From an uncultured Wohlfahrtiimonas sp. (lineage in GTDB: Bacteria > Pseudomonadota > Gammaproteobacteria > Cardiobacteriales > Wohlfahrtiimonadaceae): DNA of 48,133 nt. The stretch lies in contig CANRJJ010000009.1 of NCBI GenBank assembly GCA_947630895.1, positions 1-48,133 on the forward strand, in the 5' to 3' direction. The notes beneath the pieces were generated by a model. It was not told where the DNA came from and did no database searches. It saw only the letters and a program-made list of their open reading frames with translations. A program made the translations under genes and the position numbers. Shown piece by piece: positions 1-48,133 of this stretch (position 1 is the stretch's first letter; every line of letters begins with the position of its first letter).

Positions 1-693
1 ATCTTGTAGATAATCATAAAAAATATTGTACAAAATTAAGAAATAAATACGTTCAGGGGAATTTTCCTCATATACGGATTCTATATGCTGACAAATAGCT
101 TCTGAAACATCCTCACTCGTAGTAGGATCATTCCATAATTGATTGAATTTAGATAAAAAACTTTCTGTATATTCTTTACCTTCTACATGACTAATAAAAC
201 TTACTGCATTATTACTTTGATACCCTAGGTCCGCTGTTGTAAAACCATTAATGGGCGTGTAAGCATGTGTATGAGATTTTGCATTTTCAGCATGAATAAA
301 TGGCTGTACAAATTGATTAGTTTTAATTGATTTAAATGTAGCTTTCTTTCTAATCCAATTAGCACATTCTTGAGCAATCAATTTTTGGGTCATTTGATTT
401 TTTAAGGCAACTTCAAATTCAGTACCATAAAGATTATTTTCACGCCCTAACTTAGGAATATAAAACTCTCGTTTTTCTTTATGAAATTTCTCATCTAAGT
501 CTTTTTCTGGGATAAAAGTTGGTGATGTAAATAAAAATTGTAATTCATTGATATTTTCTAATTCTTTTTTCAATGCTTCATAGGCATAAATAGAAAAACA
601 AGATGCGGCTATCTTTAATTTAGATTTTGATTCTAAATTATTTTTCAAATCATCACCAAGCAATTCATCTACATTATTAATTGAACGAAACAT
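1..693 (-). CDS. PLD-like/SNF2-type helicase, N-terminal part (cut by window edge)
   Basis: An open frame runs from ATG at 693 (good Shine-Dalgarno AAGGAGC just upstream) to the window edge without a stop, giving 231 residues. The N-terminus (residues ~20-55, containing KLKIAASCFSIYAYEALKKE) and the later motif INGFTTADLGYQ resemble the phospholipase-D-like N-terminal domain of large DEAD/SNF2 helicases found in restriction-type and anti-phage loci. The helicase motifs themselves would lie beyond the window and are not seen. In related loci such helicases usually occur with an adenine methyltransferase. Family recognition is from memory of the N-terminal pattern; the defence role is inference from the family and from its place beside recombinase genes. 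Confidence 0.7.
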   Translation of the reverse strand, partial: MFRSINNVDELLGDDLKNNLESKSKLKIAASCFSIYAYEALKKELENINELQFLFTSPTFIPEKDLDEKFHKEKREFYIPKLGRENNLYGTEFEVALKNQMTQKLIAQECANWIRKKATFKSIKTNQFVQPFIHAENAKSHTHAYTPINGFTTADLGYQSNNAVSFISHVEGKEYTESFLSKFNQLWNDPTTSEDVSEAICQHIESVYEENSPERIYFLILYNIFYDYLQD

Positions 694-769
694 ATTGCTC
701 CTTGCTTACTTTTAAAAATATACTGCTATAGATGATAATACATATATACTTATTTCATAAGTCGTGACT

Positions 770-1273
770 TTACAAAGCATACAATAACAAAGATGTAGAT
801 TGATAATTTTCCAGAAGTATTCTTTCCTTCAAAGAACTCTTTCTCTCTAATCTTCCATCTAGATCATCAATCACAAACAACCTACGCCACACTCTATCAA
901 ATAACAGGTCACAATCCACTTCTACATTTTTTTTAAAAGATTCTACATTCCAGAAAATATAAGCTTTATTGTTCGTCTCCAAACAAAGTTCTAAGAACTT
1001 CAGAAATACCTCCAGCATTTTTTGATCTACTATCATTTTTTCAATAGCATTAGAATCAATAAAATAATAACTATTAGGATTAACACTTAGATGAAATCTC
1101 AACTCATCCATATCGTTAAGACTATCTATGCTAAACCCATAGGCTCCAGTAAAACTTCCTTCAAGAACTTCATTTTGAATCCAGTCAATTAACTGTTTCG
1201 AAGCATTCGACTTTTCATACACAATTAGTGTATGTTCTTTTTCATTCAATAAATCTATTTTTTTTACTTCCAC
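770..1273 (-). CDS. Unrecognised 167-aa protein, possible island cargo
   Basis: I do not recognise this family. It starts with GTG at 1273, with GGAG and GAAGA upstream, and lies 30 bases after epmC and 76 bases before the helicase, all on the same strand. The protein is soluble, with no signal peptide or membrane helix. It alternates short hydrophobic strands (HTLIVYEK, YYFIDSN, KAYIFWNVE, RRLFVIDD) with charged helices, suggesting a small alpha/beta fold. No catalytic motif stands out. The position suggests co-transcription with the helicase, so an accessory subunit, specificity or immunity role is possible but unsupported by sequence. Confidence 0.7.
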   Translation of the reverse strand: MEVKKIDLLNEKEHTLIVYEKSNASKQLIDWIQNEVLEGSFTGAYGFSIDSLNDMDELRFHLSVNPNSYYFIDSNAIEKMIVDQKMLEVFLKFLELCLETNNKAYIFWNVESFKKNVEVDCDLLFDRVWRRLFVIDDLDGRLERKSSLKERILLENYQSTSLLLYAL

Positions 1274-1303
1274 TCTTCAAATACTCCATAACTATATGCT
1301 TAT

Positions 1304-1798
1304 TTAATAGCGATTTAATGCAGATAGCGCTACCAACACTTTGCTTGCAGTAGGAGGTGCTGATATAAGCATTTCTTGATATGCTTTATCTAGTTGTTGC
1401 AAAAAGTCTTCTGATGCTGGCATGCCAGAAAAATCATCCAAGCTAGGACTAAACTTTATTCCAAGAGCTTCGCACATTGCTTTTTCTAATCCTTGCGGTC
1501 TGGCTTCAACTTTTTCAAAAAGCAATTGCTCTTCTTCGGTTCTACCACAAGGAAAATACCAATAACCAAAATCATCTAATTTTCTACGTCTATCCCCTGA
1601 CAAACAGAAGTGAGAAAGTTCATGGAGCAGGCTTCTAGGATAGTTATCTCTGAAATAAAGAGTAGCCTTTTTACCATTTTTAGCAGCTTCATAAAAAGGT
1701 TCTTCTGCACCACCTTGTATTACTAAATCTGGGATCACACTGGATAATGTCATGATCAATAAATCACACAACTCATCATCTGTTAAAACATTTCTCAT
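1304..1798 (-). CDS. epmC: Elongation factor P hydroxylase EpmC (intact copy)
   Basis: EpmC (YfcM) hydroxylates the lysylated lysine of elongation factor P, the last step after EpmA and EpmB. The 164-aa protein carries the family signature: LLHELSHFCLSGDRRR (residues ~57-72, metal-binding HExxH-like stretch), then FGYWYFPCGRT and FEKVEARPQ. ATG at 1798 is preceded by AGGAAG and lies only 5 bases after the stop of the TnpC-like gene, so it looks like the last gene of the recombinase operon. Its first ~60 codons are a diverged duplicate (43/57 identical residues) of the broken copy at 7764-7952. Whether it is an island-borne replacement or a gene rebuilt at the island junction cannot be decided here. 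Confidence 0.85.
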   Translation of the reverse strand: MRNVLTDDELCDLLIMTLSSVIPDLVIQGGAEEPFYEAAKNGKKATLYFRDNYPRSLLHELSHFCLSGDRRRKLDDFGYWYFPCGRTEEEQLLFEKVEARPQGLEKAMCEALGIKFSPSLDDFSGMPASEDFLQQLDKAYQEMLISAPPTASKVLVALSALNRY

Positions 1799-1803
1799 TA
1801 AAT

Positions 1804-2229
1804 TTACTTCCTACTCCGCACGATTAACTTAAGTTTCATATCATCTTTTTCTATTAAACCTGTTTCTAATTCAAGATTTCTTCGCATGATATTAATATAA
1901 TCAGTCATCAATTTGTCATATTCCTCTTTAAGCTGATAATACTTTTCTTTAGCTTCTTTTTTCAGCCGAATTTCTTTATTTAATTTTGCAGCCTGAGTAT
2001 CAATCACTGGTGAGCGCTCAGCTCTAATTTTTTCAGCTTCTGCAATTGCATCGCATAGTTCAGGGTAACGATCATATCTTATATACCCTCTGCCTCTCCC
2101 TGCTTCTTTTCCTACTGCCTCTTTAGTAAATTTAAATCTTGATGATTTAGTATCAACAATTCCAGTATTTCCATTTTTCAACCGCTCTAATGCATCCCAA
2201 TACTCTTGTGCTATTTTACTAATTTTCAT
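1804..2229 (-). CDS. TnpC-like small coiled-coil protein of the recombinase module
   Basis: A basic protein of about 141 aa, starting at ATG 2229 (GGGA seven bases upstream); a TTG at 2253 is a less likely start. Residues ~1-70 contain KEAGRGRGYIRYDRYPELC, which looks like a helix-turn-helix-type DNA-binding region. Residues ~75-130 form a predicted coiled coil rich in K and E. Size, charge and position directly after the two large recombinases match TnpC of Tn554-type elements, an accessory protein that influences orientation and efficiency of insertion. It overlaps the upstream recombinase gene by 11 bases. The assignment rests on context and general pattern, not on a recognised signature. 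Confidence 0.6.
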   Translation of the reverse strand: MKISKIAQEYWDALERLKNGNTGIVDTKSSRFKFTKEAVGKEAGRGRGYIRYDRYPELCDAIAEAEKIRAERSPVIDTQAAKLNKEIRLKKEAKEKYYQLKEEYDKLMTDYINIMRRNLELETGLIEKDDMKLKLIVRSRK

Positions 2230-4279
2230 ATTCATTTCCCATCGTCCCAACAATATTCTGCATAAAACTATCTATTCTTTTTATATTCAACTCATATTCA
2301 TTTCTAGCTCGACTAGGCAATGTAGTCTGCAATTGATCTTGGTAAAACTCTTTTGTTTGTTTTAAAGCCTCTATTGAACTGGGGAGAAATACTGCATTTT
2401 CACAGCTCACACATGCTGAAGCTAAAACACCAGCACCTTTATTACAAGGTTTTGGAGACATGCACCCTCCTACCATAGTCGGTCGATAACGAATTTTTCC
2501 ATTTTTAACTGCTTTCGCTGTTTCTTTACGAGATGTTAAAAATGCAGGTAATTCTTTTTTCAACTTCTGAACACTTAATCTTTTACCTGCCACACCTGAT
2601 AGGGCTATATCACTATTAACTAAGTCATAAATATGGTCAGATTCAACTCTTGCTCTGGCATCTAACCATTCTGACTTAAGTGCATTAACACCATCTTTAT
2701 TGCTCAAAATGTCTATAGCTCTAGAATTTGAGTCAGCATAATAAGCAGTCATTACCATACTAATATGTTTTAACTGAGCCTTTAATGTTGGGTATGAAAC
2801 GTTACCACTACCTGCTGCATAAACAGCTAATGATCTTCTGAATTGATGAAGTGTTAATGGCCATAAACTACCTTTCACCACTAAAGCCGAATCTTCACCG
2901 TACAGAAACCATCTCAGCTCTTCTACATCACCCTCTGATATAGTTAATTCAGTCTGATAATACTCTTTAATTAATTTATCTAATCCTAATGTTGTCACTG
3001 AAAAATCAAAACTAGGATGATGAGTTCTTTTTTCTTGCTGTTCAGATGATAAAAACAGAGGAACACTCCTTTCATTAATAACATTAGTAACAGAGCTTCC
3101 TGAAAATTTAAGAATACCCATTGCTATTACTCTAGAAACATCGAAAGCGAGCTGAACAATACTACTAGTTACCCATTTAGTAAATTTTGGCACTCCATGC
3201 TCTTCAAGTTTTGTCGTTGTTGACCAAACAACTGGAATATTTCCTTTATCTGTATCTAAATAACTTAACCCATTGAAAGGAATAGCAAGAATTTCATTCC
3301 TGCGCATACCTGTAAAAGCAGCTATCAACACGGCACTTCGTGTTTGCCAAAACCCTAAACTACGAACAATACCTGACCAAGTATTATCTCTAGAGATTCC
3401 TTTATCTAATAACTCATTCAAAATAGAACGTAACTCTGGATCTTTCTTCAGAATGCATTGCCAATAATAATTGGTTTTATTTTGTTGATTTCGGGTCAAG
3501 TCACCTTTAATCAAGTCATTACCTACGCCGACTCCTTGATCTCTAGCTAATGCTCTATTTACAAAAACATAATTAATTTTCTCTTTAAATTCAATAAATA
3601 GAGTTAAATCTTCAATGATTTTTTTAAGAAAGCACTGATATATATTAGATGGAATTAAAAGGGTCTGTGTACTTTCAGTGGTCTCTGGAAATATTTTTCG
3701 ACTATTTCTTAATTTAATTAAAAAGTCATTAGATGGTTGATACTTACTCCAAAATGGATTTTCATTATGAGTCAAAATAATATCAATAAATCTTTGAATT
3801 TTCGCTAGAAAAACCCCCGTTTGCTTTTCTGTAGAAATATGTTTAATCATAAAATCTATGGACATTGGGTCAGAAAATATATCTAAAAAATTATTTTCTT
3901 TTATCACTTGATATGCAACCAAATAACTAAGGGCTGTAGCATCCCCGTTTAACTTAGATATTGAACACCCTCCAATTATGCTAATCCAATGTAATATGAT
4001 TTCCTTATATACTGTTATTGCCTTATCTAGAGCTTGTGAATATTTGATATCATGTTCTTCCTGCAAAAATACAGACTGAACTTTACTTCTAAAATTTATC
4101 GTTTTCAGTGAGGCACTAGTAGCACTGTAATCCCAAATATCATCTCTAAATCTTGATAATGGTTTACCTGATTTTGTTATGGTCACAACTAAATCCATCG
4201 GAATCGATAAAGGTAAATCATGTGCTTCTATTGGCATTACTACTTCCTTAACGGAAGATTCTCGCATCATGATTGCCAT
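2219..4279 (-). CDS. Large tyrosine recombinase (TnpB-like), catalytically complete
   Basis: This 686-aa protein has the tyrosine recombinase catalytic set: Arg I in AAFTGMRRNEIL, the HxxR box in LTLHQFRRSLAVY, then LKHISMVMTAYYA with the second histidine and the nucleophilic tyrosine. After the catalytic domain comes a cysteine-rich segment (GGCMSPKPC followed by SACVSCEN), possibly zinc-binding, and a charged helical tail. Such long recombinases with C-terminal Cys clusters are typical of TnpB of Tn554-like elements. ATG at 4279 follows GGGAATAG and overlaps the 661-aa gene by 13 bases, indicating translational coupling. It probably acts with the two neighbouring recombinases on the island ends. 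Confidence 0.85.
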   Translation of the reverse strand: MAIMMRESSVKEVVMPIEAHDLPLSIPMDLVVTITKSGKPLSRFRDDIWDYSATSASLKTINFRSKVQSVFLQEEHDIKYSQALDKAITVYKEIILHWISIIGGCSISKLNGDATALSYLVAYQVIKENNFLDIFSDPMSIDFMIKHISTEKQTGVFLAKIQRFIDIILTHNENPFWSKYQPSNDFLIKLRNSRKIFPETTESTQTLLIPSNIYQCFLKKIIEDLTLFIEFKEKINYVFVNRALARDQGVGVGNDLIKGDLTRNQQNKTNYYWQCILKKDPELRSILNELLDKGISRDNTWSGIVRSLGFWQTRSAVLIAAFTGMRRNEILAIPFNGLSYLDTDKGNIPVVWSTTTKLEEHGVPKFTKWVTSSIVQLAFDVSRVIAMGILKFSGSSVTNVINERSVPLFLSSEQQEKRTHHPSFDFSVTTLGLDKLIKEYYQTELTISEGDVEELRWFLYGEDSALVVKGSLWPLTLHQFRRSLAVYAAGSGNVSYPTLKAQLKHISMVMTAYYADSNSRAIDILSNKDGVNALKSEWLDARARVESDHIYDLVNSDIALSGVAGKRLSVQKLKKELPAFLTSRKETAKAVKNGKIRYRPTMVGGCMSPKPCNKGAGVLASACVSCENAVFLPSSIEALKQTKEFYQDQLQTTLPSRARNEYELNIKRIDSFMQNIVGTMGNEYEN

Positions 4280-6252
4280 TTTACTATTCCCTTATTAGTG
4301 TCTTTAATCATTTCTTCCATTACCAGGATCTGCTTATCCCAGTATTTATGATAAATTCCTTCATTTATAGCTTTTACCGCTTCATCAATCAAATCACTAA
4401 CAGATGAGCTTTTATCATGCACAGCTTCAATAATCTCACTAATTCTATAAATAGATGGTTCAACAGCAATTGTAAAATGCTCAGGATCATTACGTATACT
4501 AGATATTTTCAATAAAGCTTCTTTCAAACTTAATAACTTATGTATATCTTCAAAATCAGTATGTATAGAAAAAAACTTACAGAACAAACAGCTTTCAAAG
4601 GTTCCACATTCTGGTTCTGGCGCATTATCATTAAATCCATTAACTCGAACAGGTGTTAGTTCTGATAAATTAGAGCATGATCCTGTTGCGATTCTTTCTG
4701 TTTTATCCATTTTTTTAATATCAGTAATAACATTAATCGGAATGGCTTCATGCGTATCTCTATTAAACTGCCTAACTTTTAAAGTTAAATCCTCATGAAA
4801 ATTATTCATTTCAATAGCCTGAGATTCTAAATCAATAGATGTATAGCTTTTAGCAACCATAGCAATCGTATTATTTAGCTTTTTTGCAACTAAAGATAAT
4901 TTTCCTTGTGATTGTTTAATAATATATTCCGCTGCCAAATTACGAATATCTCTTAAAGAAACATATGTTAGATCTTTAAAAAATAATGAGTTATTCATTG
5001 GAGACCAGCCAGCTCCCTGCACCAGCCTAATGATTTCTTTATGCTCACTAATAGTTACAAATAAATAAGTATCAATATCTTGTGTTTTATCTGCATTATA
5101 TCCTTGACTATCAATCCATTCTCTTAATTTCAAATATTTCAATAGTAAACGTTTTAAATAACTAGAAGCTGAAAAATGAACATTTTTTCCAGCCCTATTT
5201 TTGTATTTTTTTGCAAAAGAAGCACTTCCAATCTTACTAAGATCTAAATCTGATATTTTCAAATCAAGACTTGGCTGAACATTTGCAGCAGTGAATGCAA
5301 GATAAACTCTAAAAAAACAATGTACACATAAATTATAAGCATAAATCTTCCCATAATATGATGGGTTATTCATCCATTGTCTTCGATTACGAACTAATGA
5401 GTATCTATAAAAGTCTTTCCTAGATCTATCGCTATCAAAATAAAAAGATAGAGCTTCTTCTATATCTGTGAAAGCTGCTAAGTTTCCTGACTCATCTAAA
5501 CAATTAGGAATGTTTTTAAGTTCTTGTGTAGAAGGTGCAGTCCAATATAAAGACTCATCATTTGATTCTAATAATCGCACCTGTACAGGGTATCTATTCT
5601 CTAAAATAGCATCTGCAAAATGGTTAAAGACTAAAATACAAGTTTGTATATATTTTTCTAAATCCAATAAGCTAACAACTCTCTCAGGAACAATATTTCC
5701 TCGACTGTGAAATTTAGGAATCAAAGCTAATATTTCAGAATCAGAAAGATGAAATGCTGCCTGAATAAATTCTCTTGCACTATTTAACAATTTGCTCAGA
5801 GAGGAAACAGTATATAAGCCACGCTTTCCCTTCTGCTGTAATACCATTTGGTAACTTCGATAATTATTTATCAATTCATCTAATGTTACAGGTTGACTTC
5901 CTTCGAAATCACAATAGTTAAAAAAACTTTTTACATGATAAAGTATCCCTCTTATCGTCTCATTTCTAACACTTTTTCTAGATATATATTCTAAATATGA
6001 ACTAAGCCACAAAGTTCTCTCTGAAGATAAAGAGTGATAATCAACCCTAAGAGCAGCATACTGAGAATATGAATGAAAATAATTATGAACATCTTGATCT
6101 CGTTTTGTATAACAAAGCCTACCGATATCCACCCTAAAAATTCGACCATCAGCCATAGCACCTTTGATAATTAAGCTTTGAACATCTTTAATATTGGCAA
6201 TATCTTTTAAATCCACTTCAACAGTATGTCTAGTATTATTAACAACAATCAT
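4267..6252 (-). CDS. Large recombinase-like protein with degenerate active site
   Basis: A 661-aa protein whose C-terminal third aligns by eye with tyrosine recombinases, but whose catalytic set is incomplete. Where Arg I is expected (TGxRxxE) it reads AANVQPSLDL. The HxxR box reads RDIRN, keeping only the arginine, and the last box reads LNNTIAMVAKSYTS, keeping the tyrosine but not the histidine. A Cys cluster follows (ECGTFESCLFCKFF), resembling that of the 686-aa neighbour. The gene starts right after the stop of the 477-aa recombinase (GGAGAG in the overlap region) and overlaps the next gene. It may be a structural partner in a hetero-oligomeric synapse rather than an active strand-transferase; this is inference. 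Confidence 0.75.
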   Translation of the reverse strand: MIVVNNTRHTVEVDLKDIANIKDVQSLIIKGAMADGRIFRVDIGRLCYTKRDQDVHNYFHSYSQYAALRVDYHSLSSERTLWLSSYLEYISRKSVRNETIRGILYHVKSFFNYCDFEGSQPVTLDELINNYRSYQMVLQQKGKRGLYTVSSLSKLLNSAREFIQAAFHLSDSEILALIPKFHSRGNIVPERVVSLLDLEKYIQTCILVFNHFADAILENRYPVQVRLLESNDESLYWTAPSTQELKNIPNCLDESGNLAAFTDIEEALSFYFDSDRSRKDFYRYSLVRNRRQWMNNPSYYGKIYAYNLCVHCFFRVYLAFTAANVQPSLDLKISDLDLSKIGSASFAKKYKNRAGKNVHFSASSYLKRLLLKYLKLREWIDSQGYNADKTQDIDTYLFVTISEHKEIIRLVQGAGWSPMNNSLFFKDLTYVSLRDIRNLAAEYIIKQSQGKLSLVAKKLNNTIAMVAKSYTSIDLESQAIEMNNFHEDLTLKVRQFNRDTHEAIPINVITDIKKMDKTERIATGSCSNLSELTPVRVNGFNDNAPEPECGTFESCLFCKFFSIHTDFEDIHKLLSLKEALLKISSIRNDPEHFTIAVEPSIYRISEIIEAVHDKSSSVSDLIDEAVKAINEGIYHKYWDKQILVMEEMIKDTNKGIVKWQS

Positions 6253-7686
6253 CTAATACTCTCCTTTTTCAAAGATCGCACTAAATGAATCTTGAATATC
6301 ATTAAACTCATCTATTTCACTATCAAAACTTAAATATTTTTCTGTTGTAGCAACATTTGTATGATTTAAGTGCTGTCTAACGTAATCAAATATTTTAGGA
6401 TCAGGATATCCCTTTTCTCTTAAGTTTCTAACTATGTTCATGCCTGAAGTCGCACGCAAATCATGAAAAGTAAAATCTCCAAGAGAATCATTCGTCTTTT
6501 TCAATCTTTCAATAAATCGAATCAGCTCTGTCCTTAATGATTGTCCACTTTTTATTGCCATGAATGCTTTCAATTGACTATCTTCATCCTGGATATTCTG
6601 TCTCGCAATAATTTCTCTTTGTGCAGAAAAGTAAGGATTACCACTACGTGTTAAAAAAACATAATTATCTTGGCTATCACCATAAAAACTAGTTGATTGC
6701 GCTCTCCTTCGTTCTGCTCTAGAGCAGTAAATATAATTCATTAAATCTTCAATCAATTTACGACTAAAAACTAAACGATTATATCGCCCACCTTTAGTAT
6801 CCGAGGGATAACGATAACCAGTATGGATTACAACAGAATGAGATTCTGGTTTATCATCTAAATCATCATTTGCTTTTTCTATACAACCTATGCTTAAAGT
6901 GCATATAGTCTGCTGTCGTGCTCCTGTCTCCAAAGCAATTCTAATCATTAACTCAAGTTCAATTGAAGCAAGATTTTGCTCAAATCCATCAAAAACAATT
7001 CTTTGTTCTTCATATGTTAATGGCCTTAGATTACCTCCATCCCTTATTTTCCCAATTTCTACTTCAGATTTTCTACCGCCTCTAATTCTTAAATCACTAG
7101 TGCTAACATTTATATCTCGTAGTAGTCCTACTCGATTTTCAACCATTATTTTCTTATCAATTTGTGTAAACGCCTTATTTTTGATACTACTTTTAGGCAA
7201 AAGGCCATGGTGCTCAATCTGGATATAAAAATCTACTACTGTGGATAATATATTATTGATATATGCAATACTAAAACCATTACTTTCAATAGACTCACTC
7301 AAAAATCTTTTAAACTTTTGAGGTACTCTTTCATAATATTTGGTTGGTAGATCTAAAAAATGCTGGTCGGTATCTTCGAGGTATTGAAGATAATATTTAA
7401 GGCAAAGTGCTTTTGAGGAAATAGTTTTCAAATTAGGCAAACTAGGTTGGCTTAACAAACTAATTAAATATGCGTTACCTATATCCCACGGTAAACTATT
7501 CGATTGTAGAATTACAGGCATTTTGGGATATATTTTATTGTTTTTCAAAAAATTCAACTCATATTCACTTGAACCATCAACAAGTGAATTAACACTCCAC
7601 TTCAAATCAGCCAAATAAAAACTATTAAGATAAATTACTTTCGCTTTAGATTTAAATAAAGCATTTACTGATGACTTCAAACCCAT
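6253..7686 (-). CDS. Tyrosine recombinase (TnpA-like), first gene of the module
   Basis: A 477-aa protein with complete tyrosine recombinase motifs: Arg257 in ALETGARQQT, the box FHDLRATSG (H408, R411) and HLNHTNVATTEKY with the nucleophile Tyr451. The N-terminal half is a SAM-like core-binding domain. It is the gene closest to the island's right end (about 80 bases from the epmC junction), as TnpA is in Tn554-type elements. ATG at 7686 is preceded by AAAGGA. No obvious terminator separates it from the broken epmC upstream, so read-through from the host epmC promoter could contribute to its expression. Confidence 0.9.
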   Translation of the reverse strand: MGLKSSVNALFKSKAKVIYLNSFYLADLKWSVNSLVDGSSEYELNFLKNNKIYPKMPVILQSNSLPWDIGNAYLISLLSQPSLPNLKTISSKALCLKYYLQYLEDTDQHFLDLPTKYYERVPQKFKRFLSESIESNGFSIAYINNILSTVVDFYIQIEHHGLLPKSSIKNKAFTQIDKKIMVENRVGLLRDINVSTSDLRIRGGRKSEVEIGKIRDGGNLRPLTYEEQRIVFDGFEQNLASIELELMIRIALETGARQQTICTLSIGCIEKANDDLDDKPESHSVVIHTGYRYPSDTKGGRYNRLVFSRKLIEDLMNYIYCSRAERRRAQSTSFYGDSQDNYVFLTRSGNPYFSAQREIIARQNIQDEDSQLKAFMAIKSGQSLRTELIRFIERLKKTNDSLGDFTFHDLRATSGMNIVRNLREKGYPDPKIFDYVRQHLNHTNVATTEKYLSFDSEIDEFNDIQDSFSAIFEKGEY

Positions 7687-7701
7687 TCAACATCCTTTAT
7701 A

Positions 7702-7774
7702 AAATTGTACACACTAAATATATGAGATTACTAGTATGTCAACCTTTAAAGAGTTGTGTGTAATTCATGCAGCA
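7702..7774. other. Probable right attachment junction of the island
   Basis: Similarity between the two epmC copies ends at about 7764 (shared TTCATG-AGCA, also at 1619-1629). Outside the shared part lies an imperfect inverted pair, GTACACAC at about 7707-7714 and TGTGTGTAA at 7755-7763, about 40 bases apart, as might serve recombinase binding. A 14-base identical stretch, GGATAGTTATCTCT, occurs in both copies inside epmC. The exact crossover point cannot be fixed without an empty site. Confidence 0.45.
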
Positions 7775-7952
7775 TACTTCTCGGATAGTTATCTCTAAAA
7801 TAGAGTATTGCCTTCTTACTATCTTTAGCTGCTTCATAAAATGGCTCATCAGCACCACCTTGTATTTCTAAATCAGGCAAGACTACTGACAAAGCCTCTA
7901 TTATTACCTTACATAATTCATCATCACTTAAAATATTATTATTCATAAACAT
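7764..7952 (-). pseudogene. epmC: epmC, 5' fragment truncated by the island
   Basis: The frame from ATG 7952 (or 7946) encodes the first ~63 residues of EpmC, ending RDNYPRSMLHEL, then runs into unrelated HTTL and a stop at 7746. The cut falls in the middle of the HExxH-like metal motif, so the product cannot be active. It matches residues 5-61 of the intact copy at 1304-1798 with 43 of 57 identities. Both copies point the same way and the recombinase island lies between them. This is the original host locus: it keeps a promoter-like upstream region and sits next to the glycosyltransferase gene. Confidence 0.85.
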
Positions 7953-7978
7953 AATTCATTCATAAAAAACTAAGCTAC

Positions 7979-7984
7979 ATTATA
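7979..7984 (-). promoter_or_regulatory. Possible -10 box of the host epmC promoter
   Basis: TATAAT on the minus strand, about 27 bases before the first ATG of the epmC fragment. No clear -35 box at the standard spacing. If used, it would transcribe the fragment, the four recombinase-module genes and, by read-through, intact epmC. Confidence 0.35.
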
Positions 7985-8041
7985 CGTTGTAAGAATTATC
8001 TTAAAATATTTAATTAATTTAGTTACAAACAAACATTCATT

Positions 8042-9637
8042 CTAATGTTGTAGTATTTTTTGAAAAAGCTGCAACCATTTTTCTCCCACAGTTTTTTCAG
8101 AATACCTTTCTGCACTTTTACGAGCGTTATCCGATAATCTTTTTTGAAGCGTTGAATCCTGCATTATCTGGATCACTTTATTAGCCATAGATTGAATATC
8201 ACCATATGGTACCAAATAACCGTTTTCATCTGATTGCACGAGTTCTTGCTGACCATATGGAACATCAAAAGCAACAACAGGACATCCGTGAGCGAGACTT
8301 TCCGCAAGTGACAAACAAAATGATTCTGAAGGACTAGAAATAATTGATAAAGTTGCAGATTCATATTCATCAGCAACATTGTCACACCAATTATGCAAAA
8401 ATATATTATGTGTCATGCTCAAATCTTTAACTAAGCTTTTCAGTGCTGTCAGTCGATCTCCAATACCATAACAATGAAATTCAGCTTTTGGAATCTTCTC
8501 AACAACCTTGGAAAAAGCTTCTATCGCTAACTCATGCTTTTTATCCGTGGCATAACGAGCAAAATAAACTGCTTTTAAAGGCATTCTTTCCAAATCAGCT
8601 TGATTAGTATTTGGCATAGAATATGGATGTGGAATTGCATACACATTATCTGGATTATCAAATTCATCCAATATCTTTTGTCGTTGAATATTTGTCTGAA
8701 CAATCAAAGCATCAAAAACAGTTAAATCTTTAAAAACATCTGCATAATTGCTATTGATCGAATTAGTTTTTTTCTCTTCATAATTAATTATATGTTTATT
8801 ATGAAGAGTGGGAAGTACGCTAACTCGATCAATTCCAAGCTTTGATTTCAATTTAATACTCGGACTATAGAAATATTTATTTTTATCAACTATAAATAAA
8901 TATTTTATTTTATTATCTAAGTAATTATCAGGCTCATAAATATTCCTTCTTTCTTGATTGAAATACTGCTCTAAGCAATAACTGATAAAATCTTCTTCGC
9001 TAGATAAAAACCCGGAAAATCTCCCTTCCTCATCAAAAGTTTGATATTTTGTTGAAACTCTTTTATCCGCGTCATTATAAAAATGTTGTTTCACTAAACA
9101 TATTTTACGGTTTTGTTGATAAAAAACTTCTTGCTCTATTTTTCCCTTAATCGTTAGACTCAGAATTTGTGTACAACTTAGATGTCCGCTTTCATGATAA
9201 TAATCGCGACGTAGCTTCAATCCGTTATCAAAATAATTAATATAATGCAATCGATTGTTTAATTTGCTATATATAGCAAATGCCTGTAAACGCCCTTTAT
9301 CATCTAAATATTTAATATTTTCTGTACTTTTAAAGGGAACTTTTTCTCTCGCCAAACCTATAAAAATATCTGGTGCAACATAACCAATAAATTGCTGTAA
9401 ATAATCATAGATACTCAAGACAACTGCCGATTCTGGCAATCTTTTTCTTTGCTTAAAGATAGAAACTTCTGTTGCCAAATGACTACGATACAACCGAGTT
9501 AAAATTGTTACAGTAAAACCAAGTTGTCTATGAAAAAGTTGAGCTCTTAGTAAAGCAGAACCTTCGATTCCTGTATGTTTTAAACCTAAATCATTTTCTA
9601 AAAAATAAATTTTTGTATTGTCTATAAAGTTACTCAT
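8042..9637 (-). CDS. GT4-family glycosyltransferase
   Basis: A 531-aa cytoplasmic glycosyltransferase with a GT-B fold. The C-terminal domain carries the EX7E-type donor-sugar motif in SPSESFCLSLAESLAHGCPV and AVYFARYATDKKHELAIEAF at the domain entrance. The long N-terminal half (residues ~1-300), with many short strands (YFDNGLKLRRDYY, QTFDEEGRFSGF), resembles the added beta-rich domain of GtfA/TagE/TarM-type enzymes, which transfer glucose or GlcNAc onto polymers or serine-rich proteins. It follows the 554-aa alpha/alpha-barrel gene on the same strand after about 70 bases, suggesting a shared operon. Acceptor and sugar cannot be read from sequence. Confidence 0.8.
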   Translation of the reverse strand: MSNFIDNTKIYFLENDLGLKHTGIEGSALLRAQLFHRQLGFTVTILTRLYRSHLATEVSIFKQRKRLPESAVVLSIYDYLQQFIGYVAPDIFIGLAREKVPFKSTENIKYLDDKGRLQAFAIYSKLNNRLHYINYFDNGLKLRRDYYHESGHLSCTQILSLTIKGKIEQEVFYQQNRKICLVKQHFYNDADKRVSTKYQTFDEEGRFSGFLSSEEDFISYCLEQYFNQERRNIYEPDNYLDNKIKYLFIVDKNKYFYSPSIKLKSKLGIDRVSVLPTLHNKHIINYEEKKTNSINSNYADVFKDLTVFDALIVQTNIQRQKILDEFDNPDNVYAIPHPYSMPNTNQADLERMPLKAVYFARYATDKKHELAIEAFSKVVEKIPKAEFHCYGIGDRLTALKSLVKDLSMTHNIFLHNWCDNVADEYESATLSIISSPSESFCLSLAESLAHGCPVVAFDVPYGQQELVQSDENGYLVPYGDIQSMANKVIQIMQDSTLQKRLSDNARKSAERYSEKTVGEKWLQLFQKILQH

Positions 9638-9707
9638 TGTTTATGATTATCCTTTAGCATTATATTTTGAATAACATCTATCATTACATTATTAATAAAC
9701 AAAAAAA

Positions 9708-11372
9708 TTACTCGTTTGATTGTAAATATTTTTGATATGCGATCAATCCCGATAAATAATGCTCAACGTCATCAATTCTTACTCTAAAAGAATGATGTCT
9801 AATAAAAAAACCGCCTAAAATTCTTCGAGGATTTTTAAAGAACATAGCTACTTCTGGATAAAAGAAACCATTCAAGAGATAGCGCGCGCGATATTCTAAA
9901 GCCTGATAAAATTTATCTAGATCAAATCCATCTAATAGATGAGAGGTTTTGGGATCATTTTGCATGCGTACAATCATTTTCTCAGCAGCCATCATCAATT
10001 CTAATAAAGTCGGATAAGTCGTAATGCGATTTAAAACAAAATCAAGATGATCGCGTACATTATCAAGCCCAAATTGATAATACTTTGGATCAGGCTTATA
10101 AAGCGTCAATTCATTAACAGCATAACTTTGCCAGTGATCGTGAGCACTCCAATGTTTATTTTCAATAAAGTAGTCAAAAGCTTTTTCTAAAGATTCCAAC
10201 CACCGAGGATCTCTAGTAATTCCATACAAGCGCATTAAGGCAAATGCTGCCTCTCCATCATAATAAATAGTGCGATTTTTCTCTTTAAGACTTAAATCAG
10301 GGTAATTCAAAACATGCACATATTCACCTGTTTTACTATTTTGCATATGCAAAATACCAAGTGCTAGCTGTTCCATTATCTCTAAATATTTCTGATCTCC
10401 AGTAATTTCTGTGTATTTTGCATAGGCTAAAATACATGCAGCGTTTCCGCCTAGCTTAATTTCATTACCTGTGTCTACTAAAAAAGCAATCGAAATACCA
10501 TCAAACTTCACAATTTTAATTAATTCATTAGTCAGATATTTTAGTGCTTGTTCAATTGCTTTTTTTTGTTCAGGCTCTCGCGTAAATTCCCATCCTTCTA
10601 ATAATGCATATGTGGAACTTGCATGACGCAATGCATTATAAGTTGGGATTGGTCGATCAAAACAAGGAAACCAGCCATAATGATAATAACCATTCGATTT
10701 CACCTGTTTTGCCAAATAAGCACTGCTTATCTCTATTAGATTAGTTGCCATTTCGATATCTAATTGATCGATTTTTCGATAGCCACTATTTCGACCTGTT
10801 GATTCTATTTCATAAACACCCTCTTGATCTGCAAATACAGAAAGCGTTTGAAAACAATAGATTAATTGATCATCCTTTGTAGGCCATTGCAATTCTTTTC
10901 TAAATCTACGTTTACTAAAGTTTTTCAAATTATTGCTATTAGGAATTGCAAAACTAGAATCTGAATCGTACAAAATAGCATTCGCACAAAGTTCATGTTC
11001 TAAAATAGCCGTTTTGAAATCTGGCGTAAAAGATAAACCATAGCGAAAATAATTTCTTTTTGTTTTACTTAGTTTTAACTTTAAATCCGACCAACTTAAC
11101 GTTTCTATTTCTCTAACAATTTCCACTCTTAACCAAACAGGTCTCGAATGTTTTTTTACTCTCCATTGTTTTAAAGCTACTACACCTTTATTCCAAGCAT
11201 TTTCATAACTATCAGCTGTTGCAATCTCAATATGGGCCTGCTGAATACCATCTGATATAGCAAAAAAAAGTATAAAGTCAGGATGCTCCTTCGAAAATTT
11301 TTGAATTGATTGTTTTTCTAACACGGCATCTAATTTATTTTTTGTTGTTTCTAAAAGCTGCTCCAAAGACAT
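9708..11372 (-). CDS. Alpha/alpha-barrel (six-hairpin glycosidase-like) protein
   Basis: A 554-aa protein without a signal peptide. Residues ~210-550 show repeated helical hairpins typical of (alpha/alpha)6-barrel proteins: AAFALMRLYGITRDPRWLE, AACILAYAKYTEITGDQKYLE and YHYGWFPCFDRPIP. The N-terminal ~200 residues form a separate domain of unknown type. Similar proteins sit beside GtfA/TagE-type glycosyltransferases, as here, so a role in making or trimming the same glycan is likely. Catalytic acids cannot be assigned with confidence. It starts at ATG 11372 and is probably the first gene of the pair. Confidence 0.6.
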   Translation of the reverse strand: MSLEQLLETTKNKLDAVLEKQSIQKFSKEHPDFILFFAISDGIQQAHIEIATADSYENAWNKGVVALKQWRVKKHSRPVWLRVEIVREIETLSWSDLKLKLSKTKRNYFRYGLSFTPDFKTAILEHELCANAILYDSDSSFAIPNSNNLKNFSKRRFRKELQWPTKDDQLIYCFQTLSVFADQEGVYEIESTGRNSGYRKIDQLDIEMATNLIEISSAYLAKQVKSNGYYHYGWFPCFDRPIPTYNALRHASSTYALLEGWEFTREPEQKKAIEQALKYLTNELIKIVKFDGISIAFLVDTGNEIKLGGNAACILAYAKYTEITGDQKYLEIMEQLALGILHMQNSKTGEYVHVLNYPDLSLKEKNRTIYYDGEAAFALMRLYGITRDPRWLESLEKAFDYFIENKHWSAHDHWQSYAVNELTLYKPDPKYYQFGLDNVRDHLDFVLNRITTYPTLLELMMAAEKMIVRMQNDPKTSHLLDGFDLDKFYQALEYRARYLLNGFFYPEVAMFFKNPRRILGGFFIRHHSFRVRIDDVEHYLSGLIAYQKYLQSNE

Positions 11373-11529
11373 CTATCCATCCTTTATAATAATTTAACGT
11401 TTACATAATGAATCTTTACTTATTTAAATGGTTTCACCGATTCTAATATCTACTGTCGCAATCATAATACCTAGAACAATTTAAAAAAACTGCTCCTTTT
11501 TCTCTCTTATGGATTTAAGCTTAAAATAA

Positions 11530-11566
11530 AAAGACTGAGTCCGATAGAATATCGAAATCAGTCTTT
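11530..11566 (-). terminator. Terminator of the alcohol dehydrogenase gene, derived from the IS relic
   Basis: AAAGACTGA and TCAGTCTTT form a 9-bp stem. On the minus strand it is followed by TTTTTATTTT, giving a good intrinsic terminator about 85 bases after the alcohol dehydrogenase stop. Confidence 0.7.
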
Positions 11567-11600
11567 AGTCTCTACAACTTATGAATAGTCCAACTTTATG
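11530..11600 (+). mobile_element. Relic of an IS3-family element right end
   Basis: Thirty-one bases at 11533-11563 are identical to 47978-48008 in the complete IS at the right of the window, and 13 bases at 11588-11600 equal 48033-48045. The spacing between the two blocks is 24 bases in both places. The rest of the element is gone, and the outer bases no longer match the inverted repeat. The rest of the 11373-11650 gap shows no gene. Confidence 0.85.
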
Positions 11601-11650
11601 TTTTTTAACTCAAATTGAAAAGCTTCTCTTATTAACCATATTCATATCGC

Positions 11651-12799
11651 TTAATAAGCAGCTTTAAAAATAGCAATCACTTCAGATTCATCACCTTTAC
11701 GTGGATTAGTGAATGAACAAGCATCTTTTAATGCATTACCTGCCAAAGTTGCAAAATCAGACTCTTTCGCACCTAAGTCTTTTAATCCATCAGGAATGCC
11801 AACATCTTTGCTCAATGTTTTAATTGCCTTGATAAAAGCTGACGCCCCTTCTTCATCAGTCATTTTCCTCGTGTCAATTTCAAAGCAAGCCGCAAGCTCT
11901 TTCAATCGCCCTGCCGATACATGTGCATTATATTCTTGAACATGTGGTAACAAAATCGCATTACAAACACCATGTGGTAAATCATAGAAACCACCGAGTT
12001 GGTGAGCCATCGCATGCACATATCCTAAAGATGCATTATTAAATGCCATGCCCGCTAGAAATTGAGCATATGCCATCGCTTCTCTGGCAGCCATATCATT
12101 ACCATCATTGACAGCATTTCTGAGATTTTTATGAATAATCTCTATGGCTTTTACAGCACACGCATCTGTAATTGGCGTAGCCGCTGTAGACACATAAGCT
12201 TCGACAGCATGTGTCAAGGCATCCATTCCCGTTGCAGCTGTTAATGACTTTGGCATACCTTTCATTAATTCAGGATCATTGACTGACAAAATTGGCGTTG
12301 TATGCGCATCCACAATCGCCATTTTTATGTGACGTTTTTCATCTGTAATAATACAGAAATATGTCATTTCTGATGCCGTACCAGCTGTTGTATTAATAGC
12401 AATCAATGGCAGTTGAGGGTGCTTAGAAACATTCACGCCTTCATAATCATTAATTTTTCCGCCGTTCGTTGCCACTAAAGCAATCCCTTTAGCGCAATCG
12501 TGCGGTGAACCACCACCCAATGAAATAATCGAATCGCAATTTTCTGTCTTTAATATTGCTAAGCCATCTTCTACGTTTTTAGTTGTAGGATTTGGTTGAG
12601 TGCCTGCAAATACAACTGATTCTATTCCTTTATCTTTTAATCCTTTTGTGACTGTGTCGATAATTCCAGCTTTTTGCAAACCTTCATCGCTGACAATCAA
12701 TACTTTTTTAAATCCGTGCGATTTAATCTCATCATATGCTAGATCCAAAGCACCTGTACCCATGATATTTTTTGAAGGCATTAAAAATTGTGTAGCCAT
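11651..12799 (-). CDS. Iron-containing (class III) alcohol dehydrogenase
   Basis: A 382-aa NAD(P)-dependent dehydrogenase interconverting alcohols and aldehydes; substrate unknown. The dinucleotide-binding stretch is [15 protein letters not shown] (residues ~93-107). Metal ligands by analogy with FucO/YiaY are D193 and H197 ([11 protein letters not shown]), H262 and H276 ([16 protein letters not shown]). Length and motifs match YiaY/DhaT-type enzymes over the whole protein. ATG at 12799 follows a strong AAAGGAGC. The gene is single, with its own terminator at 11530-11566. Confidence 0.93.
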
Positions 12800-12893
12800 A
12801 ATACTGCTCCTTTCATAATTATTTGAAATCAGAACCTACTAAACGACCAACCTAACCAACATGCTTCTACTACTTTTATATATTTATTTTTAT

Positions 12894-13640
12894 CTAGTAA
12901 CCTTGAGCTCGATACTTTTGATAATACTCTAGAACTTTGGGTACATAATTCATTGTCTCTTTATAAGGCGGGATTTTATTACCATATTTACGTACCGCAC
13001 CTTCCCCAGCATTGTACCCTGCCAAAGCTAAAGAAACATCACCGAAGTAATCCAATAAAAAACGTAAATAAGCAGCACCACCTTGCATATTTTGAATGGG
13101 ATCATAAATATCAACCACGCCAAAACGCTTTGCTGTAGCTGGAATAAGCTGCATCAATCCATGAGCATTCGCATGAGATTTTGCATTTGGATTGTAAGCC
13201 GACTCAACGGTAATCACTGCATGTAATAATGCTGGCTGTAAATTATATTGGCGAGCTACCATGGCAATATATGGCGCAAAACTATCTCGGCCTTTCATAG
13301 GCGGTAATTTAATCGCAGTTGGTGCAACCACTTCGCCTGCGCTAATACCATGATTTAAGAAAGCTTTTGGCTGAGGATAATTTCCCTGAAAAGCTGTAAC
13401 ATCAGCCTTCATTGTTACTTTTCGACTAAATCTTGGAGCGCTTAATAAGCGCTGAACATTTTCAATCGCATTTTCATCATCCAATATTGGAGATAAGCGT
13501 TGAATCAATTTGCCACCGGGAACAGGATAATTAACATAATGAGTTTGGCCAAACTCATCTAAATAGGAGTAAATGTCAGCCCAAACCATGGGCTGACATA
13601 TTAGTAATGCGATAGATACAAATATTATTCTTATTATCAT
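12894..13640 (-). CDS. Secreted lytic transglycosylase (SLT domain, DUF4124)
   Basis: A 248-aa exported murein-cleaving enzyme. The signal peptide spans residues 1-21 (IIFVSIALLICQPMVWA, then D). A DUF4124-type segment follows (IYSYLDEFGQTHYVNYP), then a soluble lytic transglycosylase domain from ~120 with ALLHAVITVESAYNPNA (catalytic Glu146) and SHANAHGLMQLIPATAKRFG, ending with AGYNAGEGAV. There is no lipobox, so it should be periplasmic. It cuts peptidoglycan to 1,6-anhydromuropeptides. It lies 25 bases after trmB on the same strand and may share the ispG-trmB transcript. Confidence 0.9.
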   Translation of the reverse strand: MIIRIIFVSIALLICQPMVWADIYSYLDEFGQTHYVNYPVPGGKLIQRLSPILDDENAIENVQRLLSAPRFSRKVTMKADVTAFQGNYPQPKAFLNHGISAGEVVAPTAIKLPPMKGRDSFAPYIAMVARQYNLQPALLHAVITVESAYNPNAKSHANAHGLMQLIPATAKRFGVVDIYDPIQNMQGGAAYLRFLLDYFGDVSLALAGYNAGEGAVRKYGNKIPPYKETMNYVPKVLEYYQKYRAQGY

Positions 13641-13665
13641 CCGATCATTTTACATGAAATATTTT

Positions 13666-14379
13666 TTATTTACGTTTAAACATGATATCCCAAACGCCAT
13701 GCCCCAATCTTTCCCCACGAGCTTCAAACTTCGTTTTAGGTCTAAAATCTGGTCTTGGTGCATATTCTTCATAACAATTTTCAAAATCAGGATGCTCTGT
13801 TAATACTTCCATCATTTGCTCAGCATAATGCTGCCAATCTGTCGCCAAATGAAGAATTCCACCTTTAGTTATTTTTGTCGCCAATAAAGTCACAAATTCT
13901 GTTTGCACCAAACGTCTTTTATGATGTTTCTTTTTATGCCAAGGATCAGCAAAAAAGATTTGTACACGATCAAAACTCTCATCAGCTATTTTATGCTTCA
14001 ACAATTCAACAGCATCATCATTCGATGCGTATAAATTTGTTAAACCACGTTTTTCTACTTCTAACAATAAGTGCCCAACACCTGGTCTATGAACTTCTAC
14101 GCCTAAAAAATCTCTTTCAGGTGCAGCTTCTGCCATTGTTGCCAATGACTCACCGTTACCAAAACCGATTTCTAATGTTCTTTCAGAATTTTTACGACCG
14201 AATAATTGATCCAAATCTAAACCATTTTCGATCATTGTTGGCTGTACTAAGTATGTACTATTTTCCAATACACGCTCTTGACCAGCAGTCAAACGACCTT
14301 CGCGTTTAACAAAACTGCGCACTTCACGCATATAAACTGACTTTTCTTTCTCTTCACTATCCATAAGTTCTTTCGACAT
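13666..14379 (-). CDS. trmB: tRNA (guanine-46-N7)-methyltransferase
   Basis: TrmB transfers methyl from S-adenosylmethionine to N7 of G46 in tRNA. The 237-aa protein has the family motifs: [20 protein letters not shown] (SAM site), [20 protein letters not shown] (catalytic and tRNA-binding region) and the C-terminal [17 protein letters not shown]. It overlaps the end of ispG by 23 bases from ATG 14379; ATG at 14364 would reduce the overlap to a few bases and is equally plausible. Confidence 0.96.
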
Positions 14380-15574
14380 ACTGTTTTACAATCTCAATAA
14401 ATTCATCTGCAATATGGTCACCTTTCAAGGTAACCGTTTTTTCACCATCTTCATAAACCGGAGCAACAGGTGCTTCCCCACTGCCCGGCAAACTAATTCC
14501 TATATTCGCTAACTTAGATTCGCCTGGACCATTGACCACACAACCCATAACAGCAACCACCATTGACTCAACACCTGGATACATCGTTTTCCAAGTTGGC
14601 ATAATGTTATCTAAATACCCTTGAATATCTTGTGCTAAACGTTGGAAGTAATCACTGCTTGTACGACCACAACCCGGGCAAGCGGTAACTTTAGGAGAAA
14701 ACAATCTAAACCCTAAGCTTTGGAGAATATCTTTACCCACCAAAACTTCTTCTGTACGCGGCGCACCAGGTAATGGTGTCAGCGAAACTCGAATCGTATC
14801 ACCAATGCCTTGTTGCAAAATCACAGATAAAGCAGCAGAAGATGCCACAATACCTTTTGTCCCCATGCCTGCTTCAGTTAAACCTAAATGCAATGGTAAG
14901 TTTGTTTTGTCTGCAATGGCTTCATAAACTGAGATCAGATCCTGACATTGACTGACTTTAACAGACAAAATCATCTGATCATCACGTAAACCTAATGACT
15001 TCGCATAATCAACACTTTCCAAAGCAGAGACAATCATCGCTTCGCGCATAATCATTTCATTAGATAAGGGATTAGCCCTATCTTGATTCTCATTGAATAA
15101 TCTCGCCAAAACTTCTTGATCCAAACTTCCCCAGTTCACACCAATACGAATCGGCTTTTGATAACGCACAGCCATTTCGATCAAACTCGCAAATTGCTCA
15201 TCACGTTTTTGACCACGTCCCACATTACCTGGATTAATTCTTAACTTTGCTAAAGCAGCGGCACATTCTGGTGTTTTAGATAACAATCTATGACCATTAA
15301 AATGGAAATCACCAATCACTGGCGTATCGTAACCGTATCTAGCTAAACGACTCACGATTTCAGGAACAGCTTGCGCTGCCTTATCTGTATTCACCGTGAT
15401 CCTAACCAACTCAGAACCCACATCAGCCAATTCCATAATTTGCTGAGTGGTCGCGATAACATCTTCGGTATCCGTATTTGTCATCGATTGGATTCTAATA
15501 GGATAGTCTGAACCAATTCCTACATTACCCACCATTACTTGAGTTGTTTTGCGTCGTACAATTCCATTAGCCAT
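14357..15574 (-). CDS. ispG: 4-hydroxy-3-methylbut-2-enyl diphosphate synthase (IspG/GcpE)
   Basis: IspG converts methylerythritol cyclodiphosphate to HMBPP, the penultimate step of the MEP isoprenoid pathway, using a 4Fe-4S cluster. The 405-aa protein shows the N-terminal TIM-barrel sequence [19 protein letters not shown] and the cluster cysteines C299 and C302 ([11 protein letters not shown]) and C345 ([11 protein letters not shown]). It is slightly longer than the E. coli enzyme. The gene reads into trmB, and its start lies 156 bases from the divergent hemJ. Confidence 0.97.
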
Positions 15575-15670
15575 TTGAAAGCATAAATCCTGAGTTAAAT
15601 AATTCGCATATTATCTCTAAGTGCACCCCATAACTCAAGGAATGAATAGTAAGTTACTCATAAGAACAAT

Positions 15671-15698
15671 TTCACTATTGGCTATTCAGAGTTACAAT
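15671..15698 (+). promoter_or_regulatory. Possible hemJ promoter
   Basis: TTCACT (15671-15676) and TACAAT (15693-15698) are 16 bases apart, in the intergenic space between divergent ispG and hemJ. This is a fair but not strong sigma-70 match. Confidence 0.4.
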
Positions 15699-15730
15699 GT
15701 GGCATCTTTTTTTATAGTAGGAAAACAACA

Positions 15731-16165
15731 ATGAGTTATAACGTTTATAAAGCGCTACACATTATTGCCATGGTGACTTGGTTTGCTGGTTTATTCTATT
15801 TACCTAGACTTTTTGTTTATCACGCGATGAATAAAGATGAAAATACAAGTGCAACTTTTAAAGTCATGGAACGAAAATTAGCGGTTATGATGGATATTGG
15901 TGCATTCTTCACAATTGCACTCGGTATTTATTTAATCACTCTAAATCCTAATTGGATGAAAATGGCTTGGCTACACATTAAGTTATTGCTAGTGATTTTA
16001 TTGGTGATTTACCACGTTGTATGCAGAATCTATGTAAAGCAATTCAGACTAGATCAAAACACTCGTACTCATAAGTTCTACAGACTATTTAATGAACTAC
16101 CGACAGTTTTATTGATTTCTATTGTGATGCTCGTGGTTTTAAAACAACCAATTTCATTTTCTTAA
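15731..16165 (+). CDS. hemJ: Protoporphyrinogen IX oxidase HemJ
   Basis: A 144-aa inner-membrane protein with four hydrophobic helices. It matches HemJ, the oxygen-independent protoporphyrinogen oxidase used in heme synthesis by many bacteria lacking HemG and HemY. Characteristic pieces are KALHIIAMVTWFAGLFYLPR with the conserved histidine at the start of helix 1, MERKLAVMMDIGAFFTIALG, and the late FYRLFNELPTVLL. Length is usual for the family. GTAGGA lies ahead of the ATG. It is a single-gene unit ending in the shared terminator at 16174-16207. Confidence 0.92.
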   Translation: MSYNVYKALHIIAMVTWFAGLFYLPRLFVYHAMNKDENTSATFKVMERKLAVMMDIGAFFTIALGIYLITLNPNWMKMAWLHIKLLLVILLVIYHVVCRIYVKQFRLDQNTRTHKFYRLFNELPTVLLISIVMLVVLKQPISFS

Positions 16166-16173
16166 ATGACATC

Positions 16174-16207
16174 AAAAAAGCCTTTAGAAATTCTAAAGGC
16201 TTTTTTA
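16174..16207. terminator. Bidirectional terminator between hemJ and the AI-2E gene
   Basis: GCCTTTAGAA and TTCTAAAGGC form a perfect 10-bp stem flanked by A6 on the left and T6 on the right, so it can stop both convergent transcripts. Confidence 0.9.
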
Positions 16208-17383
16208 TTATGCTTCTTCACCACCACGTTTACGAATCAATCTTCTAAAACGCGGGCGCTTAATCCGACCTTGTCGTCTTAAAACTATTTTTTCTTCGAT
16301 GACAATGTGTTCTTCATCATAGACCCATTCACGCCAAATCACTAAAATTAGCGCCATCAATACTGGCCCGATAAATAATCCCAATAAACCCATTGTCTGC
16401 AAACCACCCACTAAACCAAAAAATGTTGGCAAGAATGGTAATTTTGCTGGACCACCCACTAACTTAGGACGAATTGTTTTATCAACGATGAATAGCTGAC
16501 AAGTTCCCCACGCAAATAAAATCAAACCTTGCGTTGGCATACCGCTACCTAATAAATAGATAGATACCATTGTCATTGATAAAGGAGCACCACCTGGAAT
16601 TAACGCAAAAATCCCAGTCATAATCCCAAGAGTCAGTGCTGTAGAAGATGGTATACCTACTAACCAATAAGCAATACCAAACACAACACCTTCACCTATC
16701 GCAATGATTACCATACCTGTTACGGTTGAGCGAATCATAATAGGAATCACGCCTGACATTCTTTCCCAGCGCTCGACAAAAATAATGTGTCCAACTTTGG
16801 ATAAATTACCTTGCAACTTAGTCCCATCTTTATATAAGAAAAACAAGATGATTAAGATGAAAAGAAGATAAAATCCTGCGCTAGCAAAGCTCTTGCCTAG
16901 TGCCAAAATATAATTGGCGAATCCTGTTACTCTTTGTAAACCAGCTAGTTGTAATAGCTCGTTTAAACCATTTTCTTTTCCAAGATATTCAAGCCACAAT
17001 TCATTGAGCTGATTACCTGCAAGCGGAAGGTTCTTAATCCATTCAGGAGTTTCACTCCCGTATCGGTTCAATTGTACTAACCAATTACTAAATCCTTTGA
17101 ACTCGAACAATAAATAATGCCCTAACCAAAGGATTGGAATAACTATTAATAAAGTAATAACAACGATCGCAATACTCGAAGCAATCACAGAGCGATTGCC
17201 CGTTAGCTTCATCAGATCTTTAAAAGCTGGCCAAGTTACCACTGAAATAATAATTGCAGCTAAACCTGGCGCGAAAAACTGATGAAAAAAATAAACACCT
17301 GCAAATAAAAGTCCTACTATCAGCCACTTTCCGAGAGGATGATAAGTAAGTGGTTTAAATGCCGTCGAGTGTTTATTCACCAT
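16208..17383 (-). CDS. AI-2E family transporter (putative permease)
   Basis: A 391-aa inner-membrane protein of the AI-2E/PerM family, with about eight hydrophobic helices (for example SSIAIVVITLLIVIPILWLG and FYLLFILIILFFLY) and the family region IPGGAPLSMTMVSIYLL followed by LPTFFGLVGGLQTMGLLGLF. The C-terminus is short and very basic (RRQGRIKRPRFRRLIRKR). Family members export autoinducer-2 or act as sodium/proton antiporters or peptidoglycan-related factors; the substrate here is unknown. It starts directly at the greA stop, suggesting one transcript. Confidence 0.85.
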   Translation of the reverse strand: MVNKHSTAFKPLTYHPLGKWLIVGLLFAGVYFFHQFFAPGLAAIIISVVTWPAFKDLMKLTGNRSVIASSIAIVVITLLIVIPILWLGHYLLFEFKGFSNWLVQLNRYGSETPEWIKNLPLAGNQLNELWLEYLGKENGLNELLQLAGLQRVTGFANYILALGKSFASAGFYLLFILIILFFLYKDGTKLQGNLSKVGHIIFVERWERMSGVIPIMIRSTVTGMVIIAIGEGVVFGIAYWLVGIPSSTALTLGIMTGIFALIPGGAPLSMTMVSIYLLGSGMPTQGLILFAWGTCQLFIVDKTIRPKLVGGPAKLPFLPTFFGLVGGLQTMGLLGLFIGPVLMALILVIWREWVYDEEHIVIEEKIVLRRQGRIKRPRFRRLIRKRGGEEA

Positions 17384-17860
17384 TTAAATATGCTCTACTG
17401 TTAAAATTTCATATAACTGAACACCTCCAGGTGTTTCAATACGAACCTCGTCACCTTCTTCTTTACCAATCAGAGCACGAGCAATCGGTGATGTTACAGA
17501 GATCATCCCCTGTTTAACATTAGCTTCATGTTCACCAACGATTTTATATGTCACTTCTTTGTCACTATCCAAGTTTAACAATGTGATTGTTGTGCCGAAA
17601 ATCACCTTACCTGTTGGCTCAATTGCAGTCACATCAATAATTTGTGCATTGGATAAACGTGCTTCATAGTCCGCTAAACGCGCCTCAACAAATCCTTGTT
17701 GTTCACGCGCTGCATGATATTCAGCATTTTCTTTTAGATCACCATGTTCTCTAGCTTCAGCAATTGCCGCAGTAATTTGCGGTCTTTGCACTGTTTTTAA
17801 ATCATGAATCTCTCTACGTAATGTTTCAGCACCTTCCACTGTCATTGGGAATTTTTGCAT
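17384..17860 (-). CDS. greA: Transcription elongation factor GreA
   Basis: GreA inserts into the RNA polymerase secondary channel and stimulates cleavage of backtracked RNA. With ATG at 17860 the protein is 158 aa, the usual length, beginning [12 protein letters not shown]; an upstream TTG at 17872 would add four residues and is unlikely. The N-terminal coiled coil holds the acidic tip in [19 protein letters not shown], and the C-terminal FKBP-like domain has [13 protein letters not shown] and [12 protein letters not shown]. The start lies two bases after the gloA stop, with GGTGG inside the gloA end as ribosome site. Confidence 0.97.
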
Positions 17861-17862
17861 TA

Positions 17863-18288
17863 TTACCACCAACCCTTATTTTCCATATTAACCCAAGGCT
17901 CTTGCGGCTCGAGTTTTTCACCTTTTTGTAACAATTCTATTGAAATATCATCTGGCGATCTAAAAAATGCCATCCAACCATCTTTTGGTGGAACATTTAA
18001 TTCAATGCCTGCATCTAAAATTTTCTGACATGTTTCATAAATGTTATCTACTTCAAAAGCTAGATGACCGAAAGCACGTCCGATGCCGTATTTTTCATCA
18101 GAATTCCAATTGTAAGTTAATTCAACTTCAGCGCCAGATGGATCATTTGGCGCAGCCAAATAAACCAATGTGCATTCCCATTGAGGATACTCTTTTCTAC
18201 GAACTTCAACTAAACCTAAAACATTGCAATAAAAATCCATTGATTTTTCTAAGTCAGTAACGCGAACCATCGTGTGTAGAAATTTCAT
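17863..18288 (-). CDS. gloA: Lactoylglutathione lyase (glyoxalase I)
   Basis: GloA isomerises the methylglyoxal-glutathione hemithioacetal to S-lactoylglutathione, detoxifying methylglyoxal. The 141-aa protein is a two-repeat VOC fold with H5 (FLHTMVRV), the Glu of AEVELTYNW, the His of AFGHLAFEV and the Glu of DISIELLQ as metal ligands, as in the nickel-type bacterial enzyme. The first gene of the gloA-greA-AI-2E group, it has AGGAG just before the ATG and a 26-base palindrome in its leader. Confidence 0.95.
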
Positions 18289-18314
18289 ATATTTCTCCTA
18301 TAAAAATGACCAAA

Positions 18315-18340
18315 TGTTAAATTACCTAGGCAATTTAACA
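18315..18340. promoter_or_regulatory. 26-base near-perfect palindrome upstream of gloA
   Basis: TGTTAAATT and AATTTAACA are perfect inverted arms around ACCTAGGC, itself palindromic at CCTAGG; only one base pair is mismatched. It lies 27-52 bases before the gloA start and just after grpE. No T-run follows closely on either strand, so an operator fits better than a terminator. Confidence 0.45.
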
Positions 18341-18370
18341 TATAGTCTATTTTTAATTAAGATAAATCAA

Positions 18371-18943
18371 TTATTGAGCAACAACTACCAATGCAGCTCT
18401 TACTAAACGTCCATTGAGTGTATAGCCTTTTTGCGTAACATCTATGATTTCGTTACTATTTTTATCTGGCATTGGTACAACTGCAATGGCTTGATGTAAA
18501 TCTGGGTTTAGAACCTCACCCGCTGGAGATATTTGCTCCACACCAAATTTTTCAACAGCATTTAACAACATACGATATGTCAATTCAGAACCTTCTTTAA
18601 ATTGAATCAATTCTTCTGTTAACTCTGTTTTTTTCTCTAACTCTTTAATTTCCGCTTCCATTGCATCCAAGCAAGGTAGAAGCTCTTTCACAAATTTTTC
18701 CAAAGCAAACTTATGCGCATTTGCCAAGTCCAACTCTGTTCTTCTGCGCAAGTTTTTCATGTCAGCTTCAGAAGTTAATAAGCGTTGAAAAATTGCATCT
18801 TTTTCTTGAGTTAGGCTTTCAATTTGCGCAGCTAAATCAGATTCTTCCAAAGATTCTGAGGAATCAAATTCTACAGTTGACTCATCTACCAATTTTTCAT
18901 CTGCTTCGTTCAATAGCTCGTTATCTTTTTCAGTGTTACTCAT
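18371..18943 (-). CDS. grpE: Nucleotide exchange factor GrpE
   Basis: GrpE releases ADP from DnaK. ATG at 18943 (AAGGGAAG upstream) gives 190 aa beginning MSNTEKDNE; the in-frame ATGs further upstream lack a ribosome site. The acidic N-terminal tail is followed by a long coiled coil (SLTQEKDAIFQRLLTSEADM) with the family stretch NLRRRTELDLANAHKFALEK, and the C-terminal beta domain has FGVEQISPAGEVLNPDLHQA and TLNGRLVRAALVVVAQ. dnaK and dnaJ are not adjacent in this window. Confidence 0.95.
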   Translation of the reverse strand: MSNTEKDNELLNEADEKLVDESTVEFDSSESLEESDLAAQIESLTQEKDAIFQRLLTSEADMKNLRRRTELDLANAHKFALEKFVKELLPCLDAMEAEIKELEKKTELTEELIQFKEGSELTYRMLLNAVEKFGVEQISPAGEVLNPDLHQAIAVVPMPDKNSNEIIDVTQKGYTLNGRLVRAALVVVAQ

Positions 18944-19009
18944 ATTTCTTCCCTTAAACTTAGTAAATAGTTTATTCATCATGAGGACTGATCTGATTTT
19001 TTCAAGTGA

Positions 19010-19201
19010 TTAATCATCCCAATCATCCAAACCATCTAGGTCATATTCCTTTTCTAGCTGCTTTAATAGCGCTCTATCTTCTCTCTTCGCTTCGATATCA
19101 CGCCACGCTTGCGACTGAGAAACTTTAACTTCAGGAATATCTTCCTCTTCTACAGCATCTTCATCCATTAAATCGCTGTCATCTTCAAAATCGGTTTTCA
19201 T
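19010..19201 (-). CDS. Small acidic protein, PA3496-like
   Basis: A 63-aa protein from ATG 19201 (GAGAGG seven bases upstream). The N-terminal half is very acidic (FEDDSDLMDEDAVEEED) and the C-terminal half has AWRDIEAKREDRALLKQLEK followed by LDGLDDWDD. The pattern of an acidic head and a WRDIE-K-R-L-K helix recalls the small PA3496-type family of uncertain, possibly envelope-related function. No membrane segment or signal peptide is seen. Confidence 0.6.
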   Translation of the reverse strand: MKTDFEDDSDLMDEDAVEEEDIPEVKVSQSQAWRDIEAKREDRALLKQLEKEYDLDGLDDWDD

Positions 19202-19287
19202 ATATACCTCTCTATTTATCAATTTATAACAGCCTTATATATGAATCATTTTAAAAAGCAACTGTAATGATAATTTTTTCTACACGC

Positions 19288-19325
19288 AAAAAAAAAGCCA
19301 GTATTAATTTACATACTAACTTTTT
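19288..19325 (-). terminator. Terminator after the helicase-like gene
   Basis: On the minus strand GTTAGTAT pairs with ATACTGGC (8 bp, two G-U) and is followed by nine T. It lies about 50 bases beyond the stop at 19374. Confidence 0.75.
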
Positions 19326-19373
19326 GATATTAATGATTTTTTACAGTCTTCAATAATTGTAAATTTTATTCAA

Positions 19374-21002
19374 TTATTGGTTACCATCCACGTCAAATGT
19401 ACGCTTTTTTCTATGCACAATTTTGACGCTTTTTCGTTCAGGTTTTTGCGGTGAAAATTCATTTGGAACATCTTTCATCGGTTTATCACGACGGCTAAAT
19501 AATTGCTTAACACGCTGTTTATTTTGGCGAGAAACGCTTGCTTCAAACGAATCAAAAGCAAATGGATTTCTATTTTCATTCACAATCGATTGATTCACGC
19601 TGTTAAAAGGATCGTCCGACATATGTGAAATCGAATTATGATCATTAAAATTATCTTTTGGTTGTTTAGGAGTAGGATTACCACGTTTTTTATTAAGGTT
19701 ATTTTTACCACCTAATTTACGCAATCCTCTATTCACGCCACCACGTTTTTCTGTATTTTCTACAGCGTCTTTACCATTATTAGATCTATTTTTAATGCGT
19801 AAAATATTGTGTGAACGCTGAGGAGGTGTTGGCTGTACCTTTGGCAAAGTCCATTTTAATTCGGCTTCCATAGATTCAACCCATGGAATTTCATCTAAAG
19901 TGACTAAAGAAGATGTATTTTTAATGCCAAATCTCTCACCAATTAAGGAAATTCGTTCTTTAAATTCAATGCCAACATCTGGTAAATCGAAGAAAATAAT
20001 ATCATCTACGCCATCTAACGTAACTGCTTGAGCAACTGCTTCTGGCAATAATAAGACGCATAAATCGCCCGAAACAAATCTTTCGATAATCTTATCTTTT
20101 GCTTCTTCAGATAAGTTAGCGTGTAAAATTCTAGAGCGTACTTTACCTTGATATAAATACTCCTCTAAGCGATGAGCATTATGTCTTGTTCTAGTGATGA
20201 TCAATGTTTTTTTATTGGAACTTTTTAAGCGATTACGCAGATATGAACGTTTAAAATTTCGGTCAACATAAACAATGTGATGACCCTCAGGAATCTCTTC
20301 ATTTTCTGTTTCATTAATCACAACTTCTGCTGTGTCAGCGTTATCTACTTCTACAGAAACAGATTGTGCTTCTTCTGCGATTGGCTCGATGATGAATTCA
20401 ATACCAGCTTCTTTAATCTGCTCAGGTTCTGGCTCTGCTTCAACCTCTACAATCATTTTCATTACTGGCTTGGCAGAAGTTTTAGCAACTGGTTTTTCTT
20501 TAGTTTTTGCTTGATCAGATAATTGGGTTAGCTTCAACTGTACACAATTGCAATCATCCGACAATTTATCTAAATATGTTTTAGTAACATTGATTGTATG
20601 AGTAATATTTGTTTCTTCCGCAATCACAAAACAATTTTGTGCATCAAAAATGAACTCTGGTAAATCTTTGCTTATTTGAAATGTCATTATTGGAATAATA
20701 ATCACCGAAGCTTTACCATTATTCAAAATTTTTGAATGAGGATACAGTACTTGAACATTTTTCGGTTCAATGACTGATTGCAATAAAATCCCTACATCAA
20801 AAGCTTCAGATACTGAAGGCACAATAATCACTGTTGGTCGTTTACCATCAAAATTTTTATTTTCAAGGTGGATAAACTTCAACACATCATTATTTAAGAT
20901 ATTTGTAAGGTGCAGTTTTTGTATTTCTGGCGAGCTATCCATAGTGCGTTTAATATGATTACTTAAAGCATCACCTGAGTCGATATTCATTTTTTTGTTC
21001 AT
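19374..21002 (-). CDS. Catalytically degenerate DEAD-box helicase-like protein
   Basis: This 542-aa protein keeps the outline of an RhlE-type DEAD-box helicase but has lost its ATPase motifs. Residues ~55-80 (KRPTVIIVPSVSEAFDVGIL) match the motif Ia region, yet no Q motif or Walker A precedes it, and motif II reads FVIAEET instead of DEAD. Residues ~242-370 match the second RecA domain: LIITRTRHNAHRLEEYL, LHANLSEEAKDKIIERF, DGVDDIIFFDLP and a degraded motif VI (KERISLIGERFG for HRIGRTGR). An acidic linker (~160-240) separates the halves, and the tail (~390-542) is basic and low in complexity, as in RNA-binding RhlE tails. It may be an RNA-binding scaffold. Confidence 0.7.
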   Translation of the reverse strand: MNKKMNIDSGDALSNHIKRTMDSSPEIQKLHLTNILNNDVLKFIHLENKNFDGKRPTVIIVPSVSEAFDVGILLQSVIEPKNVQVLYPHSKILNNGKASVIIIPIMTFQISKDLPEFIFDAQNCFVIAEETNITHTINVTKTYLDKLSDDCNCVQLKLTQLSDQAKTKEKPVAKTSAKPVMKMIVEVEAEPEPEQIKEAGIEFIIEPIAEEAQSVSVEVDNADTAEVVINETENEEIPEGHHIVYVDRNFKRSYLRNRLKSSNKKTLIITRTRHNAHRLEEYLYQGKVRSRILHANLSEEAKDKIIERFVSGDLCVLLLPEAVAQAVTLDGVDDIIFFDLPDVGIEFKERISLIGERFGIKNTSSLVTLDEIPWVESMEAELKWTLPKVQPTPPQRSHNILRIKNRSNNGKDAVENTEKRGGVNRGLRKLGGKNNLNKKRGNPTPKQPKDNFNDHNSISHMSDDPFNSVNQSIVNENRNPFAFDSFEASVSRQNKQRVKQLFSRRDKPMKDVPNEFSPQKPERKSVKIVHRKKRTFDVDGNQ

Positions 21003-21223
21003 CGTAAACTTTGTATAACAATTCCAAAGAGGACATCCAGAGAGAACGTTTATTCTAGATGCAATAATTTAATTAAAACCTATTCCGAGAAGGGAACCCA
21101 TGGGCTGATTACATATCAAGCCATCCCTAACATTTCTGATTAGTTCCTGAACACTATACTGAATAATATCATAGAAGTCATTTTTTTTAATACATAACCA
21201 CAACAAAATATTTATGACTTAGG

Positions 21224-21229
21224 TATAAT
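21224..21229 (+). promoter_or_regulatory. Possible -10 box for the lapA operon
   Basis: TATAAT 38 bases before the lapA ATG, in the 265-base gap between divergent lapA and the helicase-like gene. No convincing -35 at 16-18 bases. I see no gene or strong hairpin in the rest of the gap. Confidence 0.35.
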
Positions 21230-21267
21230 CAAAAACCACGCTTTAATACCTTCAATTAGGGATAACG

Positions 21268-21564
21268 ATGAAAAAAATTATTAAATGGCTCAACTTTATC
21301 TTATTTGTATTATTTCTAATATTTGTCTTCTTTATTCTTTATTTGAACAAAGACGCGATTGTACATTTTGACTTTTTATTTGATGAAACATCTTTACCGA
21401 TGCCAGGATTCATTAGCATAATTTTCTTATCGGGAGCTTTCTGCGGAATCATCGTGACATTAATATTAAGTATTGGTAATTTTGGTCAATCTTGGCGCCA
21501 AAAACGAGAATTAAAAGCCGCACAAAAATCTCTCAAAAAACTTCAAGAAGAGACAGCACTCTAA
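21268..21564 (+). CDS. lapA: LapA-domain membrane protein
   Basis: A 98-aa inner-membrane protein of the LapA (YciS, DUF1049) family, with two hydrophobic helices: residues ~7-27 (LNFILFVLFLIFVFFILYL) and ~49-70 (GFISIIFLSGAFCGIIVTLI). A short periplasmic loop starting NKDAIVHFDFLFDETS lies between them. The charged C-terminal coiled coil (KRELKAAQKSLKKLQEE) should be cytosolic. It works with LapB in controlling LPS synthesis through FtsH and LpxC. lapB follows three bases after its stop. Confidence 0.92.
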   Translation: MKKIIKWLNFILFVLFLIFVFFILYLNKDAIVHFDFLFDETSLPMPGFISIIFLSGAFCGIIVTLILSIGNFGQSWRQKRELKAAQKSLKKLQEETAL

Positions 21565-21567
21565 TTC

Positions 21568-22725
21568 ATGTTTGAATATATTTGGATATTACTACCATTA
21601 GGTTTAATTATTGGTTGGTATGCTGCGAAAGTTGATAGCTCTCGTAAACGCAAACTGCATCAATACTTAAGCCTTCGGTTTTATCTTGAAAAACATAAAA
21701 ATAGTGACAGACTTCCTTTATCCTCTGACAATAATAGCATTCCATTAAATATCGAAGATGAAGGCATCAGCTTTACTTTAACATTAGGCGATGCATATCG
21801 CCGCCGTGGTGAAGTGGATAAAGCCATTGAGATGCATGAGCACTTATTAAGTACCTTAGATATTAATGATAGTAATCGCCCTACAGTTCTGATGTCTTTG
21901 GCTAAAGATTATAGTATTGCTGGCATCTTTGATCGCTCTGAATCAGCATTGCGTGAACTTTTATCTACGCCTTATGCAGAACCTGCTGCTTTGAAATTAG
22001 TGGGTTTATATAAGCAACAAAAAGACTGGCTACAAGCTGTCGGAATGTATGAGCGCATTGAAAATCATCGCAATTTATATCCAATGGAGATGGCTCACTT
22101 ATATTGTGAGCTTGCAGAACAATCAATCGATGAGAATAATTTTGAGCAAGCAAGTTTCTGGTGTCATCAAGCTTTAACAATCTCCACTAAAACTGCACGT
22201 GCTAATTTAATACAAGCCTATATCGCTCTCCATAACAAGCGCTATTACACGGTTCTAGAAGAATTAGATATTGTTACTGAAAAGCAATCTTCATTAATTC
22301 CAATGATTGTGCCGCTAATTTATCGTGCCATGCTCGTTAATAACAACCATCTTTTCCAATCTTGGATCGATAAACAGATTGAAAAACATCCAAGTTTTTT
22401 CTATTTAAAAATTTGGAAAACACATTTTTTGGTATTGAATAATTCCGTACCGCAAGCCATTCAATATTTATCAAAAAACTTAGAGCAAACTAAGAATCTT
22501 CAAGGCGTTACTTTGCTCAATCATTTATCAACGCTTAAACATGGTTCATTACAATCACAATTCACGATATATCATGAAACTTTTCAACAAGTTATTGATT
22601 ATTACGCTCAATTCAGATGTGAAAAATGTGGCTTTATCTTAAAAACACTACAATGGCACTGCCCTAGCTGCCAATCTTGGAATACAGTCGCACCTGTTTC
22701 TGATATTATAGCGCTACGAAAATAG
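21568..22725 (+). CDS. lapB: LPS assembly/regulation protein LapB (YciM)
   Basis: A 385-aa protein anchored by an N-terminal helix (EYIWILLPLGLIIGWYAAKV), with cytosolic TPR repeats from ~65 to ~330 (GDAYRRRGEVDKAIEMHEHL is the first clear one) and a C-terminal rubredoxin-like metal site, C351-C354 and C365-C368 (CEKCG and CPSC). LapB recruits LpxC to FtsH and so limits lipid A synthesis. Length and domain order are the usual ones. It is the second gene of lapA-lapB-pyrF-ibaG-murA. Confidence 0.95.
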   Translation: MFEYIWILLPLGLIIGWYAAKVDSSRKRKLHQYLSLRFYLEKHKNSDRLPLSSDNNSIPLNIEDEGISFTLTLGDAYRRRGEVDKAIEMHEHLLSTLDINDSNRPTVLMSLAKDYSIAGIFDRSESALRELLSTPYAEPAALKLVGLYKQQKDWLQAVGMYERIENHRNLYPMEMAHLYCELAEQSIDENNFEQASFWCHQALTISTKTARANLIQAYIALHNKRYYTVLEELDIVTEKQSSLIPMIVPLIYRAMLVNNNHLFQSWIDKQIEKHPSFFYLKIWKTHFLVLNNSVPQAIQYLSKNLEQTKNLQGVTLLNHLSTLKHGSLQSQFTIYHETFQQVIDYYAQFRCEKCGFILKTLQWHCPSCQSWNTVAPVSDIIALRK

Positions 22726-22738
22726 TTACGAGGAATGT

Positions 22739-23437
22739 ATGCAATCGATTTCCCCCATCATTGTCGCGATCGATGTTGATAATGAAAAAAATGCGTTGAA
22801 TTTAATAGATGCTTTAGATCCAAAACTTTGCCGCTTAAAAGTTGGTAAAGAGCTATTCACACTTACAGGCCCAAGCATTGTAGAAAAAATGCAAAATAAA
22901 GGCTTCGAGGTATTTTTAGATCTTAAATTCCACGACATTCCAAATACTGTTGCCAGCGCTGTAAAAGTTGCTGCTGAACTGGGTGTTTGGATGGTTGATC
23001 TTCACGCATTGGGTGGCAGAAAAATGATGTCTGATGCAAAAGATATTTTAGCTGGCTATCAAAAGCCACCTTTATTAATTGCCGTAACATTATTGACTAG
23101 CATGAGCGATTCAATGGCACATGAAATTGGCCTACAAGGTGATAAAGACCAAATCGTATCTCGCTTAGCAAACTTAGTTGCTGATTGTGGACTTGATGGT
23201 GTTGTATCATCAGCCGCTGAAGCAAATATGATTAAAACGATTCAACCAAATTTATTAACTGTATGCCCAGGTATTCGTTTAGATGACTCCGTGCAATCAG
23301 ATGATCAAGTTCGTATTATGACACCTTCAAAAGCAGTTCAAGAAGGTGCTGATTACCTCGTAATTGGAAGACCAATAACTCGCGCTGCTGACCCTCGTCA
23401 AGCATTGCAATCTATTATTTCTACCCTTTCTATATAA
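22739..23437 (+). CDS. pyrF: Orotidine 5'-phosphate decarboxylase
   Basis: PyrF decarboxylates OMP to UMP, the last step of de novo pyrimidine synthesis. The 232-aa TIM-barrel protein has the catalytic stretch FLDLKFHDIPNTVASAV (the D-K-D group), DLHALGGRKMM, and the phosphate-binding end YLVIGRPITRAADP. The start lies 13 bases after the lapB stop, with ACGAGGA upstream, and the same lapB-pyrF order is seen in enteric bacteria. Confidence 0.97.
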   Translation: MQSISPIIVAIDVDNEKNALNLIDALDPKLCRLKVGKELFTLTGPSIVEKMQNKGFEVFLDLKFHDIPNTVASAVKVAAELGVWMVDLHALGGRKMMSDAKDILAGYQKPPLLIAVTLLTSMSDSMAHEIGLQGDKDQIVSRLANLVADCGLDGVVSSAAEANMIKTIQPNLLTVCPGIRLDDSVQSDDQVRIMTPSKAVQEGADYLVIGRPITRAADPRQALQSIISTLSI

Positions 23438-23454
23438 CTTAGGAGATAGTAATT

Positions 23455-23706
23455 ATGATGACTAAAGAAGAAGTCACTAAAAGAATTGAAGCAGGATTAC
23501 AATGTGATTATATCCTCGTTACAGGTGATGATGGTCGTCATTTTGAAGCGATCGTTGTTAGCCCAGCATTCGTTGGCATTGGCAAATTAAAACAGCATAA
23601 ATTAGTGTACGAAACATTAGGTGATGCAATGAAAACTGATGAAATTCATGCATTATCTGTACGTACTTATACACCAGCAGATTGGGAGAGAGTACATGCC
23701 TTCTAA
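23455..23706 (+). CDS. ibaG: BolA-family protein IbaG
   Basis: An 83-aa BolA-fold protein. The signature is DDGRHFEAIVVSPAFVGIGK with the conserved His of the helix-turn-helix-like part, and HKLVYETLGDAMKTDEIHAL near the end. Monothiol glutaredoxins partner such proteins in iron-sulfur cluster handling. It is placed directly before murA, as in many gammaproteobacteria, and overlaps the murA start by 11 bases. GGAGATAG precedes the ATG. Confidence 0.92.
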   Translation: MMTKEEVTKRIEAGLQCDYILVTGDDGRHFEAIVVSPAFVGIGKLKQHKLVYETLGDAMKTDEIHALSVRTYTPADWERVHAF

Positions 23707-24970
23707 CCATATTCCTAAACTCATTATTGAAGGAAATGGACCACTTAAAGGCTCAGTCGTTGCTAGTGGTGCAAAAAATGCAGTATTGCCAATTTTAGCT
23801 GCAACAATCTTGGCATCTGAACCTGTGACTTTGCATAATGTTCCTAATTTACAAGATGTTTCAGTTTTAACAGATCTATTGAAAGATCTTGGTGCTGCAG
23901 TAGAAATCAATGGTAATACTGTTATTGTTGACCCTAGAAACATCAATAAAATTAGAGCAAGCCATGATTTAGTGAAATTAATGCGTGCATCAATTTTGGT
24001 ATTAGGCCCTCTAATCAGTAAATTTGGTGAAGCTGAAGTATCTTTACCAGGTGGTTGTGCGATCGGTAGCAGACCAGTTGATCAACATTTAAAAGGCTTA
24101 GAAGCATTAAGTGCAAAAATCGAGCTTAAAAATGGCTATGTTTATGCATCAACTGAAAATAAAGGTCGCTTAAAAGGTAACAGTTTTACTTTTGATATGA
24201 TCACCGTTACAGGTGCTGAAAATATCATTATGGCTGCTGTTTTAGCCGATGGACAAACCATTTTAGATAATTGTGCACAAGAACCTGAAGTGGTTGATCT
24301 ATGCGAAATGCTCGTAACTTTAGGCGCTAAAATTGATGGAATCGGTTCTAGCCGTTTAATCATTGATGGCGTTGAAAAACTATCTGGCGGTGAACATACT
24401 GTTATGCCTGATCGCATTGAAGTAGGTACATACTTAGTTGCAGGTGCTATGACTTATGGTGATGTGACTGTAGAAAAATGTAACCCTATCCATCAAGAAG
24501 CAACCATTGAAGCTTTGTTAAATACAGGTTGTGGCGTTGAAGTTGGTGAAGACTTTGTTCGTGTTTTCCCAAAAGCTAAAAAATTAGCTGCTTTTGATAT
24601 CAAAACCCAACCATACCCTAAATTTGCAACAGATATGCAAGCTCAGTTTATGGCTTTGGCAACGGTGGCTGAAGGTAAATCGACCATCATTGAAACAATT
24701 TTTGAAAATCGTTTCATGCATGCTAATGAGTTAAGCCGCATGGGTGCGAAAATTCGCATTGAAGATCATATGGCAATCATTACAGGTGTTGATAAATTAT
24801 CAGGTGCTGAAGTTTCAGCGACAGACTTGCGCGCTTCTGCCGCATTAATCTTAGCTGGCTTGGTTGCTGAAGGCACAACAACTATGGATCAAATCTATCA
24901 TTTAGATCGTGGCTATGATGGCATTGAAAGAAAACTAACTTCTTTAGGTGCAAAAATTAAACGTATTTAA
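23696..24970 (+). CDS. murA: UDP-N-acetylglucosamine 1-carboxyvinyltransferase
   Basis: MurA transfers enolpyruvate from PEP to UDP-GlcNAc, the first committed step of peptidoglycan synthesis. ATG at 23696, with GAGAGAG ahead, gives 424 aa; the longer frame from 23639 only reads through ibaG. Markers are K27 in VVASGAKNAVLP, catalytic Cys121 in LPGGCAIGSRPVD (fosfomycin target, sensitive form), and YDGIERKLTSLGAKI at the end. The operon ends at the hairpin 24985-25016. Confidence 0.97.
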   Translation: MPSNHIPKLIIEGNGPLKGSVVASGAKNAVLPILAATILASEPVTLHNVPNLQDVSVLTDLLKDLGAAVEINGNTVIVDPRNINKIRASHDLVKLMRASILVLGPLISKFGEAEVSLPGGCAIGSRPVDQHLKGLEALSAKIELKNGYVYASTENKGRLKGNSFTFDMITVTGAENIIMAAVLADGQTILDNCAQEPEVVDLCEMLVTLGAKIDGIGSSRLIIDGVEKLSGGEHTVMPDRIEVGTYLVAGAMTYGDVTVEKCNPIHQEATIEALLNTGCGVEVGEDFVRVFPKAKKLAAFDIKTQPYPKFATDMQAQFMALATVAEGKSTIIETIFENRFMHANELSRMGAKIRIEDHMAIITGVDKLSGAEVSATDLRASAALILAGLVAEGTTTMDQIYHLDRGYDGIERKLTSLGAKIKRI

Positions 24971-24984
24971 TTGATTGTAGATAC

Positions 24985-25016
24985 AAAAAAGCAGTTCATT
25001 TAGAACTGCTTTTTTA
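24985..25016. terminator. Bidirectional terminator between murA and dnaQ
   Basis: AAAAAAGCAGTTC and GAACTGCTTTTTT form a long stem with a short loop; A and T runs serve both converging genes. Confidence 0.9.
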
Positions 25017-25035
25017 TGACTAAAAATAATCAATG

Positions 25036-25731
25036 CTATTTTTTTATCTTTGCAACAAATGCATCATGAGCACTAATCTCATCTGCAGTCGCAAAAATAA
25101 CTCTTGTATGATTTAAGCTCGTCTCCGATTCTTTCACTTGAATAGATTCATTCAGCATTTGTGATTGGTCATTGAATTTTTCATCTTCAGCATCATTACC
25201 ACCAAATAATGAATCCTGACCACCCGTCATTGCCAAATAAACTTGCGCTAGAATCTCGGAGTCCAATAAAGCGCCATGCAATGCACGTTTAGAGTTATCA
25301 ATACCTAATCGTTTACACAAAGCATCCAAGCTATTGCGCTGACCAGGATACATATCTCGTGCAAGCTTCAAGCTATCAATCACAGAACATTGACTGCTCA
25401 ATGATGGTAATCCTAATAACTCCAACTCATAGTCCAAAAATTTCATATCAAACGATGCATTATGGATAATTAACTCACCACCATCGATATAATCAAGAAA
25501 TCCTTGTGCTATTTCTGAAAACAGAGGCTTATCACTTAAAAATTCCGCACTCAATCCATGAACATTGAAAGCTTCAATAGGCATATCACGCTCAGGATTA
25601 ATGTAAACATGGTAATGATTGCCGGTCAGTAATCGGTCAACCATTTCGACACAACCAATCTCAACAATACGATCACCTGTTACGGGATCCATACCTGTTG
25701 TTTCAGTATCTAATATGATCTGTCTACTCAT
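25036..25731 (-). CDS. dnaQ: DNA polymerase III epsilon subunit (proofreading exonuclease)
   Basis: A 231-aa DEDDh exonuclease: Exo[13 protein letters not shown], Exo[16 protein letters not shown], Exo[22 protein letters not shown] with the histidine of the DEDDh class. The C-terminal ~50 residues should bind the polymerase alpha subunit. Its start overlaps the rnhA end by 8 bases, so it is translated as the last gene of lgt-thyA-rnhA-dnaQ. The rnhA-dnaQ pairing is frequent in gammaproteobacteria, though often divergent rather than overlapping as here. Confidence 0.96.
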
Positions 25732-26176
25732 CGCTTAATCCTTTTCCATTCTTCACAGCATCCGTTGCCAACTCATCAGCCCTTTCATTTTCAGGATGGC
25801 CTGCATGACCTTTCACCCACTGCCAATCAATTGATAAATGTCGATCTCGCTCAATCACCAATAACTGCCATAAATCAACATTTTTTACAGGCTGATTACT
25901 AGCCGTTTTCCAATTTCGAGCAATCCACCCATTCACCCATTCATTGATGCCCTGCTGCACATAGCGAGAATCCGTCACCAAAACCACATCACAAGGTTTT
26001 TTCAAAGCTTGTAAGCCTTTAATTGCAGCGGTCAATTCCATACGATTATTGGTCGTATCTTCATCATAGCCAGATAGCTCTTTCACATGGCCTCGATATT
26101 TTAAAATCGCACCCCAGCCACCTTTACCAGGATTACCACTGCATGCACCGTCTGTGTAAATATGTACTTTATCCAT
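25724..26176 (-). CDS. rnhA: Ribonuclease HI
   Basis: RNase HI cuts RNA in RNA-DNA hybrids (Okazaki primers, R-loops). ATG at 26176 gives the usual 150 aa beginning [20 protein letters not shown]; an upstream in-frame start at 26191 would overlap thyA further. Active-site residues are D in YTDGA, E in [11 protein letters not shown] in [11 protein letters not shown] and D in NERADELA. The start sits one base beyond the thyA stop. Confidence 0.96.
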
Positions 26177-26177
26177 C

Positions 26178-26972
26178 TTATACAGCAACAACCGCTTTAA
26201 TGTGAGGATGAGCTTCGTAATTTACTAACTCGAAATCTTCAAATTCAAAATCAAAAATATCTTTTTTCTCAGGATTAATTTTCAACTGTGGTAGTGGCAA
26301 TGTTTCACGAGTCAATTGCAATTCAGCTTGCTCAATATGATTGGCATACAGATGACAATCTCCACCTGTCCAAACAAAATCACCCACTTCCAAATCACAT
26401 GCTTGAGCCATCATATGCGTCAAAATTGCATAACTTGCAATATTAAATGGCACTCCTAAAAAGATGTCCGCTGAGCGCTGATATAACTGACAAGACAACT
26501 TACCATCTGCAACGTAGAACTGAAAAAGTAAATGACAAGGTGGCAAAGCCATTTTATCTAACTCACCCACATTCCATGCATTCACAATAATTCTACGAGA
26601 ATTCGGATTATTTTTAATTTGATTCACGACTTCAGTAATCTGATCAATGTAACGACCATCAGCTGTCGGCCAACTGCGCCACTGCTTGCCATATACAGGA
26701 CCTAGATTACCATTTTCATCCGCCCATTCATTCCAAATACGCACACCGTTATCAGCCAAATATTGAATGTTTGTGTCACCTTTTAAAAACCATAATAATT
26801 CATAAATGATCGATTTCAAATGCAGTTTCTTCGTAGTCAACAAAGGAAAACCTTCTTGTAAATTGAAGCGCATTTGATGACCAAAAATAGAATAAGTGCC
26901 CGTACCTGTACGATCTTCTTTAAAGGCACCTTCATTTTTTACTTTTTCCAATAAATCTAAATATGCTTTCAT
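26178..26972 (-). CDS. thyA: Thymidylate synthase
   Basis: ThyA methylates dUMP to dTMP with methylenetetrahydrofolate. The 264-aa protein has [17 protein letters not shown] (folate/phosphate site), the catalytic Cys in [12 protein letters not shown], and [18 protein letters not shown]. Length equals the E. coli enzyme. Its start overlaps the lgt stop (ATGA), a classical lgt-thyA coupling. Confidence 0.98.
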
Positions 26973-27784
26973 TTCACACCTTTATTTCTATATGCGAATA
27001 ACATTAATCCTAATCCTGCAATGATCATAGGAATACATAAAATCATTCCTGTTGTTAACCAATCTGTACCTAAGCGATAACCCAAATGAGCATCGGGTTC
27101 GCGGAAGAACTCAACACTGAATCTAGCCACACCATAACCTAATAAAAATAGACCTGATGCTGCGCAACGTGGTTTTGGCTTTGAGGTATACCACCATAAA
27201 ATGATAAATAAAATTAAACCTTCCGTAACGGCTTCATACAACTGAGATGGATGTAATAAAACGCGTTCGCCATAAGGAGAATGTAAGAAATACACACCCC
27301 AAGTTTGATCTGTAGGTTTTCCCCATAATTCGCCATTGATAAAATTACCAATACGACCAAAGAACAACCCTAATGGCAATAATGGAGCAAAGAAATCTGT
27401 GATTTGCCAAAAGCTTTTTTGAATTTTCTTACGAACTAAAAGCGCTGCAACTAAAGTTCCTAATAATCCACCATGAAAACTCATACCGCTCCATTCTATT
27501 GTTTGCCCGTTCCAGCCAACAATAAATAGTGGATTATTCAATACTTGTTCCCAATTATAGAAGATTGCATAGCCAATTCGGCCACCTAAAACAGCACCGA
27601 TAAAAAGATAAAATGCTGCATCACTAACGTTGTCTTTTGTCCATATTGAATCTTTTTGCTTCGCGCGATAAGTGCCTAATACTATTGCAATTAACAATGC
27701 AACAATGTACATCAAGGAATACCAACGAACTGCAACGGGTCCAATAGAAAAAATAATAGGATCTATGTCTGGTGTAAAAATCAT
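26969..27784 (-). CDS. lgt: Phosphatidylglycerol-prolipoprotein diacylglyceryl transferase
   Basis: Lgt adds diacylglycerol to the lipobox cysteine of prolipoproteins in the inner membrane. The 271-aa protein has seven hydrophobic helices and the signature [19 protein letters not shown], with the essential Arg and Asn-Gly-Glu, plus the upstream [10 protein letters not shown] and the histidine-containing MSFHGGLLG. It is the first gene of the lgt-thyA-rnhA-dnaQ unit, starting about 20 bases after the dsbA terminator. Confidence 0.97.
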
Positions 27785-27804
27785 TTGTTAACCAACCTTT
27801 CAAC

Positions 27805-27831
27805 AAAAAAGGGCTTAAAAGCCCTTTTTTA
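27805..27831. terminator. Terminator after dsbA
   Basis: AAAAAAGGGCTT / AAGCCCTTTTTT stem with a tiny loop, between the dsbA stop and the lgt start; on the minus strand it ends in six T. Confidence 0.9.
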
Positions 27832-27849
27832 TTTTCAATTAAATATTAT

Positions 27850-28524
27850 TTACTGAGCACTTGTAGAATTATCAGCTTTTTTCTTGTCCAATAACTCTTT
27901 TGATACTTCATCCACAGCCTGAACAATACCTTCATATGAAGTTGCTCTTGCTGATTCGCCATTGACTAAATACTTGCCATCAATAATAAATGCTGGCGTG
28001 TAGTTAACTTGATACTGATTTTGCACCAAATCCACAGCTCTATTATAGTTAGCAGTTACTGGGAAAGAATCCCATAATTTAATAAATTCAGCCTTATCAA
28101 TATCTGAGTTCTTAGCTAAATAATCAGCAATACTTTCTTTATCAAATGCACGTAAACGATCAACCATTGTTGCTTTGTACATTACAGGATGGCCTTCTTC
28201 GACTTTATCCATTACTTCTAATGTAAAGTAAGCGCGAGATAAGTTTTCCCATACGCCTTCACCTGGCATTTGAATACGAACAAAGTTCACATCTTCAGGC
28301 TTAGTTTTTAACCAATTAGTCACTGGTGCTTCTAATTGATAACAATGGCCACATGTATAAGAAAATACTTCAACAACTTCTACTTGTTCAGGATTAGACG
28401 TTTTAACCAATTGTGCTGGTTCCGTTAGTTCAATGTATTTTGGCTGAGCATAAGCCGAAACGAACATTGCACCTGCAAATAAAGCAGTTCCTAATACTTT
28501 TTGCGAAATAGATTTTAAAGTCAT
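27850..28524 (-). CDS. dsbA: Thiol:disulfide interchange protein DsbA
   Basis: Periplasmic disulfide donor to newly exported proteins. The 224-aa precursor has a signal peptide ending at VSAYA-QPK (residue ~26), the active site FSYTCGHCYQLE (C58-G-H-C61; His in the middle as in E. coli) and the cis-proline loop NYTPAFIIDGKY. An alpha-helical insertion lies between. The tail KKKADNSTSAQ is low-complexity. It follows the cytochrome c4 gene by 22 bases; cytochrome c4-dsbA neighbours are common in gammaproteobacteria. Confidence 0.96.
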   Translation of the reverse strand: MTLKSISQKVLGTALFAGAMFVSAYAQPKYIELTEPAQLVKTSNPEQVEVVEVFSYTCGHCYQLEAPVTNWLKTKPEDVNFVRIQMPGEGVWENLSRAYFTLEVMDKVEEGHPVMYKATMVDRLRAFDKESIADYLAKNSDIDKAEFIKLWDSFPVTANYNRAVDLVQNQYQVNYTPAFIIDGKYLVNGESARATSYEGIVQAVDEVSKELLDKKKADNSTSAQ

Positions 28525-28546
28525 ATTTTCTCTCTCTAATTAGTCA

Positions 28547-29437
28547 TTATTTTTTAGGTTGCATATATTTAATATATGTAGCAACCGCTTGAATTTCTTT
28601 ATCAGACATACGTTCAGCGATATCACGCATCATACCTGCTGGATCATTTGTACGTGTTGAATTTTTGAAATTCTCTAATTGGTTCACAAGATATTCATAG
28701 TTTTGTCCTGCTAATGCTGGGTAAGCTGCTGGACCATTACCAGAACCAGAAGGACTGTGACATGCAGAACATGCGGGGATATTTTTATTCATATCACCAC
28801 CAAAATAGATCTGTTCACCACGAACCATTAACTGCTTCGCATTCTCAAAATCTACATCCACTTGTTTTAATGCATCTTCTGCTTTACGAACATTACCTTT
28901 TGCAGTACGAACTGCGCGAGGTGCTGCTTTTGATTCTTTTTGTAAATCAGCATTATTTGGATCAAGCGCTAAACGCTCTTTTAATTCTGCTTCTTTCGCT
29001 TCTGCTGCCGCTAATTCTAATTTTGATTTTTCAATATCAGCAGTTGCCGCTACACGTTTCGCATCGAAATCTTCATCTAATTTAAAATGAGTAACAGGTT
29101 GTTGACTATAATATGCTGCAACATTTGCAATGTCTTGATCTGATAACAATCCTGCTTGTGGACTCATTGTCATTTCAAAACGAGATCCTGTAGCATCTTT
29201 TGAATCTTTCATTGCTTGTAATTGCACACGAATATAATTAGCGTGCTGCCCACCTAATTTAGCTTGATGTGGCAAAGCAGCAACACCTTCACCAAAAACA
29301 CCATGACATGCAGCACATTGTGTTTCTGCAATTTTTTTCGCATCTTCTGCGTTTCCAACTAAGTTTTGAGCATTAGAAAATGCCATTGACAGCCCTAAAG
29401 CCCCAACTGCTAACAATATACGATTATGAGACAGCAC
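28547..29437 (-). CDS. Diheme cytochrome c4 with an inserted coiled-coil linker
   Basis: A periplasmic diheme electron carrier to terminal oxidases. I choose GTG at 29437 because AGGAG lies seven bases before it and the signal peptide then starts correctly (LSHNRILLAVGALGLSMAFS); the in-frame ATG at 29467 has no ribosome site. Heme sites are C41-A-A-C-H45 and C223-S-A-C-H227, each with a later Met ligand (MTMSPQAG; GMMRDIAERMS). The protein is ~296 aa against about 200 for usual c4. The excess is a charged helical insert at ~122-203 (EKSKLELAAAEAKEAELKE). It precedes dsbA. Confidence 0.9.
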   Translation of the reverse strand: MLSHNRILLAVGALGLSMAFSNAQNLVGNAEDAKKIAETQCAACHGVFGEGVAALPHQAKLGGQHANYIRVQLQAMKDSKDATGSRFEMTMSPQAGLLSDQDIANVAAYYSQQPVTHFKLDEDFDAKRVAATADIEKSKLELAAAEAKEAELKERLALDPNNADLQKESKAAPRAVRTAKGNVRKAEDALKQVDVDFENAKQLMVRGEQIYFGGDMNKNIPACSACHSPSGSGNGPAAYPALAGQNYEYLVNQLENFKNSTRTNDPAGMMRDIAERMSDKEIQAVATYIKYMQPKK

Positions 29438-29589
29438 AATAATTCTCCTACACGATTTTTCTGTCATTAATAATGAAAAATATCGCTCATTCTAATACAA
29501 AAGGGAAAAGTTTGTTATATATTTTGCCCTGTAAACACTGCAAGTCTATACACTTTCTTGTCCCTTTGCGATATCACACATTGACTGTA

Positions 29590-30177
29590 TTATGATTTTT
29601 CTTTTGCTAATTCAGCCTCATACGCATCCCAAGCTGCCCACTCATCAGCATTTTCAACAACTTCTTTTGGATCAACCAATAGGAAAACCCAACGTTCATC
29701 CATCAGTTTTTCTATTTCCAATAAGCGCAAGGCATTTTCCTTAGGAATTAATGGATAATCAAATCCATCTCTGTCATTACGACAAATCGCCAAACTACCA
29801 TTACCTAATTGACGACGCTGATCAGCTGTCACGCTGACATAACGTATTTTTTTGCCATCAGAACTAAAGTTAAATTGATCCGTTGCCTTTTCAACATTCA
29901 CTCTTTTCTGATCGATAATGCGACGAGCTTCCACGCGTAATGCTTTGCGTTGTTGTTTTAAATTAACTTCTTGATTTGACTCTTGAGATTTAGCTTTTTC
30001 AGCTTTTTCACGAGCAAGCACGTCACTTTGACGTGCTTTTTTTTCTGCGTCTAACTTCGCTTTAACATCTTTATCACGATAAGCACGATGCGTCTGTTTC
30101 TTTTTTTCCTGCTCAGATTTCTTCGCTTTATCTTCAGAAACCACACCAGCTTTTAAAAGTTGATCAAGCAATGACAC
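29590..30177 (-). CDS. DUF2058 family (YaiL-like) protein
   Basis: A 195-aa cytosolic protein of the DUF2058 family; function unknown, suspected to bind nucleic acids. The N-terminal SLLDQLLKAGVVSEDKAKK is the family hallmark, followed by a long K/E/Q-rich helix (~20-85). The C-terminal globular part has KIRYVSVTADQRRQLGNGSL and ALRLLEIEKLMDERWVF. Length is normal for the family. It stands alone between serA and the cytochrome gene. Confidence 0.88.
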   Translation of the reverse strand: MSLLDQLLKAGVVSEDKAKKSEQEKKKQTHRAYRDKDVKAKLDAEKKARQSDVLAREKAEKAKSQESNQEVNLKQQRKALRVEARRIIDQKRVNVEKATDQFNFSSDGKKIRYVSVTADQRRQLGNGSLAICRNDRDGFDYPLIPKENALRLLEIEKLMDERWVFLLVDPKEVVENADEWAAWDAYEAELAKEKS

Positions 30178-30205
30178 GTCTTTTACCTCTTAAATAATCA
30201 TCCAA

Positions 30206-31432
30206 TTAAAACAATAAGCGACAACGAATTGTCCCTTCAACATTTTGCATTTCTTTATGTAAAGATTCTGCATCTTGTTGTGATGATTTTACATCTAAAA
30301 CAACATAACCGATATCACCGCTCGTTTGTAGATATTGAGCATCAATGTTCATATCATAGTTTGATACTAAGTTATTCATAGTACGCAATATACCTGGAAC
30401 ATTATGATGGATATGCAAAATGCGATGGCTTTCAGGATTCACAGGCAATGATACTTCTGGGAAGTTCACTGCACTGACTGTAGAACCATTGTCAGAATAT
30501 TTTGCTAATTTCACTGCAACTTCAAGCGCGATATTTTCTTGTGCTTCCATTGTTGAACCACCGATATGCGGCGTTAAAATTACATTTTTAAAACCACGCA
30601 AAGGAGATACAAACTCATCTTGGTTAGATTTTGGCTCTGATGGGAACACATCGATCGCAGCACCTGCCAAATGTTTATTTTGAATTGCTTCAGCCAAGCC
30701 ATCAATATCAACCACCAAACCACGAGAAGCGTTAATCAAAATCGCTCCAGGCTTCATACGATTAATGTTTTCGCGGCTCATCAAGTTTTTAGTCGATGCA
30801 TCTTCAGGAACATGTAATGTGACTAAATCCGAAACTTCCAATAATCTATTTAAATCCATCGCTTCAGCATTACCCAAAGCCAATTTAGTTTCGGTATCAA
30901 AAAATACAACGTGCATACCCAAGTTTTCAGCCAAAATACCCACTTGCGTACCGATATGACCGTAACCAATGATACCCAAAGTTTTATTACGCACTTCATG
31001 AGAACCAGTCGCTGATTTCAACCAACCACCTTCATGACAAACTGCATTTTTCTCAGGAATACCACGCATCAAAATGATCATCTCTGCAATCACTAATTCA
31101 GCAACTGAACGTGTATTAGAATATGGCGCATTAAATACTGGAATCGCACGATTACGTGCTTCATCTAAATCCACTTGGTTTGTTCCGATACAGAAACAAC
31201 CGATTGCCATTAATTTTGGCGCTTGATCCAAGACTTCTTTGCTTAAACGAGTACGCGATCGAATACCTACAATGTGTGCGTCTTTAATCGCTTCGATTAA
31301 CTCAGCACCTTCCAATGCTTTCGCATAGGACACGATGTTCGTATAACCAGACTTATTCAAACATTCAATAGCAGAAGGATGAACTCCTTCTAATAAAACA
31401 ATCTTGATCTTCTCTTTTGCAAGTGAATACAT
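30206..31432 (-). CDS. serA: D-3-phosphoglycerate dehydrogenase
   Basis: SerA oxidises 3-phosphoglycerate, the first step of serine synthesis. The 408-aa protein has the NAD-binding LGIIGYGHIGTQVGILAENL, catalytic Arg (NASRGLVVDIDGL), Glu (FPSEPKS) and His (ILTPHIGGSTMEAQENIA). The C-terminal ACT domain (ILHIHHNVPGILRTMNNLVS) binds serine for feedback control. Length equals the E. coli enzyme. It lies 17 bases after thrC on the same strand, so a thrC-serA transcript is likely. Confidence 0.97.
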   Translation of the reverse strand: MYSLAKEKIKIVLLEGVHPSAIECLNKSGYTNIVSYAKALEGAELIEAIKDAHIVGIRSRTRLSKEVLDQAPKLMAIGCFCIGTNQVDLDEARNRAIPVFNAPYSNTRSVAELVIAEMIILMRGIPEKNAVCHEGGWLKSATGSHEVRNKTLGIIGYGHIGTQVGILAENLGMHVVFFDTETKLALGNAEAMDLNRLLEVSDLVTLHVPEDASTKNLMSRENINRMKPGAILINASRGLVVDIDGLAEAIQNKHLAGAAIDVFPSEPKSNQDEFVSPLRGFKNVILTPHIGGSTMEAQENIALEVAVKLAKYSDNGSTVSAVNFPEVSLPVNPESHRILHIHHNVPGILRTMNNLVSNYDMNIDAQYLQTSGDIGYVVLDVKSSQQDAESLHKEMQNVEGTIRCRLLF

Positions 31433-31449
31433 TTAAGGTTCCCTATCCT

Positions 31450-32862
31450 TTAATTGAGTTTTTCAACAATATATTGCTTCAATAAATCAGCATCAACAGC
31501 CATAACATCAAAACGCTGTGGCAATGCTTCAATATTTTCGAAATCAACTGAACGTTCAGGTACAAAACCTAGAGCTTCTTCAACTGTTTCTGCAAATTTG
31601 ATTGGTTTGGCTGTTTCTAAGTATAGCTGAGGAATCTCTTCATCTTTATACTCAGCTGCAACAAAAATACCATCTGCTGTATGTGGATCGATAATCACAT
31701 TGTAATCATCATAAATTTTACGAATGGTTTGCACACGATTTTCATGCAAACTCTGTCCAGATTCAATTCCCCAAGAAGCACGTTCTTGCCAAATTGGATC
31801 TTGTGTTAAATCAAAATAACCTTTTTCATCAATCTCATTCCATAATGCTCTTGTTCTATCAGCACCTAACAAAAGATAAATGAAACGCTCAAAGTTACTT
31901 GCTTTAGCAATATCCATTGATGGACTTGATGTTAAATGAACATCTTTAGAAGCACGTGGACGATAAATACCTGTTTTAAAGAACTCATCCAATACATTAT
32001 TTTCGTTTGTCGCTAGGATTAACTTTCTAATTGGCAATCCCATTGCACGCGCATAAATACCTGCAAAAATATTACCGAAGTTTCCTGAAGGAATCACAAA
32101 ATCAACAAGCTCACCAACTTTTTCAACTGATGCTAAATAAGATTTGAAGTAATAAACGATTTGCGCCAAAATTCTCGCCCAGTTGATTGAGTTCACTGCG
32201 CCTAATAAATTTTTAGATTTATATTCAGCATCATTATTCAATGCTTTCACTAAGTCTTGGCAATCATCAAATACGCCTTCAACAGCAATATTGAAGATAT
32301 TTTCATCTTGTACCGAATACATTTGAGCTGTTTGGAAAGCACTCATACGGCCATTTGGGCTCAACATGAATACATTAATTCTTGGTTTTCCACGCATTGC
32401 ATGAATGGCACTTGATCCTGTATCTCCAGAGGTTGCGCCGACAATATTTAAATGCTGATTTTTTCTTTCCAAAAGATATGGGAATAATTCGCCTAAGAAC
32501 TGCATTGCCATATCTTTAAACGCAAAAGTTGGACCGTTTGAGAGTCCAACTATGTAATCATTATCTAATGCAGACAGAGAAACTATTTCTTCGATACCGA
32601 ATTTATCCGCAGTATATGCTCGGTTGATAATTCCTTTTAAATCTTCTTCTGGAATATCCTTAGCAAATAGAGAAATAACATTGAATGCTAAATCCGTATA
32701 ACTCAAATCTTTCCATGACTCTAAAGTCGCAAGATCAATTTTAGGCATACTTTCAGGCATCGCCAATCCGCCATCTTCAGCCAAACCACCTAATACAACA
32801 TCAGAAAAATCTAGATGTTTACTTTCCCCTCTTGTGCTAACAAATTGCATAGTACTGTCCAC
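31450..32862 (-). CDS. thrC: Threonine synthase
   Basis: ThrC converts O-phosphohomoserine to threonine with PLP. The 470-aa protein belongs to the longer fold-II subgroup, with the PLP lysine in NGPTFAFKDMAMQFLGE, the phosphate loop VIPSGNFGNIFAGIYARAMG, VGATSGDTGSSAIHAMRG and the N-terminal VLGGLAEDGGLAMPE. Neither thrA nor thrB is adjacent, so threonine genes are split in this genome. A perfect 11-bp hairpin lies about 60 bases upstream of its start. Confidence 0.96.
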   Translation of the reverse strand: MDSTMQFVSTRGESKHLDFSDVVLGGLAEDGGLAMPESMPKIDLATLESWKDLSYTDLAFNVISLFAKDIPEEDLKGIINRAYTADKFGIEEIVSLSALDNDYIVGLSNGPTFAFKDMAMQFLGELFPYLLERKNQHLNIVGATSGDTGSSAIHAMRGKPRINVFMLSPNGRMSAFQTAQMYSVQDENIFNIAVEGVFDDCQDLVKALNNDAEYKSKNLLGAVNSINWARILAQIVYYFKSYLASVEKVGELVDFVIPSGNFGNIFAGIYARAMGLPIRKLILATNENNVLDEFFKTGIYRPRASKDVHLTSSPSMDIAKASNFERFIYLLLGADRTRALWNEIDEKGYFDLTQDPIWQERASWGIESGQSLHENRVQTIRKIYDDYNVIIDPHTADGIFVAAEYKDEEIPQLYLETAKPIKFAETVEEALGFVPERSVDFENIEALPQRFDVMAVDADLLKQYIVEKLN

Positions 32863-32920
32863 TCAAAGCTAATAATTCTAAAATGGGATTGATTAAAGCA
32901 CATCTCGAAGAGAGTCATCA

Positions 32921-32951
32921 AGAGCATTCAAAAAAATAAGTTGAATGCTCT
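32921..32951 (-). promoter_or_regulatory. Hairpin between the TfpX/TfpZ gene and thrC
   Basis: AGAGCATTCAA and TTGAATGCTCT are a perfect 11-bp inverted repeat with a 9-base loop. On the minus strand it lies 12 bases after the pilin accessory gene and 59 before thrC. It has no T-run, so it could be a weak terminator, an mRNA-stabilising hairpin or an operator. Confidence 0.45.
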
Positions 32952-32962
32952 GAGAATTCTTT

Positions 32963-33757
32963 CTAAATTTCGTACGGGTCAATCTCGATATAATCAATAA
33001 TCTCTGCTGTTTTAGGATCAATAATTACGGTCATAAATAATTGTCCTTGCTCTTGCGGAGAAAAATATCGGATCGGCAACCATTTAAATTCTGATTCTGA
33101 CAATTGATGTTTTTTCATAATCTCATTTGCCATATTTTTTGTTTCATCAGTTTTTGTAAATGCATCATAACCATTTGCTTTTGCCAAAACTTTATCTAAA
33201 TATTTACCTTCATAAGGGACATAATATTTGGGTACTTTTGAAATATCCACACCAAATACAGCATCATTATTCACTTCTATTCTTTCATTTTCGTCTGGCA
33301 CTGTTGTTTCAAGATCAACAATCGCCATGCGCGCACTGCTTAAAAATGGAATCGTGCTAAATGCTCCTGTTTCTGGTAATTTTGAACGATCAATATCTTG
33401 ATCTACCGCCATTTCAAAACGGTCTGTATCAAATACTATGAACACAGGTCGAGAAATAGAAATTGTCCAAGCCCCCCAAGAAAAAAATGCTAATTGGCAT
33501 AAAGTAATCACTGAAATATCAAAAGTTTTTTCTCTGCGAGATTTATGATTTTTATAAGACAATCCAACACAAACAGGACCAATACAAAGATCCAATAAAA
33601 CAATCATAACAACAAGCTTATATCCACCTAGCTCAACCGCCCATATTCCAGGATACCAAAGACTAACAACGAAAAAAGCCAATCCACCAATAAGGATAAA
33701 GCTAAAAATAAAATGATAAATAAATGCTTTAAAATTAAATATATTTGAAAATTTCAT
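32963..33757 (-). CDS. TfpX/TfpZ-family type IV pilin accessory protein
   Basis: A 264-aa inner-membrane protein with about three N-terminal helices (KAFIYHFIFSFILIGGLAFF, LVVMIVLLDLCIGPVCVGLS, ISVITLCQLAFFSWGAWTIS) and a periplasmic C-terminal half (~120-264), ending in a beta-rich FMTVIIDPKTAEIIDYIEID. This matches the TfpX/TfpZ group, chaperone-like proteins that stabilise particular type IV pilins in Pseudomonas, Moraxella and Dichelobacter and usually lie next to the pilin gene. No pilin gene is adjacent here. Confidence 0.75.
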   Translation of the reverse strand: MKFSNIFNFKAFIYHFIFSFILIGGLAFFVVSLWYPGIWAVELGGYKLVVMIVLLDLCIGPVCVGLSYKNHKSRREKTFDISVITLCQLAFFSWGAWTISISRPVFIVFDTDRFEMAVDQDIDRSKLPETGAFSTIPFLSSARMAIVDLETTVPDENERIEVNNDAVFGVDISKVPKYYVPYEGKYLDKVLAKANGYDAFTKTDETKNMANEIMKKHQLSESEFKWLPIRYFSPQEQGQLFMTVIIDPKTAEIIDYIEIDPYEI

Positions 33758-33951
33758 AATTTTTCTTAGTTATAAGGTTTTAGGTTGTAGCATTATACAA
33801 CAATCTATTTTTATCATAGCTATAATAAAAATAGCTATAACAGCTATATCATCAAAATTCAAAATAATACTGATTACTTCTTGCAATTCCAAACAAATCA
33901 ATAATAGAATCAGACTGTTTACAACGTTGACACTAGGAAAAAAAATAGAAG

Positions 33952-35238
33952 ATGAGCGATAACACATACAATCCCTTGATCCATGCACAACAGCAATTTG
34001 ATCATGTTGCCAACACATTAGAATTAGATGAGGGAATGAAAGAATTACTTCGTTCCCCCATGAAAGAGATTCACTTTTCTATCCCTGTAAAAATGGATGA
34101 TGGTAGCACTCGAGTTTTCAAAGGATTTCGTATGAAACACAATGAAGCTCTCGGTCCTGCAAAAGGTGGATTACGTTTTCATCCTCATGAAAGTGCTGAT
34201 ACTGTGCGCGCTTTATCTATGTGGATGACATGGAAATGTGCAGTTGTTGGCTTACCTCTTGGCGGTGGTAAAGGTGGTGTAATTTGCGATCCACAAACTT
34301 TATCATTGGCTGAACAAGAACGCATTTGCCGTGGTTTTGTTAGACAACTCCACATGGTATTAGGTCCTAATACTGATGTACCTGCGCCAGATATGATGAC
34401 AAATGGTCAGCATATGATCTGGATGCTAGATGAATATGAAACAATTTCTGGCGGTCATTACCCAGGAATGATTACAGGAAAACCTATCAGCTTAGGCGGC
34501 TCACAAGGTCGTACTGAAGCTACAGGCTATGGTGCAATCTACACTCTAGAAGCGCTTTTAGATAAAAAAAATATTGATATCAAAAACACAAGTGCGAGCA
34601 TCCAAGGTTTTGGCAATGTTGCACAATATGCAGCTGAACTTTATACACAATTGGGTGGCACTGTTGTTGCGATTTCATGCTGGAATCAAAAAGATCAAAA
34701 AAGCTATACCATTCAAAATACAAATGGTTTAGACATTGCTGAGCTTGTAAAAATCAAAGACAAATTTGGCAGCGTTGATTTAGAAAAAGCAAAAGCTCTA
34801 GGCTATAACTTACTAGATGGCGATGCTTGGATCTCTCAAGAAGTAGACATCTTAATCCCTGCTGCTTTAGAGAATCAAATCACGGCTGAAGCTGTTACAA
34901 AAATCTCTTCAAAAGTTAAAGTAATTTGCGAAGGTGCTAACGGTCCAACTGCACATGCGGCAGATGCTTTATTATTCAAACGTGGCATTGATTTTATCCC
35001 AGATTTTCTTTGTAATGCAGGCGGCGTAACATGCAGCTACTTTGAACAAATTCAAGGCAATACAAACTTTTATTGGGAAAAAGAAGAAGCTTTCACTAAG
35101 CTTAAAACGATCATGGTTAATGCTTTCGAAGCTGTTTACAATTTGGCTCAAGAAAAACAAATTGATATGCGCCATGCAGCATACATCATTGCGATTAAGC
35201 GTGTAACAGATGCTGTTAGAATACGCGGTTGGGCATAA
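33952..35238 (+). CDS. Glutamate dehydrogenase (Glu/Leu/Phe/Val family, NAD-type)
   Basis: A 428-aa enzyme interconverting glutamate and 2-oxoglutarate plus ammonia. Motifs: RMKHNEALGPAKGGLRFHP and LPLGGGKGGVICDP (substrate and catalytic lysines), DVPAPDMMTNGQHMIW (catalytic Asp), then the Rossmann loop ASIQGFGNVAQYAAELY. Length and motifs fit the RocG/GudB-type NAD enzymes better than the ~447-aa NADP GdhA, suggesting a catabolic role. Specificity for glutamate over leucine or phenylalanine is assumed. It is a single gene ending at the terminator 35264-35297. Confidence 0.92.
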   Translation: MSDNTYNPLIHAQQQFDHVANTLELDEGMKELLRSPMKEIHFSIPVKMDDGSTRVFKGFRMKHNEALGPAKGGLRFHPHESADTVRALSMWMTWKCAVVGLPLGGGKGGVICDPQTLSLAEQERICRGFVRQLHMVLGPNTDVPAPDMMTNGQHMIWMLDEYETISGGHYPGMITGKPISLGGSQGRTEATGYGAIYTLEALLDKKNIDIKNTSASIQGFGNVAQYAAELYTQLGGTVVAISCWNQKDQKSYTIQNTNGLDIAELVKIKDKFGSVDLEKAKALGYNLLDGDAWISQEVDILIPAALENQITAEAVTKISSKVKVICEGANGPTAHAADALLFKRGIDFIPDFLCNAGGVTCSYFEQIQGNTNFYWEKEEAFTKLKTIMVNAFEAVYNLAQEKQIDMRHAAYIIAIKRVTDAVRIRGWA

Positions 35239-35263
35239 ATTCTATAAGCAATCTTTAAGATAC

Positions 35264-35297
35264 AAAAAAGCCTTTGACAACATCAAAGGCTTTTTTA
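35264..35297. terminator. Bidirectional terminator between glutamate dehydrogenase and the MFS gene
   Basis: AAAAAAGCCTTTGA and TCAAAGGCTTTTTT form a 14-bp stem with a 6-base loop, serving the two converging genes. Confidence 0.92.
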
Positions 35298-35313
35298 ATA
35301 TTCTTTGTTTTAT

Positions 35314-36717
35314 TTATGTTCGTCGATTGGCCATATTATCTCCATCATTTTTTTGCAAAATAATGAAGATGAATGTCGCAACAAAGGTAAATAATCCCAT
35401 AATAATTAGAGTCGCCTGGAAAGGCCCTGTATTACTTGCAAACATCTGTGGTGGCTTATTAGAAAATGCATTCATAAAAATTGCTGCAAAAGCGATTGCT
35501 AAAGTTAATGATAATTGCTGAACCACAACCATTAAGCTATTCCCACTACTTACCGTGTCATCTGTTAAATCAGCGATCGTTAATGTATTCATCGCACTGA
35601 ATTGAATCGAATTAAAGAATCCTAAAGCGAATAGTAAAACCATGATCAACCACATCTGAATATGTGGCACCACAAAACCAATCGTAATGATGATTGCACT
35701 GATCATGAATGTATTAAAAATGAGTACATTTTTATAACCATATCTTTTCATAATCGTCGGAACTAAAGGCTTATTCAACAAATTAGCCAATGCTAAAGGC
35801 ACAAGCATCCAACCTGACAACTCTGGACTATAACCCATTCCTACCTGCAAAAATAATGGCACAACAAATGGGATAGATGAAATACCTAATCGCGCCAATA
35901 TTCCACCACCAATCCCAATCACAAATGTGCGTATTTTTAATAGTGCCAAAGAGTAAATGGGAGATGAAGCATAATATGCATATACCCAATAACTAACAAA
36001 TACTACTGAGCCTATGGACAGCATAATGACAGAGAACAGATGATCCTCTTCCCTACTAATGAATTCTAAGCCTAAAACCAGCATAGAAATCGCAAAAGCA
36101 AACATGACATAACCGAAATAATCCACCTTAACTTTTTTAGAGGTGAAATTCGGCATATAGGCAATTGCCAATCCAAAACAGATTAATCCGATAGGCAAAT
36201 TAATTAAAAATATCCAGTGCCATGAAAGATACTGCACAAAATAACCGCCCAAAACAGGCCCCAACAAAGGTCCAATTAAAGCAGGAGTAATTGCATAGTT
36301 CATGATCTTGAGTAACTGGGATTTATGATAAGTTTTAAATAGTGTTAAACGCGCAACAGGTATAGACATTGCACCACCAATACCTTGCAATATTCTGGAT
36401 AGAGTTAACTGCGTTAAATCCATCGATAATGCACAGAGCAATGAACCTAAGGTAAAAGTCAGTATAGATATCACAAATGTATATTTAGTACCAAATTTAT
36501 CAGAAATCACACCGCTTAAAGGCGTACATATCGCTAAGGTTAATGAATAACTAATAATCGCCGCTTGCATTTGCAATGGAGATTCATTTAAATCTATCGC
36601 GATAGATGGTAAAGCCGTATTCAAAATTGTGGTTTCTAACATCTGCATAAAAATTGCAATACCTAGAATCCAAGGCAATACAGTTTTACTACGTTCAGAT
36701 ACAGACTCTCTATTCAC
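35314..36717 (-). CDS. DHA2-type MFS multidrug exporter
   Basis: A 467-aa inner-membrane protein with about 13-14 helices. MFS signatures of the DHA2 drug:H+ antiporter family: LETTILNTALPSIAIDLN in helix 1, GVISDKFGTKYTFV (motif A) and a motif-C-like stretch, LIGPLLGPVLGGYFVQ. EmrB/MdtD-type exporters are the nearest functional analogues. There is no adjacent membrane-fusion (EmrA) gene or regulator, which argues for MdtD-like single-component export. The substrate is unknown. Confidence 0.9.
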   Translation of the reverse strand: MNRESVSERSKTVLPWILGIAIFMQMLETTILNTALPSIAIDLNESPLQMQAAIISYSLTLAICTPLSGVISDKFGTKYTFVISILTFTLGSLLCALSMDLTQLTLSRILQGIGGAMSIPVARLTLFKTYHKSQLLKIMNYAITPALIGPLLGPVLGGYFVQYLSWHWIFLINLPIGLICFGLAIAYMPNFTSKKVKVDYFGYVMFAFAISMLVLGLEFISREEDHLFSVIMLSIGSVVFVSYWVYAYYASSPIYSLALLKIRTFVIGIGGGILARLGISSIPFVVPLFLQVGMGYSPELSGWMLVPLALANLLNKPLVPTIMKRYGYKNVLIFNTFMISAIIITIGFVVPHIQMWLIMVLLFALGFFNSIQFSAMNTLTIADLTDDTVSSGNSLMVVVQQLSLTLAIAFAAIFMNAFSNKPPQMFASNTGPFQATLIIMGLFTFVATFIFIILQKNDGDNMANRRT

Positions 36718-36817
36718 ATCGAGCTCACATGTTGATTAGTTGAATATAGATGGATGACTTACTTAAGTGATGAGTTAAATGATTATTAATATATATTAAA
36801 TTTAACATTTTAAATAA

Positions 36818-36894
36818 TGGTCGGGGCAGAGGGATTCGAACCCCCGACCCACTGGTCCCAAACCAGTTGCGCTACCAGACTGCGCTATGCCCCG
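36818..36894 (-). tRNA. tRNA-Pro (TGG), copy 1
   Basis: A 77-base cloverleaf with encoded CCA. Acceptor stem CGGGGCA/TGCCCCG, anticodon loop TTTGGGA (anticodon TGG), T-loop GTTCGAATC. Identical to the copy at 37138-37214. Confidence 0.98.
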
Positions 36895-36935
36895 AAATGA
36901 ATACGACTCCAAGATTTGAGTCGTATTTATAGATG

Positions 36936-37012
36936 TGGGGTGAACGACGGGAATCGAACCCGCGACAACTGGAATCACAATCCAGGGCTCTACCAACTGA
37001 GCTACGTCCACC
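36936..37012 (-). tRNA. tRNA-His (GTG)
   Basis: A 77-base cloverleaf with encoded CCA, the extra 5' G(-1) opposite C73 typical of tRNA-His, and anticodon loop TTGTGAT (GTG). Confidence 0.97.
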
Positions 37013-37038
37013 ATTGTGTTGCTATAGAGTATCGAGAA

Positions 37039-37115
37039 TGGCGCGCTCGGCAGGACTCGAACCTGCTACCCTCGGCTTAGAAGGCCGATGCTCTATCCAG
37101 ATGAGCTACGAGCGC
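37039..37115 (-). tRNA. tRNA-Arg (TCT)
   Basis: A 77-base cloverleaf with encoded CCA. Acceptor GCGCTCG/CGAGCGC, anticodon loop CTTCTAA (TCT, reads AGA/AGG). Confidence 0.97.
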
Positions 37116-37137
37116 TCTAAAGCTTACTCTTGAAAAT

Positions 37138-37214
37138 TGGTCGGGGCAGAGGGATTCGAACCCCCGACCCACTGGTCCCAAACCAGTTGCGCTACCAGAC
37201 TGCGCTATGCCCCG
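37138..37214 (-). tRNA. tRNA-Pro (TGG), copy 2
   Basis: Sequence identical to copy 1, exactly 320 bases away. It is first in the transcript order Pro-Arg-His-Pro. Confidence 0.98.
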
Positions 37215-37278
37215 AATAACTGTTCTCTAAAAGAGGACGCTACTATATAGCGAAATAAATTAACTGTCAAACACTTGT

Positions 37279-38421
37279 TCATTCTTTAATCAAACTTTTT
37301 ATAACCTTTAATCTTTCTGCTTTTAATGCCTCAGGTATTTCTTTAGGTAAAACATTTTTAATCAATTGCTTAACATCGATTTGAGCTAATTTTTGATGAA
37401 TTTCTAAAAGCTTAGATTGAAGCATCATAAATTGTTTTTCCTTCCCATAAACTTCAGAAAGAATTTCAATGCATTTCAAAAACTGCATTAACTGCTCAGG
37501 CTTTCTAAAAGCATCCAAGCCTAACAAAATATCTAGCCATTTCTCTTCTTCTCTATCTAGCAGCCAAAAACTAGCTTCCCACTGCCTTAATTTTTCTGCC
37601 AATACCTTCTCTTGAATCGACAATCTATATTGCTCTGCAAAGGCTTTAACTTCTTTATCATCTTGCAAGATATGCAAAAGTAGAGCAACACGTATATTCA
37701 TAGATTGATTGCTATCAATCGCCTTAGAAACAGCTTTTAGTGAATAGACTAGACTCTCTTTATTCTCATCATCAAAATAACGATCCAACAATGGGAAGAT
37801 AACTTTTAAAGCATCCAAATCACGCAATAAAGCAAAATACTCTACGCCATTCTTTTCCATTAATGCTTTTTGAGTTTCAAGCCAAATTCGCTCTGCAACT
37901 AAATGCTCAAGCTCTCCACTCTCAATCATTTTTTTGATGATTCCACGAGTATCTCCAGCAACGGTAAAACCTTCGTCATAAAAACGAGCATAGAATCGTG
38001 CCAAACGTAAAACTCGTAAAGGATCTTCTTCAAAAGCCTCACTTACATGGCGTAATATTCTATTCTTTAGATCTTGCTGACCGTGATAAGGATCAATGAT
38101 ATTACCGCTACTATCCATTGCCATTGCATTAATCGTTAAATCTCTGCGCAATAGATCTTCTTCTAATGTTACTTCTGGCGTTGCTGATACCGCAAATCCA
38201 CCATAACCATTACCTTGCTTTCTTTCAGTTCTTGCTAATGCATATTCTTCTTTTGTTTCAGGATGTAAAAAAACTGGAAAATCCTTTCCAACTTGTAAAT
38301 ATCCTTTAGATAGCAAAAGATTGGGTGTTGCGCCAACAACAACCCAATCTATATCTTTCACTGATCTACCAAGAAGCTCATCGCGCACTGCTCCGCCGAC
38401 TTTATATACTTGGTATTCCAT
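37279..38421 (-). CDS. cca: CCA-adding tRNA nucleotidyltransferase
   Basis: Adds or repairs the 3' CCA of tRNAs. The 380-aa class II enzyme starts YKVGGAVRDELLGRSVKDID (nucleotidyltransferase motif with catalytic DxD) and has RRDLTINAMAMD and EDPLRVLRLARFYARF. It is somewhat shorter than E. coli Cca and has no C-terminal HD phosphohydrolase motif. It sits just downstream of the ATP-grasp gene (3-base gap) and before the tRNA cluster, though those tRNAs already encode CCA. Confidence 0.95.
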   Translation of the reverse strand: MEYQVYKVGGAVRDELLGRSVKDIDWVVVGATPNLLLSKGYLQVGKDFPVFLHPETKEEYALARTERKQGNGYGGFAVSATPEVTLEEDLLRRDLTINAMAMDSSGNIIDPYHGQQDLKNRILRHVSEAFEEDPLRVLRLARFYARFYDEGFTVAGDTRGIIKKMIESGELEHLVAERIWLETQKALMEKNGVEYFALLRDLDALKVIFPLLDRYFDDENKESLVYSLKAVSKAIDSNQSMNIRVALLLHILQDDKEVKAFAEQYRLSIQEKVLAEKLRQWEASFWLLDREEEKWLDILLGLDAFRKPEQLMQFLKCIEILSEVYGKEKQFMMLQSKLLEIHQKLAQIDVKQLIKNVLPKEIPEALKAERLKVIKSLIKE

Positions 38422-38424
38422 ATT

Positions 38425-39402
38425 TTAAAATCCAAATTCTGCTTTAGAAAAAGCAATTCGCTCCTCAAAGCTTTCTTCAATCCCTTTAGCCTTTAACATT
38501 GCTAAGCGCTCTTCAACCTTTTGATTTCGAGCTGCCAAGCCTGAGTCATTCGCAATTTGGATATTCAGACCAGGACGAGCATTCAATTCTAATATCAAAG
38601 GCCCTTTTTCTTGATCTAAAACCATATCAACACCAATATAGCCCAAACTTGATAACTCATAACATCTACTTGCCAAGGACATAAAATCATCCCAATACGG
38701 CACGAGTAATTCATTAATTGGATGATTTGTATCAGGATGGCGATCAATTTTATTGTTTAACCATGTACCGCGCAATGTAGAGCCTGAACGTAAGTTGATC
38801 CCTGCCCCAATAGCACCTTGATGTAAGTTCGCTTTCCCACTAGATTGTCTAGTTGGTAAGCGCAACATCGCCATCACAGGATATCCTTTCAACACGATAA
38901 TACGGATATCAGGCACGCCTTCAAAGCTGATGGATTTAAAGATTGGATCTGGCGTTACACGATACTCAATCAACGCCCTATCTCTCATTCCACCGAGCGA
39001 ATATAAGCCCGTTAGAATATTAGAAACTAGGTATTCAATCTCATTCATCGTGATGAGCTTGCCTGAAATCGTCTTGAATCTATTTTCATCAAAACGATCA
39101 GCAATCACAATAATGCCATCACCACCAGCACCTTGTGCTGGCTTAATCACAAAGTCATTGCGCCCAGCTAAGATCTTTTTTAGCTTATGATTAATTTCAC
39201 TTTCAGTTTCAATAATCCCGTACATTTCAGGAACATTGATACCTTCTTCAATCGCTCTGGCTTTAGTAAGAATCTTATCGTCCACTAAAGGATAGAACTT
39301 ACGATTATTATATTTGAGGATGTAATCACCATTACGCTGATTAATCCCCATAATTCCTCGTTTTTTAAGCTCCTTCCATGTTTGAATGTATCCTCCAAAC
39401 AT
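38425..39402 (-). CDS. RimK-like ATP-grasp ligase (alpha-L-glutamate ligase-like)
   Basis: A 325-aa ATP-grasp enzyme. DFVIKPAQGAGGDGIIVIAD carries the ATP-binding loop, and DMVLDQEKGPLILELNARPG the Mg-binding Glu/Asn near the end. The family is called alpha-L-glutamate ligase-like from its relation to RimK, which adds glutamates to ribosomal protein S6, but the real substrate of this group is not established. It is always found with a 7TM/inactive transglutaminase protein and a retropepsin-like protease, as here, so a peptide-tagging step in the envelope is likely. The gap to the upstream gene is one base. Confidence 0.88.
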   Translation of the reverse strand: MFGGYIQTWKELKKRGIMGINQRNGDYILKYNNRKFYPLVDDKILTKARAIEEGINVPEMYGIIETESEINHKLKKILAGRNDFVIKPAQGAGGDGIIVIADRFDENRFKTISGKLITMNEIEYLVSNILTGLYSLGGMRDRALIEYRVTPDPIFKSISFEGVPDIRIIVLKGYPVMAMLRLPTRQSSGKANLHQGAIGAGINLRSGSTLRGTWLNNKIDRHPDTNHPINELLVPYWDDFMSLASRCYELSSLGYIGVDMVLDQEKGPLILELNARPGLNIQIANDSGLAARNQKVEERLAMLKAKGIEESFEERIAFSKAEFGF

Positions 39403-39403
39403 A

Positions 39404-40981
39404 TTAACCTTCCTTCACTAATGCTTTAAAGCGCATTAGCTCTGTCAAACGGTAACCACGATAACGACCCATTGCCAACATAAATGCAATCAAGATCAAT
39501 AAAATACCTGGGAATGTAAATGCAAAGTAGGTTAACCAGTCAATATTCATTACATAGAATGCGATTGAACCAGTGAAGAATGTGCCTAAAGCCACTTTAA
39601 ACGCATAGCTACCACCACGCTCTTCCCATGTTACCGATAGGCGTTCGATCGTCATTGTCAAAATAACCATTGGGAACAATGTAACCGCTAAGCCTTGATC
39701 TAAACCTAATTTATGACTCATTAAGCTGATGATCGCAATTAAGATTACAACACTCGTTAATACGACAGATAACCTTGGCAACATTTGCAGTTTCAAATGT
39801 TCCAAATAGGATCGTATTGCTAACCCAATCGCCACAATGAAGGTGAATAGGAAGATACCGAATACTAATCCTGTTTCACGGAAAGCTAACGCGATCAATA
39901 CTGGCGTAAATGTTCCTAATGTTTGAACACCCACAATGTTTCTGAAGATCAAGATCGCCAATACACCGAATGGGATCACAATCATCGTTAAGTATGTTTC
40001 TTGTATTTGTAATGGCAAGCTATAGAGCGAATAAGTCAAAAAGCTGCTTGCTTCAGCATTATTCACTTTATTAGAAATAATGCCTTTTGATGTCAACTCT
40101 CTATCATCCAAGCTGAAGTTTACATTCGCTTTAATGTCATTAGAAACTGTTAACAAAGAATCATCGCCTACCCACCAAATCAAACGATCATTGGATAAGC
40201 CACTTTGCCCTGTCGTTAAATCAAAATAAGCCCATTCACCCACTTTTTCATTGCCATCTTTACTTCTTTCAATGTAGCTACGAATATAAGTTTGTGGTTT
40301 TTGATTTGAGCCAATACTTAATTTTAATGTATGCACAAACTGAATAGGAATACGAGCTTGTGATAATAAAACCTCTAATACTTTTGCTCTGTTCTGAATA
40401 GAAAAGTCATTGCCCAATAAAGTTTTAGCATAGTCATTTCTTGTATCATTCAATGTTTGAATGGCTTCAGAGATAAAAGTTGTCGTATCTGATGATTGTT
40501 CTCTAATGTCTGAAATCATGGATTCAGCTGCAACTTTCTCAGCACCTTCCAAAGGAATCGGCTCACGGTAAACCAAACCTTTTGGACCGATATAAGTATC
40601 AGTTTCACCTGCTTCTTCCGATACTAGCAAGCGATAATATAAAACTTGATCACCTGAAGCTCTTCTTGATGAAAGAATGAGTCGTTGATTACCTAGGCCA
40701 TCAACTTCACGAGCAACACCGTAACCTCTAGCCAAAATACTGTCATCTTCTAAAATTACAGTGCTCAACCCATTCTCTTTAGATGGGATATACATCTGCA
40801 ATTTAATTGGCTTAGAGCTACGTGCATCAAAGCTGATTTTAGTATCGATGGTCCAAACTGAGCCTCTAGAGTTTTCAGTCAATGGAATTTTTAAAACAAA
40901 TGCTTGATAAGCAATTGACCCTAAGCCTATTACTACCAAGATAGTAATTAAAATTTTCAAATGTAACGTTAATGATTTCAT
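39404..40981 (-). CDS. 7TM protein with inactive transglutaminase-like domain
   Basis: A 525-aa inner-membrane protein from ATG 40981; an upstream TTG at 41005 would overlap the protease gene and is less likely. One N-terminal helix (LKILITILVVIGLGSIAYQA) leads to a periplasmic domain of ~300 residues that resembles transglutaminases but shows no Cys-His-Asp triad. Seven helices follow from ~335 (ETYLTMIVIPFGVLAILIF onward). Middle gene of the protease / 7TM / ATP-grasp triad known in proteobacteria. The dead transglutaminase domain may bind a peptide that its partners ligate or cut; that is inference. Confidence 0.85.
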   Translation of the reverse strand: MKSLTLHLKILITILVVIGLGSIAYQAFVLKIPLTENSRGSVWTIDTKISFDARSSKPIKLQMYIPSKENGLSTVILEDDSILARGYGVAREVDGLGNQRLILSSRRASGDQVLYYRLLVSEEAGETDTYIGPKGLVYREPIPLEGAEKVAAESMISDIREQSSDTTTFISEAIQTLNDTRNDYAKTLLGNDFSIQNRAKVLEVLLSQARIPIQFVHTLKLSIGSNQKPQTYIRSYIERSKDGNEKVGEWAYFDLTTGQSGLSNDRLIWWVGDDSLLTVSNDIKANVNFSLDDRELTSKGIISNKVNNAEASSFLTYSLYSLPLQIQETYLTMIVIPFGVLAILIFRNIVGVQTLGTFTPVLIALAFRETGLVFGIFLFTFIVAIGLAIRSYLEHLKLQMLPRLSVVLTSVVILIAIISLMSHKLGLDQGLAVTLFPMVILTMTIERLSVTWEERGGSYAFKVALGTFFTGSIAFYVMNIDWLTYFAFTFPGILLILIAFMLAMGRYRGYRLTELMRFKALVKEG

Positions 40982-40986
40982 ATTGA

Positions 40987-41583
40987 TTATTTCACTGTAG
41001 GACAAGATGGAGTGGATATTTCAGCAACCGATGGATCTACAATTGCTTTTAATTTTGTTAAACCGATTTTTCCAATTAAAAACTGAAATTTAAAGCGTGA
41101 TCTATCAGTTAAATTAACTTCAAGTTTTTTTCTTTGGCTACCTAAACAGACTTCTAACTCGATAACTGGGCGCTCTGTATATGTATCATCAGGTGATTCC
41201 ATTTCTGCTGCACGCTTTTTAATACGGCTCATGCGCTTAATTGGAAACTCATATGTTTTCTTACTATCTTCAAGTTGAAAACGAACCCATTTATCCTTAT
41301 TTTTCGTAAAAATTTTCAAATCACGTGCACTTAATGATGCAGTTCTTGCACCTGTATCTAACTTCGCATGAATTTGAAGATTTCCGAACTCAGGTAATAT
41401 GATAATTTCATCATGCCCATAAACTGTTTTTTCTTCAACCTTTTCAGGTTTAGCTACTTCCACTTTTTCTTTTTCTGTTTCTACGATTTCAGCTTCCTCT
41501 TTTTTCTCTTCTGAAGCAAAACTATTACCAAGCATTGGTAATGCCATCATGGTTAGTAAAAGTAATCCCTTAGCTTTTTTCAT
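40987..41583 (-). CDS. Secreted retropepsin-like protease (RimB/ATP-dependent zinc protease family)
   Basis: A protein of ~198 aa from ATG 41583 with a signal peptide (AKGLLLLTMMALPMLGNSFA) and a charged K/E linker. A DUF785-type domain follows: GHDEIIILPEFGNLQIHAKL, then DTGARTASLSA with the aspartyl-protease-like DTG, and RPVIELEVCLGSQRKKLEV. Databases name the family ATP-dependent zinc protease, but the DTG fold points to a retropepsin-type aspartic peptidase. It is exported, so it should act in the periplasm on the same substrate as the 7TM partner encoded just after it. Confidence 0.85.
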   Translation of the reverse strand: MKKAKGLLLLTMMALPMLGNSFASEEKKEEAEIVETEKEKVEVAKPEKVEEKTVYGHDEIIILPEFGNLQIHAKLDTGARTASLSARDLKIFTKNKDKWVRFQLEDSKKTYEFPIKRMSRIKKRAAEMESPDDTYTERPVIELEVCLGSQRKKLEVNLTDRSRFKFQFLIGKIGLTKLKAIVDPSVAEISTPSCPTVK

Positions 41584-41667
41584 AATAAAACCTTTTATCA
41601 TTGATAGAAAACATGATTAATTTTTGACCGCAAATCATACCATTAATTAAAAATGTAAAGGATCAAT

Positions 41668-42267
41668 TTACTTTTTCATTAAAGATTGTAAAGCCACTTT
41701 AATCAGCTCATCCACCGCCATTCCTGGCTTTGCAATTTTCTTGATCATTTTCTCAGCATCTGCTGCTTTATAGCCTAAAGTTGATAGTGCCAAAATAGCG
41801 TCATTCATAGGATTAAACTCAGGTGTTTGATTGAATAGATCATTCGCTGAACCACCTGATAATGACTTAATCTTATCCTTCAATTCGACAATTAAACGCT
41901 CAGCTGTTTTTTTACCAATTCCCGGCACTCTTGTTAAACGCGTAATGTCTTCATTGGCAATCACATCGTACAATTCAGAAACAGATAAGCCCGATAAAAT
42001 CACAACTGCACTTTTAGGACCAATACCGGAAACTTTAATCAAAATACGGAATGCTTCTTTCTCTTCTAAGCTTGAAAAACCATACAACAGATTGGCATCT
42101 TCACGCACGATCTGTTGAATATACAAACTCGTTTCTTCTTTTACGGCTGGTAATACTGAAAAAGTTGAGATCGGAACCTCAACTTCATAGCCAACACCTG
42201 AAACATCCAAAACCACAATATTGGGTGCAGTTTTTTCCCAAATTTTTCCTCTTAATCGAGAAATCAT
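41668..42267 (-). CDS. ruvA: Holliday junction DNA helicase subunit RuvA
   Basis: RuvA binds four-way junctions and loads RuvB. The 199-aa protein has the OB domain (SRLRGKIWEKTAPNIVVLDV), two helix-hairpin-helix motifs (ILIKVSGIGPKSAVVILSGL and TRLTRVPGIGKKTAERLIVE) and the RuvB-binding C-terminal domain (LSTLGYKAADAEKMIKKI). Its start overlaps the ruvC stop. ruvB is not in the window. Confidence 0.97.
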   Translation of the reverse strand: MISRLRGKIWEKTAPNIVVLDVSGVGYEVEVPISTFSVLPAVKEETSLYIQQIVREDANLLYGFSSLEEKEAFRILIKVSGIGPKSAVVILSGLSVSELYDVIANEDITRLTRVPGIGKKTAERLIVELKDKIKSLSGGSANDLFNQTPEFNPMNDAILALSTLGYKAADAEKMIKKIAKPGMAVDELIKVALQSLMKK

Positions 42268-42749
42268 TATTTCACTCCTAACAGTGGATAGTGATAACCA
42301 TGTGTCAAAGCAGCTGCAAGCGCATCGGCTGCATCTGCTTGTGGTTTACCATTTAATTTCAACAAATGCTGAACCATGTGTTGAACCTGATCTTTTGTTG
42401 CATGACCATTGCCAACAACTGATTGTTTAATCTTTGTTGCACTATATTCATATATTTCTAAACCCGCCAAAGAAGCCGCGCATAATACTACACCACGCGC
42501 TTGCCCTAATTTCAACGCAGATTGAGGATTTTTATGGATAAAAACCTGCTCAATGGATAATTGATCAGGTTTATATAGCCCGATGAGTTGATCGAGCCCT
42601 TCAAATATAGTTTTCAATCGATTACCGGTAGTGGCTTTAATATCCATGCGGATACAACCACTATCGATATACCGAGCTTTATGATTATTCCACTCAATGA
42701 CACCATAACCGGTGATTCGACTACCTGGGTCAATCCCTAAAATAATCAC
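42267..42749 (-). CDS. ruvC: Crossover junction endodeoxyribonuclease RuvC
   Basis: RuvC nicks Holliday junctions. The 160-aa protein has the four acidic residues D7 ([14 protein letters not shown]), E67 (SIEQVF), D139 and D142 ([16 protein letters not shown]). Order yebC-ruvC-ruvA is typical. It starts 12 bases after yebC. Confidence 0.97.
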
Positions 42750-42761
42750 AATGATCTTAAA

Positions 42762-43508
42762 TTATAATTGGCTGAGAATATCAGCAGAAATATCAGCGTT
42801 AGAATATACGTTTTGCGTATCATCTAAGTTTTCCAACATTTCTAACATTTTGATCATTTGTTTTGCATCATCTAAATTCAATGCAACATTATTAGCCGCT
42901 CTCATCGTCACTTCTGACTCTTCAGGCACTAATTCCTTAGCAACCATCGCTTCATAAACAACCGCATAGTTTTGTGGTGTTGTTAATACATCGATAGAAG
43001 TATCATCATTTACGATAACATCATCCGCACCAGCTTCAATCGCCGCATCTGTGATTGCTTCTTCATCTGCGCCTTCAGGGTAAGACAAAACACCCATTTC
43101 AGTAAATTGGAAAGCAACTGAACCTGAAACACCTAAGTTTCCACCACATTTAGTAAATGCATGACGAACTTCGCCTGCTGTACGGTTACGGTTATCAGAT
43201 AAACAATCCACCATTACCGCAACACCGCCAGGACCATAACCTTCGTAACGGATTTCTTCTTGTTCTGTATCACTTTCTCCACCTAAGCCGCGCTTGATTG
43301 CACGCTCAATGGTATCTTTTGTCATATTGGCAGATAACGCTTTATCAATCACTAAACGTAAACGTGGATTGGTTGCAGGATCACCATTGCCCGCCATTCT
43401 TGTTGCGATTGTGATTTCACGAATAAAGCGTGTGAAAATTTTTCCACGTTTTGCATCTTGTGCACCTTTACGATGCTGAATATTAGCCCACTTACTATGA
43501 CCTGCCAT
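42762..43508 (-). CDS. yebC: YebC/TACO1-family regulator/translation factor
   Basis: A 248-aa protein starting [20 protein letters not shown], the family hallmark, with GRGYIRY-like features absent. [20 protein letters not shown] and [19 protein letters not shown] complete the pattern. Family members act as transcription regulators or as factors easing translation through proline stretches. First gene of the yebC-ruvC-ruvA unit. Confidence 0.96.
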
Positions 43509-43637
43509 TGAAAACTCCTTAATGACTTTTGAGTATTAAAATTAGTTCGGCATTTTATCACAAATTAACAACTAGATTCATTGTGTTGCACTGACCTCAA
43601 CATCATGTTTTGCCTAGGGTACAAATTCCAAAGACAA

Positions 43638-43673
43638 TAAAAAAAGCCTCTGTATTGATCAATAAGGCTTTTC
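43638..43673 (-). terminator. Terminator after the 459-aa gene
   Basis: AAAAAAAAGCC and GGCTTTTC bracket a 16-17 base loop containing a small TTGATCAA palindrome; on the minus strand it ends in an extended T-run, just beyond the stop at 43696. Confidence 0.7.
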
Positions 43674-43695
43674 ATAAATTTATGACGCAAATAAT

Positions 43696-45075
43696 CTATG
43701 CTTTTTCTGCTGAGAAATCATACTTAGAAGATAATATGGCACTTTGTAAAATCAACTTTAATTGAAGATCACTCGACAATAAAGATTCTGTTTCCTTCAT
43801 TAAGGATTGTGCGATCAAATTAAAAACTAATGGTCTTTCTTCTGGATTTGGACAATATTGCAAGATACTATCTTTCATCTGATTCCACATCGGCAATACA
43901 TAATCTAAAGGATTTCCGATAACAGGATGATCTTCAGGAAGAATTAATGTTCCATAATCATTATTGCCGATACATTCTGCAGAATATTTAAAATACTCTA
44001 CAATATCAGGCAATTGATCACCTTTGGATTGAGCGACTTGAGCAATAAAACTCCACAGTGAATATTTACTCTCCGCTAAGAAGGCATTCAAATTATCTCC
44101 TGCAAAAAATTTTCGTCCATCTTTTGTCTCAATTTCCATAAACGGCAAAGCACCTTTGATATAACCGCCCTCTTTGTATATCTCCGCAACAGCCTGCTGT
44201 ATTACATATCCCGTTAAAGCACCTGTAACAGCTAAAAGAGTTTCAGCATGCACACCTTTCTCTCCGTTTAACGTTCCCATTAATTTTTGCTGAACATTTT
44301 TATACATAAGCTGTGATGCAATATAAGGTTTATTATTCTTCTCTTTATTGATTGTATCGATCAGAATTTTATCTTGTATTTCTTGATCATCACTTGCTTT
44401 AATTGAAAAATCAGGAACTCCTTGTGGATAGAAAGCGATACTTTCCTCTGTAACCTGCATGATGATTTTCAATCTAGACGAGTAAAAGACGGTATGAATA
44501 ACTCTCAATAAATCTTCATTTTTAGTTTGTTTTTGATCGTCCATAGCTTTTAATAAAGCTACTGCATAAATCATCGGCCAAACAATCGGATTTGGATTAA
44601 CAGTCTGAACAAAAGACTGAGATTCTCTCCAAACCTGACCTATTTTTTGAATAAACAATGAATAATTCACGTCATTACTTAAAAGCACCTCATTCTTAAC
44701 TTTTAGAATATTTTGCGCACTATTATTTTCTTTTCCACGATTAATAATATTCCACACAGAATAAATATCTAAAAATAGTGGTCTATTTAAATCTTCATTA
44801 GTAATTAACGTAACATTATTAGCTGCTGTACCAATCTCGCTATATGCTTTATCTGTTTTAATACCATTATTACGTAAAACATTGGTTAATGCGTATTGGC
44901 AACTATATCCCGCTAAAACACTCACTGTTTGTATCAATTCATTTACCCCTACTTTTTCAGTGAGTATTTGTAATAAAATAGTTGAAGCTGGAGTAATTTG
45001 CTCAATAGTTTTAATGACGTCTTTATTTTCTTTCACTTTGTTTCTATTAAATATTTTATCCAATAAGCTAGCCAT
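43696..45075 (-). CDS. Unrecognised 459-aa cytosolic protein with internal duplication
   Basis: I do not recognise the family. The protein has no signal peptide or membrane helix and is largely helical. Residues ~48-111 (VLAGYSCQYALTNVLRNNG ... DIYSVWNII) and ~282-345 (ALTGYVIQQAVAEIYKEGG ... KYSLWSFI) are similar and in the same order, indicating a duplicated domain. Each is followed by a helical stretch with conserved-looking prolines (NPNPIVWPMIYAVALLKAM; HPVIGNPLDYVLPMWNQM). It is a single gene with its own terminator, between yebC and divergent pepQ. No function is proposed. Confidence 0.85.
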   Translation of the reverse strand: MASLLDKIFNRNKVKENKDVIKTIEQITPASTILLQILTEKVGVNELIQTVSVLAGYSCQYALTNVLRNNGIKTDKAYSEIGTAANNVTLITNEDLNRPLFLDIYSVWNIINRGKENNSAQNILKVKNEVLLSNDVNYSLFIQKIGQVWRESQSFVQTVNPNPIVWPMIYAVALLKAMDDQKQTKNEDLLRVIHTVFYSSRLKIIMQVTEESIAFYPQGVPDFSIKASDDQEIQDKILIDTINKEKNNKPYIASQLMYKNVQQKLMGTLNGEKGVHAETLLAVTGALTGYVIQQAVAEIYKEGGYIKGALPFMEIETKDGRKFFAGDNLNAFLAESKYSLWSFIAQVAQSKGDQLPDIVEYFKYSAECIGNNDYGTLILPEDHPVIGNPLDYVLPMWNQMKDSILQYCPNPEERPLVFNLIAQSLMKETESLLSSDLQLKLILQSAILSSKYDFSAEKA

Positions 45076-45257
45076 ATCATTATCCTTTTAAATATTATGT
45101 TCGTATTTATATAGTTTTTATAATCATACTTAATTTTTTAATCATCCTTCAAATGAAAAATATAAAACTTAACTGCAATCAATTTTAAATGGTTAATACA
45201 GAATACTCAGGTAAAATCTAGCGTGTATATTGTTTTAACTAATGACTAGGAGAAAAT

Positions 45258-46574
45258 ATGTCACTCTATCAAGCTCACATTGAATCTTTACAACAGAAAG
45301 CTAATGATTTTCTAGACAAACATCTATTAGAAGCATTAGTTTTAACCTCAGGTTCACCGAAGTTTTATTATGATGATGACATTGAAATTCCTCATAAAAT
45401 GCCTGCAAGCTTACGCCACTGGATTCCAGAAAATATCGGCACACATCAATATTTAGTCATCACTAAAAATTCTCGCAAGCTATACAACTATCAACCAAAA
45501 GATTTCTGGCTCAAAGTAAAAGATGAGTTTGCAGAATGGCAGAATATGTTTGAAGTTGAATCTCATGCACATATTGAAGACATTCAAAACGCTTTGATTA
45601 ATTTCACTGAAAACAAAAAATGGATTTGGCTTGGTCCTGACTTTTTTGATCTAGATGATTTATGCAAAGCATCATTAATTCAAAAACAAGAGATTGATAG
45701 CTGGCGTTTGATTAAAACTGAGTTTGAAATTGAATGTATGAAAATGGCTTCTATTCGTGCAGCATCTGCGCATTTAGCCGTGAGAGAGTCTTTAGGTGAA
45801 TTCATTACTGAATTTCAAATGAACTTAGATTACCTAGATGTTGTGGGATTGCGTGAATCAGAATTGCCATACGGCAATATCATTGCATACAATGAAAACG
45901 CCAGTATTTTACATTACCAAGAATTAGATCAAAATCCTCCCGCGATGCTTTATAGCTTCTTAATTGATGCGGGCGCTCATTATGATGGATACATTGCTGA
46001 TATTACACGTACTCATGCAGGTGAAGATTCAAACGAAGCATTCCGCGATTTATTAAATGACGTCAGAGCGATTAAATTAGAACTCATCTCTCACTGTAAA
46101 GCAGGCGTTTCTTATTTAGATATTCACGGTTTGGCTTTAGAACTAATTGCTGAAATTTTGATCAAGCATGAATTTTTGATCGACGTTGATGTTCAAACAG
46201 CCATCTCTAAAGGATTGGTTAGAATTTTCTTCCCTCATGGCATCGGTCATTTATTAGGATTAAATACGCACGACACGCCGAGCATTGCTAAATCTTTAAA
46301 AGAAACCAATGAAACCTTTAAAAATTTACGCTTAACACAAGAATTGCAAAACAATATGCTATTAACCATTGAGCCTGGCATTTACTTCAATAACACTTTA
46401 ATCAGTGAAGCGCTTTTGGATGCAGATAAAGTACAACATCTGAATATAGATTTAATCAATGAATTCTTGCCTTATGGCGGCATTAGAGATGAAGACAATA
46501 TCGTGATTCAAAATGATGAACCGCGTAATTTAACAGCCGAAGCTTTCAAAGAGATCGGCGCGGAAGGGTTCTAA
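45258..46574 (+). CDS. pepQ: Xaa-Pro dipeptidase (M24 family, PepQ-like)
   Basis: A 438-aa metallopeptidase cutting dipeptides with C-terminal proline. The pita-bread domain keeps the five metal ligands: Asp in LIDAGAHYDGY and IADITRTHAG, His in FFPHGIGHLLGLNTHD, Glu in LTIEPGIYF and Glu in GGIRDEDNIVI. Length (E. coli PepQ 443 aa) and the insertion between the two histidine regions fit PepQ better than PepP. ACTAGGAG precedes the ATG. Its downstream terminator is interrupted by the IS element. Confidence 0.9.
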   Translation: MSLYQAHIESLQQKANDFLDKHLLEALVLTSGSPKFYYDDDIEIPHKMPASLRHWIPENIGTHQYLVITKNSRKLYNYQPKDFWLKVKDEFAEWQNMFEVESHAHIEDIQNALINFTENKKWIWLGPDFFDLDDLCKASLIQKQEIDSWRLIKTEFEIECMKMASIRAASAHLAVRESLGEFITEFQMNLDYLDVVGLRESELPYGNIIAYNENASILHYQELDQNPPAMLYSFLIDAGAHYDGYIADITRTHAGEDSNEAFRDLLNDVRAIKLELISHCKAGVSYLDIHGLALELIAEILIKHEFLIDVDVQTAISKGLVRIFFPHGIGHLLGLNTHDTPSIAKSLKETNETFKNLRLTQELQNNMLLTIEPGIYFNNTLISEALLDADKVQHLNIDLINEFLPYGGIRDEDNIVIQNDEPRNLTAEAFKEIGAEGF

Positions 46575-46622
46575 TTTCAATCCAATATCTCAAAATGCAA
46601 AAAGCCACTATATTCTGAACTG

Positions 46623-46658
46623 CACCCCAAAAGTTGGACACAACTTTGGGGTGTTTTT
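46623..46658 (+). promoter_or_regulatory. Hairpin over the IS left end and the orfA ribosome site
   Basis: CACCCCAAAAGTTG pairs with CAACTTTGGGGTG (one bulged base) around GACA and is followed by TTTTTAT, so it can end transcripts coming from pepQ. The GGGGTG arm is also the likely ribosome site for ATG 46661, so a transcript entering from outside would be poorly translated. Confidence 0.6.
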
Positions 46659-46660
46659 AT

Positions 46661-47194
46661 ATGACAAAATACAATTTTGATTTTAAATTTAAAGTCATTC
46701 AATTTTATCTAACAGGCAAAGGCTATTGCTCTACAGCAGATTATTTTAATATTGATCAATCTACTGTTAAAAAATGGGTAAAACTATATCAATATCATGG
46801 CCAATCAGGGCTTGAACCAAGATCAAGCAAACAATCCTACTCTACCGAATTTAAGCATCATGTTCTGCAATTTATGTCTGATAATCACTATTCTGCTCGT
46901 GAGGCTGCCGCATATTTTAATATTCCTGCTTTCACTTCTATATTAGAATGGCAATCTCTGTTTGAACAAGGTGGACTTGTCGCACTTGAGCCACGCAAAA
47001 AGGGACGACCAAAGAAAATGAGATTACCTAAAAAAGCCGATAATCGTACAGAGCAAGAGAAGTTGATTGATCAGCTTCAGGCTGAATTAGCCTATCTGCG
47101 TGCGGAGAATGATGTCCTAAAAAAGTTGCAGGAACTCGACGAAAAGGAAGAGATGCTCAGGCGCAAACGATCATCGTCGAAGCGCTCAAAGTAA
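46661..47194 (+). CDS. IS3-family transposase OrfA
   Basis: The DNA-binding part of the transposase, ~177 aa from ATG 46661; the longer frame from 46634 would start inside the inverted repeat. Two helix-turn-helix units (FNIDQSTVKKWVKLYQYHGQ at ~22-41 and AAAYFNIPAFTSILEWQSLF at ~75-100) are followed by GRPKKM and a leucine-zipper-like helix (LIDQLQAELAYLRAENDVLK). The frame contains the slippery site CTA-AAA-AAG at 47117-47125, where ribosomes can move to the OrfB frame. Confidence 0.92.
   Translation: MTKYNFDFKFKVIQFYLTGKGYCSTADYFNIDQSTVKKWVKLYQYHGQSGLEPRSSKQSYSTEFKHHVLQFMSDNHYSAREAAAYFNIPAFTSILEWQSLFEQGGLVALEPRKKGRPKKMRLPKKADNRTEQEKLIDQLQAELAYLRAENDVLKKLQELDEKEEMLRRKRSSSKRSK
47119..47125 (+). 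promoter_or_regulatory. Programmed -1 frameshift site (A6G)
   Basis: A-AAA-AAG in the OrfA frame, preceded by the ENDVL-coding codons. After a -1 slip the frame is open into OrfB (VAGTRRKGRDAQAQTIIVEA joins the orfB start), as in IS150 and IS911. Confidence 0.75.
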
Positions 47195-47202
47195 AACATC
47201 CA

Positions 47203-48021
47203 TTGCCTTCATTGTTAAAAATCTTCGATCTTGCGAGAAGCACTTATTACTATCATAAGTTATCCTTGGCTCAGCCAGATTCTGATGAAAGTCTAAAGAC
47301 AAAAATTACCAATATTTTTCATCAACATAAAGGTCGATATGGTTATCGAAGAATCACGGCTGTTTTGAGAAAAGAGATGAGCATTAATCATAAGAAAGTG
47401 CAAAGAATCATGCAATTATTGAATCTTAAATCTTTGATAAGACCTAAAAAATATCGATCTTATAAAGGGCAAGTTGGAAAAATGGCAAAAAATATTTTGA
47501 AACGTGATTTTAAAGCAACAAAACCTAATCAAAAATGGGTGACAGATGTGACAGAGTTTAAAGTTAAGGATGAGAAATTGTATTTATCACCAATTTTAGA
47601 TTTATATAATCAAGAGATTATTAGCTATGAAATCTCTAAAACGCCAAAATATGAATTGGTGGCTAAAATGTTAAATAAAGCATTCAATCACTTGAATTTG
47701 CATAAAACAAAGCACAATTCTTTGATTTTACATTCAGATCAAGGTTGGCAGTATCAAATGAAACAATATCAGCAATCATTAAAAGAGCATTGTATCCAGC
47801 AAAGCATGTCTCGGAAGGGAAACTGCTATGACAATGCAGTGATTGAAAACTTCTTTGGTATTTTAAAGTCAGAGTGTTTTTATGGGAAAAAGTTTGAATC
47901 TGTTGATCATTTGAAAAATGAGATTGAAGAGTACATCGATTATTACAATAATGATCGCATTAAGCTAAAACTAAAAGGACTGAGTCCGATAGAATATCGA
48001 AATCAGTCCTTGTTTTTATAA
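47203..48021 (+). CDS. IS3-family transposase OrfB (catalytic part)
   Basis: A 272-aa DDE transposase domain (rve type). LLKIFDLARSTYYYHK opens the HTH_21-like region (HKGRYGYRRITAVLRKE). Catalytic residues are D115 (WVTDVTEF), D179 (LHSDQGWQYQ) and E215 (NAVIENFFGILKSE), with the 35-residue DD35E spacing. It is probably made mainly as the OrfAB fusion. The last codons overlap the terminator hairpin at 47975-48017. Confidence 0.95.
   Translation: MPSLLKIFDLARSTYYYHKLSLAQPDSDESLKTKITNIFHQHKGRYGYRRITAVLRKEMSINHKKVQRIMQLLNLKSLIRPKKYRSYKGQVGKMAKNILKRDFKATKPNQKWVTDVTEFKVKDEKLYLSPILDLYNQEIISYEISKTPKYELVAKMLNKAFNHLNLHKTKHNSLILHSDQGWQYQMKQYQQSLKEHCIQQSMSRKGNCYDNAVIENFFGILKSECFYGKKFESVDHLKNEIEEYIDYYNNDRIKLKLKGLSPIEYRNQSLFL
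47975..48017 (+). terminator. Terminator within the orfB 3' end
   Basis: AAGGACTGA and TCAGTCCTT form a 9-bp stem and TGTTTTT follows; the stem codes for the last residues of OrfB. Confidence 0.7.
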
Positions 48022-48098
48022 TTTATTAAACTGTCCAACTTTATGGGGTCAGTTCAATCATCAGGGCTTTTTACTATCACTTACTTAAAGAAGAGCAT

Positions 48099-48133
48099 AT
48101 GAAAAAAGAAAAAGTATTATTAACCATCGGCAT
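48099..48133 (+). CDS. Start of an unidentified gene (cut by window edge)
   Basis: ATG at 48099 follows AAAGAAGAG at a good distance and opens MKKEKVLLTIG before the window ends. Eleven codons are too few to name a family. Confidence 0.5.
   Translation, partial: MKKEKVLLTIG

Follow-up and report, generated by a model that had tools for sequence, protein, structure and literature searches.

Elements of the SE type carry four recombination genes in the order intA, tfp, intB, srap (PMC10214605). They are bounded by imperfect inverted repeats of 13–19 bp, C and C′, with a 6-bp spacer between them when the ends are joined, and they form circles in a strand-biased manner that leaves no empty site; strand-biased activity has been demonstrated for an SE on the plasmid pAQU1. 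Tn6283 (SE-6283) was described in 2018 as an insertion into bcp of E. coli with a carried homologue 54.8% identical to it, and compensation was proposed (PMC5991714). This element and the bcp-targeting SEs of Vibrio (PMC5991714, PMC9345347) resemble the locus described here in the set and order of their four recombination genes, in lying within a protein gene of which they carry a divergent homologue, and in the placing of that homologue, the locus tag of the carried bcp coming directly after that of srap (VYA_19790, VYA_19800). They differ in their target, bcp rather than epmC, and in host, which here belongs to the Cardiobacteriales; identity between carried and resident gene goes down to about 40% for epmC, against the figure given above for bcp in E. 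coli. Tn552-II, a Tn554-type tnpABC element, likewise carries a homologue of its own target gene, the target-gene-like gene tgl, for which its authors propose rescue (PMC12486829), but it has three genes and no Tfp, belongs to Staphylococcus, enters a yolD-like target and has unrelated cargo. The recA-mobile elements of Vibrio cholerae, in the account cited in PMC5991714, also break a conserved gene and bring a diverged homologue of it, although there they are called an ICE family and the target is recA. Finally, GInts (PMC5385486) resemble the present module in their three integrase-type proteins with a small helper, in the cargo that follows and in having one fixed target site, but have the order ginA-ginB-ginC with the non-catalytic member last; those in ssb lie at the end of that gene and leave the product unaltered, in contrast to the whole gene copy carried here.

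The window analysed here, 48,133 nucleotides long, is contig C9 of an uncultured Wohlfahrtiimonas sp. from the contig's base 1, in a genome of 2.13 Mb in 123 contigs. It very probably holds the left part of an SE-type element that inserts in the metal-motif codons of epmC and carries a complete, divergent epmC, most likely restoring EF-P hydroxylation (Table 1). Reading from right to left on the minus strand, native genes are followed by two extra genes, a truncated epmC, the island genes and cargo. In genus relatives epmC comes directly after the alcohol dehydrogenase gene and is followed by an rRNA-type promoter or a contig end, so that the truncated epmC occupies the native locus. The two extra genes, a glycosyltransferase gene and a GH88/LanC-like gene (8042–11372), lie between the dehydrogenase gene and epmC, neighbours in five genus relatives, and are a separate lineage-specific insertion. 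A first, sequence-only reading had given the island as 1304–7952; in fact it begins at 7760 and runs left beyond base 1, where the contig starts.

Table 1. Features of the island and its surroundings in the window
Feature	Position	Strand	Basis or remark
SNF2-related helicase (cargo), N-terminal part, cut by contig end	1..693	-	55–58% identical to plasmid homologues
Cargo ORF, 167 aa, without family match	770..1273	-	
Complete island-borne epmC, 164 aa	1304..1798	-	Pfam EpmC 1.4e-32; E. coli YfcM structure 3wtr 1.9e-19
srap-like gene, small protein	1804..2253	-	start probably ATG at ~2229 (MKISKI..) by comparison with sister island
intB-like tyrosine recombinase, 686 aa, long N-terminus	2219..4279	-	catalytic residues present
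tfp-like protein, 661 aa, tyrosine-recombinase fold relative	4267..6252	-	without catalytic R and H
intA-like tyrosine recombinase, 477 aa	6253..7686	-	catalytic R, HxxR, H, Y present
Element left end CACACAACTCTTTAAAGGTTGACATACTAGTAA, candidate motif C	7728..7760	-	31/33 bases the same in sister island
GAATTA, host bases adjoining element end	7761..7766	-	identical in empty sites of G004, G005
Resident epmC 5′ fragment, 62 codons, ends ...LHEL	7761..7946	-	ATG at 7946
Iron-type alcohol dehydrogenase, native gene order of genus	11651..12799	-	gene-order comparison with genus relatives

The junction was placed by comparison with the empty sites of genus relatives and with a sister island in a second genome. 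The empty sites read CATGAATTA-TCCCATTATTG or similar, coding for H-E-L-S-H-Y-C, and the window reads CATGAATTA-CACACAACTCTTTAA, which makes 7761 the last host base and 7760 the first of the element. The cut had earlier been put in an HExxH-like motif at 7764, correctly as to the motif and incorrectly as to the position. Past the junction the resident frame runs into the element as HTTL-stop, with the stop four codons on and ending at 7746. In E. coli YfcM the metal is bound by His59, His63 and Glu98 (PMC4231759), and in that numbering the cut falls between His59 and the other two ligands. With one ligand parted from the others, the resident enzyme must be dead, to judge from the E. coli YfcM structure. 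By analogy with SEs, GAATTA appears to occupy the position of their 6-bp crossover segment. A promoter scan of the element's left end gave nothing above chance.

The recombination genes run in a single direction, overlapping or nearly so, and their order matches SE synteny; alignment places the RHRY residues in IntA and IntB and not in Tfp, which is the SE pattern. Local BLAST matched all four proteins, in the corresponding order, to the complete four-gene set of pAQU1 (IntA 9e-9, Tfp 3e-5, IntB 3e-17, Srap 1e-3), the Srap match to this set being weak, as against 2e-5 to a second, incomplete set; pAQU1 is the plasmid of SE-Pda04Ya311, and either of its sets may be that element. A profile search of pAQU1 for IntA returned no match, whereas local BLAST on the sequence did. 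On gene order, catalytic pattern and the four-protein pAQU1 match we file the element as putatively SE-type. This fits better than the label Tn554-like given to it before, the set having four genes and a non-catalytic middle recombinase. GInts, RITs and Tn554 belong to the same mechanistic superfamily, and related modules occur on plasmids of Betaproteobacteria, a group from which the published SE survey has none, but it is unlikely that the module should be placed with any of them. All four proteins match the SE plasmid set in order. Tn554 has tnpA-tnpB-tnpC, with no third recombinase-fold protein and no counterpart of Tfp (PMC10214605), whilst a Tfp-like third protein of this fold is present here. 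In GInts (ginABCD), which enter the comparison through their description, the non-catalytic GinC stands third (PMC5385486), but here its counterpart comes second, which is also the SE arrangement, and it is by published gene order that the two are set apart.

Of annotated sets, the one most closely related to these recombinases is on the IncC plasmid pNCYU-21-79-1 (L032:10037-15814), with IntA 36–37% identical and intB in pieces. Among 369 genomes of the class there was no further epmC insertion, and relatives of IntA or IntB were only rare and distant; viral contigs held no divergent epmC and no IntA relative, and one distant relative of IntB. Several candidates were rejected. A second interrupted epmC in G003 (L027:9990-10518) is an assembly artefact, in which a single N marks a scaffold gap and a 36-bp overlap is present twice; two-fragment or partial epmC matches in G211 and G385 are contig ends; and epmC on plasmid records of Klebsiella, Salmonella and Serratia is captured chromosome.

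Within the family, a close recombinase relative was found in one other of 18 genomes, G017, an uncultured Ignatzschineria MAG and so of another genus. Its island has the order intA-tfp-intB-srap-epmC, as in the window, encodes proteins 74% (IntA), 66% (Tfp), 70% (IntB) and 71% (Srap) identical to those of the window, and is inserted at the same epmC codon boundary (after HE-x). The shared five-gene order and codon boundary make a match far beyond chance. The gene behind srap is a complete epmC, which is of the divergent type and shares 78% identity with the copy carried in the window; in the two islands epmC starts 5 bp after the end of srap or overlaps it. The resident epmC of this host belongs to the canonical type and has about 40% identity with the carried gene. 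Its residues 1–59 are found to the left of intA, and residues 60–182 start at the very end of another contig, adjoining the native neighbours yfcE and nrdD. Both sides of the target, split between attL and attR, are present in G017 (on two contigs); the window has the left one only. In blastn the islands match from the left junction (window 7769) to the last epmC codons (window 1334), and past epmC the cargo differs, an SNF2-type helicase in the window versus HsdM-N and RelB pieces in the sister. The sister island also has an extra ORF of 125 aa without family match between intB and srap (L025:8326-8703), and in its cargo an in-frame fusion joins the N-terminal domain of HsdM to a RelB/DinJ antitoxin (L025:10136-10711), apparently a deletion scar.

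An intact epmC, 5 bases past the last recombination gene and 75% identical over 57 residues to the broken copy, had been noticed from the sequence alone. Both observations are borne out: the srap stop is at 1804 and the epmC start at 1798, and tblastn finds truncated and intact epmC 73% identical over 60 residues (E 1e-26). Aligned to 3wtr, the carried EpmC retains H59, H63 and E98, the 2-His-1-carboxylate ligand set of EpmC/YfcM, and the acidic residue 105. An EpmB-like aminomutase occurs in 18/18 family genomes, scoring under the family cut-off.

The sequence-only reading left a choice between an island that brings its own complete EpmC and one that brings a diverged 5′ part to rebuild the gene at the left junction. 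Under the latter, an element of ~6.1 kb would end inside the intact epmC, with its own 5′ part fused to the resident 3′ half. Islands of the tRNA type operate so, the two copies have a 5′ stretch of 57–60 residues in common, and no second 3′ half of epmC is found in the assembly; nevertheless we consider a rebuilt gene highly improbable, because in the sister island the gene at the same position is complete and of a type unlike the resident, whose 3′ half lies elsewhere. Since the sister's carried and resident genes differ in type, the C-terminal half of the former cannot be resident DNA, and the carried gene is island-borne throughout. The window agrees with this: the C-terminal half of its carried gene has 78% DNA identity to the sister's carried gene and 68–73% to own-genus genes, which have 75–81% of bases in common among themselves. 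The N-terminal half counts against it, being no closer than 72% in DNA identity to the sister's gene versus 76% to the local resident fragment. Relatives have an rRNA promoter ~0.1–0.45 kb downstream of epmC, where the window has foreign-looking ORFs including the SNF2 helicase. A full-length tree pairs the two carried genes with support of 91/91, under the strict mark. The comparisons support an island that carries a whole replacement epmC, with no rebuilding at the left junction. An island-free relative with both epmC copies, which would have told against the reading, was not seen, the five genus relatives having one epmC each; recombinase homologues at unrelated sites were likewise not seen, the nearest homologue also lying in epmC.

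The same reading looked for an epmC 3′ fragment at the far end of the island. None was found in the window's own assembly, and the fragment is seen in the sister host only. Both island-bearing genomes are fragmented, and a short lost contig would plausibly explain the missing resident 3′ half, because an rRNA operon adjoins the locus and the contig ends in cargo. A motif search of G000 and G017 for the right end and its inverted repeat C′ gave no match above background.

It might be argued that epmC rides along as ordinary cargo or as a duplicate, without a rescue role and in an incidental position. The rescue role is something that we infer, and behind srap in distant plasmid elements and the viral one there is no convincing copy of the interrupted gene, the one very short, weak match being in an E. 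coli plasmid element. However, epmC is the fifth operon gene in both islands while everything past it differs, the carried gene corresponds to the very one that was cut, its active-site residues are retained and the published bcp elements behave alike, so that we judge incidental carriage to be quite improbable.

In the rescue scheme that we favour, three recombinase-fold proteins and a small helper would insert the element at the codons of the HExxH metal-binding motif of epmC. The recombinases would recognise the codons around this motif, a target site that should stay conserved because the enzyme needs the metal motif. Insertion leaves a 5′ fragment of the resident gene at the left border. 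The carried epmC, fifth gene of the operon and directly after srap, most likely takes over EF-P hydroxylation, and the insertion would then cost the host little. Variable cargo follows, and the far end would consist of an inverted C′ motif (the inverted copy of CACACAACTCTTTAAAGGTTGACA), six bases and the resident epmC 3′ fragment with the codons (S/A)H(Y/W)C. The two insertions, one per EpmC type, show that the element can enter epmC genes that are otherwise very different. Landing on active-site codons and entering a gene ~40% identical to the carried one suggest how such elements may cross genus borders harmlessly.

The use of epmC by such a module had been thought undescribed. This stands for the gene, since neither epmC nor yfcM was found as such a target anywhere in our literature search, and fails for the strategy, which is published for bcp SEs (PMC5991714, PMC9345347). 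The novelty lies in which gene is targeted, in the hosts concerned and in how far the rescue copy has diverged from the gene that it replaces. The habit of SEs of breaking a gene and bringing their own copy would not be peculiar to bcp, and extends to a translation-factor modification gene in the Cardiobacteriales. It also suggests a simple test for other elements, namely whether the gene immediately downstream of srap is homologous to the one that was cut.

Island insertion may also explain the mixed EpmC types at one locus. Family genomes without the island have one epmC each, canonical or divergent, and the divergent type, which is that carried by the islands, was not seen elsewhere among the 369 class genomes. 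At the dehydrogenase-epmC-rRNA locus of the window's genus the gene is canonical in G001 and G002 and divergent in G003 to G005; in Ignatzschineria, too, either type can be found, flanked by a DMT transporter gene and yfcE-nrdD. Types ~40% identical to each other thus share a native locus in two genera (L010, L016, L018, L030 and L031 versus L005, L007, L012, L013 and L014). A rescue gene could become resident if repeated insertion were followed by loss of the recombinases and the broken gene, swapping EpmC, a core enzyme of translation-factor modification, in place. We offer this as a tentative and rather doubtful possibility: no relics of recombinases or of a canonical epmC were found beside native divergent epmC genes, and in the tree each EpmC type follows the genera. 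In G010, an ORF of 2093 codons, repetitive in sequence, lies between epmC and yfcE (L128:10345-16623) and is absent in G014.
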